Below the pieces are notes generated by a model. That model did no database searches. It was not told where the DNA came from and worked only from the letters and a program-made list of their open reading frames with translations. DNA of 64,000 nucleotides from a virus: the IMG/VR virus record IMGVR_UViG_3300034152_000556, positions 44,709 through 108,708 of that record. One strand, given 5' to 3'. A program made the position numbers and the translations under genes. Shown piece after piece: positions 1 through 64,000 of the stretch (positions within the stretch are counted from its first letter, which is position 1; each line of letters begins with the position of its first letter).

Positions 1-76
1 TATAGTCGTCTTGTCGAAGAGTGAAGATGTTTCTTTCTGGGTTTTGAATCTTAAAGATTGGGTTTATAATCTTCAC
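1..76 (-). CDS. Start of an unidentified gene, cut by the window edge
   Basis: A reading frame opens with GTG at 74-76 and stays open to the window edge, giving about 25 codons that begin MKIINPIF. Its GTG overlaps the TGA stop of the upstream RNA polymerase gene as GTGA, the same kind of coupling used elsewhere in the window. An AAAGGAG sequence sits about 10 bases upstream of the GTG. Too little protein is visible to assign a function. The start is inferred from the overlap and the ribosome binding site. Confidence 0.5.
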   Translation of the reverse strand, partial: MKIINPIFKIQNPERNIFTLRQDDY

Positions 77-2778
77 TGAATTCTTTCTCCTTTTAGTATT
101 TTATCAAGTACTCCTGAATAACGTCCTTCGTATAGTATTCCTTGCAAGATACTTCGCTTTGGATTAGAAAACGCCATTGATAGAATCCAACTTTCTTGAT
201 TTGGTACTGATTGAACACTGTAGTAATCTGGTTCAATCTCATTTCGGTTGTCTAGCAATCGCCATTTTCTGTAATTCTTCCACATTAGCTGAGCTACAAC
301 ACATTCATAATGAACATGATGTATATCGTTGTCATAGACATCAAACAACTCGTCTACAATTTCAGTGTATGTTTTTCCTTTAAATTTATGTAGTAAGGAA
401 GACACGGTTGCGAGATCACCGATGATGTCTTGCTGTCTCATATCTTCACTTTGTCTTTCGCCTTTAATAATTGCTGATCCTGAGGTATGAAATGTTCTCA
501 AAACCAATTGTGTTGATCTTTCACCCAGCGTTTGTGCAGCTAATATGCCGATAAATCTACTGTTTAAACTTTTATACAAATCACCATAACATTTTGTACA
601 TATCTTTGGTGATTTGCATAGAATAGGACTTCGAATTTCGATAGTTTTTCCAATTAAGGTGTCAATGTCATCTTTTGTTATCATAGAAAGAGTGCCATCT
701 GGGTTTTTCATCCATCGCTTCACTAACATAGAGGCTTTCTTTCTTGTGCTGACATTAACTTCTAAGAAATCGGTTGTGCCACAATCATCCAACGCTTCAT
801 CAAGTTGAAGGTTTGCTCCTGTAAATATCAATTTTCTTGATAGATAGCCAGATGTTCCCGTATTAAGAGCAACATCAAGAAGCCCTTTTCTACAACCATA
901 GGTTGAGTAGAAAAATTCTTCTTCAGTCAATCCTTCAATTAGATTGTGTTTAATTGGGAGCGGCAAAATCTCACCATCGAAATTAGAGATGAAACCGCGT
1001 GTTACAATAAGCTGCTTAACTTGATCCCAACTACCTCTAGCCCCAGACTCTATCATATATGCATATTTAAAGTGTGATTTCATCTCTTTGGTTAGAGCTT
1101 TATCTGAAATCGCCTGTAACTGTTCTCTTACATTTGGTTTGTTATAGAGACTATCTCTATACTCTTTAACTCCATCGAATATACAATCTGGTAGAGACAT
1201 GGTACACCCAAATAGGGTTGAATATTTAAATCCGATTTTCTTAACATTGTCAAGAATATCCCTTGTAACTTCTTTGTTATATGTGTCTTTGATTTCATTC
1301 AGAATTCTCATTAGAGCCTTCTTATCAACGACACCTTTTACCAACCTGAAGTCTTCGGGGAGACACTGATTAAATTCGGCTTCTCCTTGCGTTACCTTCT
1401 CACCTTTTAATAATACCTTATCTTCAGATTGATGAAATTCGTTCTTTGTCAAGAAATAAACACCAAGAATAACATCTTGGCTTGGCGTGGTAGTTAGTTT
1501 TTCATTTGCTGGGCTACTCAGGTTATTTGTAACCAATATCTTTTCTCGTATTTCTGTTTTTGCTTCTTCAGTAATTGGTATGTAAACTGCCATTTGATCT
1601 CCATCAAAGTCTGCATTGAATGGGGGGCATACTAATGGGTGAATCTTGATCACATGCTCTAGACCAACTTTTATTTTGAACCCAAGCATACCCAAGCGAT
1701 GTAGAGATGGTTGTCTATTAAGAACACAAACTTCATCTCTTACAACGTCTTGACAGACTTTAAATAGAACGGGAGATTGCATATCAATACATTGTTCAAT
1801 AAAGTCAATTGCTTTATTTAAAAGTTTGAACTTACCAAGCTCGATGATTCGTTTTGCAACAGGCAGTTTATAGATTTCTAGAATCATCAAATATGGCAAC
1901 ACACATTCGTCTAAGTTTAATGTTGGGTCTGGCGTGATTACAGCACGACCAGAGAAATCAATTCTTTTACCAAGAATGTTTCCACGAATCAGACCTTCTT
2001 TTTTTGCCATCTTATCAAGTATCTGATCGTATAACTCTTTGACATTTTTCTGAAGTTGTTTGAAATAAGTGTAGTACAATTGTTTTTCTTTTTTGATATC
2101 AATGATCGTATCTAACATGATATCGCGTTTTGTTAAAATCTGGACATAATATCTATTGATTTTATCCATCAATTGTTTTTGCCCACCAGTTTTTGATGCT
2201 GGTCTTAGGTCGGGTGGCAATACTATGACTTTATCAATCAGAAGATTGTCTAGATTGTCTTTGATCACTTGCCATTCTTCGATCTCTTCTTCTAGATATA
2301 AGTCAGCAATCGTTTCTACCAATTTGTAGATTGCTTCAGTTCTTTCAAACTTTTCTGTTCCTTTTGGTATGTTATCGTCTGAGAGAGTCACAACTGGGAA
2401 CCCTTCACTGTCTAGATACAGTATGCTTTTCTCGTTTTTCATAAGATCGTCAAGTGCTCTCTTGATTAGTTTACCACCAAGATCGACTAGCAGATCATAG
2501 AAAAGTGGGTTGACAACGGATATGGGCATAATGATTTTTGCAAATCTCTTTCTTCTTTCGTCGCTATTTTCAATTTCGACTTTACAATCTGCACATACCG
2601 TTCCAGCTTTCGATACTCCGTGATATTTACCACACTGACATGTGTAGTTTTTTAATGGGCCAAATATCTGTTCTGAGAATAAGCCTTCGGCGTGAAACTT
2701 CTTTTTTCCGAAAACTTTTACTGAAGTAACCTCTGGTAGTTCTTCGCAAAATTGTTGATAGTTTAAGATTTTTGGCAT
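73..2778 (-). CDS. RNA polymerase beta' subunit homologue, copy 1 (901 aa)
   Basis: Catalytic largest subunit of a phage-encoded multisubunit RNA polymerase. The Mg-binding motif NADFDGDQ is intact at residues 388-395. An N-terminal zinc ribbon is visible (C47, C49, C62, C65), as are the conserved segment LGKRIDFSGRAVITP near residue 269-283, a second CxxC zinc site in the C-terminal third (ICTKCYGD) and the trigger-loop region (AAQTLGERSTQLVLRTFH). At 901 residues it is much shorter than bacterial beta' (about 1400) but spans the whole catalytic core, so it is not one of the split halves typical of phiKZ-like phages. No beta gene lies beside it; the only beta here is 32 kb upstream. It follows two small genes and is coupled to the next gene by GTGA. 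It could belong to a polymerase distinct from the one whose beta' is at 41161-44184. Confidence 0.95.
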   Translation of the reverse strand: MPKILNYQQFCEELPEVTSVKVFGKKKFHAEGLFSEQIFGPLKNYTCQCGKYHGVSKAGTVCADCKVEIENSDERRKRFAKIIMPISVVNPLFYDLLVDLGGKLIKRALDDLMKNEKSILYLDSEGFPVVTLSDDNIPKGTEKFERTEAIYKLVETIADLYLEEEIEEWQVIKDNLDNLLIDKVIVLPPDLRPASKTGGQKQLMDKINRYYVQILTKRDIMLDTIIDIKKEKQLYYTYFKQLQKNVKELYDQILDKMAKKEGLIRGNILGKRIDFSGRAVITPDPTLNLDECVLPYLMILEIYKLPVAKRIIELGKFKLLNKAIDFIEQCIDMQSPVLFKVCQDVVRDEVCVLNRQPSLHRLGMLGFKIKVGLEHVIKIHPLVCPPFNADFDGDQMAVYIPITEEAKTEIREKILVTNNLSSPANEKLTTTPSQDVILGVYFLTKNEFHQSEDKVLLKGEKVTQGEAEFNQCLPEDFRLVKGVVDKKALMRILNEIKDTYNKEVTRDILDNVKKIGFKYSTLFGCTMSLPDCIFDGVKEYRDSLYNKPNVREQLQAISDKALTKEMKSHFKYAYMIESGARGSWDQVKQLIVTRGFISNFDGEILPLPIKHNLIEGLTEEEFFYSTYGCRKGLLDVALNTGTSGYLSRKLIFTGANLQLDEALDDCGTTDFLEVNVSTRKKASMLVKRWMKNPDGTLSMITKDDIDTLIGKTIEIRSPILCKSPKICTKCYGDLYKSLNSRFIGILAAQTLGERSTQLVLRTFHTSGSAIIKGERQSEDMRQQDIIGDLATVSSLLHKFKGKTYTEIVDELFDVYDNDIHHVHYECVVAQLMWKNYRKWRLLDNRNEIEPDYYSVQSVPNQESWILSMAFSNPKRSILQGILYEGRYSGVLDKILKGERIQ

Positions 2779-2784
2779 AGACCT

Positions 2785-3027
2785 TTACTCTCCCTCACTG
2801 AAAAATTCATACATCTTTTTTGCTAACATAGCCAAATGTTCTTTGACTCTATTTGATATGATTCTGTCTAAGTCTGGCATTAGTTCATTAACAACATCTC
2901 TAATTTCATCTTGTGTTAGTTGTATTTCATTCTTCTTTATCGTTTCTTGAATCAGACTCGATAGATTCTCCTCTAGCATTTGTGCTAGAGTTTGCATTCT
3001 CTCGTCTTTCTCGTTCTTGTTCTGCAT
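2785..3027 (-). CDS. Small helical protein of unknown function (80 aa)
   Basis: I do not recognise it. It is a charged, mostly alpha-helical protein with a likely coiled-coil or helical-bundle character and ends just before the beta' gene. As drawn it overlaps the previous gene by about 100 bases, which is unusual here. An internal Met (residue 11 or 17) may be the true start, since no strong ribosome binding site precedes the first ATG. Its position immediately upstream of beta' allows a polymerase-associated role, but nothing in the sequence proves it. Confidence 0.5.
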   Translation of the reverse strand: MQNKNEKDERMQTLAQMLEENLSSLIQETIKKNEIQLTQDEIRDVVNELMPDLDRIISNRVKEHLAMLAKKMYEFFSEGE

Positions 3028-3232
3028 CCCGTAAACCTTTCATGATTTTGTATTTAATTTCTGTTATCTTGTAATCCCAAGCTGCTGCTATAGCAGTTGC
3101 AACTTTTTCAACAACCTTATTTAGTAACTTAGAGCCACTTTCTCGTATCAGCTGATCTATTTCTTCTACTCCCTCCTCCACTGCTTCTTCAAGTGTTTTC
3201 TTTTTTGGTTCTTGTTTGTCTTCCATACTCAC
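2927..3232 (-). CDS. Small acidic helical protein of unknown function (101 aa)
   Basis: Unrecognised. The N-terminal half is acidic and rich in Glu and Lys. The middle carries an amphipathic alanine-rich helix, and the C-terminal 25 residues are polar, probably disordered, and overlap the next gene in another frame. A GGAG-containing ribosome binding site precedes the ATG. It lies between the small E2-like gene and the beta' gene, so it may belong to either the ubiquitin-like cassette or the polymerase unit. Confidence 0.6.
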   Translation of the reverse strand: MSMEDKQEPKKKTLEEAVEEGVEEIDQLIRESGSKLLNKVVEKVATAIAAAWDYKITEIKYKIMKGLRDAEQERERRENANSSTNARGESIESDSRNDKEE

Positions 3233-3240
3233 GCTCCTGC

Positions 3241-3585
3241 CTATGTGATTTTTGCATATTCTTTTATTTCATGCCACGGTGTAAAGTAGCAAGCGTCTAG
3301 ATTAAATGTATAGATGACATTTTCTATCATCTTTTTAGTTGTTTCATTCAGTGGTAAATTCTGTAGGTTTTCAGGTAAACAAAGTTCCCTTGTTCGTGGG
3401 TCTGCATTAGGATGATTACCCAACAATTTAACTTCGTGGATTTTGTCAAAAAGTGTCTCAACGATATATCCATCTATTATCATAAATTCATCTAGCTCTA
3501 TAATTTTATAATACTCGTTTTTGTATTTCATTCGTCCTGGCTTGATTTTTTTCTTCACTTTGATTCTTTTTCTTACTTGCATCAA
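3241..3585 (-). CDS. Small E2-like (UBC-fold) protein candidate (114 aa)
   Basis: Candidate ubiquitin-conjugating-enzyme-like protein. After a basic N-terminus and strand-rich segments comes GNHPNADPRTRELCLP, with H58-P59-N60 followed by C69. This has the layout of the HPN motif and nearby catalytic cysteine of E2 enzymes, and prokaryotic E2-like families linked to ThiF and JAMM genes show similar 'HPx...C' signatures. At 114 aa it is short for a complete UBC fold (about 150). The gene is coupled to the upstream ThiF-like gene by a 4-base overlap and closes the ubiquitin-like cassette. The role is inferred from this motif and from context. The alternative is an unrelated small beta protein that happens to carry the motif. 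Confidence 0.55.
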   Translation of the reverse strand: MMQVRKRIKVKKKIKPGRMKYKNEYYKIIELDEFMIIDGYIVETLFDKIHEVKLLGNHPNADPRTRELCLPENLQNLPLNETTKKMIENVIYTFNLDACYFTPWHEIKEYAKIT

Positions 3586-4430
3586 GCAGCTCCAGTTTCA
3601 GGTATTAAAACAATATACCCATGATTGTGTAACGATATCAGATATGATGGATATTCACATGGTAATGTTAATAGAGACGTTAGACTACTTACCACATCAT
3701 AACCAGTTTTCAAAGTGTTTTGTGGTATTTTTGTCTGTGATATCGGTTGTTCCTGACTCCCAACGAACACTTCAATATCACGTTTTCTATTTTCTTCAAT
3801 GATTGGTATGATGTTAGTTGGTAAGTTTACGATCTGTTGCGCTTCAGCAGCGCATTCGTATACAACTTCACCATATTTCGGTTCGATTTTCTTTAGATAA
3901 TCCAGTTCATATTTCTGAATGGATTGTGTTTTTATTAGCTGTCTGATGGTCTGATTAGAGACCAGCATTGATACAATAAAAGCAGCATTGCGAATGTCAT
4001 CTTTTCTTAGATCAACAAGATATCTGCCGTCCTTCTGTTCTTTATATGATACATTCTTACGACAGTCAACGATAACATACCGAGAAGATATTGAAACTCT
4101 GACATCAATTATATCTTTTCGATCACAAATAATATCCCTGCAATCAAAAACGATATCGCCTTCTGGTATCTTAGTTTCACCTTCTATAAAAGTGTCATCA
4201 ATAGATTTGACAACAACACCGGGATTTTGATGAATGATGATATCAGTTAAAGCTGTAACCTTTTTAACACCAACATCGATGGGTCGATATATTGATGTTC
4301 CAAGGTTCTTCCACTCAACGGTATCAAAATCGATCAGGGTAAGTTCTTCAGTTTCGTCTAATCGAGATAAGCTATCCGCAAGAAAGCCACCAAGCGTTCC
4401 AAGTCCTGCAATTACAAAAGATTTGTACAC
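3582..4430 (-). CDS. ThiF/E1-like protein, second copy (282 aa)
   Basis: Member of the E1/ThiF/MoeB adenylation superfamily. The N-terminus has a Rossmann nucleotide loop (GLGTLG, about residues 9-14), the acidic strand end LIDFDTVEWKNLG that binds ATP ribose, and the 'DxGxxK' region (IDVGVKK). FDCRD occupies the position of the usual DxxD(N) adenylation aspartate. Cysteines further on, such as that in YECAAEAQQ, are candidates for thioester formation. It is more diverged than the E1 at 4971-5711. It follows the ubiquitin-like gene after a GC hairpin and overlaps the small E2-like gene. It could be a second E1 with another substrate, or half of a two-subunit E1. Confidence 0.8.
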   Translation of the reverse strand: MYKSFVIAGLGTLGGFLADSLSRLDETEELTLIDFDTVEWKNLGTSIYRPIDVGVKKVTALTDIIIHQNPGVVVKSIDDTFIEGETKIPEGDIVFDCRDIICDRKDIIDVRVSISSRYVIVDCRKNVSYKEQKDGRYLVDLRKDDIRNAAFIVSMLVSNQTIRQLIKTQSIQKYELDYLKKIEPKYGEVVYECAAEAQQIVNLPTNIIPIIEENRKRDIEVFVGSQEQPISQTKIPQNTLKTGYDVVSSLTSLLTLPCEYPSYLISLHNHGYIVLIPETGAA

Positions 4431-4464
4431 TGTTCAAAGCTTCCTCCGATCTGTTTGATGTTTG

Positions 4465-4490
4465 GGGGGATTCCCCTAAGAGAATCCCCC
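4465..4490 (-). terminator. GC-rich hairpin after the ubiquitin-like gene
   Basis: A perfect 9-bp inverted repeat (GGGGGATTC/GAATCCCCC, 8-base loop) lies 20 bases after the stop of the ubiquitin-like gene and before the next E1-like gene. No T run follows on the minus strand, so it is probably not a full terminator. It could instead stabilise the 3' end of the ubiquitin-like mRNA or attenuate read-through. A similar hairpin follows the SSB-like gene at 26074-26096. Confidence 0.6.
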
Positions 4491-4509
4491 GTCCCGGTAA
4501 TGACCGCTG

Positions 4510-4995
4510 TTAGCAGCCTTTCTTACCCGCTTTTTTCATGAATTCCAGTTTGTCCTGGTCTTGCAACGTATAGCTGTCGTTGACTTTGCTGCCATTGACA
4601 ATGGCATCGGCTGCGGCGTCGATGTTCAGGACATCTCTCAGGAATGCTTTCACTTCACCAACAGGTTTTCCCACTACTGGGAAGTTTCCTGAAGAAGCAC
4701 CACATGAAACTTGAATTGTGGTGCTGAAACCGGCTGGACCGGCGCTCTTGTCGGTTTGCACGGTTTTGAATCCTCCGTGCATTTCGCTGATGGGGCCTGA
4801 GCTTGGTGCCGCCACTGCGAAACCGGCTGGAGCGGCGCCCGGTTTGACCGGATTGGATGCTTGGTATTCCAGAATAGCGCTGATCACGACATCCTTCGGT
4901 TTCTTGGTGATACCGGCGATGCCCATCTCGTGATAAGCCATTCTTTTCAGTTCTTTTGCTGACATGTCTTCTAGTTGTGCTCTTGAGTAACGCAT
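4510..4995 (-). CDS. Ubiquitin-like beta-grasp protein fused to a SAP/Rho-N-like helical domain (161 aa)
   Basis: Likely the protein modifier of the cassette. Residues 1-45 form a small helical domain with the pattern of SAP/HeH/Rho-N nucleic-acid-binding folds (LEDMSAKELKRMAY...GITKKPKDVVISAILEYQ). Residues 46-90 are a Gly/Ala/Pro linker. Residues about 92-161 look like a ThiS/MoaD/ubiquitin beta-grasp domain ending in KKAGKKGC. The terminal Gly-Cys suggests that a trailing Cys must be removed to expose a C-terminal glycine, or that the Cys itself takes part. It starts with ATG behind AAGGAG and overlaps the E1 gene by 25 bases. The gene is visibly more GC-rich than its neighbours, fitting either high expression or separate origin. 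It resembles PRTRC protein C in role, but that family usually has no such N-terminal domain. Confidence 0.75.
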   Translation of the reverse strand: MRYSRAQLEDMSAKELKRMAYHEMGIAGITKKPKDVVISAILEYQASNPVKPGAAPAGFAVAAPSSGPISEMHGGFKTVQTDKSAGPAGFSTTIQVSCGASSGNFPVVGKPVGEVKAFLRDVLNIDAAADAIVNGSKVNDSYTLQDQDKLEFMKKAGKKGC

Positions 4996-5711
4996 ACGTT
5001 TTCTCCTTCACTTACTTGCGTAGTTGTGGTGGTTTTTGGTACTTCTCTGACCTTGGCATGGCAAGCCATTTTCTCAATGTCAAAGTAAATTTCGGAAACA
5101 TTAGTTTCCGCACGAATAACAACGTTGTAGAAAGCCCAGCACATTAGCGTAGCTACTCCTAGATTTGTAAAATACAGCTGGGGTTCTGATACAGATAGTT
5201 CTTCACATGACATCTCATGTGGAGACTTATCATCGGGTTCATCGATTTCTGGATGGTATGCACAGAGGTTTGGTGTTAGATCGCGACCCCCCTTTCGTAG
5301 ATATATTTGCACATTACCATCTATATAATCGTTCCCCCCTGAGATAAGACTTATATTGTTTAGGGTTGAACAATAGTCTGAGACGAGCTTGCGTGTCTTA
5401 TGATTATCGACACACATAAAAATCATACAATCCTCTTTGATAATATCTTCAACGTTTTCTTCTGTGATATATTCTGTAACTGTATCAAATTCGATATTGT
5501 CAAAAATGGCTGAAAGCTCTCTCGCCTTGATGGTGGCTTTTTTTCCAAGATCGAAGAAGTCTTGTCTTTCGAAATTCTTGGCTTCATATGAATCACCATC
5601 AACAAAGATAAATCTCGCTTGTTCTATGTCATGATTAAAATTGACATAACGAGCGAGTCGTTCGACTAGAATGGTTCCTATACCACCGAGTCCGATTACC
5701 ACTATTTCCAT
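4971..5711 (-). CDS. E1/ThiF-family adenylating enzyme (246 aa)
   Basis: E1-like enzyme expected to adenylate the C-terminus of the adjacent ubiquitin-like protein. The Rossmann loop GLGGIG is at residues 7-12, the ATP-binding acidic pair in VDGD at 38-40, and the downstream N46/R49 in the ThiF pattern 'NxxRQ', followed by DLGKKA. MCVDNHKTRK is the typical 'VDNxxxR' segment. A later SCEELSVSEPQ with a conserved-looking cysteine resembles PRTRC-type ThiF proteins. The length matches stand-alone ThiF/MoeB domains, with no extra catalytic-cysteine domain. It lies between the JAMM gene and the ubiquitin-like gene with tight spacing. It is preceded by AAGGAG. Confidence 0.9.
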   Translation of the reverse strand: MEIVVIGLGGIGTILVERLARYVNFNHDIEQARFIFVDGDSYEAKNFERQDFFDLGKKATIKARELSAIFDNIEFDTVTEYITEENVEDIIKEDCMIFMCVDNHKTRKLVSDYCSTLNNISLISGGNDYIDGNVQIYLRKGGRDLTPNLCAYHPEIDEPDDKSPHEMSCEELSVSEPQLYFTNLGVATLMCWAFYNVVIRAETNVSEIYFDIEKMACHAKVREVPKTTTTTQVSEGENVCVTQEHN

Positions 5712-5723
5712 TCACATTTCTCC

Positions 5724-7217
5724 TTATAGCTTTTTCAGGAATCGATTGAGACCAGATTGTAATCTCGTTCTTAGAGTATTTCCTTGAGTGGTCTTATCTA
5801 TGATAACTTGTGGTACTTCTAACTCATGTGAGTCCACACCCGATTTATCAGTTAGAAAATCGCCTGAGTTGAGATTTTCATGAATCAATGCAAGTGGATC
5901 GGTGTAGTCATCTGGGTGTCTTACTTGAACCTCACCTTCTTCTTCTGCGCTTGGGTCATATTCATATAGGTCTTGACCGCCCCTTTCATCTAGGTCTTCT
6001 TGTACATCTTCTTCTGTTGCGTCGAGACTCATCAACATCATTCCAAATTCTAATGCTGATTTTCTGTAGAAACACGTTGAACATGTGTAGTGGATGCGGT
6101 AAAAAGCATCATCCTCCTCGACGCTTCCGGCTGGGTCATCATCGACCGGTTCCGTGCAGACTTCCAATGTCCATTCAAAGGCTTCGTCCCGACAAGAGCA
6201 ATCGCTGCATACGAATTCTCCGGTCGCGTCTTCTGCTTTTGGGTCCTTTCCTTTTGTTGTATCTAGTGCTTTCACTGGTGCTTTCTGTGGATGAACTTCA
6301 TCAAACCTTCGACCCCATTTTGATTCATACCAATCGAATAACCCATCGGGGTCGATTATGGGGTCAGCGCCTGATGCTGGATACATGCCACCATAGTGCC
6401 CACCATATCCATAACCATAGCCATATGAATATTTGTAGGTTTTCTTTGTGACAAACCCAAGCCAGTTTTCATTGAACTGAATTTGATCTTCGGGAACTGT
6501 AAGCTTGAAACGACAATCCCATTTCCATTCGGTTTTCGGTTTTTCTTGCTTGTTCACTTTTGGCACAAGAGCACCATCTTTCCACACATAGACTTGTGCG
6601 CCCGCTGACGGGTATGTGGTTACTTTTGATTTCTCTCGTGTCTGTGTGATACCTTCCATATAGTCAAGCGGGTCAACCTTGAATCGCTTTTCATTTGCAA
6701 CAATCGATGCTGTAATACTCACCTCTTCATCTGCAACATTACCGATTGTTATGTGCAAGCCATCAAAGTGTTTTTCATCAGCGATATCAACACCAGAGTG
6801 AAAGGCTGAGAAGTTAGCGTGACTGTGAATGGTGCCAACTTTCAAATAACCATCAACAGTCAACTGGCGGTCATAGTCAATGGCTGCTGATGATACCTCT
6901 TGTGTTGGTGGTAGCAGAATGAATAGTTTTGTTTTTGGGTCGTATAGAATCAGAACCATTGATTCTGATTTGTGGGTTGCATATACCCGTCTGAAGAATG
7001 TAACTGTGGTGGCAGTTTTGTCAGCTGGTATCTTTGGTAGATGAACCTTAGCCATTTGTTCGACGGGTTGGAGTGTTGCCACTCCACCGTCGATTTTTGT
7101 AAGACTTTCCATGATACCAAGCTTTTTCTTCAGATAGAGTCCATCTTTTCCAACGATGTATAGAATATCATCGTTTGGCATCTCTTGTGTGCCATCATTG
7201 ATAAAAACTCTAAACAT
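5724..7217 (-). CDS. JAMM/JAB-domain metallopeptidase with Cys-rich C-terminal region (497 aa)
   Basis: Predicted Zn-dependent isopeptidase or deubiquitinase-like enzyme. The JAMM signature is present: H131-x-H133-x10-D144 (HSHANFSAFHSGVD), with E85 a good candidate for the catalytic glutamate. Residues 1-190 resemble PRTRC-type JAB proteins. The rest is unusual: a Tyr/Gly repeat near residues 262-280, a Cys cluster (CSDCSC ... CSTC, about residues 335-395) likely to bind zinc, and an acidic C-terminus. In this cassette it could trim the Cys from the Gly-Cys end of the ubiquitin-like protein, remove the tag from targets, or both. GGAGG lies 7 bases before the ATG, and the start overlaps the end of the large E2-like gene. 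Confidence 0.88.
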   Translation of the reverse strand: MFRVFINDGTQEMPNDDILYIVGKDGLYLKKKLGIMESLTKIDGGVATLQPVEQMAKVHLPKIPADKTATTVTFFRRVYATHKSESMVLILYDPKTKLFILLPPTQEVSSAAIDYDRQLTVDGYLKVGTIHSHANFSAFHSGVDIADEKHFDGLHITIGNVADEEVSITASIVANEKRFKVDPLDYMEGITQTREKSKVTTYPSAGAQVYVWKDGALVPKVNKQEKPKTEWKWDCRFKLTVPEDQIQFNENWLGFVTKKTYKYSYGYGYGYGGHYGGMYPASGADPIIDPDGLFDWYESKWGRRFDEVHPQKAPVKALDTTKGKDPKAEDATGEFVCSDCSCRDEAFEWTLEVCTEPVDDDPAGSVEEDDAFYRIHYTCSTCFYRKSALEFGMMLMSLDATEEDVQEDLDERGGQDLYEYDPSAEEEGEVQVRHPDDYTDPLALIHENLNSGDFLTDKSGVDSHELEVPQVIIDKTTQGNTLRTRLQSGLNRFLKKL

Positions 7218-9843
7218 TCATTATCCTCCGAGAATCTACCGGATAGAATTCACTCATTTTCTCGTTTTGGGTGAACATACCTCTGAAGTTTGGTAATCCG
7301 GGTTGTAGGTCAACAATCAATTCTTTCTCTGACATTCTTGGTGGAAGAATGCCATGCGGTAGCGCGTAACTCTTAAACGTCTCATCAAACACAAAATAAT
7401 CATGTGCAAGATTTAGAACTGAACCTAGAGATGCACAGCGCGAATCACCAAGCTTGTTCTGAAAATACATATAATCATAATCTGACTTATATGGACCTCC
7501 AGTGATTTCAAAGACATCTCCTGGTTGTATTTTGATTTTGTTCATATCAAGTGGCACATGCTGCGTCTTTTGCCATGTCTTTGTACCCATTCGCATCTTT
7601 GTGAAGTTTGCAATCACATCTTCAGCCCAAAGAGTCAAACCATTTGAGCAAAGTACAAGGGGTTCGTCGCAGCCTGTATCTGTGATAAATCCAATGATGA
7701 TATTAACATCAGTTTTCGGGAAGTTTTGAATATCATCAACTTTTGCTTTTATTTTCATGCCTGTTTGTAGGGTCTTGTATTTTGTTTTAACGTGTCTTAC
7801 TGCCCCCACATCTATATAGCTTTTGTTGCCTTTGATATAGACTTTTTCTGATAACTTTCCGTCTTTGTCTTGCAGAATAAACGAAACAGTTTGCAATTCA
7901 TCGTTGACTTTGAATCCCATGATAGTTTTTATCTTCAACATTTCAAGCGGCGTTTCCCAGTTTGCACAGACCACTCGATCACCAACTTCAAATTTAATAT
8001 CTCCATCGAAGCTTGGTATGTTGAGTTTGCTACCATCTATCCATTGTCGTGTAATGCTTGTGAAAGGCACATCTGCTAAACCAGCATTGTGATTGATGTA
8101 AAAACCATCTGGTGAAGCATATGCAACAAGAACTTCTTTTTTGTGTGAATCTGTTACCGATTTAATAGCTCTTAGCTTATAGTATCGGTTGCCAACTCTG
8201 AATGGCATATTATCTATTTTTTTCAACTTGTTTAGTTGTAGATATGTCACGGTATCTTGATTTTTTGGATCTAGAATATCAATACCACCGTTTTCATTTT
8301 TGAAACGATAAATTAAATCACCAGATGGTGAAACATCTAAATCAACAAATTCTAGATTTTTGAAAGTGCTGACAATTGATGTTGATGTTAAAGTGTCGTA
8401 GTGTTTTCCAGCGTCAAATGAGAGGCAATACTTTTTTCCTGGTTTTATCAAGCGACCGAAAAGTTTTGGTTTTTCAACATTGTACTTCTCGATCTCAAGA
8501 CCATCAACAGCGGTAAAGTACTCATCACCTAAGCGAAACTCAGGTACGCCATTGAACTCTCGAATTGATATTAGCTTTTTAAATAGGGGTTTCTGGCTTA
8601 CTGCGGTTTTGACAGTAACGATATCACCAATAGTTAGCTTCTTACCATTGTATTTGATATTTGCTTTTTCTTGCCTTGTCTTCATTTCTTCGAGAATTTT
8701 ATCTTTGAGTTTCTTCGTAAGCTGTATCATGCGATATTCTCCATTTGGTTTTTCATATCGCATGTGAGATATATTGGGTGTTCTTGCAGATGATAGAAAT
8801 GATACCACTCTAACTTCTTGATTTTTATGAGTGAAGGTGTCTCCCGGATATAGAAGAAACATCCCATTGCTATCAAGATGTACAACTGCCGATGCGTTTT
8901 CTTTCAATGGCTGTGGTTTTGTATCATCGGTGATTTCATCTGATGAGAAACTAGTTTTGAAGAATGTTGTAATTCTTGATATATCAGCAGATACGCTAGA
9001 ATTTAGACTTATATTACGACCACTATTAAGCGTGTATTTGATAGCTGCACCGAGAGTTGCTTTTTTTGCCAACAGCCACCTGACTTTAAATATAAACATT
9101 GGGTCGTTGATGGTTCGATGTGCCCACTCTATCGGATTTGAGACATACGGTGTCTTTGCTTGATGATATCGATTTGGGTTATACATATAGTCCGAGTTAA
9201 ATTCGTTGTTCCAGAAAAAGTGCATATAATTTTGAATGAACACTGCAACGTTTGGATAGTTCGAACCCATACCATCACCTAGACAGCACCATAGACCATC
9301 GTTTAGATTTGGAAGATTGGCATAAAACATCGGGTCACCCATGCCCATTACTGGCGCTGGTCTGAAATAAACGGTAGAACCACGATAACGGTTGTTTGAA
9401 TCAACAATAACAATATGGATGATATATGGAAATGCAAAGTTGATTGTATGTAGTTCTCGTGAGCCGCCTTTGCTATCGAAGTGTTTATCAATCACATCTT
9501 TCCACTCATCATACATTCCACGGTCTCGTGCGTCTTTAATTTCATTTGCAAAGTTTCTACGCATGTTGACTGTTCTAATTGCTGGTTGTTCTTCGATAAC
9601 AACACACTTATTTCCGTGCATATCTTCATATATGTAGCGACAGTTCATGGGAAGGATACCATCGTAGGTAAACTCTCTTGTTGTTAGCCTCTTCTGTAAT
9701 TGGTTCAGAAGAATATTTGTTGGAATTATACCTTTCGTAATTTTTGCTTTTGGGTCTTTCCAACTTTCATCTCTATATTTATCTGGAATTTCGCTGCCGT
9801 ATAGAACGGCGTACTTCTTGTTCAGCCGAATCTCTTCGATCAT
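7210..9843 (-). CDS. Large E2-like protein with long beta-rich C-terminal extension (877 aa)
   Basis: The N-terminal quarter carries an E2/RWD-like core. Strands near residues 137-160 are followed by a Pro-rich turn and LPNLNDGLWCCLG (C186/C187), the layout of the E2 catalytic flap seen in PRTRC-B-like proteins. A helix with FFWNNEFN follows. Residues about 300-877 contain repeated short beta modules with 'PGD' turns (YPGDTF, QPGDVF, KPGKKY, EVGDRV), suggesting a row of SH3-like barrels that may bind the target or a virion component. It lies directly upstream of the JAMM gene with an overlap. The size is far beyond any usual E2. The E2 call is motif- and context-based; a structural protein with a fortuitous motif remains possible. 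Confidence 0.6.
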   Translation of the reverse strand: MIEEIRLNKKYAVLYGSEIPDKYRDESWKDPKAKITKGIIPTNILLNQLQKRLTTREFTYDGILPMNCRYIYEDMHGNKCVVIEEQPAIRTVNMRRNFANEIKDARDRGMYDEWKDVIDKHFDSKGGSRELHTINFAFPYIIHIVIVDSNNRYRGSTVYFRPAPVMGMGDPMFYANLPNLNDGLWCCLGDGMGSNYPNVAVFIQNYMHFFWNNEFNSDYMYNPNRYHQAKTPYVSNPIEWAHRTINDPMFIFKVRWLLAKKATLGAAIKYTLNSGRNISLNSSVSADISRITTFFKTSFSSDEITDDTKPQPLKENASAVVHLDSNGMFLLYPGDTFTHKNQEVRVVSFLSSARTPNISHMRYEKPNGEYRMIQLTKKLKDKILEEMKTRQEKANIKYNGKKLTIGDIVTVKTAVSQKPLFKKLISIREFNGVPEFRLGDEYFTAVDGLEIEKYNVEKPKLFGRLIKPGKKYCLSFDAGKHYDTLTSTSIVSTFKNLEFVDLDVSPSGDLIYRFKNENGGIDILDPKNQDTVTYLQLNKLKKIDNMPFRVGNRYYKLRAIKSVTDSHKKEVLVAYASPDGFYINHNAGLADVPFTSITRQWIDGSKLNIPSFDGDIKFEVGDRVVCANWETPLEMLKIKTIMGFKVNDELQTVSFILQDKDGKLSEKVYIKGNKSYIDVGAVRHVKTKYKTLQTGMKIKAKVDDIQNFPKTDVNIIIGFITDTGCDEPLVLCSNGLTLWAEDVIANFTKMRMGTKTWQKTQHVPLDMNKIKIQPGDVFEITGGPYKSDYDYMYFQNKLGDSRCASLGSVLNLAHDYFVFDETFKSYALPHGILPPRMSEKELIVDLQPGLPNFRGMFTQNEKMSEFYPVDSRRIMNV

Positions 9844-9846
9844 TCT

Positions 9847-10221
9847 TTATTCTCCTCGAAAGTATTTCACAAGTTTCGCATACTCCGTTAGAATGTTCTT
9901 TGCCTTTGCCTCTTTAATATCCCAAGATTTCTTCGGAAATTTTTGAGTTTCTCGTGGGTCAGATTTTATCGCAGCCTTTGGTATTGACCAAAGTCTTGCA
10001 ACATAATGACCTATGCTTTCGCGTTCTAATGTTAGATAACACAGTTCGCTATCATAACGACCTGGAACTTCTAAAGTGAGAATGACATTTGGCCCTTGCG
10101 GGGCATATTTTATATTCATATGAGGATGTTCTTCTTTTTCAATTAGGTCGCACATCTCTCTTACTTTATCAAGTTCCTCATCGTATGGTGTTCCTGCAAT
10201 GAGTTTTCCTAGTGTTTTCAT
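9847..10221 (-). CDS. Protein of unknown function upstream of the E2-like gene (124 aa)
   Basis: Not recognised. The chosen ATG (10219-10221) overlaps the previous stop as ATGA and has AAGGA upstream; a longer frame to 10266 would run inside the preceding gene. The protein is mixed alpha/beta, basic towards the C-terminus, with no cysteine motif or membrane segment. It is the first small gene before the ubiquitin-like cassette and could be an accessory, but nothing in the sequence shows that. Confidence 0.7.
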   Translation of the reverse strand: MKTLGKLIAGTPYDEELDKVREMCDLIEKEEHPHMNIKYAPQGPNVILTLEVPGRYDSELCYLTLERESIGHYVARLWSIPKAAIKSDPRETQKFPKKSWDIKEAKAKNILTEYAKLVKYFRGE

Positions 10222-10526
10222 GCTGGTTTCCTTATTCTGTATCTTACCTTGTCTAACTCTACCCAATCGGCTTGCTTAAATGGAATAGAACGCCATTCTT
10301 GTTTTTCCAAATCAAAGCAATGAATTATTCCATTTTTACGCATTAAATTGACGATTTTCTTAATATTTACAGATTTCGGATGTTGCTTTTTTGGAATTTG
10401 AGTAAAGTCTAAGGTGCATACCATTACTCGAATTGTTCCGTCCTTTTTCTTGAATTTGACAACAGCTTCTTTTGCTTTAGAAAGCTTTTCCCAAAAATCA
10501 AGAGCAGATGTGATTTCATCAGCCAT
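10218..10526 (-). CDS. SH3-barrel (WYL_2/DUF2693-like) phage protein (102 aa)
   Basis: Matches from memory the small phage family with the pattern 'KKDGTIR.M.CTLDF..IP', here KKKDGTIRVMVCTLDF, followed by a strand ending in W-R-S/I-P (EWRSIPF). These are predicted SH3-like beta barrels, common in T4-like phages and of unknown exact role, possibly nucleic-acid or protein binding. It starts behind a GGAGGG site and overlaps the radical SAM gene by 8 bases. It is coupled to the next gene by ATGA. Confidence 0.7.
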   Translation of the reverse strand: MADEITSALDFWEKLSKAKEAVVKFKKKDGTIRVMVCTLDFTQIPKKQHPKSVNIKKIVNLMRKNGIIHCFDLEKQEWRSIPFKQADWVELDKVRYRIRKPA

Positions 10527-11559
10527 CTTTCTTACCCTCCCTTACATCTAGGTGTACTAACCCTGCAACATCATCAGTCATGCTCATAAGCTGGCATGTA
10601 TGATTACAGAGTTGACAATAATTTCTTTTATCTCGTATCAGTGCTTCTCTCACTTGATATGATACCTCTCTCCTTTGAACAAACAGATTCATTAGAGAGT
10701 TATACTTTGGAGTATGTACGCCTCTTATACGCAGACAAAGTCGAATTGAACCATCAGCATCTATGGTAATATTATGAATACCTTGCTCTAAGAAACAATC
10801 TAACTTTGCTGGTAAAATATCAAAAATCTTTTCTAATAGATAATGCTTCATATGAACATTACATTTTCGGTCATCTAGTATTTTTACAAGTTCACCAGCG
10901 AGTCGCAGACTTGGTCTTACCAACTGTTCTGTACCATAAACATTTGAAAAGTCATACCAGCTGTTTTTTGCGATATCGACAAATGTCAAATCGCTACAGA
11001 TACCCAAGTCTGAAAGTTTCCTGATAAACCTATGTAGATCAGAAATATCATGTTTCATTACGGTTACTTCAGCAACAAGGTCTTTGATTTTCGTGTGTTC
11101 TTTCAAAACTACTAAATTTGCTAGACCTTCTCGACTCTTTTTTGCTCGATCTGAATTATCAGTTGCTAAAACAGGGTCGATGGATGCTGTGAAACCTTTT
11201 ATCTCATCGACACTTCTTAATAGATTGGTGATTCTATCTTGAATGCCTCTTGAGTTGTTGCTTATAATTGTATAATGCATTCTGTTTTCATTGCAGAAGT
11301 TTATTATATCTGGTAAGTCATTTCTTAGTAATGGTTCGCCGCCATAGAAGATATGAAAACAATCTGGGTTGTGCATTTTAAATTGCAACAAAGCCATCTT
11401 GATATAATCCAGCGACATTTCATTTTTATGATAATAAGATGAGATTGGATAGTCACCTTGACCGCCTCCACCGGCTATGATAGCACAGTACTTGCAGTTT
11501 AAATTGCAACGGCGAGTTAGTATCCAATTCACAATTTTGATTCGTTCTTTATTTTCCAA
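10519..11559 (-). CDS. Radical SAM protein (346 aa)
   Basis: Contains the radical SAM Fe-S motif CNLNCKYC (CxxxCxxC) near residues 18-25, a GGEPL motif (YGGEPLLR) for SAM binding and a C-terminal cysteine group (CLRIRG, then CQLCNHTCQL) resembling a SPASM/twitch auxiliary cluster. Proteins with this layout modify peptides or act as maturases, but the substrate cannot be read from the sequence. The start appears to be TTG at 11557-11559 with GAGGT upstream, overlapping the SbcC stop. It lies between the recombination genes and the ubiquitin-like cassette. A QueE role is unlikely, because QueE is much shorter. Confidence 0.85.
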   Translation of the reverse strand: MENKERIKIVNWILTRRCNLNCKYCAIIAGGGGQGDYPISSYYHKNEMSLDYIKMALLQFKMHNPDCFHIFYGGEPLLRNDLPDIINFCNENRMHYTIISNNSRGIQDRITNLLRSVDEIKGFTASIDPVLATDNSDRAKKSREGLANLVVLKEHTKIKDLVAEVTVMKHDISDLHRFIRKLSDLGICSDLTFVDIAKNSWYDFSNVYGTEQLVRPSLRLAGELVKILDDRKCNVHMKHYLLEKIFDILPAKLDCFLEQGIHNITIDADGSIRLCLRIRGVHTPKYNSLMNLFVQRREVSYQVREALIRDKRNYCQLCNHTCQLMSMTDDVAGLVHLDVREGKKDG

Positions 11560-13738
11560 GTTCTAGTACCTCATCTGCTTCGAGTTGATCAACATGTCTG
11601 TGTGATATAATTAAAATATGTTTATCTTTAACAACACTTCTAAGAACTTTAGAAACATAACCAATATTCTCGTCGTCAAGACTGTCGAATATTTCATCAA
11701 ACAACAAGATGTTATATCGAACATCTTGAACACGTTCTTGAAGATCACCAAGCGTTAAAATTGTTGCAATATCAACCAATCTAGTTTGCCCACCTGAAAA
11801 TTGAACTCTTGAGTTTGCTTTGGTTTCTGTGTCAAGAACATTTACAGAAATCTTGTCTCGAAATTCACCAGCCTTAGTTGCTGATAAAGTATCAAATGAG
11901 ACTACGTATCTCCCATCTGACATTCTATCAAGATATTCCATAACGCGCTCATTCATAAAAGGTATTGATTCATCAATGAGCATTGATGGTATACCTGTTG
12001 GTGAAAACCCAGTTTTCCAAACTTCTGCAATCTTTTGTTGTCTGACATATGTTTCAAGTTGTTCTTTAAAAGTTTTAACATTGTTTCTGTAATTATCTTT
12101 TTGCATCTTTAATGTTTGTAGATTTGATTTATCAAATTCTCGATTTCGTTCTCTCTTGAGCCTTTCTTCAAGGTTTTCGATTTCGTTTTTGCATCTTTCT
12201 ATATAAAGAGTTTTTGTATTGATATCATCTTTGAGTTTTGTAAGCTCTTCTTTTTGTGCTAAAAACTCGTTATAAGATTTCTCAAGCTCTTCTTTTTCAG
12301 CTTGATATTTAGCCTTAATATCTTGTTCAGTTTTTGTTGCTATATCTGCAACCTGTGTAAGAGCTGTTTCCAAACGTTGTTTGTAAACGTTAATCATTTG
12401 ATTATATGATTCTTCAGCATGTGCAAGTTGTGATTCTTGGTGTCGTTTTTCAGAGTCGAGTTGTTTGAGGACTTCTTTTAACTTTTCTCTGATTCCACTC
12501 ACCATGTGCTCTTTCTGTTTCATTTGTTCAGTAAGATTTTGTATTTCGCTGTCACACGCTTGTATTTTTTCTTGTAGATGTGATATTGCGTCATCGTCTA
12601 TATCACGTTTACAAGTTGGACAGGTTTTAACATCTGAATTTAGAACTTTGGTGAGCTCCTCTTTCATATTGTTCAAAGATAAAACTTGTCCATGCAGATA
12701 TGATGCTTCTGATTCAATTTTGCCTTGCTTGCCTTCTGCAACATTTTTTTGTGTGAGAATTTCACGCTGAATAGAATTGATCATATCTAAGAACTTGCTT
12801 TTTTCTTTTGAAAATTTTTCGTATTCCTCTCTTTCCTTAGCAGATGCCGCCGCTTTAAGTTCACTCTCTTTTTTGTCTCGATGCACTGCTAAAGAATCTA
12901 AAGCTTGTTTAGCTTTTTGTGACAACTCATTAAATGTGTTTTCAATATTTTTCAAATCGTCAACAAGCTTAGTAAGTATTTTTTCTTGAGCCAAAAGATT
13001 CTTCAGAGACTCTTCTCTTAGTTTCAAAGACTCTTTCTCATCGCTAATCTCATCTTCTAAAGTTTCTATCAACTTTGTCTGTTCTTGATAAAAAGTGGTT
13101 TCGCGAATTCGCTCTCTGGTAAGTTGATTTTCAATCTCTTCAATGCGACCTTCTGTTACTTTAATTTCAGAATTTTTGTCAGCTATAAGATTTTTAATAT
13201 CTTTCAGAGCGTCTCGAACAAGATCATATCTTGCTTCCCATTTTTGGAATGAAAGAATCTTTCTGAAGATGTCCTTCTTCTCAGAGTCAATCAAGTCTGT
13301 AAAGAAATCTTTAACCTTTTGGCCGAACAATCTGGTGTTCATAAATAGATTCTTTGGACTTACCAAGGTTTCAATTTCAGGTACTACATCTTTGTGACCT
13401 TTTTTTATGTCTTTTCCGTTCTTCTTTAATATAACGGTGTTTCCAATGCGAGTGTATTTTACATAACGAGTGACATTGTATTGGTCTTCGTTGATGATAA
13501 AATCTAACTCAACCTTACAGTTTTTACCTATTACATTATTTACAACATCTTCGTTTCTAGCCCCTTTGCTCGTTATACCATATAGAGCAAATGGTATGGC
13601 ATCAAACATCATGGTTTTGCCGACACCATTGGGACCATTGATCATCGTCAGTTTTCCATTTTCAAACTGCAATTCCATCGGGTCAATATATGGCCCAAAA
13701 TTCTCCATTCTAACCCGCTGAAAGGTTATGTCTTTCAT
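11549..13738 (-). CDS. SbcC/Rad50-like (T4 gp46-like) recombination ATPase (729 aa)
   Basis: SMC-type ATPase that works with the SbcD-like nuclease encoded immediately upstream to process DNA ends in recombination-dependent replication. Walker A is GPNGVGKT at residues 35-42, long coiled coils fill the middle, and a zinc-hook CPTC is at the apex. The C-terminal ABC signature (FSGGQ) and Walker B with D-loop (ILLFDEIFDSLDD) follow. The ATG at 13736-13738 was chosen because a GGAGGGAGA site precedes it; the longer frame to 13783 lacks one. It overlaps the nuclease gene by 29 bases. Confidence 0.95.
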   Translation of the reverse strand: MKDITFQRVRMENFGPYIDPMELQFENGKLTMINGPNGVGKTMMFDAIPFALYGITSKGARNEDVVNNVIGKNCKVELDFIINEDQYNVTRYVKYTRIGNTVILKKNGKDIKKGHKDVVPEIETLVSPKNLFMNTRLFGQKVKDFFTDLIDSEKKDIFRKILSFQKWEARYDLVRDALKDIKNLIADKNSEIKVTEGRIEEIENQLTRERIRETTFYQEQTKLIETLEDEISDEKESLKLREESLKNLLAQEKILTKLVDDLKNIENTFNELSQKAKQALDSLAVHRDKKESELKAAASAKEREEYEKFSKEKSKFLDMINSIQREILTQKNVAEGKQGKIESEASYLHGQVLSLNNMKEELTKVLNSDVKTCPTCKRDIDDDAISHLQEKIQACDSEIQNLTEQMKQKEHMVSGIREKLKEVLKQLDSEKRHQESQLAHAEESYNQMINVYKQRLETALTQVADIATKTEQDIKAKYQAEKEELEKSYNEFLAQKEELTKLKDDINTKTLYIERCKNEIENLEERLKRERNREFDKSNLQTLKMQKDNYRNNVKTFKEQLETYVRQQKIAEVWKTGFSPTGIPSMLIDESIPFMNERVMEYLDRMSDGRYVVSFDTLSATKAGEFRDKISVNVLDTETKANSRVQFSGGQTRLVDIATILTLGDLQERVQDVRYNILLFDEIFDSLDDENIGYVSKVLRSVVKDKHILIISHRHVDQLEADEVLELGK

Positions 13739-14771
13739 TATCTTCTCCCTCCAGCTTTCTGATGAATTCAATATACTCATCATGCTCTTCTTCTGGTATT
13801 TCTTGACCAGCTAGATACCGTCTCAAGATTTCTTCGTCTGTCATCGAAGAGCTAAGACCGCGATCTGTTATATCTTTGTCTGTTCTATCTACAATTATAA
13901 ATTCTTTTTCCAGCTTGTCTGTGTCAATCGTTTCTTTCTTTATGATCTTAACAAGATGCCCCTCTTGTCGAAGCCTTTCTGCTTTCTGAATTGTTTCTTT
14001 TATATTCTTTTTTGTCAGATCAAGCTGTACGTGTTTACGATAACCAGATGTTGGTATGCTTTCTACCTCTAAGGTTTCAGAATCAACAACGAGAAATCTT
14101 TTTTCATCATCTTTTTCTCCCCAATCCAATTGAATTGGTGAACCAGCATAAAATATTCTGACATTTTCATTGCTGACTTCTTGTGGTTTATGGTAGTGAC
14201 CAAGCAACACCAGATCATAATTGTTTTCTAGATGTCGAATGCTTATATCGGAAATAATACTTAAACCAGAATTTACAACGGCTTCGTTCAAACCAAAGTG
14301 CGATATAAGAATATTAGCTTTAGCCTTTTTAATAGTAACTGCCATATCTGAGCTGTAAGGTACTATTAGAATAGACGGTCCTGCATCGATTTTGGCTATA
14401 GACCCACACATTCCGTGTGTTGCATTTATCTCAACAGAGTCATGATGATCTAGAAATTCAAGTGCTGAGATTGCATCTTTGCCTTTATGCGAAAGGTCAT
14501 GATTACCAGTTACAACCCAAAACTTCAATTGACGGTAATCTTCTAAAAAGTCTAACAACAATTTCTGTGCAAGACTGTAGATTATTGACTTATTGTGCAT
14601 GATGTCGCCACCAATAACCATGACCCCTATATCATTTTTAACACAGTGATCTGCAATATTTCTCAATGCTTGCATAATACTATGTAATCTATCTGGTAGA
14701 CCCGTCATTTCATTTATGGGGTCTTGACCGTACCTAGAAAGGTGTAGATCAGCTGTAAAAGCAAATTTCAT
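13710..14771 (-). CDS. SbcD/Mre11-like (T4 gp47-like) nuclease (353 aa)
   Basis: Calcineurin-like metallophosphoesterase subunit of the SbcCD complex. Metal-binding motifs are in order: D-L-H (TADLHLS, residues 7-13), GGDIMH, GNHD, then SHFG and GHYH. Length and order match T4 gp47. The gene is coupled by ATGA to the prepilin-like gene upstream and overlaps SbcC downstream. It is expected to cut DNA ends and hairpins together with SbcC during phage replication and repair. Confidence 0.95.
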   Translation of the reverse strand: MKFAFTADLHLSRYGQDPINEMTGLPDRLHSIMQALRNIADHCVKNDIGVMVIGGDIMHNKSIIYSLAQKLLLDFLEDYRQLKFWVVTGNHDLSHKGKDAISALEFLDHHDSVEINATHGMCGSIAKIDAGPSILIVPYSSDMAVTIKKAKANILISHFGLNEAVVNSGLSIISDISIRHLENNYDLVLLGHYHKPQEVSNENVRIFYAGSPIQLDWGEKDDEKRFLVVDSETLEVESIPTSGYRKHVQLDLTKKNIKETIQKAERLRQEGHLVKIIKKETIDTDKLEKEFIIVDRTDKDITDRGLSSSMTDEEILRRYLAGQEIPEEEHDEYIEFIRKLEGEDNERHNLSAG

Positions 14772-14947
14772 AGTTGTTCTCCGTTTGAAGATTTTTCGAC
14801 GGTTTCTTCAATTTGAATTCTTTCTTTTTCTGAATCTGTTGAATCAACTACTTTCAGGAAGATGTTAAGCGCCAATACTGCTAGAAGAGCAGTAATTGCG
14901 ATAGAAACCATTAATTCGATCAGAGTAAATCCTTTACTTTTTTTCAT
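14768..14947 (-). CDS. Type IV prepilin-like small membrane peptide (59 aa)
   Basis: The N-terminus MKKSKGFTLIELMVSIAI is a textbook class III (prepilin) signal: basic leader, G followed by F-T-L-I-E, then a hydrophobic helix of about 20 residues. Only about 30 polar residues follow, so the globular head of a pilin is missing. The ATG at 14945-14947 has GAGGAG seven bases upstream; earlier Met codons are too close to that site. It overlaps the preceding gene in another frame and is coupled to SbcD by ATGA. If real, host prepilin peptidase could process it and insert it in the host pilus or secretion machinery. Prepilin genes are not usual phage cargo. Confidence 0.75.
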   Translation of the reverse strand: MKKSKGFTLIELMVSIAITALLAVLALNIFLKVVDSTDSEKERIQIEETVEKSSNGEQL

Positions 14948-15383
14948 TTTCATTCTCCTCAAAATGTAAACATCTATCGATTGTTCGTAAGTGAGTTTTT
15001 ATATAAATTTCTGATAACTTATCTGTGTTGACACCAATCATTTCACCTGATTTGTCATATTGCCCAAATTCATTAATTGTGAAACCTTCTTTTTCAATTA
15101 GATTGTATGCAGCATAGTATGCCATCTCCTCAAGATGATCACCTTCTAGTTGCCACACTCTTTCGCATTTCTTTAGTCTTGCTAAAATTTTAAATACCAT
15201 ATTTGTGAATGCTCGGGTGTCTATGTCATTATTCAAAACTTTTTCAATTTCGTTTTCTTCAAGCATATCACTTGATTTAAGAGCATTTATCATTTCTTCA
15301 TCTGTTGGTTCAAACCAATCTGGTATGAACACTAAATATGATGTTGATGAGCTGTTGGTCACAAAATCTCCTTTAATTTTCAT
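14934..15383 (-). CDS. 'FVTNSSS' N-terminal motif protein A (149 aa)
   Basis: Begins MKIKGDFVTNSSSTSYLV, a motif seen at the N-terminus of many small phage and Firmicutes proteins of unknown function. The rest is acidic and helical with no recognised domain. The start at 15381-15383 was chosen because it overlaps the previous stop as ATGA and places the motif at the N-terminus. Its neighbour at 15380-15766 shares the same first 17 residues almost exactly but differs afterwards, so the two look like diverged paralogues that kept only the N-terminal tag. Confidence 0.8.
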   Translation of the reverse strand: MKIKGDFVTNSSSTSYLVFIPDWFEPTDEEMINALKSSDMLEENEIEKVLNNDIDTRAFTNMVFKILARLKKCERVWQLEGDHLEEMAYYAAYNLIEKEGFTINEFGQYDKSGEMIGVNTDKLSEIYIKTHLRTIDRCLHFEENENEKK

Positions 15384-15766
15384 AACTCTATTTTTTTCAG
15401 ATTTAATTGAGTATACCAATCATCAACCATTGATTTTGGTATTACATGAATTACACCTTCATAGTCTGGTGCGTATGTATCAAGTAATATGACAGCATCA
15501 CTACCTAGTGATTCAATAATGCTATAGTAAATGCTTTCATTTTCAGTTTGTGTAAAGGTCACATAATCTTTTGCTTCTTTTATCTCCTCTAATGCATCCC
15601 TTACAGATTCAACTAACTTATCTATTTCGGTGTAACCAAGGTCTTGTTCGACATATTCGCAAGCCTTCATGATATCTTCATCACTTGGTACTTGCCAGTT
15701 GTCGGGAACACATATGAGATATGATGTTGATGAACTGTTCGTGACAAAGTCTAATTTTATTTTCAT
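15380..15766 (-). CDS. 'FVTNSSS' N-terminal motif protein B (128 aa)
   Basis: Starts MKIKLDFVTNSSSTSYLI, nearly identical to protein A at 14934-15383. The remainder is acidic and mixed alpha/beta without known domains. It is coupled by ATGA both to the helicase gene upstream and to protein A downstream. The Ser-rich head with an aromatic residue may be a localisation, processing or modification signal; this is inference from conservation of the head alone. Confidence 0.8.
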   Translation of the reverse strand: MKIKLDFVTNSSSTSYLICVPDNWQVPSDEDIMKACEYVEQDLGYTEIDKLVESVRDALEEIKEAKDYVTFTQTENESIYYSIIESLGSDAVILLDTYAPDYEGVIHVIPKSMVDDWYTQLNLKKIEL

Positions 15767-17166
15767 GCTCCACTCAATATTTGCATGGCTTGATCTCTTT
15801 CAACGTTTGTGACCTTACCTTTGTAGTACAAGAGAAAACGTATAGACCACTCTTTTGCATCATAGAAATCAAGTCTGCTATAGAAGGTTCGAGATATTTT
15901 CTGACAACCAAAGTCAACCATGTCAATGATAATCGGTGTTTTCTTTCCTGGTTTATTTCTAACAATTCTACCAGTTAACTGCTCAACATTTGAAATCGGT
16001 GAGGTCATAATTACACAATCTTTCCAAGGTGCGTCGATGCCGTCTCGACACTTACCGGGAGTTGCGAACGAGACTTTGCTCTTTAATGCATCAAGCGATG
16101 CTGATGCATAAAACTTTGATTTACTCTTGACGTTGAGTTTACTATATAAATCATCAATTATCTTTTTTCTTTCGACCACTACAAGCATTTCTCGTTCGTT
16201 ACATAATCTATTAAGCAAGTCAGTGGTAGCAGCAATAAACGGTTTTGATTTTCTCATCATTGTTAGGTATCTGCTTTTTTGAAACTCACCGCCCCAATAC
16301 AGATAGTAGCGGCTTTTTGGTTGATCAATATCGTAGTGTACCAACAGAACCGTGACTTTTGGTATCATTGTACCTTCGATATCATTATCAGAAAATATCT
16401 TGCCAAGGTGATACTCAATTATATCACCATTTCCATCGTAACGATATGGTGTAGCACTCAGACCATACGTGTATTTTGCAGGGACATGAATTGAACACTC
16501 AGAGAAAGATGGTGCGCCAACCGATGTATGAACTTCATCAGCGATCATGATACCAATCTTTGCATCATTGAGTGCAAACAGAAAATCAGCCCTCTGTCTT
16601 TTTAAACACGATTTAAAGGTCTGAACTGTTGAAATAATTATTGGTTTTTGAAAATCATCTTTGAAAGTTGTTGAACTTAACAATGCGATGTCATCATCTT
16701 CAAGATTTGTGAATTGAATGAACCGCTCTCTCCATTGCTTTGCAAGATTCTCTAGATGCACAAGCACTAAAGTTTTGCGTTTGCGCTCACCAACCACATA
16801 GATTGAAATAACAGTTTTGCCTACACCGGGAGCTAGCTGTAATAGAGCACGGTCGTTCTCAAGTATATGTGCTATTGTTTTTTCTTGTAATTCGCTTCTT
16901 GGAGTGATGTTGTGTTGAATGTTAATTTGCTCACCCTCTTGTTGATGATTATCAATAACAGGGTTTGGTACGAATTTGTTAATCGGAAAATATCTTGGTA
17001 AGAGAAGAAATTTCTCAGACTCAATATAAAACCGACTAACTTCAAATTCAGACGATTGGTATGCGCGGCTTCGTCGTGTTAAATGTTTTTTTATTTCTTT
17101 GTAGAACTCCTCGTTTTCATGTTCACGAGATATTAATAGACCCGACCTTTGTATGACTTTTATCAT
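15763..17166 (-). CDS. UvsW-like superfamily 2 DNA helicase (467 aa)
   Basis: SF2 helicase related to T4 UvsW and similar branch-migration or replication-fork-remodelling enzymes. Visible motifs are Walker A (LAPGVGKT), the DEVH box (IADEVHTS), motif III (LSATPYR) and motif VI (QLTGRIVR). Length is close to UvsW. It lies in a run of recombination genes (SbcD, SbcC), fitting a role in recombination-dependent replication. ATGA couples it to QueD upstream and to the small protein downstream. Confidence 0.9.
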   Translation of the reverse strand: MIKVIQRSGLLISREHENEEFYKEIKKHLTRRSRAYQSSEFEVSRFYIESEKFLLLPRYFPINKFVPNPVIDNHQQEGEQINIQHNITPRSELQEKTIAHILENDRALLQLAPGVGKTVISIYVVGERKRKTLVLVHLENLAKQWRERFIQFTNLEDDDIALLSSTTFKDDFQKPIIISTVQTFKSCLKRQRADFLFALNDAKIGIMIADEVHTSVGAPSFSECSIHVPAKYTYGLSATPYRYDGNGDIIEYHLGKIFSDNDIEGTMIPKVTVLLVHYDIDQPKSRYYLYWGGEFQKSRYLTMMRKSKPFIAATTDLLNRLCNEREMLVVVERKKIIDDLYSKLNVKSKSKFYASASLDALKSKVSFATPGKCRDGIDAPWKDCVIMTSPISNVEQLTGRIVRNKPGKKTPIIIDMVDFGCQKISRTFYSRLDFYDAKEWSIRFLLYYKGKVTNVERDQAMQILSGA

Positions 17167-17594
17167 TGTGTATATTCAGCTTTTGCTGTCTCGCTTTCCC
17201 ACACAGTTATCTTTTCTAGAACTAAAAGGTTTTGTGCGTCATCTTTTAGACTATCTATGATTCTGATTAGTCTTGTGAAGAAATATGATGCAAGGGCTTC
17301 AGCTGTCGGGTCAAATGGAAACAAATGTGCTCGACCGAATACATCTTCGTAATCTTCAACCAATTTTTTATCTTTCTCGTTTGCAAGAAATGAATGATCA
17401 AATTCTCCCATGAACTTCATAACTTCTTTCTTTAGCACACCAAAGTCAATAACCATATGGTCATCATTCAATTCATCACTTGAGACTGTGATCTCAACTT
17501 TCATTGTGTGACCATGTATGAACTTGCAATAACCTTCATGCTTTGATAAGCGATGAGCAACGGGAAATTTCAATATTTTTGTTACTCGGTACAT
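17163..17594 (-). CDS. queD: 6-carboxytetrahydropterin synthase-like protein, QueD family (143 aa)
   Basis: Pterin synthase fold. The zinc-binding histidines are visible as AHRL near residue 13 and HGHT near 28. The catalytic cysteine is in CKFIHGHT, and DFGVLK, DHSFL, PTAE and VWES follow the family order. QueD makes the 7-deazaguanine precursor used for queuosine in tRNA or for modified bases in phage DNA. No QueC, QueE or DNA transglycosylase was identified here, but a queuosine-salvage-like gene lies at 61989-62879. The gene ends in an ATGA overlap with the helicase. Confidence 0.9.
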   Translation of the reverse strand: MYRVTKILKFPVAHRLSKHEGYCKFIHGHTMKVEITVSSDELNDDHMVIDFGVLKKEVMKFMGEFDHSFLANEKDKKLVEDYEDVFGRAHLFPFDPTAEALASYFFTRLIRIIDSLKDDAQNLLVLEKITVWESETAKAEYTQ

Positions 17595-17604
17595 ATTCCC
17601 TCCG

Positions 17605-18903
17605 TTAAATCACCTTATCATATTGTTCAATGATATAAGGTTCGATATTCTGTAAGATTTCATTTATCTGTTTTACCTCTTTTTCGATTTGCTTTGTATC
17701 TGTGCTCATTGTTAAAAGTTTTCGTATTTTATATTTTGAAAGCAACTCATTTATTCGTGGTTTGCTTAATTTTGTCTTTTTCGATATAAAGTCTACAGAA
17801 TCAAATAAATTCATGTTCTTAGACATACAGTGCTGCAACGGCTCTCTCATTATCCCCAAACTTATCAGCTCTTTTCGAGCATCAATAAGCTCTTCTGCTT
17901 TTGCCAATAACATCTTTTCATTTGTGTCTTTGAACATTTCGTATGTGGCATCAAGCATTTCATCGATTGGTTTTGTTGTAACTCTATCCACATCGATGAC
18001 ATTGTTTTCAAATGTGATAAAACCTCTTACAGCATTTTTAAGAATAGGTTCAAATTCTCTTAATATCTTATCTCGATTGCGATCTTTTAATACTTGAAAA
18101 ACAATCTCTGTTTGATCAGTTGATAGATCAGTGAAACCAATTGAATTTGAATCTAACTCTTTAGCAAAATTTTTCAATATTGTTTCAAACTTTTTACCGG
18201 GAGGCCAAGAATATAGAGTTATTCTATGTGTTCGATAATCAATATCAAATCTCCCCTCGACCTCAATTCTTGCTTTACCTTTTGTTAGCAAGTTTTCTAA
18301 CTGACGCTTTTCAGACAAAATATTGCAGTCTGTTAAAGGTGCTATTGTTGGTTTTGTTTTTCTAAGACCTTTCAACCATTGTAATCTTCGGTATAGGTCT
18401 TTCATCGAATAGCAAGGTATATAAGTTTTGTAGCCAAATCCAATACCTTGAGTATACTCTCGACCAATGAGACACATTGGTAGCATCACCGGTAGAGAGA
18501 ATGGTTCTTTTTGTTCAAGTTCGTTTTCAAACCAATCAACGTATTTGACATACTTAAATGCAAAATCTATCATCTGTTTTGACAGTTTGATTTCAGTATA
18601 TCTCATCGCTGCCGGTCCTACTGGCTCAACCCCAACATTGCAGCCAAAGTTTCCTTGACCTTCAAGAAATCCCTGACGTACTAGCTGAACAATTGTGCCA
18701 TAGATCGATCCGTGCGGATGGTAGTTACCAGTAACATGACCGTCTACTCTTGCTGATTTTATAAACCTTTCTCTCGCTATTTGATACGCCACCAACAGAA
18801 CTCGTCGTTCAACTGGCTTTAGACCGTCAGCAGAGAGTGGAAAACTTCGCCAGTTCGAGTATTGACCATATTCTTTATACAGCTTCGGTAACAATCCGTC
18901 CAC
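17605..18903 (-). CDS. Type IIA DNA topoisomerase, GyrA/T4 gp52-like subunit (432 aa)
   Basis: DNA-cleavage subunit. Motifs are GLKPVERRVL near residue 27, GNYHPHG, SIYGTIVQLV and the catalytic tyrosine in AAMRYTEIKL (about residue 110). Length (432) matches T4 gp52 and lacks the GyrA C-terminal beta-pinwheel, so this is a phage-type topoisomerase rather than a wrapping gyrase. The start is GTG at 18901-18903 with AGGAGG eight bases upstream, overlapping the preceding gene by 29 bases. The ATPase subunit is 3 kb upstream at 21534-23384; small genes separate the two. Confidence 0.95.
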   Translation of the reverse strand: MDGLLPKLYKEYGQYSNWRSFPLSADGLKPVERRVLLVAYQIARERFIKSARVDGHVTGNYHPHGSIYGTIVQLVRQGFLEGQGNFGCNVGVEPVGPAAMRYTEIKLSKQMIDFAFKYVKYVDWFENELEQKEPFSLPVMLPMCLIGREYTQGIGFGYKTYIPCYSMKDLYRRLQWLKGLRKTKPTIAPLTDCNILSEKRQLENLLTKGKARIEVEGRFDIDYRTHRITLYSWPPGKKFETILKNFAKELDSNSIGFTDLSTDQTEIVFQVLKDRNRDKILREFEPILKNAVRGFITFENNVIDVDRVTTKPIDEMLDATYEMFKDTNEKMLLAKAEELIDARKELISLGIMREPLQHCMSKNMNLFDSVDFISKKTKLSKPRINELLSKYKIRKLLTMSTDTKQIEKEVKQINEILQNIEPYIIEQYDKVI

Positions 18904-19273
18904 TAGTTTTTCCTCCTATTATGGGGAATTCAGGTTTTGTGCCATGCTTTGTTGCTTTTTTCAAATCGTGACCTTGTTTGATCATAAGAGGGTCAAAGTA
19001 TGGGCCACCATTCATGGTGCAGAACACTTTTCCATTGATAAAGAAATAGGTAAAGTCAGTTGCACCACTGTGATTGTAGGGCCAGAGCCATTCATATAAT
19101 ACTCCATACCTACTTTCTTTCAGATGTTCCTCAACGAGATGTTCATACATTCGCCAATTAATTTGAATTAGAATGTCTGTTGGCACTGATACAGGATCGC
19201 CATATCTTGTTAGACTACCTATATAGTACGCACCTAGTCCGGTTCCAGTATAAAAATCTGCTCTTTCATCCAT
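18875..19273 (-). CDS. Unknown phage protein (132 aa)
   Basis: Not recognised with certainty. It is aromatic-rich with the conserved-looking segments TGTGLGAYYIGSL and FTYFFINGKVFC, and it is predicted soluble. It lies between the nucleoside deoxyribosyltransferase-like gene and the topoisomerase cleavage subunit, whose ribosome binding site lies inside its 3' end. Confidence 0.75.
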   Translation of the reverse strand: MDERADFYTGTGLGAYYIGSLTRYGDPVSVPTDILIQINWRMYEHLVEEHLKESRYGVLYEWLWPYNHSGATDFTYFFINGKVFCTMNGGPYFDPLMIKQGHDLKKATKHGTKPEFPIIGGKTSGRIVTEAV

Positions 19274-19276
19274 GTC

Positions 19277-19768
19277 TTACCTACAGTAAAGTTTAATGAA
19301 GGTTTGTATTGCTTGAATTTCGTTTTCGACCCATGTGTGAACTGTTTTCCACGGAAACGGATGCCGACAATTAAAATCATTCTCTGGGTCTGAATGAATA
19401 CCCACCACAGGTTTCCACGGTGTCAGATAGTACCATGACAACTCGTAAATCGTTCCGAGCAGTGGCCTTTCTGGTGTCCAATGGTTGAAATTTGCAATAC
19501 AAGCATTTGAATACATTACAAAACCACAATCTTGTGATGGCAATAAATCGCCACATTTGTCATTGATAGCATTGCTTGTAAATTCTTTTTCATCTCCAGA
19601 AGACTCCAAAACACCTTTGCTGAAATTATTTCCGCATGGGTTAATTATTTCAAACTCATTTTGAATGTCTTGCGGTTGTTCTTTCAAATATAATTCAATG
19701 TTTTCTCTCCATTGATATGAACGTGGGTCATTTGATATCTGACCGATCAGATATATCTTTCTCTTCAA
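19277..19768 (-). CDS. Nucleoside 2-deoxyribosyltransferase-like protein (163 aa)
   Basis: The N-terminal strand and loop KIYLIGQISND and the segment LLGTIYELSWY, with the family's 'GTxxEL' catalytic-glutamate pattern, resemble nucleoside 2-deoxyribosyltransferases. These cleave or exchange the base of deoxynucleosides. Phages use such enzymes in nucleotide salvage, modification or NAD metabolism. The fit is by motif only, and related fold members with other substrates are possible. It overlaps the 3' end of the glycosylase-like gene by 41 bases. Confidence 0.6.
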   Translation of the reverse strand: MKRKIYLIGQISNDPRSYQWRENIELYLKEQPQDIQNEFEIINPCGNNFSKGVLESSGDEKEFTSNAINDKCGDLLPSQDCGFVMYSNACIANFNHWTPERPLLGTIYELSWYYLTPWKPVVGIHSDPENDFNCRHPFPWKTVHTWVENEIQAIQTFIKLYCR

Positions 19769-20198
19769 ATTCCGAGTACCTCCTATCTTTTGTCACAGGC
19801 CAAAAGTATTCGACTCCTGGTTGTTCTTTCCACCCATACAATTTGTAAAACGCTGGGTTTTTGCTGAGCAAACTTGCTCGATGAGATGCATGTAATCTTT
19901 CATCACCTAACCAAGGAGGTATAATAATTTGTTTTACTGGCATCTCTTGCATGGTATTTTTATAACCACGCGATTTCCATAGTTGAATTGCTGTATTCAT
20001 ATAATGCTTTAGGGCGTTTTCATAACCTTCCCACATCAGTACAGCGGGGTGGTTTCCCCATGCTGCATATATGTTCATTTTTTTGCGTTCCATGATACGT
20101 AAAATCTGAAACGCTTCAACGCGTTGCTTCCCTAACCTCTTATAATCCAAACAATCGAGGGCTTGCTCGAAATCAGGATACGGGAGAAATGTTTGCAT
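19728..20198 (-). CDS. Pyrimidine-dimer DNA glycosylase-like protein (156 aa)
   Basis: Begins MQTFLPYPDFEQALDCLDYKRLGKQR, which I recognise as the start of a small family annotated as pyrimidine dimer DNA glycosylase (MSMEG_6447-like). The later GNHPAVLMWEGYENAL also fits. The ATG at 20196-20198 was chosen because family members start exactly there; an upstream extension to 20258 runs inside the previous gene. It would act in repair of UV-damaged phage DNA. The functional label comes from database naming that I recall and has not been checked. Confidence 0.75.
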   Translation of the reverse strand: MQTFLPYPDFEQALDCLDYKRLGKQRVEAFQILRIMERKKMNIYAAWGNHPAVLMWEGYENALKHYMNTAIQLWKSRGYKNTMQEMPVKQIIIPPWLGDERLHASHRASLLSKNPAFYKLYGWKEQPGVEYFWPVTKDRRYSEFEEKDISDRSDIK

Positions 20199-20484
20199 GA
20201 TGCTCTTCATCCTTTTTTTGTTTATATCGATAAGGAGGAATGTCGCCATTTTCTTCAATTTTTAAGTTCTCATATGGGTGCAGAACGCGTCTCTCAAGCT
20301 CGCCAGCAGCGTCCTTGAGAGCATTTACTGCGTCACTAATGGTCTGGTATGACTTTTTATTATTCGCCAGAAATTCGACCGCTAAGCGCGTCACGCAGTA
20401 ATTTAATTCCCCTTTATTAGATGGAATTACATGTATCAGATATTTATCGAATTTTTTTCGATCTTTCTGTTTGATATAGGGCAT
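20173..20484 (-). CDS. DUF6899-like phage protein (103 aa)
   Basis: Starts MPYIKQKDRKKFDKYL followed by GELNYCVTRL and a C-terminal YENLKIEENGD, the pattern of a small family common in large phages (DUF6899, from memory). It is helical, with no known function. It is coupled to the upstream small Cys-rich gene by TAATG. Confidence 0.75.
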   Translation of the reverse strand: MPYIKQKDRKKFDKYLIHVIPSNKGELNYCVTRLAVEFLANNKKSYQTISDAVNALKDAAGELERRVLHPYENLKIEENGDIPPYRYKQKKDEEHHANISPVS

Positions 20485-20669
20485 TATGTGCCTCCGATTA
20501 ACTTACAACTTCTTGGTCTTTTACCTTTATGTGGTAATAGAATTTTCTTAACTTTTGGTTTGTCTTTGCATTTTGAATTCCAATTACAAGTGAAGTCGTT
20601 GTTGTCATCGATTTCTAGATCGTCACACGATGGACAATCAATGGTTAAAACTTTCTTTCTTACTCCCAT
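20484..20669 (-). CDS. Small cysteine-rich, probably zinc-binding protein (61 aa)
   Basis: Contains CPSC near residues 12-15 and further cysteines at about 28 and 34 (NWNSKC), suggesting a single treble-clef or ribbon zinc site. The C-terminus is basic. It overlaps the preceding gene by 10 bases and the next one by TAATG. Function unknown. Confidence 0.7.
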   Translation of the reverse strand: MGVRKKVLTIDCPSCDDLEIDDNNDFTCNWNSKCKDKPKVKKILLPHKGKRPRSCKLIGGT

Positions 20670-20995
20670 ACAATTTCCTCAATCTTAATGGAATCTGCAA
20701 GAAATACATTCTTGCGACTTTGCATTTTGGGCCATACATCTTTGGCTTTGCACCTAACAATCTTTTTATTATGTTTGTGCTTAAATATTTTCAAATAATC
20801 TATACATTCTTCAAGCGTTGGTAAAATATGCCAACCAGACATGTAATGATTTACGCTCGAACCGTCTCGAACCAATTTATATTCTGATTTTAACCACTCA
20901 CCAACACTTAGTACACGGCTTCCATTAACCCCATGAAATAATGTTTTTATATTACCTTTATCATCAGCTTCAACGATTTTAAACCAATTGCGCAT
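20660..20995 (-). CDS. Unknown phage protein (111 aa)
   Basis: Unassigned. The segment SGWHILPTLEECIDYLKIF followed by a strand with conserved-looking VRCKAKDVW is reminiscent of small phage proteins with a 'WHxxxTLEE...Y' pattern, mixed alpha/beta, and seemingly without cofactor motifs. It is tightly packed between the Gp88-like gene and the Cys-rich gene. Confidence 0.7.
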   Translation of the reverse strand: MRNWFKIVEADDKGNIKTLFHGVNGSRVLSVGEWLKSEYKLVRDGSSVNHYMSGWHILPTLEECIDYLKIFKHKHNKKIVRCKAKDVWPKMQSRKNVFLADSIKIEEIVWE

Positions 20996-21007
20996 CGGCT
21001 GTCCTCT

Positions 21008-21589
21008 CTAATGAATATGAAACCATAAATCATTCGGTGGGTTATCCCAGCATATCTTGCATATCGAACAATCATTTTTACATTCGACAGCGGTTGTGGG
21101 GATGCGCTTTTCAGTACCATCTTGTACCCAAGCTCTAGCTCCTGCTGGTGCTGTGTCTTCACAACCAGGCCACATAGACCAGCCTATAATAAGGTTATCT
21201 GGTTTTCCTCGATAATCCAAATCCCATCTCTTTGTAAATGCTCTGAATTTAGTTTCTGGGCAAGCTCTGGCTATTTCAATCCATCCATCCAAATGATTCT
21301 GGTTTATAAAGTCGCCAGCAACATTAATGCGAAAATACCTATATGGCACTCGTTTGTTTTTGAGCTGACGTATGATAGAATTTGCTGCCTGCATAGGGCT
21401 ATGTTTCCATATGGTAGAGTTATGTGTCCAAGCTTTTCTTACATTCGGGTATTGTATCCATGCTTTTAAAGCATAGCACTGACCCGTACAAGGTGCGTCC
21501 TTCTTACAGTCAGCTACAGGAACCACAGAAGTGTTAGGAATTCTTCCCAGTTTTGTGTTTCCCGTGCTGAGTTTTATGGTTTGTTTCAA
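21008..21589 (-). CDS. Gp88-family phage protein with cysteine motifs (193 aa)
   Basis: Resembles the phage Gp88 family (pfam GP88, from memory). An N-terminal cysteine pair and CYA segment (CTGQCYALKAW), FRINVAGDF in the middle and C-terminal cysteines (CKNDCSICKICW) all fit. The CysXXXCys spacing and TIM-barrel-like pattern suggest an Fe-S protein distantly like radical SAM enzymes. The start appears to be TTG at 21587-21589 with GGAGG six bases upstream, so it overlaps the topoisomerase gene by 56 bases. Function unknown. Confidence 0.75.
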   Translation of the reverse strand: MKQTIKLSTGNTKLGRIPNTSVVPVADCKKDAPCTGQCYALKAWIQYPNVRKAWTHNSTIWKHSPMQAANSIIRQLKNKRVPYRYFRINVAGDFINQNHLDGWIEIARACPETKFRAFTKRWDLDYRGKPDNLIIGWSMWPGCEDTAPAGARAWVQDGTEKRIPTTAVECKNDCSICKICWDNPPNDLWFHIH

Positions 21590-23384
21590 AGTTATCCTCC
21601 AACAGGGTTCTTTTCGCCTCTACATCTGAGAATAATTTAGAAATATGATCGATGTCTGTTGTATATGACACCGGTATTAGATTTCGGGTCTTTTCATTAA
21701 GCAAACAGATTTTCATTTGAGCGGGGGTCAGTTCACCTAACCCTTTGAAACGACTGATAGTTCTTTTGTTCTTTCTTGCTTGTTGTAGCTCTTTCTCATT
21801 CCACAAAGGTATAAACTTTTTGCCTTCGTTTATTGCAAATAATGGTGTTTGAGCAATATAATAATGACCTTCTTTAATAAGGTCTGGTAATAATACAGCT
21901 ATTACCATTGTGAGCAAACAAGCAATGTGAGCGCCGTCATAATCAGCATCAGTTGTACATACGATCTTTGAATATCGAAGTTTTCTTATATCAAAGTGTG
22001 GCCCAATCCCTGTACCAATTGCCCTAACCAACTCACCAACCTCTTTGTTTTTCAGTATGTCTTTTTTCGACACCACGTTTGGTATCGATTTACCTTTGAG
22101 TGGTAAGATTGCGTGTATTTTTGGGTCACGAGATTGAATGATGCTACCACCAGCCGAATCACCTTCAACTATAAATAGTTCTCCGCTTCTATTTGTACAG
22201 TCACGTAACTTTGTAAATTGTGTTGAGAGACGCTTGCCTTTTGTACCGTCTTTCGTTAAATTTTTTGAATCGAGTTTCTTTCGATAGTTATCGAAGCGTT
22301 TCAAATATTCATCAATGACTTCAGTGTGGTGTTCATATATAGAGTCAAGTTGATTTCTGAAGACTTTTATAAATTTATCAAAATATGTTTTTCTATTCGT
22401 AAGTCTTTCTTTGGTTTGACCAGCAAACTTCGGTTCTTTCAAGTTCAACATGAGATATGCTCTTAAACCAACTAAACAATCATTTGGTCTAAACTTATAA
22501 CCAAACTTTTTAGCTTTGGCTGCAAAGAAGTCTTTAAGCACATCATGAAATGCGTTCACATGAGTTCCACCACCACCAACAGGTAACAAATTAATTGATG
22601 AAAACACCTTTGGTGTGTTTGGCCCATTCTCTTCAAATGTGAACATCACAGAAAAGTCTTCTGGCTTTTTCTCAGCTTTCAAGTTGAAGATTACAGTTTC
22701 TTCATCTGTTGTTAAACAGTTCTCTTTGAAATGTTCACCAAGAGATAGATTAATGACTTCTTTATGATAATCTCCGTTTTCAACGTTCAGAACAAACTTA
22801 ACTTTTGGCATCTGCGCTGAAGCCGTGGTCAAACGTCTTCTTATACGATCAATATCTGGTACCAATGTTTCAAATATTTTCTTACTTGGTTTGAATTCTA
22901 TCTTTGTTGCAAATGGTCGATCACCAGAAGATTTGGTAATCTTTTTTCTAACGAGTTTGGTGTCTTTAAAATGACATGTTGCGTATTGACCATTTCTATA
23001 TATTTCAACATTATAGAATTCGCTCAACGCGTTTACAGCCACGAGACCAACTCCATGAAGACCAGAGCTGATCTCGTAAGCTGTCTTTTTGTCTTGAAAC
23101 TTTGCACCAGAAAATAACTTAGATGATACAGTTATTGGTGTGTCGTTTTCAATGGGTATGCCACGACCATTATCAATAACCGCAAATGTAGCATTTGGGA
23201 TATCAATGTTAACTGCAATGATACTAGCATACCCAGCCAACGCCTCATCGAGTGCATTATCTAAAGCTTCTTCGATTAAGTGTGCTGGATTACTTGTATC
23301 TCCAATATACATTGACGGGTTAAGACGTATATGTTCGACCTCGTTAAGAACACGAACGTCTTTGGCATCATATGTTTTTGCCAT
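21534..23384 (-). CDS. Type IIA DNA topoisomerase, GyrB/T4 gp39-like subunit (616 aa)
   Basis: ATPase and TOPRIM subunit. GHKL-type ATP site: EALDNALDEALAG, DNGRGIP and GLHGVGLVAVNALS. Transducer lysine region: GQTKERL. TOPRIM: FIVEGDSAGG and TDADYDGAHI. Length is close to T4 gp39/60 and GyrB-like phage subunits. The ATG at 23382-23384 has GGAGGAG immediately upstream, whereas the longer frame to 23405 has no such site. It pairs with the cleavage subunit at 17605-18903. Confidence 0.95.
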   Translation of the reverse strand: MAKTYDAKDVRVLNEVEHIRLNPSMYIGDTSNPAHLIEEALDNALDEALAGYASIIAVNIDIPNATFAVIDNGRGIPIENDTPITVSSKLFSGAKFQDKKTAYEISSGLHGVGLVAVNALSEFYNVEIYRNGQYATCHFKDTKLVRKKITKSSGDRPFATKIEFKPSKKIFETLVPDIDRIRRRLTTASAQMPKVKFVLNVENGDYHKEVINLSLGEHFKENCLTTDEETVIFNLKAEKKPEDFSVMFTFEENGPNTPKVFSSINLLPVGGGGTHVNAFHDVLKDFFAAKAKKFGYKFRPNDCLVGLRAYLMLNLKEPKFAGQTKERLTNRKTYFDKFIKVFRNQLDSIYEHHTEVIDEYLKRFDNYRKKLDSKNLTKDGTKGKRLSTQFTKLRDCTNRSGELFIVEGDSAGGSIIQSRDPKIHAILPLKGKSIPNVVSKKDILKNKEVGELVRAIGTGIGPHFDIRKLRYSKIVCTTDADYDGAHIACLLTMVIAVLLPDLIKEGHYYIAQTPLFAINEGKKFIPLWNEKELQQARKNKRTISRFKGLGELTPAQMKICLLNEKTRNLIPVSYTTDIDHISKLFSDVEAKRTLLEDNFETNHKTQHGKHKTGKNS

Positions 23385-23556
23385 CGTCTCCTCCGCCTTT
23401 TTCATTTTCTTCGTACCGGTAATATTCCGGTAACACTACTAGGCTCCAAAACACTAAAAAAATGCTTATTCCAAGCATTATCCACGAACTCCATTTGCCA
23501 GCAAAGGGTATCATAATCCCTGAAATGACTAATAACACTTTCTGTTCTTTTTTCAT
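23368..23556 (-). CDS. Small membrane protein (62 aa)
   Basis: The chosen ATG (23554-23556) overlaps the VWA gene stop as ATGA. The protein has one or two hydrophobic segments (VLLVISGIMIPFAG and WIMLGISIFLVFWSLVV) and a charged Gly-rich tail. It follows a MoxR ATPase and VWA pair, so it may anchor that machine in the membrane. This is context inference; the protein itself is unrecognised. Confidence 0.65.
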   Translation of the reverse strand: MKKEQKVLLVISGIMIPFAGKWSSWIMLGISIFLVFWSLVVLPEYYRYEENEKGGGDDGKNI

Positions 23557-24818
23557 ACATGTACAACATACCCTGTTTTGTTTACCATATCTGCTGAGCC
23601 AGAGACGACCCAAATGATTTTCTTGGGCATCTTTTTTCTGGGGTGTGCATTGATGTCTTCGCAACCACCATCCGTGAAGAATAAGGTTACATCAGGGTTG
23701 CCTTTTTTAGATTCTTCAAGCGCTGGAAAAAGCACGGTTCCACCACCGCCTTTCGGCTTGAAGTTGATGTCTTTAACTTTCTTACAGTCATAAACATTAT
23801 TAACTTCTGCATCACATTCAATTACTCGTGTTTTTGTGTAACGATCTTTCTCGATAATATGTTTTATACCAGACAGACCTTCACGAACTTCTTCTGGTGT
23901 CATACTACCAGATGTATCAATACACACATCAATTTTGAATGTGAAGTCTCTAGATTTACCGGGAAATGGTGAAATGAGCGGTAAGTTTTCAATCGGTGTA
24001 CATGTGAAAGCATACATTCTTTTACGATTGATTCTTACGTGTGCTCTTTTCCATTTTGCATATCTTGTTCCTTTTACAAGCTTTTTTATCAATTGATAGT
24101 ATGGCACTTTCGGCGGCCCGAGTGCTTCCTCAATCAATCTTGCAATATGAGCTGGTAAGTTACCTCGGTCTTTATTGAATCTTTTGACAGACTCTTTAAC
24201 AAGAGATTTGATGTGGCTGTCAACCTTTCTTGCTAAAGAACTGGTGTCTGAAACACCAGCTGTATTTTTCCAGCCTTCGTGACTATCAAAACCACCATCT
24301 AAAGGTATTGGAACTTTCTTTGCTTTTTTCAGAAGTTCCCAATAATACCATTCTGTCACTTTTTCCGGTGGTAGCTCATATTGTTCTGGAAGTTGTGGGG
24401 GCCATTCTTTACCATTTATCATTAATGGGTTCTTTAATCCTATTTGTTGATTCACGGCGCAATCAGCGGCAATGTTAAATATGTCAATACGACTTTGTGT
24501 TTCTAGAGGGTGTCTACCTATAGATTCGTTTGCAATGATTCTTATACATCTTGGCAAATGCTTATTAAGCAAATGCATACCTTCATGCTCGATTACTTTA
24601 ATGAGATTGTTATCATCAGTTCCCGCCACCAATGTTGGTTCGTAACATAATGTGATAGACCCATCAGAAGGTTCTACTTGAACACCCATAATTGATTTGT
24701 AGCCGGGAACCGCTCTACGTCTTACTTGGGAGAATAAGTACCCCCAATAATTGTATTTCAACACAAATCGAGCAACGAGCTTTTTTATTCTTTCTGGGTC
24801 ATGCAGTGGCGTTATCAT
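23553..24818 (-). CDS. VWA/metallopeptidase-like protein of the MoxR-VWA type (421 aa)
   Basis: The N-terminal half resembles the putative metallopeptidase domain found with DUF2201-type VWA proteins. It includes HEGMH (an HExxH zinc motif) near residue 88-92 and a later NIAADCAVNQ segment. The C-terminal third is a VWA-like domain with a MIDAS DTSGSM motif. Such proteins act with MoxR AAA ATPases, encoded here directly upstream with a 4-base overlap, as metal-insertion or complex-remodelling chaperones. The phage target is unknown. The close pairing and the small membrane protein after it suggest a three-gene module. Confidence 0.85.
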   Translation of the reverse strand: MITPLHDPERIKKLVARFVLKYNYWGYLFSQVRRRAVPGYKSIMGVQVEPSDGSITLCYEPTLVAGTDDNNLIKVIEHEGMHLLNKHLPRCIRIIANESIGRHPLETQSRIDIFNIAADCAVNQQIGLKNPLMINGKEWPPQLPEQYELPPEKVTEWYYWELLKKAKKVPIPLDGGFDSHEGWKNTAGVSDTSSLARKVDSHIKSLVKESVKRFNKDRGNLPAHIARLIEEALGPPKVPYYQLIKKLVKGTRYAKWKRAHVRINRKRMYAFTCTPIENLPLISPFPGKSRDFTFKIDVCIDTSGSMTPEEVREGLSGIKHIIEKDRYTKTRVIECDAEVNNVYDCKKVKDINFKPKGGGGTVLFPALEESKKGNPDVTLFFTDGGCEDINAHPRKKMPKKIIWVVSGSADMVNKTGYVVHV

Positions 24819-26047
24819 CTATTTCTTCCTACAGCAACAAGTGGCTCATAGAACAATTTTTTCCACTTGTCAGATTTCTTCATCATGATAACGTGAATGT
24901 CAGTCATATACTTGAACTCTTCTGATGTTCGTGAGTATCCATCGATCATGGTCACGAACAAGGCCGTTGTATCAACAGGCATCATCAGCATAAAGTCTTC
25001 AATGTTTTTAAGATGACGATCTTCATATTTTGGTCTGGAAGTCAACATGAACATTGTAAACCCTGTCATCAGCTGAGCTACTCTGTCCATTTCTTTCGCT
25101 TTCAGAATTGCTTCGATCTTTGGTTTGACCTCATCAAATTTATAGAACACATCTTTTGGATTGATGTCTTTTTTATCTTTTGCGAATGAGATAAACATTC
25201 TTGTCATATGAGTGTTGATGAGACCAGCAGCGATTGTTTCAATGTCGTCAAAATGATTTTCAACACCGCCATTCGCTTCGAATTTTTTCAAATGATCAGA
25301 CAGCTTTTCATAACTGGCTGGGTTGGCAAATACAGAACCAACTCGTTGAGCATCGAAGTCATAGATATATTCTGGGTGTGTTTGAATAAACTCAACAACA
25401 AATGGGTGAAAGTTTTGCTCTACGGCATACTTTAAGAAGTCTAGAGCACTCACTTCAGTAAAGATATGCAAATGACGACGAAGACCAGCAGCGTCTTCCA
25501 TTGTATCCATCTGATACTCTGCATCATCTGGATTGTCAGTTGATACAACAAACCAACCTTCAGGAAATGCATAGTTGTGAACGGCATATTCATTCTGAAC
25601 TTGCCAAAGCAATTGCTGAAGATTGTGATCTGCTCTTGAAAATTCGTCAATGACAAAGAGACCATACTTTGAATCTCTTCGGGGTACAAAGTCCGAATAG
25701 AGCATATTGAATCGACCTGTCATTTGAAACTTATCGGTTAGAACTGGGTAAGGTGTTAGAAAATCATCTCTGGATAGAACCGGACCTTTGATCATGATCA
25801 TTTCAAATGGCAATTTTAACTCTTCTGCAAGTTCAGCCGTTAGTTGCCCACATATTTGTGTTTTACCAACACCAGCAGGTCCGATGATGTGGAAAGCCTG
25901 TCGCTGCACAGGAATTCGCTTTTGCCAAGCATTAATCGTATTTCGGAAGTCTGTTTTGATTAACTCTTTAATCTTTCCTATTGAAAGTGTGGGTATGTCA
26001 AGTCTTTCATGGTATTTTAATTCTTCTTGTTTTGTTCCTTCGGTCAT
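24815..26047 (-). CDS. MoxR-family AAA+ ATPase (410 aa)
   Basis: AAA+ ATPase with Walker A GPAGVGKT near residues 56-63, Walker B LFVIDEFSRAD and sensor-1 VSTDNPDD. The family works with VWA-domain partners, and the next gene is one. The ATG at 26045-26047 was chosen because AGGAGAG lies six bases upstream. A longer frame to 26131 would run through a strong hairpin at 26074-26096. Confidence 0.9.
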   Translation of the reverse strand: MTEGTKQEELKYHERLDIPTLSIGKIKELIKTDFRNTINAWQKRIPVQRQAFHIIGPAGVGKTQICGQLTAELAEELKLPFEMIMIKGPVLSRDDFLTPYPVLTDKFQMTGRFNMLYSDFVPRRDSKYGLFVIDEFSRADHNLQQLLWQVQNEYAVHNYAFPEGWFVVSTDNPDDAEYQMDTMEDAAGLRRHLHIFTEVSALDFLKYAVEQNFHPFVVEFIQTHPEYIYDFDAQRVGSVFANPASYEKLSDHLKKFEANGGVENHFDDIETIAAGLINTHMTRMFISFAKDKKDINPKDVFYKFDEVKPKIEAILKAKEMDRVAQLMTGFTMFMLTSRPKYEDRHLKNIEDFMLMMPVDTTALFVTMIDGYSRTSEEFKYMTDIHVIMMKKSDKWKKLFYEPLVAVGRNR

Positions 26048-26073
26048 TGAAACTCTCCTGGTAAATTGGTTGA

Positions 26074-26096
26074 GGCTCGGGTTTCCCACCCGAGCC
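26074..26096 (-). terminator. GC hairpin after the SSB-like gene
   Basis: Perfect 9-bp inverted repeat GGCTCGGGT/ACCCGAGCC with a 5-base loop in the 76-base gap between the SSB-like stop and the ATPase start. No T run follows on the minus strand, so partial termination or 3'-end stabilisation is more likely than full termination. It resembles the hairpin after the ubiquitin-like gene (4465-4490). Confidence 0.6.
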
Positions 26097-26123
26097 TTTC
26101 CGATTACGAGAACATCTTTAACA

Positions 26124-27089
26124 TTAGTCAAAACTTACGTCATCAAAACTGAAAGGTTTCGATTCGGGTTTTTGTGCAGGAGGCTCTTTCTTTGCTTCTT
26201 GTTGTGGTTCTGGATCGTCTTTCTTTTTCATATCGCTACCGTCTGCTGGTAGCATACCTTCTGTTCTTTTATCATCTCCGTAACCGCTTGTTGCTTGTTT
26301 TCTTTGAGACCAATCGAATTTTTCATTGAATTTGGAAAGAGTCTTTTTAGAAACTTGAAGAACATCTTTCACGAAGTCTGTACTTAACTCATTTCCCCTT
26401 GTCATAATGAAAACTTTCTTTGGTCCGAATTGTGAGCCTTCTTCACCAATTGTTATATTTGTAACAAATCTCTTGTTATTTACAACTTTCTTTTCAAACT
26501 CAAGGGATTGTTCTGTGGGTGGTGTGAATATTGGATCTAACTCAAGTCGATACATCTCACCAAGATAATCAGACACATTTTTATATTTCATGCCTTTTCC
26601 ACGAATAAATACAAAGAGTGGTTTTCTTTCTTCGGTGAGGATGGGGTTACCGGCTTTGTCACAATAAATACCAGCAACCAGCAAGTGATTACGACAGGGA
26701 GAACAGAAATCGTTTGCTGCACGTTCTACGGAGTTTGCGGGGCATTCTCTTTGTTTGCCACTATCCAGTTTTGTTGTTCCGTAGAATGGGGGCGAACCGG
26801 CCTTGTAAGAAAAGCATTCGATGCTCTCTCTCTGTCCTTTTGCTGCTGGTTTGACTTTTACATTGACATCTTTAACGTGAATAATGATCATATTCACTTG
26901 TTGAAGATTGTACTCGACGCCACGAATCTGAAGGTTTCCAGCTTGCTCTTGTACGCCAGCCTGATTTGTTCGTGTTATACCAGCAATATAGACGCTGTGA
27001 AAAAACTCATCTTCTGGTGACATCGGTTCTGGTGCTGAGTGGCTGGTCTGTGCAAGATCAGCATACTCATCAAGGTTAAAATCATTCAT
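26124..27089 (-). CDS. Single-stranded DNA-binding-like protein (321 aa)
   Basis: Probable replication SSB. The central region is beta-rich with a cysteine set (RECPANSVERAANDFCSPC) that could bind zinc, as in T4 gp32. The C-terminus is a Pro/Glu/Lys-rich linker ending in an acidic aromatic tip (KPFSFDDVSFD) like the partner-binding tail of SSB proteins. No clear family motif beyond this was seen, so the assignment rests on architecture and the replication context. The GC hairpin after it would fit a highly expressed gene. Confidence 0.6.
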   Translation of the reverse strand: MNDFNLDEYADLAQTSHSAPEPMSPEDEFFHSVYIAGITRTNQAGVQEQAGNLQIRGVEYNLQQVNMIIIHVKDVNVKVKPAAKGQRESIECFSYKAGSPPFYGTTKLDSGKQRECPANSVERAANDFCSPCRNHLLVAGIYCDKAGNPILTEERKPLFVFIRGKGMKYKNVSDYLGEMYRLELDPIFTPPTEQSLEFEKKVVNNKRFVTNITIGEEGSQFGPKKVFIMTRGNELSTDFVKDVLQVSKKTLSKFNEKFDWSQRKQATSGYGDDKRTEGMLPADGSDMKKKDDPEPQQEAKKEPPAQKPESKPFSFDDVSFD

Positions 27090-27104
27090 AAATACTCTTG
27101 CCTC

Positions 27105-27338
27105 CTAATGATATATTAGCATGTAATAAAACACGCCACCAGCAATAGCTGCTATACCAATATATTCTAAAAATGCGGGTATAGCATCTAATGTGGCATT
27201 TGCAAAATCTAGTAACTTAATAGTATTTGAAATAAATGCATCTCTCTCATAGCAATCTTCTGAGCATGAGGGTTGTAATAAACATCTTCGGCATGGATTT
27301 CTAAATGCCTTTCTTATCGATTTGAAATAAGACACCAA
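27105..27338 (-). CDS. Small membrane protein with N-terminal cysteine cluster (77 aa)
   Basis: The N-terminal part carries CRRCLLQPSCSEDC, a possible metal or redox site. The C-terminus has one transmembrane helix (FLEYIGIAAIAGGVFYYMLI). The start is TTG or the adjacent GTG, overlapping the upstream gene by about 25 bases without a strong ribosome binding site, so the exact start is uncertain. Function unknown. Confidence 0.5.
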   Translation of the reverse strand: MVSYFKSIRKAFRNPCRRCLLQPSCSEDCYERDAFISNTIKLLDFANATLDAIPAFLEYIGIAAIAGGVFYYMLIYH

Positions 27339-27895
27339 TTGCTTGCGTTCCCGTCTTCTGGTAATGTTACCAGCGTGAATTCATTATTAAACCAACACGC
27401 CATGTTACGGTTTAGCAAATCTGTTGATAGAAATTCTTTTATTGATGGATAGTCTGGTAATGCTGTTAGCGTTTCATCTTCTAATGTGATTGGATTGATT
27501 TTTCGAACCTTCGAGTCTGTAATTTCTCCGGTAATCAATTTTGGGTGTGGGCAATACACAATAACCAAACGATTTCCGACCATACGAAAAATCTCGTTTC
27601 GAAAAAAGTAGGTTTGTGTATCAAAGTCGTATGCAACGTTTTCTGCTTTCAACACACGATCAATAGATGTATGTTGTCTGCATAGAATACCTTCATCGGC
27701 TTTCGACTGACATTGTTCACAGTCGCTATGATCGACCTTGTATTTAATTCTTAATTCAAAATCTTTATCTGCGGCTTTTGAAAAATAGGTTAAAATTCTT
27801 CTTTTGTTCAATAGAAATTTAACTAGTGTAATGGGGTAAACCTCTACACCAAGCTTTTCTATGAACTTTTCAGTTTGAGTGTATCTGAGCATCAA
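27314..27895 (-). CDS. Unknown protein (193 aa)
   Basis: Unrecognised. It carries a cysteine/histidine group (HSDCEQCQSKADEGILCRQH, about residues 56-75) that could form a zinc site, and the C-terminal half is beta-rich. It lies between a structured intergenic RNA and the small membrane protein. Confidence 0.65.
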   Translation of the reverse strand: MMLRYTQTEKFIEKLGVEVYPITLVKFLLNKRRILTYFSKAADKDFELRIKYKVDHSDCEQCQSKADEGILCRQHTSIDRVLKAENVAYDFDTQTYFFRNEIFRMVGNRLVIVYCPHPKLITGEITDSKVRKINPITLEDETLTALPDYPSIKEFLSTDLLNRNMACWFNNEFTLVTLPEDGNASNWCLISNR

Positions 27896-27921
27896 ATAAC
27901 TCCTTCAATTACTTAAATTTT

Positions 27922-28027
27922 GTGCCAAAAAACGACAAAAAGCTGGCACTATATGTTTCACCCAGCTCGGTACTAACACAACTGTATTCACAAAGGAATA
28001 GAGCCGTGCTAGTAACCACGCTGGGTG
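27922..28027 (-). ncRNA. Structured intergenic RNA with a long imperfect hairpin
   Basis: The 154-base gap after the 61-aa gene holds strong complementarity on the transcribed strand. CACCCAGC (28020-28027) pairs with GCTGGGTG (27959-27966), and inside it GGTTACTAGCAC pairs with GTGTTAGTACC, apart from one bulge and one wobble. This makes a stem of nearly 20 bp with a loop of about 25 bases. A second hairpin, GTGCCA/TGGCAC, lies at 27922-27949 and encloses T-rich sequence. It may be a small RNA, an attenuator or a leader for the 193-aa gene. No known RNA family is recognised. Confidence 0.5.
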
Positions 28028-28049
28028 ATTAGAGCTTTGCTTTAGACCG

Positions 28050-28235
28050 TTATTCAGTGCCACAGCTGTCATGATCGGAGTCATGTTGCTGTGACACGTA
28101 TTGTTTCCTAATGTAGTCGGAAACTTTAACACCTAAAAAGTCAGCGACTTTGATGAGGGTACTGGGAGATGATTTTCTCAGGTGATCTTCGATTCGCCGT
28201 CTCAACTTTTTTAGACTATTCGATTTATCTCCCAT
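28050..28235 (-). CDS. Small basic HTH-like protein (61 aa)
   Basis: Short protein with helices and a possible helix-turn-helix (STLIKVADFLGVKVSDYIRK, about residues 25-44). It could be a small regulator, but the evidence is only pattern-level. It follows the ARPP-1-like gene and precedes the structured RNA at 27922-28027. Confidence 0.55.
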   Translation of the reverse strand: MGDKSNSLKKLRRRIEDHLRKSSPSTLIKVADFLGVKVSDYIRKQYVSQQHDSDHDSCGTE

Positions 28236-28247
28236 TGTTACAACTCC

Positions 28248-29213
28248 TTACAGAACAATTGACATATAGACAGGTTCACCGTCTTGTTCGATGAGGTCAC
28301 CGCCCCCACCAGGAGTCTTAATCATCTTGACCGACACATTTCCATCTCTGTCAAGCTGGCTTACGTTGCTGACATCGATAGAGTTAAGCATTGGCAAGAT
28401 GCTTTCTTGAACCGTAGTTGAGAAGTCTTCAAGAATTTCTTTGACCTCTTCTGGTGTAGCGTCTGATGGAATGCTCGGAAGCACCAGAGCAGACTCTTGT
28501 AGACGACCCGATTTCTTCAAACGAATCATCTCAGCACCATAACAACCACGAATCAATAGTTGCCAATAACGCTGCCAATGCTCTTGCGATGGCATGATCT
28601 CCAAACCAACCGGTACGCCGCCGAACATAATCAGCGCACCAATCTGGCCCGGTACTGGCTCGAATTCAGCCGCAAACTCTTCAAGAGCTTCACGAATTTC
28701 TGGTCTGTCGTAGAAGTCACGTAGGTGTCCACGCGCACGACCACGAAAACCTGGAATTGAACCGATCCAGCGTGTGATACGATCCCAAAGCTTGCCATAG
28801 TCACTCTTTTGACGGAATTGACGATTCAGAAAAGCCTTTCTCAGTTCAACCGGTAGGATATCGTACTCGTTATCCTCACCTCTCAGATAGCCACCCTGAG
28901 ACGCTTCGATACAACATGCATTGTCGAAACGTTTGGTTTTCTTTGCTGAAACAACACCGCTTCCGCTCATAGCATGGTCTTGTGCGCCTTTTCCACGCAC
29001 CATGATGTTTGTAGGGATAATGGCAGGACGCTCAGGATCTTCGTTCTTGAACTCCATCGTACCGTAGTTTGTCGTTCTTTCGAACTTCAAAGAGGATGGC
29101 GATGCTACATTACCCCTCGCATCACCAACAATCGGTACAACAGTCATCTCGTTGACGATCTGAGCTTCGCCAACACCGATGTTATTGAATCTGAATTTCT
29201 CGAAGATTTTCAT
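28248..29213 (-). CDS. ARPP-1/DUF6569-like protein (321 aa)
   Basis: The N-terminal strand pattern FNNIGVGEAQIVNEMTVVPI, the central IPTNIMVRGKGAQDHAMSGS and the CCIEASQGGYLR segment fit, from memory, the ARPP-1 fold (DUF6569), found next to RNA-repair and TROVE genes. It has no known enzymatic motif. It follows the Ro60/TROVE gene by 4 bases with its own GGAGG site, so the two are surely co-expressed. Like the TROVE gene it is more GC-rich than most of the window. The family call is moderately secure and the biochemical role is unknown. Confidence 0.65.
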   Translation of the reverse strand: MKIFEKFRFNNIGVGEAQIVNEMTVVPIVGDARGNVASPSSLKFERTTNYGTMEFKNEDPERPAIIPTNIMVRGKGAQDHAMSGSGVVSAKKTKRFDNACCIEASQGGYLRGEDNEYDILPVELRKAFLNRQFRQKSDYGKLWDRITRWIGSIPGFRGRARGHLRDFYDRPEIREALEEFAAEFEPVPGQIGALIMFGGVPVGLEIMPSQEHWQRYWQLLIRGCYGAEMIRLKKSGRLQESALVLPSIPSDATPEEVKEILEDFSTTVQESILPMLNSIDVSNVSQLDRDGNVSVKMIKTPGGGGDLIEQDGEPVYMSIVL

Positions 29214-29217
29214 AAGT

Positions 29218-30756
29218 TTATCCTCCTATAAGCTTTCGATATTTACTGACCAAAAGTTTTCTGACCATACCTGTATTTTCAATCATACGATTGAAGATCA
29301 GCTCGGTCTCCAAGTACTTGTAGTTTTCGACAGGCATTGGGTCTACACCTTCAGCCAGCTTTCTGCCAGTTCCCTTTTTCGCATCAGCGGAAAACACAGG
29401 GTTAATATGGAGAAGTTCAAACTCGTACCCTGTGTCTTGGAAATGTTGATAAGCTTTGTCAAACATTCCCTTTACGGCGTTTTCGTAACCGTCTGAAAAT
29501 ACGACGATCTTTTTGGCTCCTGTTAGAACAGCGTCTACCAAGCCTCTCCATAGAGGTGAACCACCAGCAGGGTAAACCACTTGATGTGACCCTTCTTTAA
29601 TCACCGCTCCACCAACATAGATTATGTCTTTCACGTTATCCAATGTTGATATAATTGAAAGCGATGTCAAAAATGGGTGCAGTGGTCTTTCCTTACTACC
29701 TTGCATCGAGTGCGAAGCATCGAGAATACATACACATTCACCAATGTCGATCTTATCGATCTTTGCACCTTGCTTGTCGATTGCATCAGAGACTTTGTCG
29801 AGGTCTTTCTTTCCACCGTTTGCAATCTGATGGTAGAAGTACTTCCACAAATCGTACAAGTCCTGTTTTTCATAATCGACTTTCACTTTGGCTCCGGCCT
29901 TCTTGCTTGCTGTTTGCATTTGCAGCTTTTCACGATCACTCATTTTTGATTTTTCGTATACATCTTTCAAAGGTATGTTCACTTTGTAAAGGTTACGAAA
30001 ACCAACAACGGTTCTCATAGGCATACCCTTCATAAGGGTTCGAAATGCATCGACATCGTTGGCGATTGCTGCCTGTTTAAGCTTTTGGTATTGATCTATT
30101 TTTGGATAGTGGTAGGTGATATCACTAGCAACCGTATCCACGCCAAACAGATGCCACATGACAGGCTGTGCGCCACTTTGATAACGACCGATGTACTTTC
30201 TGAACAAGGCTTCGTCTCCATTCAGAACTTTGAACAGTGTTTGTTTGCCAAGGGCATGTCTCACGAGACGTTTCATTTTACCCTTGTAGTTCACTGCCAG
30301 TGCATCGGTTTCTTTTGGCGGACGGTTGAAAATGTACTCAAGAATCAACTTACGTGTACGAGCGTTGTTGACTCTCTTTGCGTTTGAGTCCGCACCAGCC
30401 AGAATCAGAAGGTTTTTCATAGCGTCTGGCACTTTTTCTTTGGCAAGATTGTGGTAGATGACCCTGCGTTCAAAATCAGAATCGAGCAGTGTGTCTTCAA
30501 CAACCAAATCTTTACCGGAACCCGTTGGCGCAGGGTTCGACAAGAGCATATGTGTCATCATACCCTTGCTGAATCGCGTTCCGTTCAACAGCATGGTCAG
30601 AGCGAACAGCACACGGTCATACTGAAACAACCCGTTCCACATCTCAAAAACACGATTGAATTGCGCGTCTTTTCCTTCGTAATAGGCTCCCTTCGGTACG
30701 TATTGAAGGATTCCACTGTCAATCTTTGTAACTGATTTTGTCACTGATTTCGCCAT
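29218..30756 (-). CDS. Ro60/Rsr-like TROVE-VWA RNA-binding protein (512 aa)
   Basis: Homologue of Ro60: an N-terminal alpha-helical HEAT-like TROVE ring (about residues 30-330) followed by a VWA domain with the MIDAS motif DASHSMQGS near residue 350 and a downstream VVFSDGYEN. Bacterial Ro60/Rsr binds Y RNAs on its outer surface and helps in RNA decay, quality control or repair. Length is typical of the family. It starts behind AGAGGAGG. It lies directly downstream of about 0.9 kb of structured RNA that includes four tRNA-like units, the arrangement expected of a Ro60/Y-RNA locus. No RtcB ligase was seen in this window. Confidence 0.9.
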   Translation of the reverse strand: MAKSVTKSVTKIDSGILQYVPKGAYYEGKDAQFNRVFEMWNGLFQYDRVLFALTMLLNGTRFSKGMMTHMLLSNPAPTGSGKDLVVEDTLLDSDFERRVIYHNLAKEKVPDAMKNLLILAGADSNAKRVNNARTRKLILEYIFNRPPKETDALAVNYKGKMKRLVRHALGKQTLFKVLNGDEALFRKYIGRYQSGAQPVMWHLFGVDTVASDITYHYPKIDQYQKLKQAAIANDVDAFRTLMKGMPMRTVVGFRNLYKVNIPLKDVYEKSKMSDREKLQMQTASKKAGAKVKVDYEKQDLYDLWKYFYHQIANGGKKDLDKVSDAIDKQGAKIDKIDIGECVCILDASHSMQGSKERPLHPFLTSLSIISTLDNVKDIIYVGGAVIKEGSHQVVYPAGGSPLWRGLVDAVLTGAKKIVVFSDGYENAVKGMFDKAYQHFQDTGYEFELLHINPVFSADAKKGTGRKLAEGVDPMPVENYKYLETELIFNRMIENTGMVRKLLVSKYRKLIGG

Positions 30757-30779
30757 CTTACAATCCTCCTCTTAAAATT

Positions 30780-31095
30780 TCGACGTAGGACCCTGATAGC
30801 CAATTTTTTCGGATGAAACAAAAATTAGCCATTCAGTCTTAGTCGAGTGAATGGTGGTAGGTGTGGCTCATTGATTATTAGTAAATCTGAAGCCACACCA
30901 AGTCCATAAACTAAGACGACATCAATTCGTGATAGAAGGTCGCGGAGACGCTTAGCGACTCCCCACCATCTTCACGGTCAACGCCGCCGTGCATACTGGT
31001 GTGGGGTGAGGTGAGTGTACCTCACAGGACGCCGTGCTAATCTAGCGTTGGCGCCCAGTGCAAACCTGAGCGGAAGATACACTCAGTCACCCCGA
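30780..31095 (-). ncRNA. Structured non-coding RNA between the tRNA-like array and the TROVE gene
   Basis: This stretch has no supported protein but several exact inverted repeats. A 9-bp stem GGTGTGGCT/AGCCACACC (30860-30868 with 30891-30899) is enclosed by a 7-bp helix (30836-30842 with 30911-30917). The enclosing helix competes with, or forms a pseudoknot with, a 6-bp hairpin at 30830-30853. Further stems are at 30939-30959 (GTCGC/GCGAC) and 31006-31025 (GTGAGGT/ACCTCAC). GC content is above the local average. It may be a fifth, larger RNA partner of the TROVE protein or a long leader controlling it. It does not show the core motifs of RNase P RNA or tmRNA that I looked for. Confidence 0.5.
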
Positions 31096-31102
31096 GAAGT
31101 AA

Positions 31103-31229
31103 GCGAGAGTAGCAATGTAGCGTGTTGTGTTTGACCATCCCCCCGTAGGTGGGGGGAGTAGGACTCGAACCTACAGTGTCATGCTCCCAATGCATGTGTC
31201 TTTTCCTGAAACCACATTAAGTCTCTCGC
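31103..31229 (-). ncRNA. tRNA-like RNA unit A, circularly permuted tRNA-Pro(UGG)-like body in a closing helix
   Basis: Ends pair perfectly (GCGAGAG/CTCTCGC), followed by a 4x4 internal loop (ACTT/GCTA) and a second helix (AATGTGG/CTACATT with one wobble). Inside, in transcribed order, are the 3' half of a D arm, an anticodon arm (CATGC/GCATG, loop ATTGGGA, anticodon UGG) and a perfect T arm (GTAGG, TTCGAGT, CCTAC). Then come TCCCCCC, a 6-base linker ACCTAC, GGGGGGA and the 5' half of a D arm (GTC, matching GAC). The acceptor stem is thus perfect but its 5' strand follows its 3' strand, which is a permuted tRNA. The D loop is joined to the closing helix. A Y-RNA-like partner of the TROVE protein is the favoured reading. 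Confidence 0.65.
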
Positions 31230-31241
31230 AAATTGTGAATA

Positions 31242-31263
31242 CGGGGTGATCAGGCCCCGGGGC
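31242..31263 (-). repeat. GC palindrome between RNA units A and B
   Basis: GCCCCGGGGC is a 10-base perfect palindrome at 31254-31263, and CGGGG (31242-31246) can alternatively pair with CCCCG (31255-31259). It lies in the only long spacer (42 bases) within the RNA array. No T run follows on the minus strand. It may be a processing site or simply a structural spacer. Confidence 0.4.
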
Positions 31264-31271
31264 TTTAATAA

Positions 31272-31367
31272 GGGAGATAGAATATGTAGCTTGTGTGATA
31301 CTTGTACCTGTCAATGGTAGGTACGAGAGTTACAGTCTCGTTATCTGAAACTACATAAAGTTCTCCC
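31272..31367 (-). ncRNA. tRNA-like RNA unit B, Tyr(GUA)-like anticodon arm in a closing helix
   Basis: Closed by GGGAGA/TCTCCC, an internal loop, and ATGTAG/CTACAT, followed by the TTTC shared with the other units. Inside is an anticodon-type arm (CGAGA/TCTCG, loop CTGTAAC, anticodon GUA) and a second hairpin (TACCT/AGGTA) that could be the long variable arm of a tRNA-Tyr. A short helix GATA/TATC joins them. A D arm and a standard TTCRANY T arm are not evident, so it is the most degenerate member and cannot be a standard tRNA. Confidence 0.5.
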
Positions 31368-31377
31368 GAAAAAACAA

Positions 31378-31481
31378 AGTGGAGTAGCAATGTACTAAGA
31401 TGGGACTTGAACCCACAACATACTGTTTATAAGACAGTTGCTCTACCAGTTGAGCTACGGAAAGCACATTTAGTCTCCACT
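31378..31481 (-). ncRNA. tRNA-like RNA unit C, Ile(UAU)-like body lacking a matched acceptor stem
   Basis: Closed by AGTGGAG/CTCCACT, a 4x4 internal loop (ACTA/GCTA) and AATGTGCT/AGTACATT. Inside is a nearly canonical tRNA body: TA-GCTC-AACTGGTA-GAGC D arm, anticodon arm ACTGT/ACAGT with loop CTTATAA (anticodon UAU) and T arm GTGGG, TTCAAGT, CCCAT. The bases that should form the 7-bp acceptor stem do not pair with each other. The closing helix takes that place, so ordinary aminoacylation looks impossible unless the ends are remodelled. TTTTTT follows the unit. Confidence 0.6.
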
Positions 31482-31489
31482 GAAAAAAG

Positions 31490-41161: not shown

Positions 41162-44100
41162 TACCGCCTCTCCTTTAATTCCGACAACTCACTTGTTAAT
41201 ACTCTTTCTAGAATGCTTGGTTCTTCTGGTTCTTCTGTTATCAATCCATTACGAATAGCTTCATTGATATTTTCAAACGCCAACCCCTGAATAAAACTTG
41301 TTTTAAAAACAATATTTTTGATGTTCATCATAGATGGGTTCCATTTTTTCCCCAATCTTGCTGGAAGTGATGGGTTATCAGCATCTCTCAAAACTTGACT
41401 TAACAAAATTTCAAAATGTACAGAATCGGTGTCTCTCAATGAAGAATATATTTTATAAAATTTTCTAAATAAATGATCTGCGTCTTTAATAATCTCGCGA
41501 CCACCAACAAGACGTTTTACGTATTGAATCTGCTCCTTTGTCACATCGGTTTGTAATGTTGTCTCTAAAATATTTTCACCTTTTTCAAATTCTAGAAAAA
41601 TATATTTTCTACCAATTCTTGTTAGACGTTCGCTATGAAACATAACTGGATAATCTAGAACAAGATTAAACATAGCATCTTCAGATTCTAATCTACATAC
41701 AACACCTTTTGCATAAAGTTCAGAATCATCATCATTAAAATATAAATCTTTTGCAACCGGATAGTCATCAACATCAATAGTAATTTTACAATCTTGTAAT
41801 GCCATCAATGTATTTTCTGATTGTTTTATATGTTTCTTGACCACATTTGGACTTGTTAATGGGTCATTTGACAAAATATCATTGATCATATCTTTTATAA
41901 CAATCTTTACTGCACCACCTGTATGAAACGTTCTCATGATTGTTTGCGTACCAGCCTCACCAATTGCTTGTGAGGCAATAATACCAGCATATGGGCTTCT
42001 GTGTCTTTCTAGAATGCGACCATAACAAGTATGACAAATCTTTTTTGACTGACAATATATTGGTGTTCTAAGCTTAATGACATCACCAGCTTTGTGTTCT
42101 GACGCTTCAAACTCAACTATTTTTCCATTTTTTAAAATATACCTACCCCACATTCTTTCAATCAAATCATTCGTCAATCTAGCATTAAGATATTTTGTAA
42201 CCTTACAATCTTTTAAGGTTCTGTCAATTTCGACACTGTTCAAAACATACGCAAGCTGTCTTGAAAAGTATCCAGTATCAGCTGTATTCAAAACTCTATC
42301 GATAATACCAGTTCTAGAACCAGCTGAAGCTTCAAAATATTCTGTGTTTGTCAGACCTTCTGTATAAGAACCAGCAACAGGCGGCTGGACCTTACCTTGT
42401 GGGTCAGCGATCAAACCTTTTGCAAACAAAATTTGCCTTGGTTGCCCCCACCCCTTTCCGGCTCCAGATTCAACAAGATCATAAATCCCTGTATTTTTTA
42501 GATGCTCTTTCAATCTTTTTTCAGCTTGTTTGATAATAGCATCTGCTTCTTCAGTTGTTGCATTTTTTAACCTTTCTTTTAAATCTTTTAGATCATCTGG
42601 AATTTCAACGTCATCAATTGTAAAGGTTGGTGACATTAGAGTTGCAAACTTAAAACCAATGTCTTTGAGTTTTGAATACGTTTCGATGGCTTGCTCTTCT
42701 CCATACTTACTGATAATTTTAGGTATCATAAGATTGAGGTCTTTTTTAGTCATCGGTTTTTCAATAAATGGAAAGTCTGGTGGAAATGCGCTATTTATAA
42801 TCGCCCTTCCCATTGTTGTTCTTCTCTTTCGATAAACAACCGGGATATAGGGATCGTTTGCAGTGTCTAAACTTTTATCTGTAACTGAAATAGGAGAGTC
42901 TGGTCTTGCTACGTCTTTCATTATAATATAGATTCCAGCACACATTTCTTTTGATATTTCATATGTAACAGAATTTGAATCTTCACCCGTAACGGTTCTC
43001 ATCATTTTTGTTTTTAATTCAGCTTGTGATTCATCTGTAATTGGGTGATAGACCGCCATCGTATCACCATCAAAATCTGCATTAAAACCACCAACTTGAA
43101 GGGTTGATAGTTTCAATGTGTTCCCTGTGACAATCTTTGGTTTGAATGCGCGAACAGATTTAGCGTGAAGAACGGGATCTCTTTTTGCAATAACCGCTCT
43201 GTTCATAGATACAACTTCTGCTGCCTCGAATATCATTTTTTCAAGCGAGGGTGGTATCTTATCACCATTGTGAATTGCTTTGAATACATTTCTTAGAGAA
43301 TCTACAGATAACTCAACTTTCAAAAATTTGTTTATTTCATCATTGAGTTTTTGTTTATCAACTTTGCCGGAATAAAAAAGTCTATGTAATAAAAAAGGCT
43401 CGAACAAAACCACTGCCAATTTAAGTGGAATACCAATTTCGTTGACTTTTAACTCTGGACCCGGAGTGATAACTGATCGACCGGAAAAGTCGGTTCTTTT
43501 ACCTAGAAGTTGAGAACGAATCAGCCCTCTTTTTTTCTGAATGATAGTTCTAACAAAGTTATCGTGGTCAACAACAGCCTTCTGAACTTCATAATTTAAA
43601 AGATCAAACAACGGACCAGATTTTGGTGCGCTTTTCATCTGAATAGATTTTCTTAAAATTGACACATAATATTCGTTAATTGGGTCGATAATCCATCTGC
43701 CATTTGACCCTTCGAAGGCTGGTCTCTGTTCTGGTGGTATTACTGGCACAATATCCACAAACAGTGTCTTTTGAGCAATCGCTTGTTCTATTTTTTTAAT
43801 GAACTTCTCTCTTGCATCAGTACCAGCGTTAAACTTAATTTTTGGTAAGAGTTTGATGAGGGATGCGATACCAGTAACACCGTCTGGGTCGGGTGTTAGC
43901 TTACCATCTTTATCAAGAGAATATGACTCTTCTGTGCTCAAAATTTTTGGTATGTTTTTGCTATCAAGTCTACGAAGAATCTGAAGAGCTGCTGGGTGAA
44001 TAACGGTTGTGTTCAAGTCCACATAAGAGAATGTTGTTTTTCTTTCTGTTGATTCTTCTGGCCCGAATATTATTTCAGAAAATAAACCTTCTGGATGCCA

Positions 44101-44184
44101 TTCTCCCGGTTTTGACCAAATATCAGCTGATTTGACCGGCTTCAAATTCTTCTTGAACGTTGATAGGTCAAGAAAGTTAATCAT
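41161..44184 (-). CDS. RNA polymerase beta' subunit homologue, copy 2 (1007 aa)
   Basis: Complete catalytic subunit. The Mg-binding NADFDGDT is at residues 368-375, preceded by LLGKRTDFSGRSVITPGPE (about 227-245). The C-terminal zinc site (KKICHTCYGR) and trigger-loop region (ASQAIGEAGTQTIMRTFHTGG) are intact. The N-terminal zinc ribbon seen in copy 1 is absent here (region 41-60 lacks cysteines). It is encoded with SNF2-like helicase and beta in one unit, the best candidate for a functional pair. Having two active beta' genes and one beta in the window suggests two polymerase forms, as with virion and non-virion enzymes. Confidence 0.95.
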   Translation of the reverse strand: MINFLDLSTFKKNLKPVKSADIWSKPGEWHPEGLFSEIIFGPEESTERKTTFSYVDLNTTVIHPAALQILRRLDSKNIPKILSTEESYSLDKDGKLTPDPDGVTGIASLIKLLPKIKFNAGTDAREKFIKKIEQAIAQKTLFVDIVPVIPPEQRPAFEGSNGRWIIDPINEYYVSILRKSIQMKSAPKSGPLFDLLNYEVQKAVVDHDNFVRTIIQKKRGLIRSQLLGKRTDFSGRSVITPGPELKVNEIGIPLKLAVVLFEPFLLHRLFYSGKVDKQKLNDEINKFLKVELSVDSLRNVFKAIHNGDKIPPSLEKMIFEAAEVVSMNRAVIAKRDPVLHAKSVRAFKPKIVTGNTLKLSTLQVGGFNADFDGDTMAVYHPITDESQAELKTKMMRTVTGEDSNSVTYEISKEMCAGIYIIMKDVARPDSPISVTDKSLDTANDPYIPVVYRKRRTTMGRAIINSAFPPDFPFIEKPMTKKDLNLMIPKIISKYGEEQAIETYSKLKDIGFKFATLMSPTFTIDDVEIPDDLKDLKERLKNATTEEADAIIKQAEKRLKEHLKNTGIYDLVESGAGKGWGQPRQILFAKGLIADPQGKVQPPVAGSYTEGLTNTEYFEASAGSRTGIIDRVLNTADTGYFSRQLAYVLNSVEIDRTLKDCKVTKYLNARLTNDLIERMWGRYILKNGKIVEFEASEHKAGDVIKLRTPIYCQSKKICHTCYGRILERHRSPYAGIIASQAIGEAGTQTIMRTFHTGGAVKIVIKDMINDILSNDPLTSPNVVKKHIKQSENTLMALQDCKITIDVDDYPVAKDLYFNDDDSELYAKGVVCRLESEDAMFNLVLDYPVMFHSERLTRIGRKYIFLEFEKGENILETTLQTDVTKEQIQYVKRLVGGREIIKDADHLFRKFYKIYSSLRDTDSVHFEILLSQVLRDADNPSLPARLGKKWNPSMMNIKNIVFKTSFIQGLAFENINEAIRNGLITEEPEEPSILERVLTSELSELKERR

Positions 44185-44645
44185 TATCTATTATCCAAGT
44201 ATCCTTTTATTTTTTTCATCATTCTTGTAGCCATTGCTTTTTTTGCAGCGGTTACAGGGGGTTTTGGTACGTCTTTTGAAAAAATATTGTATCGATGTTG
44301 CAATTGACCCAAAGCTTTATTTAGATCATTGACATCATACATTCCTTTGTCATCATCCATCATCTTTTGAACTATTTTTAAAGAAATTCCGATGACCTTT
44401 GCATCTTCATGCCCTGCTCTATTGCAGATCGGCAGCATATATGGGGTTACGTCTCGACCCATATCTCCACCACCTTTTCTTTTAAGACAGATGAAGCATG
44501 AAGGTTTTTCGCCATATAATCTGTCTCGAATATCTTTATGATACAAATAGTGATAGTCTGAACCTTGTGGATAAATAGTTTTTGAAACTTGTCTAATTAG
44601 CTCGGTAAGTGTTTCCATTTTTTGTTCGTCAAGCCTTTTTTTCAT
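44184..44645 (-). CDS. Unknown protein with small Cys/His group (153 aa)
   Basis: First gene of the polymerase unit. The ATG at 44643-44645 was chosen because GGAGG lies nine bases upstream; a longer frame to 44750 would cross the terminator at 44701-44732. CFICLKRKGGGD and a later C-N-R-A-G-H segment suggest a zinc site. It is helical and basic at the C-terminus. It is coupled to beta' by TAATG, so it may be a polymerase-associated factor. Confidence 0.75.
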   Translation of the reverse strand: MKKRLDEQKMETLTELIRQVSKTIYPQGSDYHYLYHKDIRDRLYGEKPSCFICLKRKGGGDMGRDVTPYMLPICNRAGHEDAKVIGISLKIVQKMMDDDKGMYDVNDLNKALGQLQHRYNIFSKDVPKPPVTAAKKAMATRMMKKIKGYLDNR

Positions 44646-44673
44646 GTTATTATGCCTCCGTACTCGGAACCTA

Positions 44674-44702
44674 TTTGTAATTTGTTCTCTATTTTTTGAC
44701 AA
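44674..44702 (-). promoter_or_regulatory. Possible sigma-70-type promoter of the polymerase unit
   Basis: On the minus strand TTGTCA (44697-44702, five of six matches to the -35 consensus) and TACAAA (44674-44679, four of six to -10) are separated by 17 bases. They lie immediately after the terminator and before the first gene of the polymerase unit. Sequence match is modest and the region is AT-rich, so this could be chance, but some promoter is expected here. Confidence 0.35.
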
Positions 44703-44732
44703 AAAAATAGCGGGGTTCTGAACCCCGCTATT
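44701..44732 (-). terminator. Intrinsic terminator after the 472-aa gene
   Basis: Stem AATAGCGGGGTT/AACCCCGCTATT with a 3-base loop, followed on the minus strand by TTTTT. It begins 4 bases after the stop of the gene at 44737-46155. It is the clearest factor-independent terminator in the window and marks a boundary between the virion block and the polymerase unit. Confidence 0.9.
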
Positions 44733-44736
44733 CTTT

Positions 44737-46155
44737 TTAGAAGTCAGCATTCATTAGCTGAGTCATATATTTGATCTTGTCTTTGAATTCACCCGCAAAA
44801 TAGTGCGTATAAAATATGATCATTTCACGTTCAACCTTCGATAGAGGAATACCAGCAAGGTCTCGTCCTGTTAAAATGCTCCGAAGATTGACCCTTGCAA
44901 TTCTTCCCACAAAATGACACAGAATATCATGTGGCAAGATTTTTGCCTTAAAACCATAGAAGTTCTGTGTGTCATCTTGAACATCAAGATAGTCATGAAC
45001 AGATTTGATCTTGTAAGTTGTTGAAATAGATGGGCTTTTGGTTGGATAATACTCTAAGAGAGTGAATGTTTCTCGGTATTGGGCCGGAAACGTTTTCTTG
45101 AGAATCTCTTGAATGTATACAGATAAAAGTGCTGCATGTTCTGGTGATAATGTTCTCAAGTGATTAAATGGGATGCTTGTCATCTCTGATAGTATTGGAT
45201 ACACCAAAGTTTCACATAAGGGTGAAATAAATTCAATCTCTTCTAACCTTGTGCTAAATTCAACAAGATAATTCTCTGTTGCTTCGTCTGATTCAGTCTT
45301 CATAATATTCTTACTTTCAAGTATATCTTTGACTCTTTCATAAGCAATCTTTTTCAATCTTCCGAGTGTATCATTATATGAATACGTTTTCAGGTTATCT
45401 GTATTGATTCCCTGAATGTCCTCGGTTGCGATACTATCATCATATATGATAGCATCTTTGTACACTGAGTGGAGAAACCACTTTACTGACTCATCAATGA
45501 CACCAACAAAGTATGTAATGGGGTTCTTATCATCTTCACAAAGTACTAAAATATTATTCATAATAAAATTAAATATTTCAATCACATGCGCTCCTAGGTC
45601 TTTACCTCGAACGCTCTTGATGTACTCCCACATGAATTTGTCAGTCATGCTATATCTGTAGGTCTTTGTTTTAATCACATCGTATATCTTTGTGACTACC
45701 TCAGATTTGAGTGCATCGATTGCTATCTTGTTGTAAACCTCCCTGTGGATTGAGGCTGTCAATTTGAGATTTTCAGAGTTTGATATGGTTGAATAAATCT
45801 TCAAATAACAAGATAGCCGAATGACCTTTTCGATTTCGTCATCTCTAAAAAGAATTGAATTTTTCTTGGCTTTTGACTCGTCAACAAAAATACTATAATC
45901 AAAGTTCTGCGATGTTAGATAAGCATCAGAAAACTCTTTTAGTTTGTCAACGTTGTCTACAATGGTTTTTGGTGCTTTTAATATGCCAATAAACCATTCG
46001 TCGAACTCTTTTCCACAGAATTTAGAAACATTTTCAATGTACTTTGTGACAATAAAAAATTTGTTGGTGATTGATGATGGTGATAGTTGAAGTGTAACAC
46101 GTTCGCCATCATGTGATACACTCCATCGTTTTGGACCTTCTTGATTGATGTTCAA
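44737..46155 (-). CDS. Unknown protein in its own transcription unit (472 aa)
   Basis: Not recognised. It is a largely helical soluble protein with some aromatic-rich parts. The start is TTG at 46153-46155, preceded by AAAGGAGG; the upstream in-frame TTG at 46189 has no such site. The gene has its own promoter-like motif (46204-46218) and a strong terminator, so it is expressed separately and probably at a high level. Candidate roles are an abundant virion or nucleus/shell-type protein, or a transcription factor; nothing in the sequence decides. Confidence 0.8.
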   Translation of the reverse strand: MNINQEGPKRWSVSHDGERVTLQLSPSSITNKFFIVTKYIENVSKFCGKEFDEWFIGILKAPKTIVDNVDKLKEFSDAYLTSQNFDYSIFVDESKAKKNSILFRDDEIEKVIRLSCYLKIYSTISNSENLKLTASIHREVYNKIAIDALKSEVVTKIYDVIKTKTYRYSMTDKFMWEYIKSVRGKDLGAHVIEIFNFIMNNILVLCEDDKNPITYFVGVIDESVKWFLHSVYKDAIIYDDSIATEDIQGINTDNLKTYSYNDTLGRLKKIAYERVKDILESKNIMKTESDEATENYLVEFSTRLEEIEFISPLCETLVYPILSEMTSIPFNHLRTLSPEHAALLSVYIQEILKKTFPAQYRETFTLLEYYPTKSPSISTTYKIKSVHDYLDVQDDTQNFYGFKAKILPHDILCHFVGRIARVNLRSILTGRDLAGIPLSKVEREMIIFYTHYFAGEFKDKIKYMTQLMNADF

Positions 46156-46203
46156 ATACAAACCTCCTTTGTGAATTTGGCGATAAAGCAACCCATCAAT
46201 AAG

Positions 46204-46218
46204 TAATATATATAGATG
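46204..46218 (-). promoter_or_regulatory. Promoter-like 15-bp motif before the 472-aa gene
   Basis: CATCTATATATATTA on the minus strand, about 50 bases before the TTG start. It is an exact copy of the motif at 31646-31660 and lies in an intergenic gap. It is probably a promoter for a phage-specific polymerase. Confidence 0.55.
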
Positions 46219-46236
46219 ATTGCTTAAATAGGAAGG

Positions 46237-46482
46237 TTATACTTTTTTAAGGGGGGTATTGTGTTTCATTCGCCTGTTCAACATTTCCTTCACAAATCCA
46301 TCGTGTAAATCAACGATAGAGTTTATAAAATCTTTGGGTAGCTTTCTTTTCACCGCAGAACCATATAACATATGAGTCTTGCGATGTCTATCATTTAATG
46401 ATTTATTTGAAAGTTTCGCAGGAACCTCATTCTTCATCCTTGCAAAACGTGCGTGGTATGTTATTTCATGTATCTGAATCAT
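46237..46482 (-). CDS. Small basic protein of unknown function (81 aa)
   Basis: Basic, helical, rich in Lys, Arg and His, without a recognised motif. It is coupled to the upstream acidic protein by TAATG. The charge contrast with its neighbour (acidic C-terminus) may mean the two interact, which is only a guess. Confidence 0.65.
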   Translation of the reverse strand: MIQIHEITYHARFARMKNEVPAKLSNKSLNDRHRKTHMLYGSAVKRKLPKDFINSIVDLHDGFVKEMLNRRMKHNTPLKKV

Positions 46483-46850
46483 TATTCTTGTTCTTCATCA
46501 AACGTACTATCATCAGCATCATTGTCAGGATATAGATTATCGTCTTCTTCATTACTATCCATATCTACATTTTCTTTTGCAACACCAGTTTCTTTTTTCC
46601 AACCCTGCTTTGCTCTGAGTGCAAATAGAAGCTCACCCATTTTTTCTTTATTTCCTGGCTTTCCTCTTAGAGCTTCGATCTCTTTTTTAAGTTGTGCAAT
46701 GCTTTTATCGGCATGTTCGCCGGTTTGTTTAATTTCCACATCATCTTTCCATTTCTCTGACAGAAGAGATAATCTAGCCTCTTTTCGAATTTTGATATTT
46801 TGTTTTAGAATTGAAAGATAATCACTCTCAGACAAATTTTTAATGTCCAT
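46482..46850 (-). CDS. Unknown protein with acidic C-terminal tail (122 aa)
   Basis: Helical N-terminal two thirds (possible coiled coil around AQLKKEIEALRG) and a very acidic C-terminal tail of about 30 residues (Asp/Glu/Asn). It overlaps the kinase gene by 11 bases. No family recognised. Confidence 0.7.
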   Translation of the reverse strand: MDIKNLSESDYLSILKQNIKIRKEARLSLLSEKWKDDVEIKQTGEHADKSIAQLKKEIEALRGKPGNKEKMGELLFALRAKQGWKKETGVAKENVDMDSNEEDDNLYPDNDADDSTFDEEQE

Positions 46851-47754
46851 CTTTTAAATACCTCCAAAGCGCACTTTGAAATCTTTCTGCGCTTACAACT
46901 GATGTGCCTGGTTCTGTAACAACAGCACTAGCACACATATTTGAAATTTTTGCTGATTCAATTGGTTTTATACCCATTGCCAAACAAACAGCCATTGATG
47001 CGACAACTGTATCACCAGCGCCAGAGACGTTAAACACGTTATGAACTTCTTCTGCTGGTATATCGATGTTGTCTTTAAAATCAAAGAGTGTCATGCCGTT
47101 CTTACCTCTTGTGATAAGAGCATATTTTACATCTTTTAAATTATATGCAGAGCTTAGCATCATACTACTCCACTCTTTTTCATTCGGTGTGATCATATAC
47201 ACACCTGTATAAAACTGACCGTTTTGTGGTTTTGGGTCTACAATAATTCTTGCTCTTTGCTCACGAAGATACACCATGAGTTCCCATGTGATCATTCCTT
47301 TTGCATAATCTGAAACAACAATTATATCTGGTGAATATAGTGCAAAATATTCTTGAAGTTTCTTCTTAGCATAATCAGCTTTAATTTTTTTGATGTGTTC
47401 TCGATCAACTCTGATCATCTGAATCTTTCTGCTATTTGCAACAATTCTTTCCTTAACAGTTGTTTCGTTTGATTGTTCTATCAAAAAATTACCAATGAAA
47501 GAGTTGTCAAAAATATCAGAAATTTCTCTACCAGCTTTATCTTTACCGACTGACGCAAGACAATCTACATTAGCACCAATAGAAAGAATATTTCTTGCTA
47601 CGTTACCACATCCACCGAGTGTAGCATATTCATCTGTGACCTTAACTATTGGTACTGGTGCTTCTGGTGAAATTCTTTCAACATCACCCACAATATATCT
47701 GTCTAACATCACATCACCAATTACCAAAATTCGAACGTTCTCAATGTTTTTCAT
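46840..47754 (-). CDS. D-glycero-beta-D-manno-heptose-7-phosphate kinase-like (HldE N-domain), PfkB family (304 aa)
   Basis: PfkB-type sugar kinase matching the kinase half of HldE/RfaE. Visible are GDVMLDRYIVGDVERISPEAPVP (split: GDVMLDRYIVG, then ERISPEAPVPIV), TLGGCGNVARNI, DPKPQNG, TPNEKEW and the catalytic GAGDT (VSGAGDTVVAS). The nucleotidyltransferase half of HldE is absent. The enzyme makes heptose bisphosphate for ADP-heptose and LPS core in Gram-negative bacteria. In a phage it could support surface modification, or altered heptose metabolites. It lies next to lysis and spike genes. Confidence 0.88.
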   Translation of the reverse strand: MKNIENVRILVIGDVMLDRYIVGDVERISPEAPVPIVKVTDEYATLGGCGNVARNILSIGANVDCLASVGKDKAGREISDIFDNSFIGNFLIEQSNETTVKERIVANSRKIQMIRVDREHIKKIKADYAKKKLQEYFALYSPDIIVVSDYAKGMITWELMVYLREQRARIIVDPKPQNGQFYTGVYMITPNEKEWSSMMLSSAYNLKDVKYALITRGKNGMTLFDFKDNIDIPAEEVHNVFNVSGAGDTVVASMAVCLAMGIKPIESAKISNMCASAVVTEPGTSVVSAERFQSALWRYLKDGH

Positions 47755-47755
47755 T

Positions 47756-48313
47756 TTACAACACCTTTTTTAATCTATTTGCTACAGATTTTGGATACTT
47801 AGCTCCTTTTCTGTAAACCTTCACAACATTCTGTACATAGTTAAGTTCAATTTCAAGAGATGGTAAGTTTTTATTAATCCAAGCTAAACATAGGTTTTTG
47901 TTGATGTTTTTTGAACACAGTTGCTCTGGTTTTTTCTTCATCAAATGAACCATACTCTTTAACATCTCAAATTTACAAGTTAGTTCACAATAACCCAGAC
48001 TTGGTAATCTTTCTGCTCGTTCTTTTGCCTCTTCATCATCACCTTGAATCAATCCATCCATTCTCATCATATCATCAACCAATTCATCTTCTGCTTTGTT
48101 GATTTCATCTCGATATATTTTTGCACACATATCAAGACATTTTTCGTAATGAGTCTGAAGAAGTTTATAAGGAGTTGTGCCACTTAAAAAAGTCCAGTTG
48201 CGCGGTTTACCCATACCAACAGCTGCAAATATTTTGTTTAGCGTTTTTGTTACACCTTCTGTAACAACTATGTCATTCTGCAACTGATTTAAATATTCTG
48301 AAATAATTTTCAT
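47756..48313 (-). CDS. Unknown helical protein near virion genes (185 aa)
   Basis: Helix-rich with several cysteines (YCELTCKFEML, EQLCSKNINKNLC) and a basic C-terminus. A segment resembling short N-terminal domains of phage virion proteins was noted but no family could be assigned. It is between the amidase and the heptose kinase gene. Confidence 0.7.
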   Translation of the reverse strand: MKIISEYLNQLQNDIVVTEGVTKTLNKIFAAVGMGKPRNWTFLSGTTPYKLLQTHYEKCLDMCAKIYRDEINKAEDELVDDMMRMDGLIQGDDEEAKERAERLPSLGYCELTCKFEMLKSMVHLMKKKPEQLCSKNINKNLCLAWINKNLPSLEIELNYVQNVVKVYRKGAKYPKSVANRLKKVL

Positions 48314-48322
48314 AGCAACTCC

Positions 48323-48844
48323 TTATTTGACAACGTAACGTCTGGTCATAGCAATAATGACATCTTTATTAATAAAGTCTCCGGGGCATGACAGGTCTTT
48401 GTCTTTTGTTACCTCGTAATGCATTTTTATCCTGTTTGGTGATATCCCGAAAAGCTTGATCATTGGGTTCAAAAGTCTAAATGCTAAAATCTCATACATT
48501 CTTTTCTCTGGTACTTTATAATCGTATGAACCCATCAATGCGACATGAACAGCTCTTTTGTTTATGTCAGCAGGGATATCAGGCCAATCACATAGATACA
48601 CAATAGGTCTACAGGCAATACAATTATATTCGCCTTTAATCTTATCCAACACATAATGATAGTTTACATCTCCTTGTTTTTTTTCTAGTACACCAGCGTA
48701 GATACCGGGCATTTGATATTTGTTATTATCAATGCGTGACTCTGGAAACTCATATATTTCTGCTGTGTGATGCACGATAATCCACTTAACGCTCTTTCTA
48801 CGTATATCAAGTAATGATGGTCGTAAGTGTATTCTTTTTGCCAT
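48323..48844 (-). CDS. N-acetylmuramoyl-L-alanine amidase, Amidase_2/PGRP-type (173 aa)
   Basis: Peptidoglycan hydrolase. Amidase_2 motifs are visible: WIIVHHTAE (zinc His), VNYHYVLDK, AVHVALMGSYD and HYEVTKDKDLSCPGDF (His and Cys zinc ligands). No signal peptide. It directly follows the PAAR-tip gene, so it may act either as an endolysin for release or as a virion-associated enzyme during entry. Confidence 0.92.
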   Translation of the reverse strand: MAKRIHLRPSLLDIRRKSVKWIIVHHTAEIYEFPESRIDNNKYQMPGIYAGVLEKKQGDVNYHYVLDKIKGEYNCIACRPIVYLCDWPDIPADINKRAVHVALMGSYDYKVPEKRMYEILAFRLLNPMIKLFGISPNRIKMHYEVTKDKDLSCPGDFINKDVIIAMTRRYVVK

Positions 48845-48854
48845 TATCTACCTC

Positions 48855-49157
48855 TTATGTTGTTATATGAGTTGTATCACCTGTAACAATAGTACCTGAT
48901 ACACATCCAACAACAGCATCACCAACACGAGCTTTACCCAACCCATCTGTCTTATTAACAACGCTGCTGCTTACAATATTTCCTGGGTGACCACACGCAC
49001 CAATAACCATATCACCCAATCTCGCTACACCCAATCCACTTGTACTATGAGTCACGCTCGAAGTTACAATTGGCCCAGACATACCGATACATGGTATTGG
49101 GGGGTGGCAGCAACAAATACCAACCCAAATATCTCCTAATCTTGCTATCGATGGCAT
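48855..49157 (-). CDS. PAAR-domain spike-tip protein (100 aa)
   Basis: Gly/Ser/Val-rich repeats with PAAR-like turns (ARLGDMVIGACGHPGNIVSSSV, here two to three repeats separated by GLG-A-R-(L/V)-GD) and His/Cys residues that would bind the tip metal ion. It caps the membrane-piercing spike. It is close to the gp5/VgrG-like spike gene at 50509-51453, with two small structural genes in between. Confidence 0.88.
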   Translation of the reverse strand: MPSIARLGDIWVGICCCHPPIPCIGMSGPIVTSSVTHSTSGLGVARLGDMVIGACGHPGNIVSSSVVNKTDGLGKARVGDAVVGCVSGTIVTGDTTHITT

Positions 49158-49711
49158 TATACATAATCCTCAAATACATCACCAGAGTCTTCAACTTTTT
49201 GTTTTGAGTATTCTAGTTGATCAATAGCGATACCTAAATTTGAAATGTTAGCAAGAATACCATAGTTTCCTTGAAGATCGGTCAACGGTTTTGTCAAATA
49301 ATCTTGACAGAAATTCCATTGTTGAATCAGCAAAACAACAGTCGTGTCTGCATCCCAACCAACGCCGCCATATTCATATAATGTTTCAGCATTTGTTGCA
49401 TCCACAATAACCCAATCTGTTAGTGTTGCTGTATAAATGTTTGAATCTGGTGTTGTATTGTTGTATGTTGAACCAAAATTTACATTAACATCACCACCCC
49501 AAATAGCACCAACTTCTTGTGCTTTTGTTGTTTGAAGGTAGTTTTTTAACTGATTTGCAGCTGGTGTCATAACAGCATCACGAAGAGCTTCTTTCTCTGC
49601 AATGAATTCATCTCTAAGACCTTCAACTTGAGCTATTTGCGCTTCATATTGTTCCACTTGCCCATCAATAGCATCATACATTTGCTCAAGTGTTTCTTGT
49701 GGTGTAGCCAT
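49157..49711 (-). CDS. Probable virion protein with N-terminal coiled coil (184 aa)
   Basis: N-terminal coiled coil (about residues 5-60) followed by a beta-rich domain with Thr/Asn-rich strands and a short C-terminal helix. It is placed between PAAR and spike genes, with TAATG-type coupling. Structural role is inferred from context and composition. Confidence 0.7.
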   Translation of the reverse strand: MATPQETLEQMYDAIDGQVEQYEAQIAQVEGLRDEFIAEKEALRDAVMTPAANQLKNYLQTTKAQEVGAIWGGDVNVNFGSTYNNTTPDSNIYTATLTDWVIVDATNAETLYEYGGVGWDADTTVVLLIQQWNFCQDYLTKPLTDLQGNYGILANISNLGIAIDQLEYSKQKVEDSGDVFEDYV

Positions 49712-49712
49712 A

Positions 49713-50507
49713 TTATAGAATCCTCAGTGCTGATTTTCTAAGACTTTTCGTAGTGTCAACCGCTGATGAGATGCTACTGCTAGCATTACTCTTTATATTT
49801 TGAACAGAATCAACAACGCTGTTCATTTTTACTTTTTCGGTAACTGATAAACTAACATCATCATAAAGTTTATCGATGTCAAACTTTCCATAATTGGGGC
49901 TTGCAGGATCACCAACTATATTTAATTGGTCATATAAATCTTCAACCTGATCTGCGTAACTTTGTGCTGTTGTAGCAAAGTCGCTTCCACATAATGATGT
50001 AAGACAATCTATAAGCTGATCAGCTTTTTGCAAAGATGTTGAAATGCCAAGATCAGCTGGGTTATCCGGTATTTGATTTGCAATTTTGTTTATTAAACTA
50101 TCTATGAGTTTTCCAGACTCAAAATCTGGCAATGGCACAGCCTCTATAAGCTCATCCATTTTATCAAATGCCGATTTTGACATGCTTTTTAAAATAGCTG
50201 TTGGGTTTTTTAATAATTCGTCCTCACCAAAATAAGCACAGTTACTAACAATATCATTTATTTCATCGATTGCCTCTTCATCCGCTTGTGGTATATTCTC
50301 ATTTACATCTGATTCTAAATCGTTTGCTGCATTTGTTATATCTTCAGACGGCGAAAAACCAATTCCCTTGAGACTATTTAGAGCAGATTTGGCTGCTTGA
50401 ATTTCAGACTTCACAGTAGAAAGAGCTGAAGTGGCTGGTCCTATAACACTTTCAAAATCGCTTACAAGCTTATTGCATAGACTCGTTTGTGTTGATGTTA
50501 ATGCCAT
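49713..50507 (-). CDS. Probable structural protein, helical and Ser-rich (264 aa)
   Basis: The ATG at 50505-50507 with AGGGA upstream was chosen; a longer frame to 50591 would run inside the spike gene. The protein is mainly helical with repeated Asp/Ser-rich turns, and the C-terminus has an amphipathic helix. It follows the spike gene and precedes the other small structural gene. No family recognised. Confidence 0.7.
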   Translation of the reverse strand: MALTSTQTSLCNKLVSDFESVIGPATSALSTVKSEIQAAKSALNSLKGIGFSPSEDITNAANDLESDVNENIPQADEEAIDEINDIVSNCAYFGEDELLKNPTAILKSMSKSAFDKMDELIEAVPLPDFESGKLIDSLINKIANQIPDNPADLGISTSLQKADQLIDCLTSLCGSDFATTAQSYADQVEDLYDQLNIVGDPASPNYGKFDIDKLYDDVSLSVTEKVKMNSVVDSVQNIKSNASSSISSAVDTTKSLRKSALRIL

Positions 50508-50508
50508 C

Positions 50509-51453
50509 TTATGTATCCCTTTCACCCTTCGGGTCTGCGGAGGTCGCATCGCCAGCATCACCAGCTGGTCCTGCGGCTCCACCCTGATCATTTATAATAG
50601 CAGCATCATGATTGATTGCTGAACCGCCTTTCACATTTACAGTAGCCGCTCCCTGAATATTAGCATTCGCTCCGGCTTTCATGTTACAGTCAGCACCACC
50701 TTGTTCATTAACGTTACCACCCGCTTTCAGATTTATATCATCTGAAGATGCTTGAATGTTAACCTTACCAGCTTCAGATTTTATATCAATATCATCAGCT
50801 GCTAATATTCTGAAGTTTGCATTTGTCTTGATTAAAATATCACTTTCAAAAAGAGCTTGCAGTTTTTGTTCATCGACGTCTATATGAAAGAAGTCACCCT
50901 TATGTGTTCTTATTAAAATCTTTTCTTTTCCGCTTCTCTCATCAAATAAAATCGTTGTTTGATTGTCATCAATAGTATAGACCGAATCTGTATTACCCGT
51001 TGGTGGTTCAGATAACTGTCTTTTTTTACCTGTTATTTCAACTCGTGCGTCATCAGTATCATCAGATATTACAATCGTTCTACCATCATGACTCTTAAAA
51101 ATAGTCCACTTATCTTGATAGTTCGTACCAACTTGATTTTCTGGTAAAACTTTCGTGTTTTCTAGGTCTAATGCGCCAAAATAATAAGGTCTGTTAATAT
51201 TACCAGCTTCAAAGAAAACCCATACCCAAGCACCTTTTCTTGGTATATATGAAGTTCCCATATAATGATGATCTTCAGTTCCCTCTAGATTTCTTCCCCC
51301 GATTGGGTTATTTGCTGGTCTTGCCCATATACCTTCTGTTGGGTCAACTAAAGGCATTATATCTGGTATCCACACTAGGACTCTACCAAATTTTTCGGTG
51401 TCTTGATTATCGACAACCTGTGCTCTGTAGTTTCCGAAGAGTGGATTTTCCAT
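50509..51453 (-). CDS. Baseplate hub/spike protein, gp5-VgrG-like (314 aa)
   Basis: N-terminal gp5-type OB-fold: NYRAQVVDNQDTEKFGRVLVW, then PRKGAWVWVFFEAGNINRP split as PRKGAWVWVFFEAG. After it come beta-helix-like repeats with hydrophobic alternation (IKTNANFRILAADDIDIKSE and following), then Gly/Ala-rich repeats (NIQGAATVNVKGGSA) and a collagen-like end with GPAGDAGDA. This fits the T4 gp5/VgrG triple-beta-helix spike. No lysozyme domain is present. It partners the PAAR tip. Confidence 0.9.
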   Translation of the reverse strand: MENPLFGNYRAQVVDNQDTEKFGRVLVWIPDIMPLVDPTEGIWARPANNPIGGRNLEGTEDHHYMGTSYIPRKGAWVWVFFEAGNINRPYYFGALDLENTKVLPENQVGTNYQDKWTIFKSHDGRTIVISDDTDDARVEITGKKRQLSEPPTGNTDSVYTIDDNQTTILFDERSGKEKILIRTHKGDFFHIDVDEQKLQALFESDILIKTNANFRILAADDIDIKSEAGKVNIQASSDDINLKAGGNVNEQGGADCNMKAGANANIQGAATVNVKGGSAINHDAAIINDQGGAAGPAGDAGDATSADPKGERDT

Positions 51454-51473
51454 ATCATATTAGATTCCTTGGT

Positions 51474-52301
51474 TTACGCTTTTTTTGGTGCAATACCTTT
51501 TAGTTTTGATACTAAGAAGTTCTTCATTGAAGAAAAATTCTTTTTAATCGTATTTCTGTAGAATTCTTTCTTTTTCATCAAATTTTCTACACGTTCTTTC
51601 AGTGGTGGGTGCTCGTCAAGAGCATCACTTAGGTTACGCACGACTTGACATATATTACCACATTTTTGTTTTGCTCTTTCCATTTTGGCCCAGTTTTCAA
51701 TCTTTTCGAGGGCTGATATTAATTCATCTGCATATCCAAACTCTGCTGCTCTTGTGTCGGCTTTCAATTCCATTTTTCTACCTAGAAGTCTCCGGAATAT
51801 AATCTCTGTTATACCCGAAGCTGAAGTTATTATAAAAAAGATGAGAGATACAGTAAAAAATAATTCCCATCCAATTAAAACGAACATAACAGCATATAAA
51901 ACAGCAAGGAGTGCATTTTCAGCTAATACGGTTTTTAGAGCATCATTTTGTTTCAGGTGACTTGTTTCGTGAATTAGAACAGCCATCGTTTCTCTTGGTG
52001 AAAGTTTTTTCAACAACCCTGTTGTGATAAAGATAAAAGGACCATGAACACAAAATGCATTTGGTATATTTTCTTTAAATTCGTACACATCCCACTTCAC
52101 TTTGTCCTTAACAACATTATTTAATTCTTTAGATAATTTATCGTGTTTCTTCATATGTTTTGATGATGCTAATTCATGCCCAAAAGAAAGTAACATACCA
52201 AGCTGGGTGATAAATGTTACTAACCATAAAGCGATACCAACAGCTTCATCAAGGTTCTCGGGCGTCTGTTCTTCTAGATATTTATCTACTTTTTCTGACA
52301 T
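51474..52301 (-). CDS. M48-family membrane metalloprotease, HtpX-like (275 aa)
   Basis: Zinc-protease motif HETSH (HExxH) near residue 113-117, followed by two hydrophobic segments (ALLAVLYAVMFVLIGWELFF region and the next) and a later E-L-K-A-D (MELKADTRAAEFG) that supplies the third zinc ligand. Another hydrophobic segment is near residues 25-45. M48 proteases act in membrane protein quality control. A phage copy among virion genes might process a phage membrane or virion protein, or alter the host envelope. Confidence 0.9.
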   Translation of the reverse strand: MSEKVDKYLEEQTPENLDEAVGIALWLVTFITQLGMLLSFGHELASSKHMKKHDKLSKELNNVVKDKVKWDVYEFKENIPNAFCVHGPFIFITTGLLKKLSPRETMAVLIHETSHLKQNDALKTVLAENALLAVLYAVMFVLIGWELFFTVSLIFFIITSASGITEIIFRRLLGRKMELKADTRAAEFGYADELISALEKIENWAKMERAKQKCGNICQVVRNLSDALDEHPPLKERVENLMKKKEFYRNTIKKNFSSMKNFLVSKLKGIAPKKA

Positions 52302-52303
52302 AA

Positions 52304-53203
52304 TTAACCTCTCTTAAACAGACCTTTTGAAAATTCTAAAATATTATTAAACTCTTTTCTATTTGGCTTATCTAGCCATGTGGCAACAACTTTCTGACCG
52401 CTGATTTCAGATGTTGTCAGCACAGCAAAAAATCTTGCTAAATCTTCAAACGCTGGGATGAAAGATACTTGGTATTTTTTAATAACCTTGGCTGCAAACG
52501 TATGTCGATTTAAGTTTGGCATGACACCCAACTCATTTAAAGATTTTATAAAATCATTTATATCTGCAAAGTTATATTTTTTGAGACTGTCTTCGATGTC
52601 TTTGTAATTAAATGCAGCAGCGCCAGAAGCCTTTTTATAGAGGCTTGGTGGTTTTATATCGAAGAAAGACGCAAACACATAACAATTTGTCAGAAATTTT
52701 AGTTTAACTATCTCTCTAGAGAAACTTCCCAGTAATCCATAATCTTTGCCAAATAGTCTTAGTAAAACGCTTACTAAATAGTTTGATATTGCAACTCCAT
52801 ATCTATCAATAACTTTGGCTTTTCCCGAAGCCAATTCATAAAACATTATACCATATACAAGACATGCATATAAATTCTCAACTCCAGGCTTTTGTGTCAA
52901 AATATCATCAACACCAAAAGGGTGTAAATTAATAATAATACTTTTAGTTGGTTTGTTATAAGAAACAGGAAAGAGATAATTTGGTAGATTTACAACTTTG
53001 ATTATCTCCCTTTGTTTTTTATTTGACACCAACTTGATGATTTTATTTTTTGTAAAATGATTTATTCTACTCTTCATCATTTCCAATTGAACAAATATTT
53101 TACGAGGCCCGTTAGCCACCGTGACTCTTTTCAAAGCGGTTGGTGACATATTTAGAATATTATCAGTTCCTTGAATTAGATTAAATTTGTCTTTAACAAT
53201 CAT
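52304..53203 (-). CDS. Unknown protein, probably virion-related (299 aa)
   Basis: The start ATG at 53201-53203 overlaps the preceding TAA as TAATG, preferred over an earlier TTG. The protein is mixed helical/beta with basic N-terminus, no membrane helix predicted with confidence and no catalytic motif seen. It sits between two structural-type genes. Confidence 0.75.
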   Translation of the reverse strand: MIVKDKFNLIQGTDNILNMSPTALKRVTVANGPRKIFVQLEMMKSRINHFTKNKIIKLVSNKKQREIIKVVNLPNYLFPVSYNKPTKSIIINLHPFGVDDILTQKPGVENLYACLVYGIMFYELASGKAKVIDRYGVAISNYLVSVLLRLFGKDYGLLGSFSREIVKLKFLTNCYVFASFFDIKPPSLYKKASGAAAFNYKDIEDSLKKYNFADINDFIKSLNELGVMPNLNRHTFAAKVIKKYQVSFIPAFEDLARFFAVLTTSEISGQKVVATWLDKPNRKEFNNILEFSKGLFKRG

Positions 53204-53595
53204 TACCAATCCACCCCTGTCAAGTCGCTAACGTCTTGTTTTGAGAACTTATCTTTAATAATTTCAACAACAGCCGCATATTGCGGTATTACAACAGTTT
53301 GTAAATCAAAATCTTCAGGTGTAAAAACGCTGTTTACATACATTAACATCTGAGCTAGAGCTACGGTTCCGTATTCATCAAAACTCAAATAATCTGGTCG
53401 TTGAAGATACTTTCTATCGAATTCAACTTCTTTTGAGTTTCTAAGTAGATAAAAAAGATTTTTTTCAAGAGTAAAGAGTGTGGGCGCAGGAAATGTATAT
53501 AAACCGTTTGATGTTTTATAACGCTGACCTAGAAAGTTGACGTCAACAGCAATCAGCTCTCGCTGTCTACTTTCATTGTCAATTCGTTCAGGCAT
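53203..53595 (-). CDS. Probable baseplate-related small protein (130 aa)
   Basis: Contains LQRPDYLSFDEYGTVALAQM split as RPDYLSFDEYGT, a segment reminiscent of small baseplate wedge proteins of T4-like phages ('YxxRPDxxSxxxYGxxxLW'). It would attach other baseplate parts or a LysM-like domain, which is absent here. It precedes the spike cluster. Confidence 0.6.
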   Translation of the reverse strand: MPERIDNESRQRELIAVDVNFLGQRYKTSNGLYTFPAPTLFTLEKNLFYLLRNSKEVEFDRKYLQRPDYLSFDEYGTVALAQMLMYVNSVFTPEDFDLQTVVIPQYAAVVEIIKDKFSKQDVSDLTGVDW

Positions 53596-53598
53596 TTA

Positions 53599-54192
53599 TT
53601 ACCCTCCAAGCGCCTCTGCTGGGTATTCGTTGCGTAACCAGCTAACATCTGTTTCTTTGATAACCAATCTATCATTAATTGTATCTAGTTCTTCTTCATC
53701 AAGATGATCACCATAATTTTTAAGAAAATAGTTATAATCACCTTTGACTAGGTCAATGGGTATCTGTAAGAACCCATTGTGAAACTTTTCGTGAAGCGAC
53801 TTTAGTATTGTTACATAACCAACTTTGTTTTTATAATGCAACTCGATGGCCTTTTCTGTAATATCAAAGGTACAAAACTCTTCTTCATTATCAATATACT
53901 TGTTGATTATACCTTTAATCATGGTGAAAAGTGATGGAATGTGATGATGAACATCAATTGTCACTTCACTCATTTTTTCATTGGTAATCATACATTCGTT
54001 GATGCCGAGCACATCGACTATATATTTTCTCCATAGTTTATACTCAATGCTCTTTCTTAACATTGCCTCACAATTGCGAATGAACTTTTTATAATCAGCT
54101 TCATTTTCGAAGTTTCTGATTCGAAGCGATAAACTAAATGGTATATCATCGCTATATAGTTCAAGCTTTTCAACATTAGATTTTACTTCCAT
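53599..54192 (-). CDS. HNH-like phage protein of unknown function (197 aa)
   Basis: Has a histidine-rich pattern VHHHIPSLF followed by LHYKNKVGYVTI and LHEKFHNGFLQIP, which I associate with a phage family related to HNH nucleases. The cysteine before it (NECMIT) could join a metal site. It overlaps none of its neighbours. Whether it is an active nuclease is open. Confidence 0.55.
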   Translation of the reverse strand: MEVKSNVEKLELYSDDIPFSLSLRIRNFENEADYKKFIRNCEAMLRKSIEYKLWRKYIVDVLGINECMITNEKMSEVTIDVHHHIPSLFTMIKGIINKYIDNEEEFCTFDITEKAIELHYKNKVGYVTILKSLHEKFHNGFLQIPIDLVKGDYNYFLKNYGDHLDEEELDTINDRLVIKETDVSWLRNEYPAEALGG

Positions 54193-54201
54193 AATAACTC
54201 C

Positions 54202-55836
54202 TTATGAATCTTGTGACAACCAAAGTAATATAATAAGAGCAAATACAATAATTATTGCAATCTTCCAAGATAGAGCCACCGTAGCAAACCAAGCCATGAA
54301 TGCATCAATCAACGCCTTTATACCGCTGGCTGCTACTGAAAGTGGTGAAGTCGTTAACATGATGCTAAGAACCATAAATACAATTGCGATATTTTGCCAT
54401 GCAATCTTTTTATCATTCATAGCTTCTTTCTTTAAATTAAAACCAGATGCTCTGACACCATTAACAAATTCTGTGACGTTGGCTTTAATATCATTCTTTT
54501 CACTTATAGCGGTGCCAAAAGCCATCAAACGAGATATTTTATCGGCGGAAGGTTCAGATAATCTTGTTGAATTAAAAATAACTCTTTTTGCAAACTTTCT
54601 ATCTCGTTCGTAGTTTTTCGCCATTCTTTTTGCAAACTTATCTAGCTTCTCAAGAGAAATTTTAGGAACCCCTTTGAGAGCTGCTTGAATGTCTGCATTT
54701 GATTTTGCTAATTTAAGTTTTTTTAGCTGTTTTGTTACCTTATGTTGTTTAGTTCGTTGAGCAACACCTTTTAATTGGTTTACATCAATCTCTTTTTCCT
54801 CTTTTTCTTCTTGAATGATTTTTTCCAACTCGTCGAATGTTACACTATATTTTTGTTTCAATTCTTTAACTGCCATTTCACCAAGAGAACTTGCACGAAC
54901 TTTTCTTCTGAAAAATGGATTTGCAGAGCGTCTTACATCTTCAAGGTCTTCATAAACTTTGAGTTGCTCTTTACCAACAGCTGCATATAAAAATGGATAT
55001 GGTACAGTTGTACATAAACCTCTAAATTCATTCATGCAAAAATTGACTTGTTTGTTTACATCATCAGCCACCACGAATGATCTCCAACCAAGCTTTTGAA
55101 GTTTCTGAACTTGTGCTGGTTCTGAAAATAGGTTTTCTTGTTCAATATCCATTTGATTGAAACACACAAACACATTATGTTTATATACGGTCGATGCAAA
55201 CAAGATATCTTTTTTCGGATCGCCGGTCAAAGCGCGATCTTTAATTTCTGGTAGTCTTAGAAAACGTGCAACTCGCCACAGAATACGAATTACAGTTCTT
55301 TGCATACTTGTCATTTTTGCATCAAGAAACTTTCTTGCTCTGTCATCTTTTATTAGCTGCACCACATTTTGTGTGGTTCTAATAGGAAATGGAATGACCT
55401 TGATACCAAGCAACTGAACACCACTCTTGGTTGTTTCGATCTTGACCCAAGTAGGTTCAAGAGAGAGTGTGTCTTGTCGTGGAAAATCAACTTTTACAGC
55501 TCCCGGTTTAAATTTTTCTGGTTTGGCTTGTTTTGGTGTTTCTGTTGGTGGTTGTTCTTGTGGTGGTATCACCTTTAATTGACCTTGAGTTGGGTCTGTT
55601 GGTACGACAACAGGCGGTGGCGCTTCAGAAACAATCGATTCAATTCTGAGAGATCGTTTCGGCCCCATCGTAAGCTGCCCTGTCATTTGTATAACCTTAC
55701 CTAGCTGTGAGTTTGCCGCACGAAGCACCTCGTCAGTACCATAAATCAAAACAAACTTCTCAAGGGCTTTGCAAATACCGGGAATAACATTTGGCGATAC
55801 TGTGCCAGCAGTTAACATAGGGTAAATTAAAATCAT
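54202..55836 (-). CDS. Membrane protein with C-terminal transmembrane segments (544 aa)
   Basis: The N-terminal 65 residues look helical. A Pro-rich linker (PPPVVVPTDPTQ and PPQEQPPTETPKQ) follows, then a mixed domain, a long basic coiled coil near residues 320-400, and hydrophobic segments at about 460-485 and 510-540. Family unknown. A large basic helical region and membrane anchors would suit a virion or ejection protein. It follows the Cas4-like nuclease gene. Confidence 0.7.
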   Translation of the reverse strand: MILIYPMLTAGTVSPNVIPGICKALEKFVLIYGTDEVLRAANSQLGKVIQMTGQLTMGPKRSLRIESIVSEAPPPVVVPTDPTQGQLKVIPPQEQPPTETPKQAKPEKFKPGAVKVDFPRQDTLSLEPTWVKIETTKSGVQLLGIKVIPFPIRTTQNVVQLIKDDRARKFLDAKMTSMQRTVIRILWRVARFLRLPEIKDRALTGDPKKDILFASTVYKHNVFVCFNQMDIEQENLFSEPAQVQKLQKLGWRSFVVADDVNKQVNFCMNEFRGLCTTVPYPFLYAAVGKEQLKVYEDLEDVRRSANPFFRRKVRASSLGEMAVKELKQKYSVTFDELEKIIQEEKEEKEIDVNQLKGVAQRTKQHKVTKQLKKLKLAKSNADIQAALKGVPKISLEKLDKFAKRMAKNYERDRKFAKRVIFNSTRLSEPSADKISRLMAFGTAISEKNDIKANVTEFVNGVRASGFNLKKEAMNDKKIAWQNIAIVFMVLSIMLTTSPLSVAASGIKALIDAFMAWFATVALSWKIAIIIVFALIILLWLSQDS

Positions 55837-55848
55837 CTTTTCATCTCC

Positions 55849-56859
55849 TTATAAAAGAAAAACAGATTTCTTTTTCTCTTCAGGCTTTTTCTTAGGTTGT
55901 TCATCTTTTATATATGGTGGCTTTATTTTGTTGTATCCATCCTTTTCACAATATTTTTTGTAGAGACAAAACCGACAGTGTGTATCAGTCGCTCCAATTG
56001 GTTCTGGTGTTTTTTTGGATGATATTGAATCGAGAAGAATCAACGATCTTTCCAAAAACTGTATCGCTAATTCATCGTTAGGGGGGAGGTCAAAAGGATA
56101 AATTTTCTTTAGATCACGAAGAACATAAACAATCGTAATCTTGCTAATATTATAGTCATATTCTGTATTCAAAATATGAGCATAAATCACACATTGATAA
56201 TAATGCTCTTTGATGTATTTGCCTCGGTATTTTGGAGGGTCTAATGTCTTTAATTCATAAAGAATATCATCTTTAAGAGCATCGACTCTCCCCTTAACTT
56301 TATATTTTTCACTAACAATCGATTTCTCTGTATCGGTAAAATTATACAAATCTTGAAATATTTCGTGTATCAAATTACCAGTTTTTTGCATAAGATACAA
56401 ATAGGGAAACTGAAACAGATCGCTGGGGTTAATTTGATACCTCATGCGAACATAAAAGTTTTGCCGAATACAGTTATACAGCTCTGTGCATGAAATATAT
56501 GGCCTCTCATAGCTCTGAGTTTTCTTATAACCATCAATCAACTTAGCTCTCATGAGAGATTCAAATCTTTCAACACTAAATCCATCTGTCGATGGGCTGA
56601 CCTTTTTTGGTTCAACCTTTAAAAGATCAGAAAAAGCCTCGACACCAGACTCATCGAGCATTTTCTGAGTCTGCTTGGCAATGTCGTCTCTTTTTTTCTC
56701 TGGTTTTGGTTTTGGTTTAATAACCTTCTTTGGTTCTGGTTTTGGACTACTTTTAGGTTTTTGTGCTACGCGTTTTTTAGGTTTTCGCGCTGCACTGACC
56801 GCGTCTACGTCTTCAAATTGTTCAAGGTATGATAAGAGAGTTCTAAATTCATTTGTCAC
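55849..56859 (-). CDS. PD-(D/E)XK nuclease, Cas4/RecB-like (336 aa)
   Basis: Nuclease fold with GRVDALKDDILYELKT giving the D...ExK active site. A first cysteine (CTELYNC) and C-terminal CRFCLYKKYC arrangement suggest the 4Fe-4S cluster of Cas4/AddB-type exonucleases. The N-terminal 80 residues are Lys/Pro-rich and probably disordered. It likely acts on DNA ends in replication or recombination together with the UvsX at 57967-59118. No CRISPR genes are near. Confidence 0.85.
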   Translation of the reverse strand: MTNEFRTLLSYLEQFEDVDAVSAARKPKKRVAQKPKSSPKPEPKKVIKPKPKPEKKRDDIAKQTQKMLDESGVEAFSDLLKVEPKKVSPSTDGFSVERFESLMRAKLIDGYKKTQSYERPYISCTELYNCIRQNFYVRMRYQINPSDLFQFPYLYLMQKTGNLIHEIFQDLYNFTDTEKSIVSEKYKVKGRVDALKDDILYELKTLDPPKYRGKYIKEHYYQCVIYAHILNTEYDYNISKITIVYVLRDLKKIYPFDLPPNDELAIQFLERSLILLDSISSKKTPEPIGATDTHCRFCLYKKYCEKDGYNKIKPPYIKDEQPKKKPEEKKKSVFLL

Positions 56860-56861
56860 TA

Positions 56862-57596
56862 TTAGTAGCTTTTAATATCTTTTGCTGCTTGTGCATGTTT
56901 TGCTGATTTAGCAGCCAGCCTCTGTGATTTAGCCGTTTTTCCTTTGACTTTAGCGATATCTGATTTTTTCTTTGCTTTTTCGGCTATAGCTTTTTTCCAT
57001 TCGCTTTCCAATTTAATTTCGTTATCTTCTTCTAGCATTTCTTCATCATATGATTCCAAAATGATAGATGCACATTCTACCAAACTGTCTCGAAGAATCT
57101 TATATGAATCCTCAACAATTTGGCCAGTCCAATCGTTCAAAGGTTCTAGAGATTCCGCTTCTGTCAATGTTTTTGCTAGAAGTAGATTATCAACCGCTAG
57201 ACCAAAAGCCTTTTGACGTATTTTAGTTTCAACTAGTTTGGATAGATCGGCATCTTTATCTTCTTTCAAAGCCTCTTTTAAAGATTCTTTGATATTGGCT
57301 TTAGCCTTATTTGTTTGCACGATCTTTTGTGCATTTTCTCTAGCCACTCTAGCTGAAGTTTTTGCTCTTTTCATCAAAGCAGCGGTATCAACTTTTTCAG
57401 TCAGTTCGGCTGGTGAATGCTTGATAAGTTTCAGCATTTCAATGAAAACTGAAAGTGTAGCGCCCTTCACTGAAAGATATTCTTCCTTCAAAATTGGGCA
57501 GCAACTTTCAACTTTTGCCACTGGTTTTCCGAAGAAAACATAATCTAGTGCGTAAAAGTTTTCTAGAACTTTAATTTTTGACTCTTTTGTTAACAT
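56862..57596 (-). CDS. Unknown helical protein (244 aa)
   Basis: The ATG at 57594-57596 was chosen because GGGAGG lies ten bases upstream. The protein is almost entirely helical with Lys/Ala-rich C-terminus (KGKTAKSQRLAAKSAKHAQ), perhaps nucleic-acid binding. It is located between the KH protein and the nuclease. No family recognised. Confidence 0.7.
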   Translation of the reverse strand: MLTKESKIKVLENFYALDYVFFGKPVAKVESCCPILKEEYLSVKGATLSVFIEMLKLIKHSPAELTEKVDTAALMKRAKTSARVARENAQKIVQTNKAKANIKESLKEALKEDKDADLSKLVETKIRQKAFGLAVDNLLLAKTLTEAESLEPLNDWTGQIVEDSYKILRDSLVECASIILESYDEEMLEEDNEIKLESEWKKAIAEKAKKKSDIAKVKGKTAKSQRLAAKSAKHAQAAKDIKSY

Positions 57597-57597
57597 T

Positions 57598-57900
57598 TTA
57601 ATCATTCCTCCCGCTTTTATAGGTAAAGCTTGTTTTTTCGTCTTCAAGAACTTCGATCATAACGCGTCTTGAATCATCAGAAAAATTTGTATTTTTTATT
57701 GCTAAACAAAGGATTTTGAGGGCTTCGATTGTTCTTCCGCCCTTTCCAATTATTTTGCCACAATCACTCTGATCAACTTCAATTTGAATAATAACAGCTT
57801 TTGTAGAGACAGAAACGTTCACTTTAACATCTTTAGGTTTATCAACCACCTTTCTAGTTGTTTCAATAACGTAGTCTCTCAGCAATTCCGACATGCTCAT
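57598..57900 (-). CDS. KH-domain RNA-binding protein, KhpA-like (100 aa)
   Basis: Has the KH signature GKIIGKGGRTIEALKILC (residues about 49-66) within a single type II KH fold, close in size and pattern to bacterial KhpA/YlqC. It would bind single-stranded RNA (or DNA). In bacteria KhpA pairs with KhpB; no KhpB was seen here. It begins behind AAGGAG. Phage copies may modulate host or phage mRNA. Confidence 0.88.
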   Translation of the reverse strand: MSMSELLRDYVIETTRKVVDKPKDVKVNVSVSTKAVIIQIEVDQSDCGKIIGKGGRTIEALKILCLAIKNTNFSDDSRRVMIEVLEDEKTSFTYKSGRND

Positions 57901-57966
57901 GTTTCGTTCTCCTTATTCGTATTTTCTGACTTTATTTTTTGTTCTCAGAATAAATCTCACTTGGAC

Positions 57967-59118
57967 CTAAGATTCATCAATCTCAGGTGTGTATTTGTCA
58001 ATAAAATCGGTTTTTAATGCTTCGTCAACAGTCGCATCAAAAGCCTTTTTAAAGTCTTTGTCTGTTTTATATAGATTTTCAGCATCTTTGGTTCTGAACT
58101 TTTTATCTGGGTATGAAACCAGATAGTTCCAAGCCGCTGCGTTCAAGCGTTTTGTGTCTACTAGCAATTTATAACTTGTCCAAAAATCTGAAAATCCGCT
58201 TGTAAAGGAACCCATGAGTGTAACTGTAATGTTTGGTACGAACGCTTTGTTCTTGACACAATGAACCGCTACCTCGACTCCATCAAATCCATACTTATCC
58301 GCTTCAATAAGTTTACCAACTTTCATTTCAAGCAAATGAAAAGCATTGAATTTCACAATGTTTCCACCCGGAACCTTTTTATTCTGACTCATAAATTTGA
58401 ATTCTTTTGGTTGTGGTATGTTTCCGATCTGAACATTGTCACGAAGCTGATTCACAGCAATCCAACAAATCTTGCTAGAGGTGCATTTCTTGACATATTT
58501 CGGTACTAAAAGAGACAGCAATCTAGCTTTATAACCAATAACGCTGTTTGGGTCTTCTGCTTCAATCTCTTTTTGTGTCAAAGTATTGGCAATACTATCC
58601 CAAATTACAACAGAAGGGTCTTTGATTCCTTTCTCCTCTTTGAATAAAGACAGCCCTTCTAAGAATTTAAACACTTTTTCAACAGTTATATCGCCATACG
58701 GTCTTAATCTTGGGTTTAAAACACCCAATTGTGCCAATCTGAATTCTGAAGTTGCTTCTTCAGAATCTAGAACACCACCTAAAAGTTTTCCTTGATAATG
58801 CCTCTGTGCGCTACCAAGAGTTTGAAAAGCTAACATGCTTTTACCACATCCCGGCTGCCCAACAATCATAGACAGAGCACCAACTGGAAATCCACCACCC
58901 AGAACTGTATCGAGCACTCGAATGCTCGTGGGTATCATCTCTCTATCGCCGGTATCTGGTACAATGTCAGCTCGTTTTTTCAAATAGGTGTTGAACTCTT
59001 GAAATAAATTATCAGCCTCTTCAGAGAGTTCAACTTTTGTATCGTTCAACTTCACACTTTCTTCCATTTCCTTGGTGTCAAATTCCTCCGTCTGCAACTC
59101 TTCGACGTTTTTCGCCAT
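57967..59118 (-). CDS. RecA/UvsX-like recombinase (383 aa)
   Basis: RecA-fold ATPase: Walker A GQPGCGKS at residues 87-94, Walker B-type VVIWDSIANT, and the NQLRDN segment with the loop that binds DNA afterwards. Its length and the absence of a RecA-type C-terminal domain suit UvsX. It would do strand exchange in recombination-dependent replication together with SbcCD and the UvsW-like helicase. Confidence 0.92.
   Translation of the reverse strand: MAKNVEELQTEEFDTKEMEESVKLNDTKVELSEEADNLFQEFNTYLKKRADIVPDTGDREMIPTSIRVLDTVLGGGFPVGALSMIVGQPGCGKSMLAFQTLGSAQRHYQGKLLGGVLDSEEATSEFRLAQLGVLNPRLRPYGDITVEKVFKFLEGLSLFKEEKGIKDPSVVIWDSIANTLTQKEIEAEDPNSVIGYKARLLSLLVPKYVKKCTSSKICWIAVNQLRDNVQIGNIPQPKEFKFMSQNKKVPGGNIVKFNAFHLLEMKVGKLIEADKYGFDGVEVAVHCVKNKAFVPNITVTLMGSFTSGFSDFWTSYKLLVDTKRLNAAAWNYLVSYPDKKFRTKDAENLYKTDKDFKKAFDATVDEALKTDFIDKYTPEIDES

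Positions 59119-64000: not shown

What the first reader, a model, noticed from the sequence alone, without database searches (positions are those of the whole stretch)
31103..31229. Circularly permuted tRNA-Pro-like element
Seen: T arm GTAGG/CCTAC, then TCCCCCC, ACCTAC and GGGGGGA, so the acceptor stem's 5' strand follows the 3' strand after a 6-base linker. The D arm is split so that its halves (GTC and GAC) are at the two ends of the body. Known: permuted tRNA genes exist in some algae and archaea, where splicing at a bulge-helix-bulge and trimming at the linker give a normal tRNA. Inference: here the D loop is attached to a closing helix, so the body is either processed to a working tRNA-Pro(UGG) or stays a tRNA-shaped module with closed acceptor. 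The linker ACC even supplies discriminator A73 plus CC.
Basis: partly seen in the sequence, partly recalled or inferred. Interest (0 to 1): 0.82.

Follow-up and report, generated by a model that had tools for sequence, protein, structure and literature searches.

The report
Phage Y RNAs shaped like tRNAs
The odd 'inside-out tRNA' is one of six small RNAs in a row next to a phage gene for a Ro60-type RNA-binding protein; it is most likely a Y RNA carrying a tRNA-shaped head whose ends are sealed, and relatives in other phages and bacteria join the same stem to tRNA bodies at several different places.

Summary
On the minus strand, 31229-31103 encodes a tRNA-Pro(UGG) body cut in the D loop, its 7-bp acceptor stem closed by a 6-base linker. 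It is unit 4 of six (31601-30849), all closed by one kind of stem (helix, ACUNN/UA internal loop, helix). The next gene (30756-29218) has no Pfam hit, but its AlphaFold model matches Ro60 over nearly its full length (Z 17.1; next unrelated fold 10.5); an ARPP-1 gene follows. All 16 viral relatives examined keep this gene pair and most have such units upstream, as do some bacteria. Nineteen closed-acceptor permuted units occur in 13 genomes, with the pairing kept as sequence changes. The stem leaves the tRNA at the acceptor end, 8/9 junction, D loop, position 26 or variable arm; known YrlA uses the anticodon arm, and Rfam's YrlA model matches none. Best reading: Y RNAs presenting a tRNA mimic on a diverged Ro60. 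Splicing to a working tRNA is unsupported here (no bulge-helix-bulge, CCA lost), although nine of nineteen closed units keep CCA exactly at 74-76, leaving a tRNA-yielding variant open. A role as bait for tRNA-cutting enzymes is inference.

The parts
31103..31229 (-). Y4, the finding: Y stem plus tRNA-Pro(UGG) body permuted in the D loop, acceptor closed
   Evidence: MFE -47.0 kcal/mol, z -4.1, 0/200 shuffles; stem found by scan
31138..31157 (-). closed acceptor stem UCCCCCC-ACCUAC-GGGGGGA of Y4
   Evidence: 7/7 pairs, P about 0.0025 by shuffling; helix recurs with compensating changes in relatives
31489..31601 (-). Y1: Y stem plus Gly(GCC)-like tRNA body in normal order
   Evidence: scan score 18.5; z -4.4
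31376..31483 (-). Y2: Y stem plus Ile(UAU)-like tRNA body in normal order, acceptor strands unpaired
   Evidence: Rfam tRNA 52.3 bits, model positions 7-64 only; z -3.7
31271..31369 (-). Y3: Y stem plus Tyr(GUA)-like anticodon arm, T arm degenerate
   Evidence: scan score 21.0; z -4.7
31001..31095 (-). Y5: Y stem with a non-tRNA loop
   Evidence: scan score 19.0; z -5.2
30849..30910 (-). Y6: short terminal Y hairpin, like the last unit of the arrays in relatives
   Evidence: coordinates; z -5.5
29218..30756 (-). diverged Ro60-fold protein (512 aa), alpha-helical repeat ring plus vWA domain
   Evidence: AlphaFold pLDDT 85.5, pTM 0.83; Foldseek and VIA top hits all Ro60/TROVE
28248..29213 (-). 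ARPP-1 protein, second gene of the conserved pair
   Evidence: PF20208 6.8e-25; same neighbour in all relatives

Best explanation
The element is a Y RNA: a long basal stem, probably the platform for the adjacent Ro60-fold protein, that presents a tRNA-shaped head. The head derives from a tRNA-Pro gene by circular permutation: the stem sits in the D loop, the RNA's ends lie at the base of the stem, and the old tRNA ends are sealed into a hairpin, so the RNA cannot be charged as it stands. It acts as a full-length mimic that holds a tRNA shape, anticodon arm included, on Ro60. Shown: the anatomy, the array, the Ro60 fold, the conserved gene pair and the conserved acceptor closure. Inferred: binding to Ro60, and the task. 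Best guess for the task: bait or sensor for tRNA-acting enzymes, above all host anticodon nucleases (about 40%); next, a tether that brings a nuclease such as PNPase to structured RNA, as in Deinococcus (about 30%).
For: Six tandem units with one kind of stem, two of them without a tRNA, so the stem is the common module. Adjacent gene has the Ro60 fold. A homologue of the second gene directly follows in all viral loci examined (ARPP-1 by Pfam in the ten tested). Same arrays in close and distant phages and in bacterial chromosomes. Lower stem helix tested blind to pairing: 105 of 126 pairs against 85.5 +/- 3.3 with swapped partners. Acceptor closure: 14 aligned units, all seven pairs with changes on both sides, covariation 0.92 against 0.25 shuffled. 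Precedent: Y RNAs encoded beside Rsr, YrlA being a circularly permuted tRNA mimic (PMC8394870, PMC11472068, PMC7790460).
Against: No binding or expression data. The Ro60 assignment rests on fold, not sequence (no Pfam TROVE match). Rfam's YrlA model does not match. CCA kept in nine of 19 closed units hints that some relatives may still yield tRNA.
Confidence: 0.8

Rival explanations
1. A true circularly permuted tRNA gene: the stem is cut and the ends are joined across the D loop, then RNase P and tRNase Z open the linker to give tRNA-Pro(UGG), as in red algae and some archaea.
For: Order of halves, 6-base linker, U8, A14, G18G19, A21 and U33 are all as in a permuted tRNA gene; algal linkers are 7-74 nt (PMC3978253).
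Against: No bulge-helix-bulge at the junction; no splicing endonuclease, RtcB or RNA ligase in the record (fragment); the stem is conserved for itself and shared by units with no tRNA; CCA incomplete.
Confidence: 0.05
2. The acceptor linker is opened by RNase P and a 3' nuclease while the stem stays: a two-piece tRNA held together by the Y stem and acceptor stem, able to be charged.
For: CCA sits exactly at 74-76 in nine of 19 closed units (binomial tail 4e-12), in all five of L016 with 6-8 bases before the 5' strand.
Against: In the window CCA is lost (ACCUAC) and Y1-Y3 have no usable acceptor; CCA could simply be a relic of the source genes.
Confidence: 0.08
3. Decaying tRNA pseudogenes or chance hairpins in a phage tRNA cluster, without function.
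For: Y1-Y3 have damaged acceptor or T arms; tRNA identities differ from phage to phage.
Against: Closure kept with compensating changes across 13 genomes; folding z between -3.7 and -5.5 for all six units; arrays recur upstream of the same gene in divergent genomes.
Confidence: 0.07

Closest known systems
YrlA (Y RNA-like A, Rfam RF02553; structure 6CU1)
   Same: Long basal stem from both RNA ends, tRNA-like head with T arm, D arm and closed acceptor, encoded beside a Ro60 (Rsr) gene; circularly permuted relative to tRNA (PMC11472068, PMC8394870).
   Different: In YrlA the stem takes the place of the anticodon arm; here the anticodon arm is kept and the stem leaves from the D loop (elsewhere in the family from the acceptor end, 8/9 junction, position 26 or variable arm). 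Rfam's YrlA model does not match; several units stand in tandem; some relatives keep CCA.
[quoted passage not shown]
   Same: 3' half before 5' half, short linker between the acceptor strands, tRNA consensus bases kept (PMC3978253).
   Different: No bulge-helix-bulge; the joint carries a long conserved stem with its own motif; Ro60 neighbour.
Phage Ro60/TROVE proteins (jumbo phages; Thermus phage phiLo 9l5y, 9kop)
   Same: Full-length Ro60 fold in a phage; TROVE proteins noted in jumbo phages (PMC7824862, PMC7765460).
   Different: About 10-13% identity, outside the Pfam TROVE model; paired with ARPP-1 and a Y RNA array.
Phage tRNAs that counter anticodon nucleases (PMC10264068)
   Same: Phage-encoded tRNA shapes relevant to tRNA-cutting host defences.
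   Different: Those are intact tRNAs; these are closed mimics on a Ro60-linked stem. The link is an idea, not tested.

Membership tests
Circularly permuted tRNA gene (BHB type) | 3' half precedes 5' half, tRNA consensus bases kept | tested here: met
   Sequence and fold
Circularly permuted tRNA gene (BHB type) | bulge-helix-bulge at the junction of the termini | tested here: not met
   Predicted stem is 7 bp, 3x3 internal loop, 9 bp; BHB needs two 3-nt bulges around a 4-bp helix (PMC3978253)
Circularly permuted tRNA gene (BHB type) | splicing endonuclease and ligase available | tested here: inconclusive
   PF01974, PF01139, PF09414 absent from the 108.7-kb fragment; host unknown
Circularly permuted tRNA gene (BHB type) | mature tRNA product | not testable with these tools
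   needs RNA
YrlA (RF02553) | match to the family's covariance model | tested here: not met
   No match at gathering score in the window or in 29 relatives' loci; only a chance-level 17.6 bits in an out-of-register place
YrlA (RF02553) | closed acceptor with T arm | tested here: met
YrlA (RF02553) | Y stem in place of the anticodon arm, order T arm - acceptor - D arm | tested here: not met
   Order here is anticodon arm - T arm - acceptor, stem in the D loop (YrlA consensus)
Bacterial Y RNA (broad sense) | long stem formed by the 5' and 3' ends with a variable head | tested here: met
   six units
Bacterial Y RNA (broad sense) | encoded beside a Ro60/Rsr gene | tested here: met
   Fold of the adjacent gene; same arrangement in relatives
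Bacterial Y RNA (broad sense) | bound by Ro60 through the stem | not testable with these tools
   needs binding data
Ro60/TROVE protein | helical-repeat ring plus vWA fold | tested here: met
   VIA Z 17.1, 4.2 A over 411 residues to 1yvp_B; ten best Foldseek hits all Ro60
Ro60/TROVE protein | vWA MIDAS motif DxSxS | tested here: met
   D345, S347, S349 invariant in 18 sequences
Ro60/TROVE protein | match to Pfam TROVE (PF05731) sequence profile | tested here: not met
   No match; hence 'diverged Ro60 fold', outside the curated family

The most novel reading that the evidence does not exclude
The closed, CCA-keeping units are a tRNA supply of phages and bacteria: permuted tRNAs kept on Ro60 with sealed ends, out of reach of charging and of end-targeting enzymes, and opened at the acceptor linker when needed to give a chargeable two-piece tRNA.
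Probability: 0.1. Interest if true: 0.92.

Novelty: new variant of a known kind. Interest (0 to 1): 0.72.

Why it matters
Y RNAs were known to copy tRNA in one way (YrlA). Here one stem is joined to tRNA bodies at about five different places, some units keep CCA and anticodon arms, and matching pairs exist in which the same ring is opened at the stem or at the tRNA ends. That supplies intermediates for how Y RNAs arise from tRNA genes, ties an unrecognised Ro60 family and ARPP-1 to them in phages and bacteria, and makes 'what is the tRNA mimic for?' testable. Automatic annotation misses the protein (Pfam) and many of the RNAs (ARAGORN, Rfam).

Tried and rejected
Chance fold: rejected. Plain tRNA gene: ARAGORN finds none in the window. 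YrlA by Rfam: no match at threshold. The single-sequence AlphaFold model was useless (pLDDT 36.8) and not used. Sequence searches for the protein (Pfam, PHROGs, PDB phmmer, and hmmsearch even with the 18-row profile) found no Ro60; only the fold search did. Key papers (Chen 2014, Sim and Wolin 2018, Wang 2018) are not held, so how much of the phage Y RNA diversity has been described could not be checked. Promoter and terminator scans are near shuffle expectation and not used. The relaxed unit scan also gives 0-2 hits per shuffled window region, so its weaker rows in relatives are not counted; topologies of relatives were read by eye from sequence and folds.

Full report
Observation. The element lies on the minus strand, 31229-31103. 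In RNA order it reads: Y-stem 5' strand GCGAGAG-ACUUA-AUGUGG; UUUCA; GG (18, 19) AAAA; GAC (23-25); A26; anticodon arm CAUGC-AUUGGGA-GCAUG (UGG); ACACU; T arm GUAGG-UUCGAGU-CCUAC; acceptor 3' strand UCCCCCC; ACCUAC; acceptor 5' strand GGGGGGA; U8 G9; GUC (10-12); AA (13, 14); then the Y-stem 3' strand GCUACAU-UGCUA-CUCUCGC. The invariants U8 and A14 on one side of the break, and G18G19 and A21 on the other, fit one tRNA cut in the D loop between 14 and 18. RNAfold gives this fold unaided (-47.0 kcal/mol, z -4.1, 0 of 200 shuffles). The closure of the acceptor alone has a chance of about 0.0025. So the description is correct and more than chance.

It is one of six. The same strand from 31601 to 30849 holds six consecutive units with the same closing stem: lower helix, internal loop with 5' ACUNN and a 3' side that mostly ends in UA, upper helix around AUGURG/YUACAU, then UUUC or CUUC on the 5' side. 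Y1 carries a Gly(GCC)-like body, Y2 an Ile(UAU)-like body (Rfam tRNA 52.3 bits, but only model positions 7-64; its acceptor strands do not pair), Y3 a Tyr(GUA)-like anticodon arm with a broken T arm, Y4 the permuted Pro body, Y5 and Y6 no tRNA. A strict scan finds three units in the region, while 98 of 100 shuffles have none and two have one. The stem is therefore a module of its own and the tRNA is its cargo.

The neighbour is a Ro60. The next gene on the strand, 30756-29218 (512 aa), has no Pfam, PHROG or PDB sequence match. Relatives were found in 16 distinct viral sequences (L002 and L018 are the same region). AlphaFold2 on the 18-row alignment gave pLDDT 85.5, pTM 0.83. Foldseek's ten significant PDB hits are all Ro60/TROVE, among them Thermus phage phiLo Ro60 and animal Ro60 with RNA. 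VIA gives Z 17.1 (4.2 A over 411 residues) to 1yvp_B and 12.6 to D. radiodurans Rsr (2nvo); the next rows, vWA domains alone, stay at 10.5 or less. The gene after it, 29213-28248, is an ARPP-1 protein (PF20208, 6.8e-25). A homologous ORF directly follows the Ro60-like gene in all viral loci listed and was confirmed as ARPP-1 in the ten tested.

Relatives. Close relatives (38-57% identity: L001, L005, L006, L007, L008, L011, L012) carry comparable arrays just upstream. Distant phages (L002/L018, L013, L016, L017, L019, L020, L021, L023, L025; 19-26%), bacterial chromosomes (Minicystis rosea complete genome L031, Deltaproteobacteria MAGs L026 and L027, Pseudohongiella L035, Yinghuangia L030) and a Pacearchaeota MAG (L029) do so too, with more drift in the motif. 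With the lower helix located from sequence motifs only, blind to its pairing, 105 of 126 pairs form against 85.5 +/- 3.3 when partners are swapped.

Closed acceptors recur. I found 19 permuted units with a closed acceptor in 13 genomes: window, L005, L006, L007, L011, L016 (five), L020, L021, L023 (two), L026 (two), L027, L031, L035. In the 14 that were aligned, 94.9% of cells pair, all seven pairs show changes on both sides, and the covariation score is 0.92 against 0.25 shuffled and at most 0.24 with slid partners. These units were picked for having the helix, so the pairing percentage is by selection; the sequence diversity and the recurrence at the same place after the T arm are the evidence. 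An unselected scan of 231 T arms in the loci gave 19 closed against 5.0 expected, maximum 15 in 200 shuffles; not all of those are Y units, and some hand-found units fall outside that scan's rule.

Topologies, read by eye from sequences and folds. Y stem at the acceptor end of a tRNA in normal order: window Y1 and Y2, L006 565-640 with ACCA, L007 3546, L011 3543 and 3696, L012 3711, L013, L017, L019, L021 1879, L023 2008. Y stem between acceptor and D arm, acceptor closed: L005, L006 253-390, L007 2778-2915. Y stem in the D loop, acceptor closed: window Y4. Y stem in the D loop, ordinary tRNA ends outermost and the two stem strands in swapped order: L021 3676-3812, L023 3765-3905, L029. Y stem between D and anticodon arms, acceptor closed: L026, L027, L031, L016 2675. 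Y stem at the variable arm, order T arm, acceptor, D arm, anticodon arm: L011, L016 2325, L020, L021 2231, L023 2153 and 2481; most of these bodies look like class II tRNAs. YrlA in Rfam has this last order without the anticodon arm (consensus), so it could be a reduced form of it; that is inference. Window Y4 and the D-loop units of L021, L023 and L029 are two openings of one ring, which is what circular permutation predicts.

Is it a tRNA gene? Nine of the 19 closed units keep CCA exactly at 74-76 (binomial tail 4e-12 at 1/64), all five of L016 among them. This says the bodies come from CCA-coding tRNA genes and leaves open that some are opened and used. In the window the linker is ACCUAC so CCA is incomplete, Y1-Y3 have no usable acceptor, and the junction shows no bulge-helix-bulge (definition in PMC3978253). 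No tRNA endonuclease, RtcB or RNA ligase is in the record, which is a 108.7-kb fragment. I therefore take the window unit as a mimic.

Mechanism. From the literature: in D. radiodurans a Y RNA tethers Rsr to PNPase, and YrlA is a circularly permuted tRNA mimic whose D and T loops are modified by DusA and TruB (PMC8394870, PMC11472068, PMC7790460); some jumbo phages were noted to have TROVE proteins, which in cells work with a tRNA-like partner (PMC7824862). By analogy the stem binds Ro60 and the head engages something that recognises tRNA. Because the window units keep anticodon arms while acceptors are sealed or lost, I favour a bait or sensor for anticodon-cutting enzymes; competition by YrlA with an anticodon nuclease was raised in PMC7790460, and phage tRNAs that evade such nucleases are known (PMC10264068). 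This step is inference, with no test here.

Novelty. Phage Ro60s and tRNA-like Y RNAs are known. What I could not find described is a stem joined to tRNA at several places, with anticodon arms and CCA kept, in arrays beside a Ro60 family outside Pfam TROVE. The main Y RNA papers are not held, so this judgement is provisional.

Noticed in passing
L026, L027, L031, L035, L037, L039: In bacterial relatives 15-38 ordinary tRNA genes flank the Ro60/ARPP-1 pair on the same strand, as if the module lived in tRNA arrays.
   Followed up: partly
L016:1808-2820: Five closed-acceptor permuted tRNAs in a row, each with N73-CCA followed by 6-8 bases before the acceptor 5' strand.
   Followed up: partly
L021:3676-3812, L023:3765-3905, L029:1-145: tRNA-like genes with ordinary ends whose D loop holds a Y stem with its strands in swapped order.
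   Followed up: partly
window 23553-26131 (-): A vWA-like gene and a MoxR-type AAA ATPase gene side by side, a few kb downstream of the Ro60/ARPP-1 pair (read from sequence only).
   Followed up: no
L001:7660-7774: Long hairpin after the ARPP-1 gene; several plant and animal microRNA models score on it only because it is a long hairpin.
   Followed up: no
window 31138-31157 and L020, L026, L027, L031: In several closed units without CCA the acceptor linker ends in AC right before the 5' strand (ACCUAC, AUAUAC, ACCUCAC, UCCUUAC, AACCAAC, ACUCUUAC), perhaps a structured loop.
   Followed up: no
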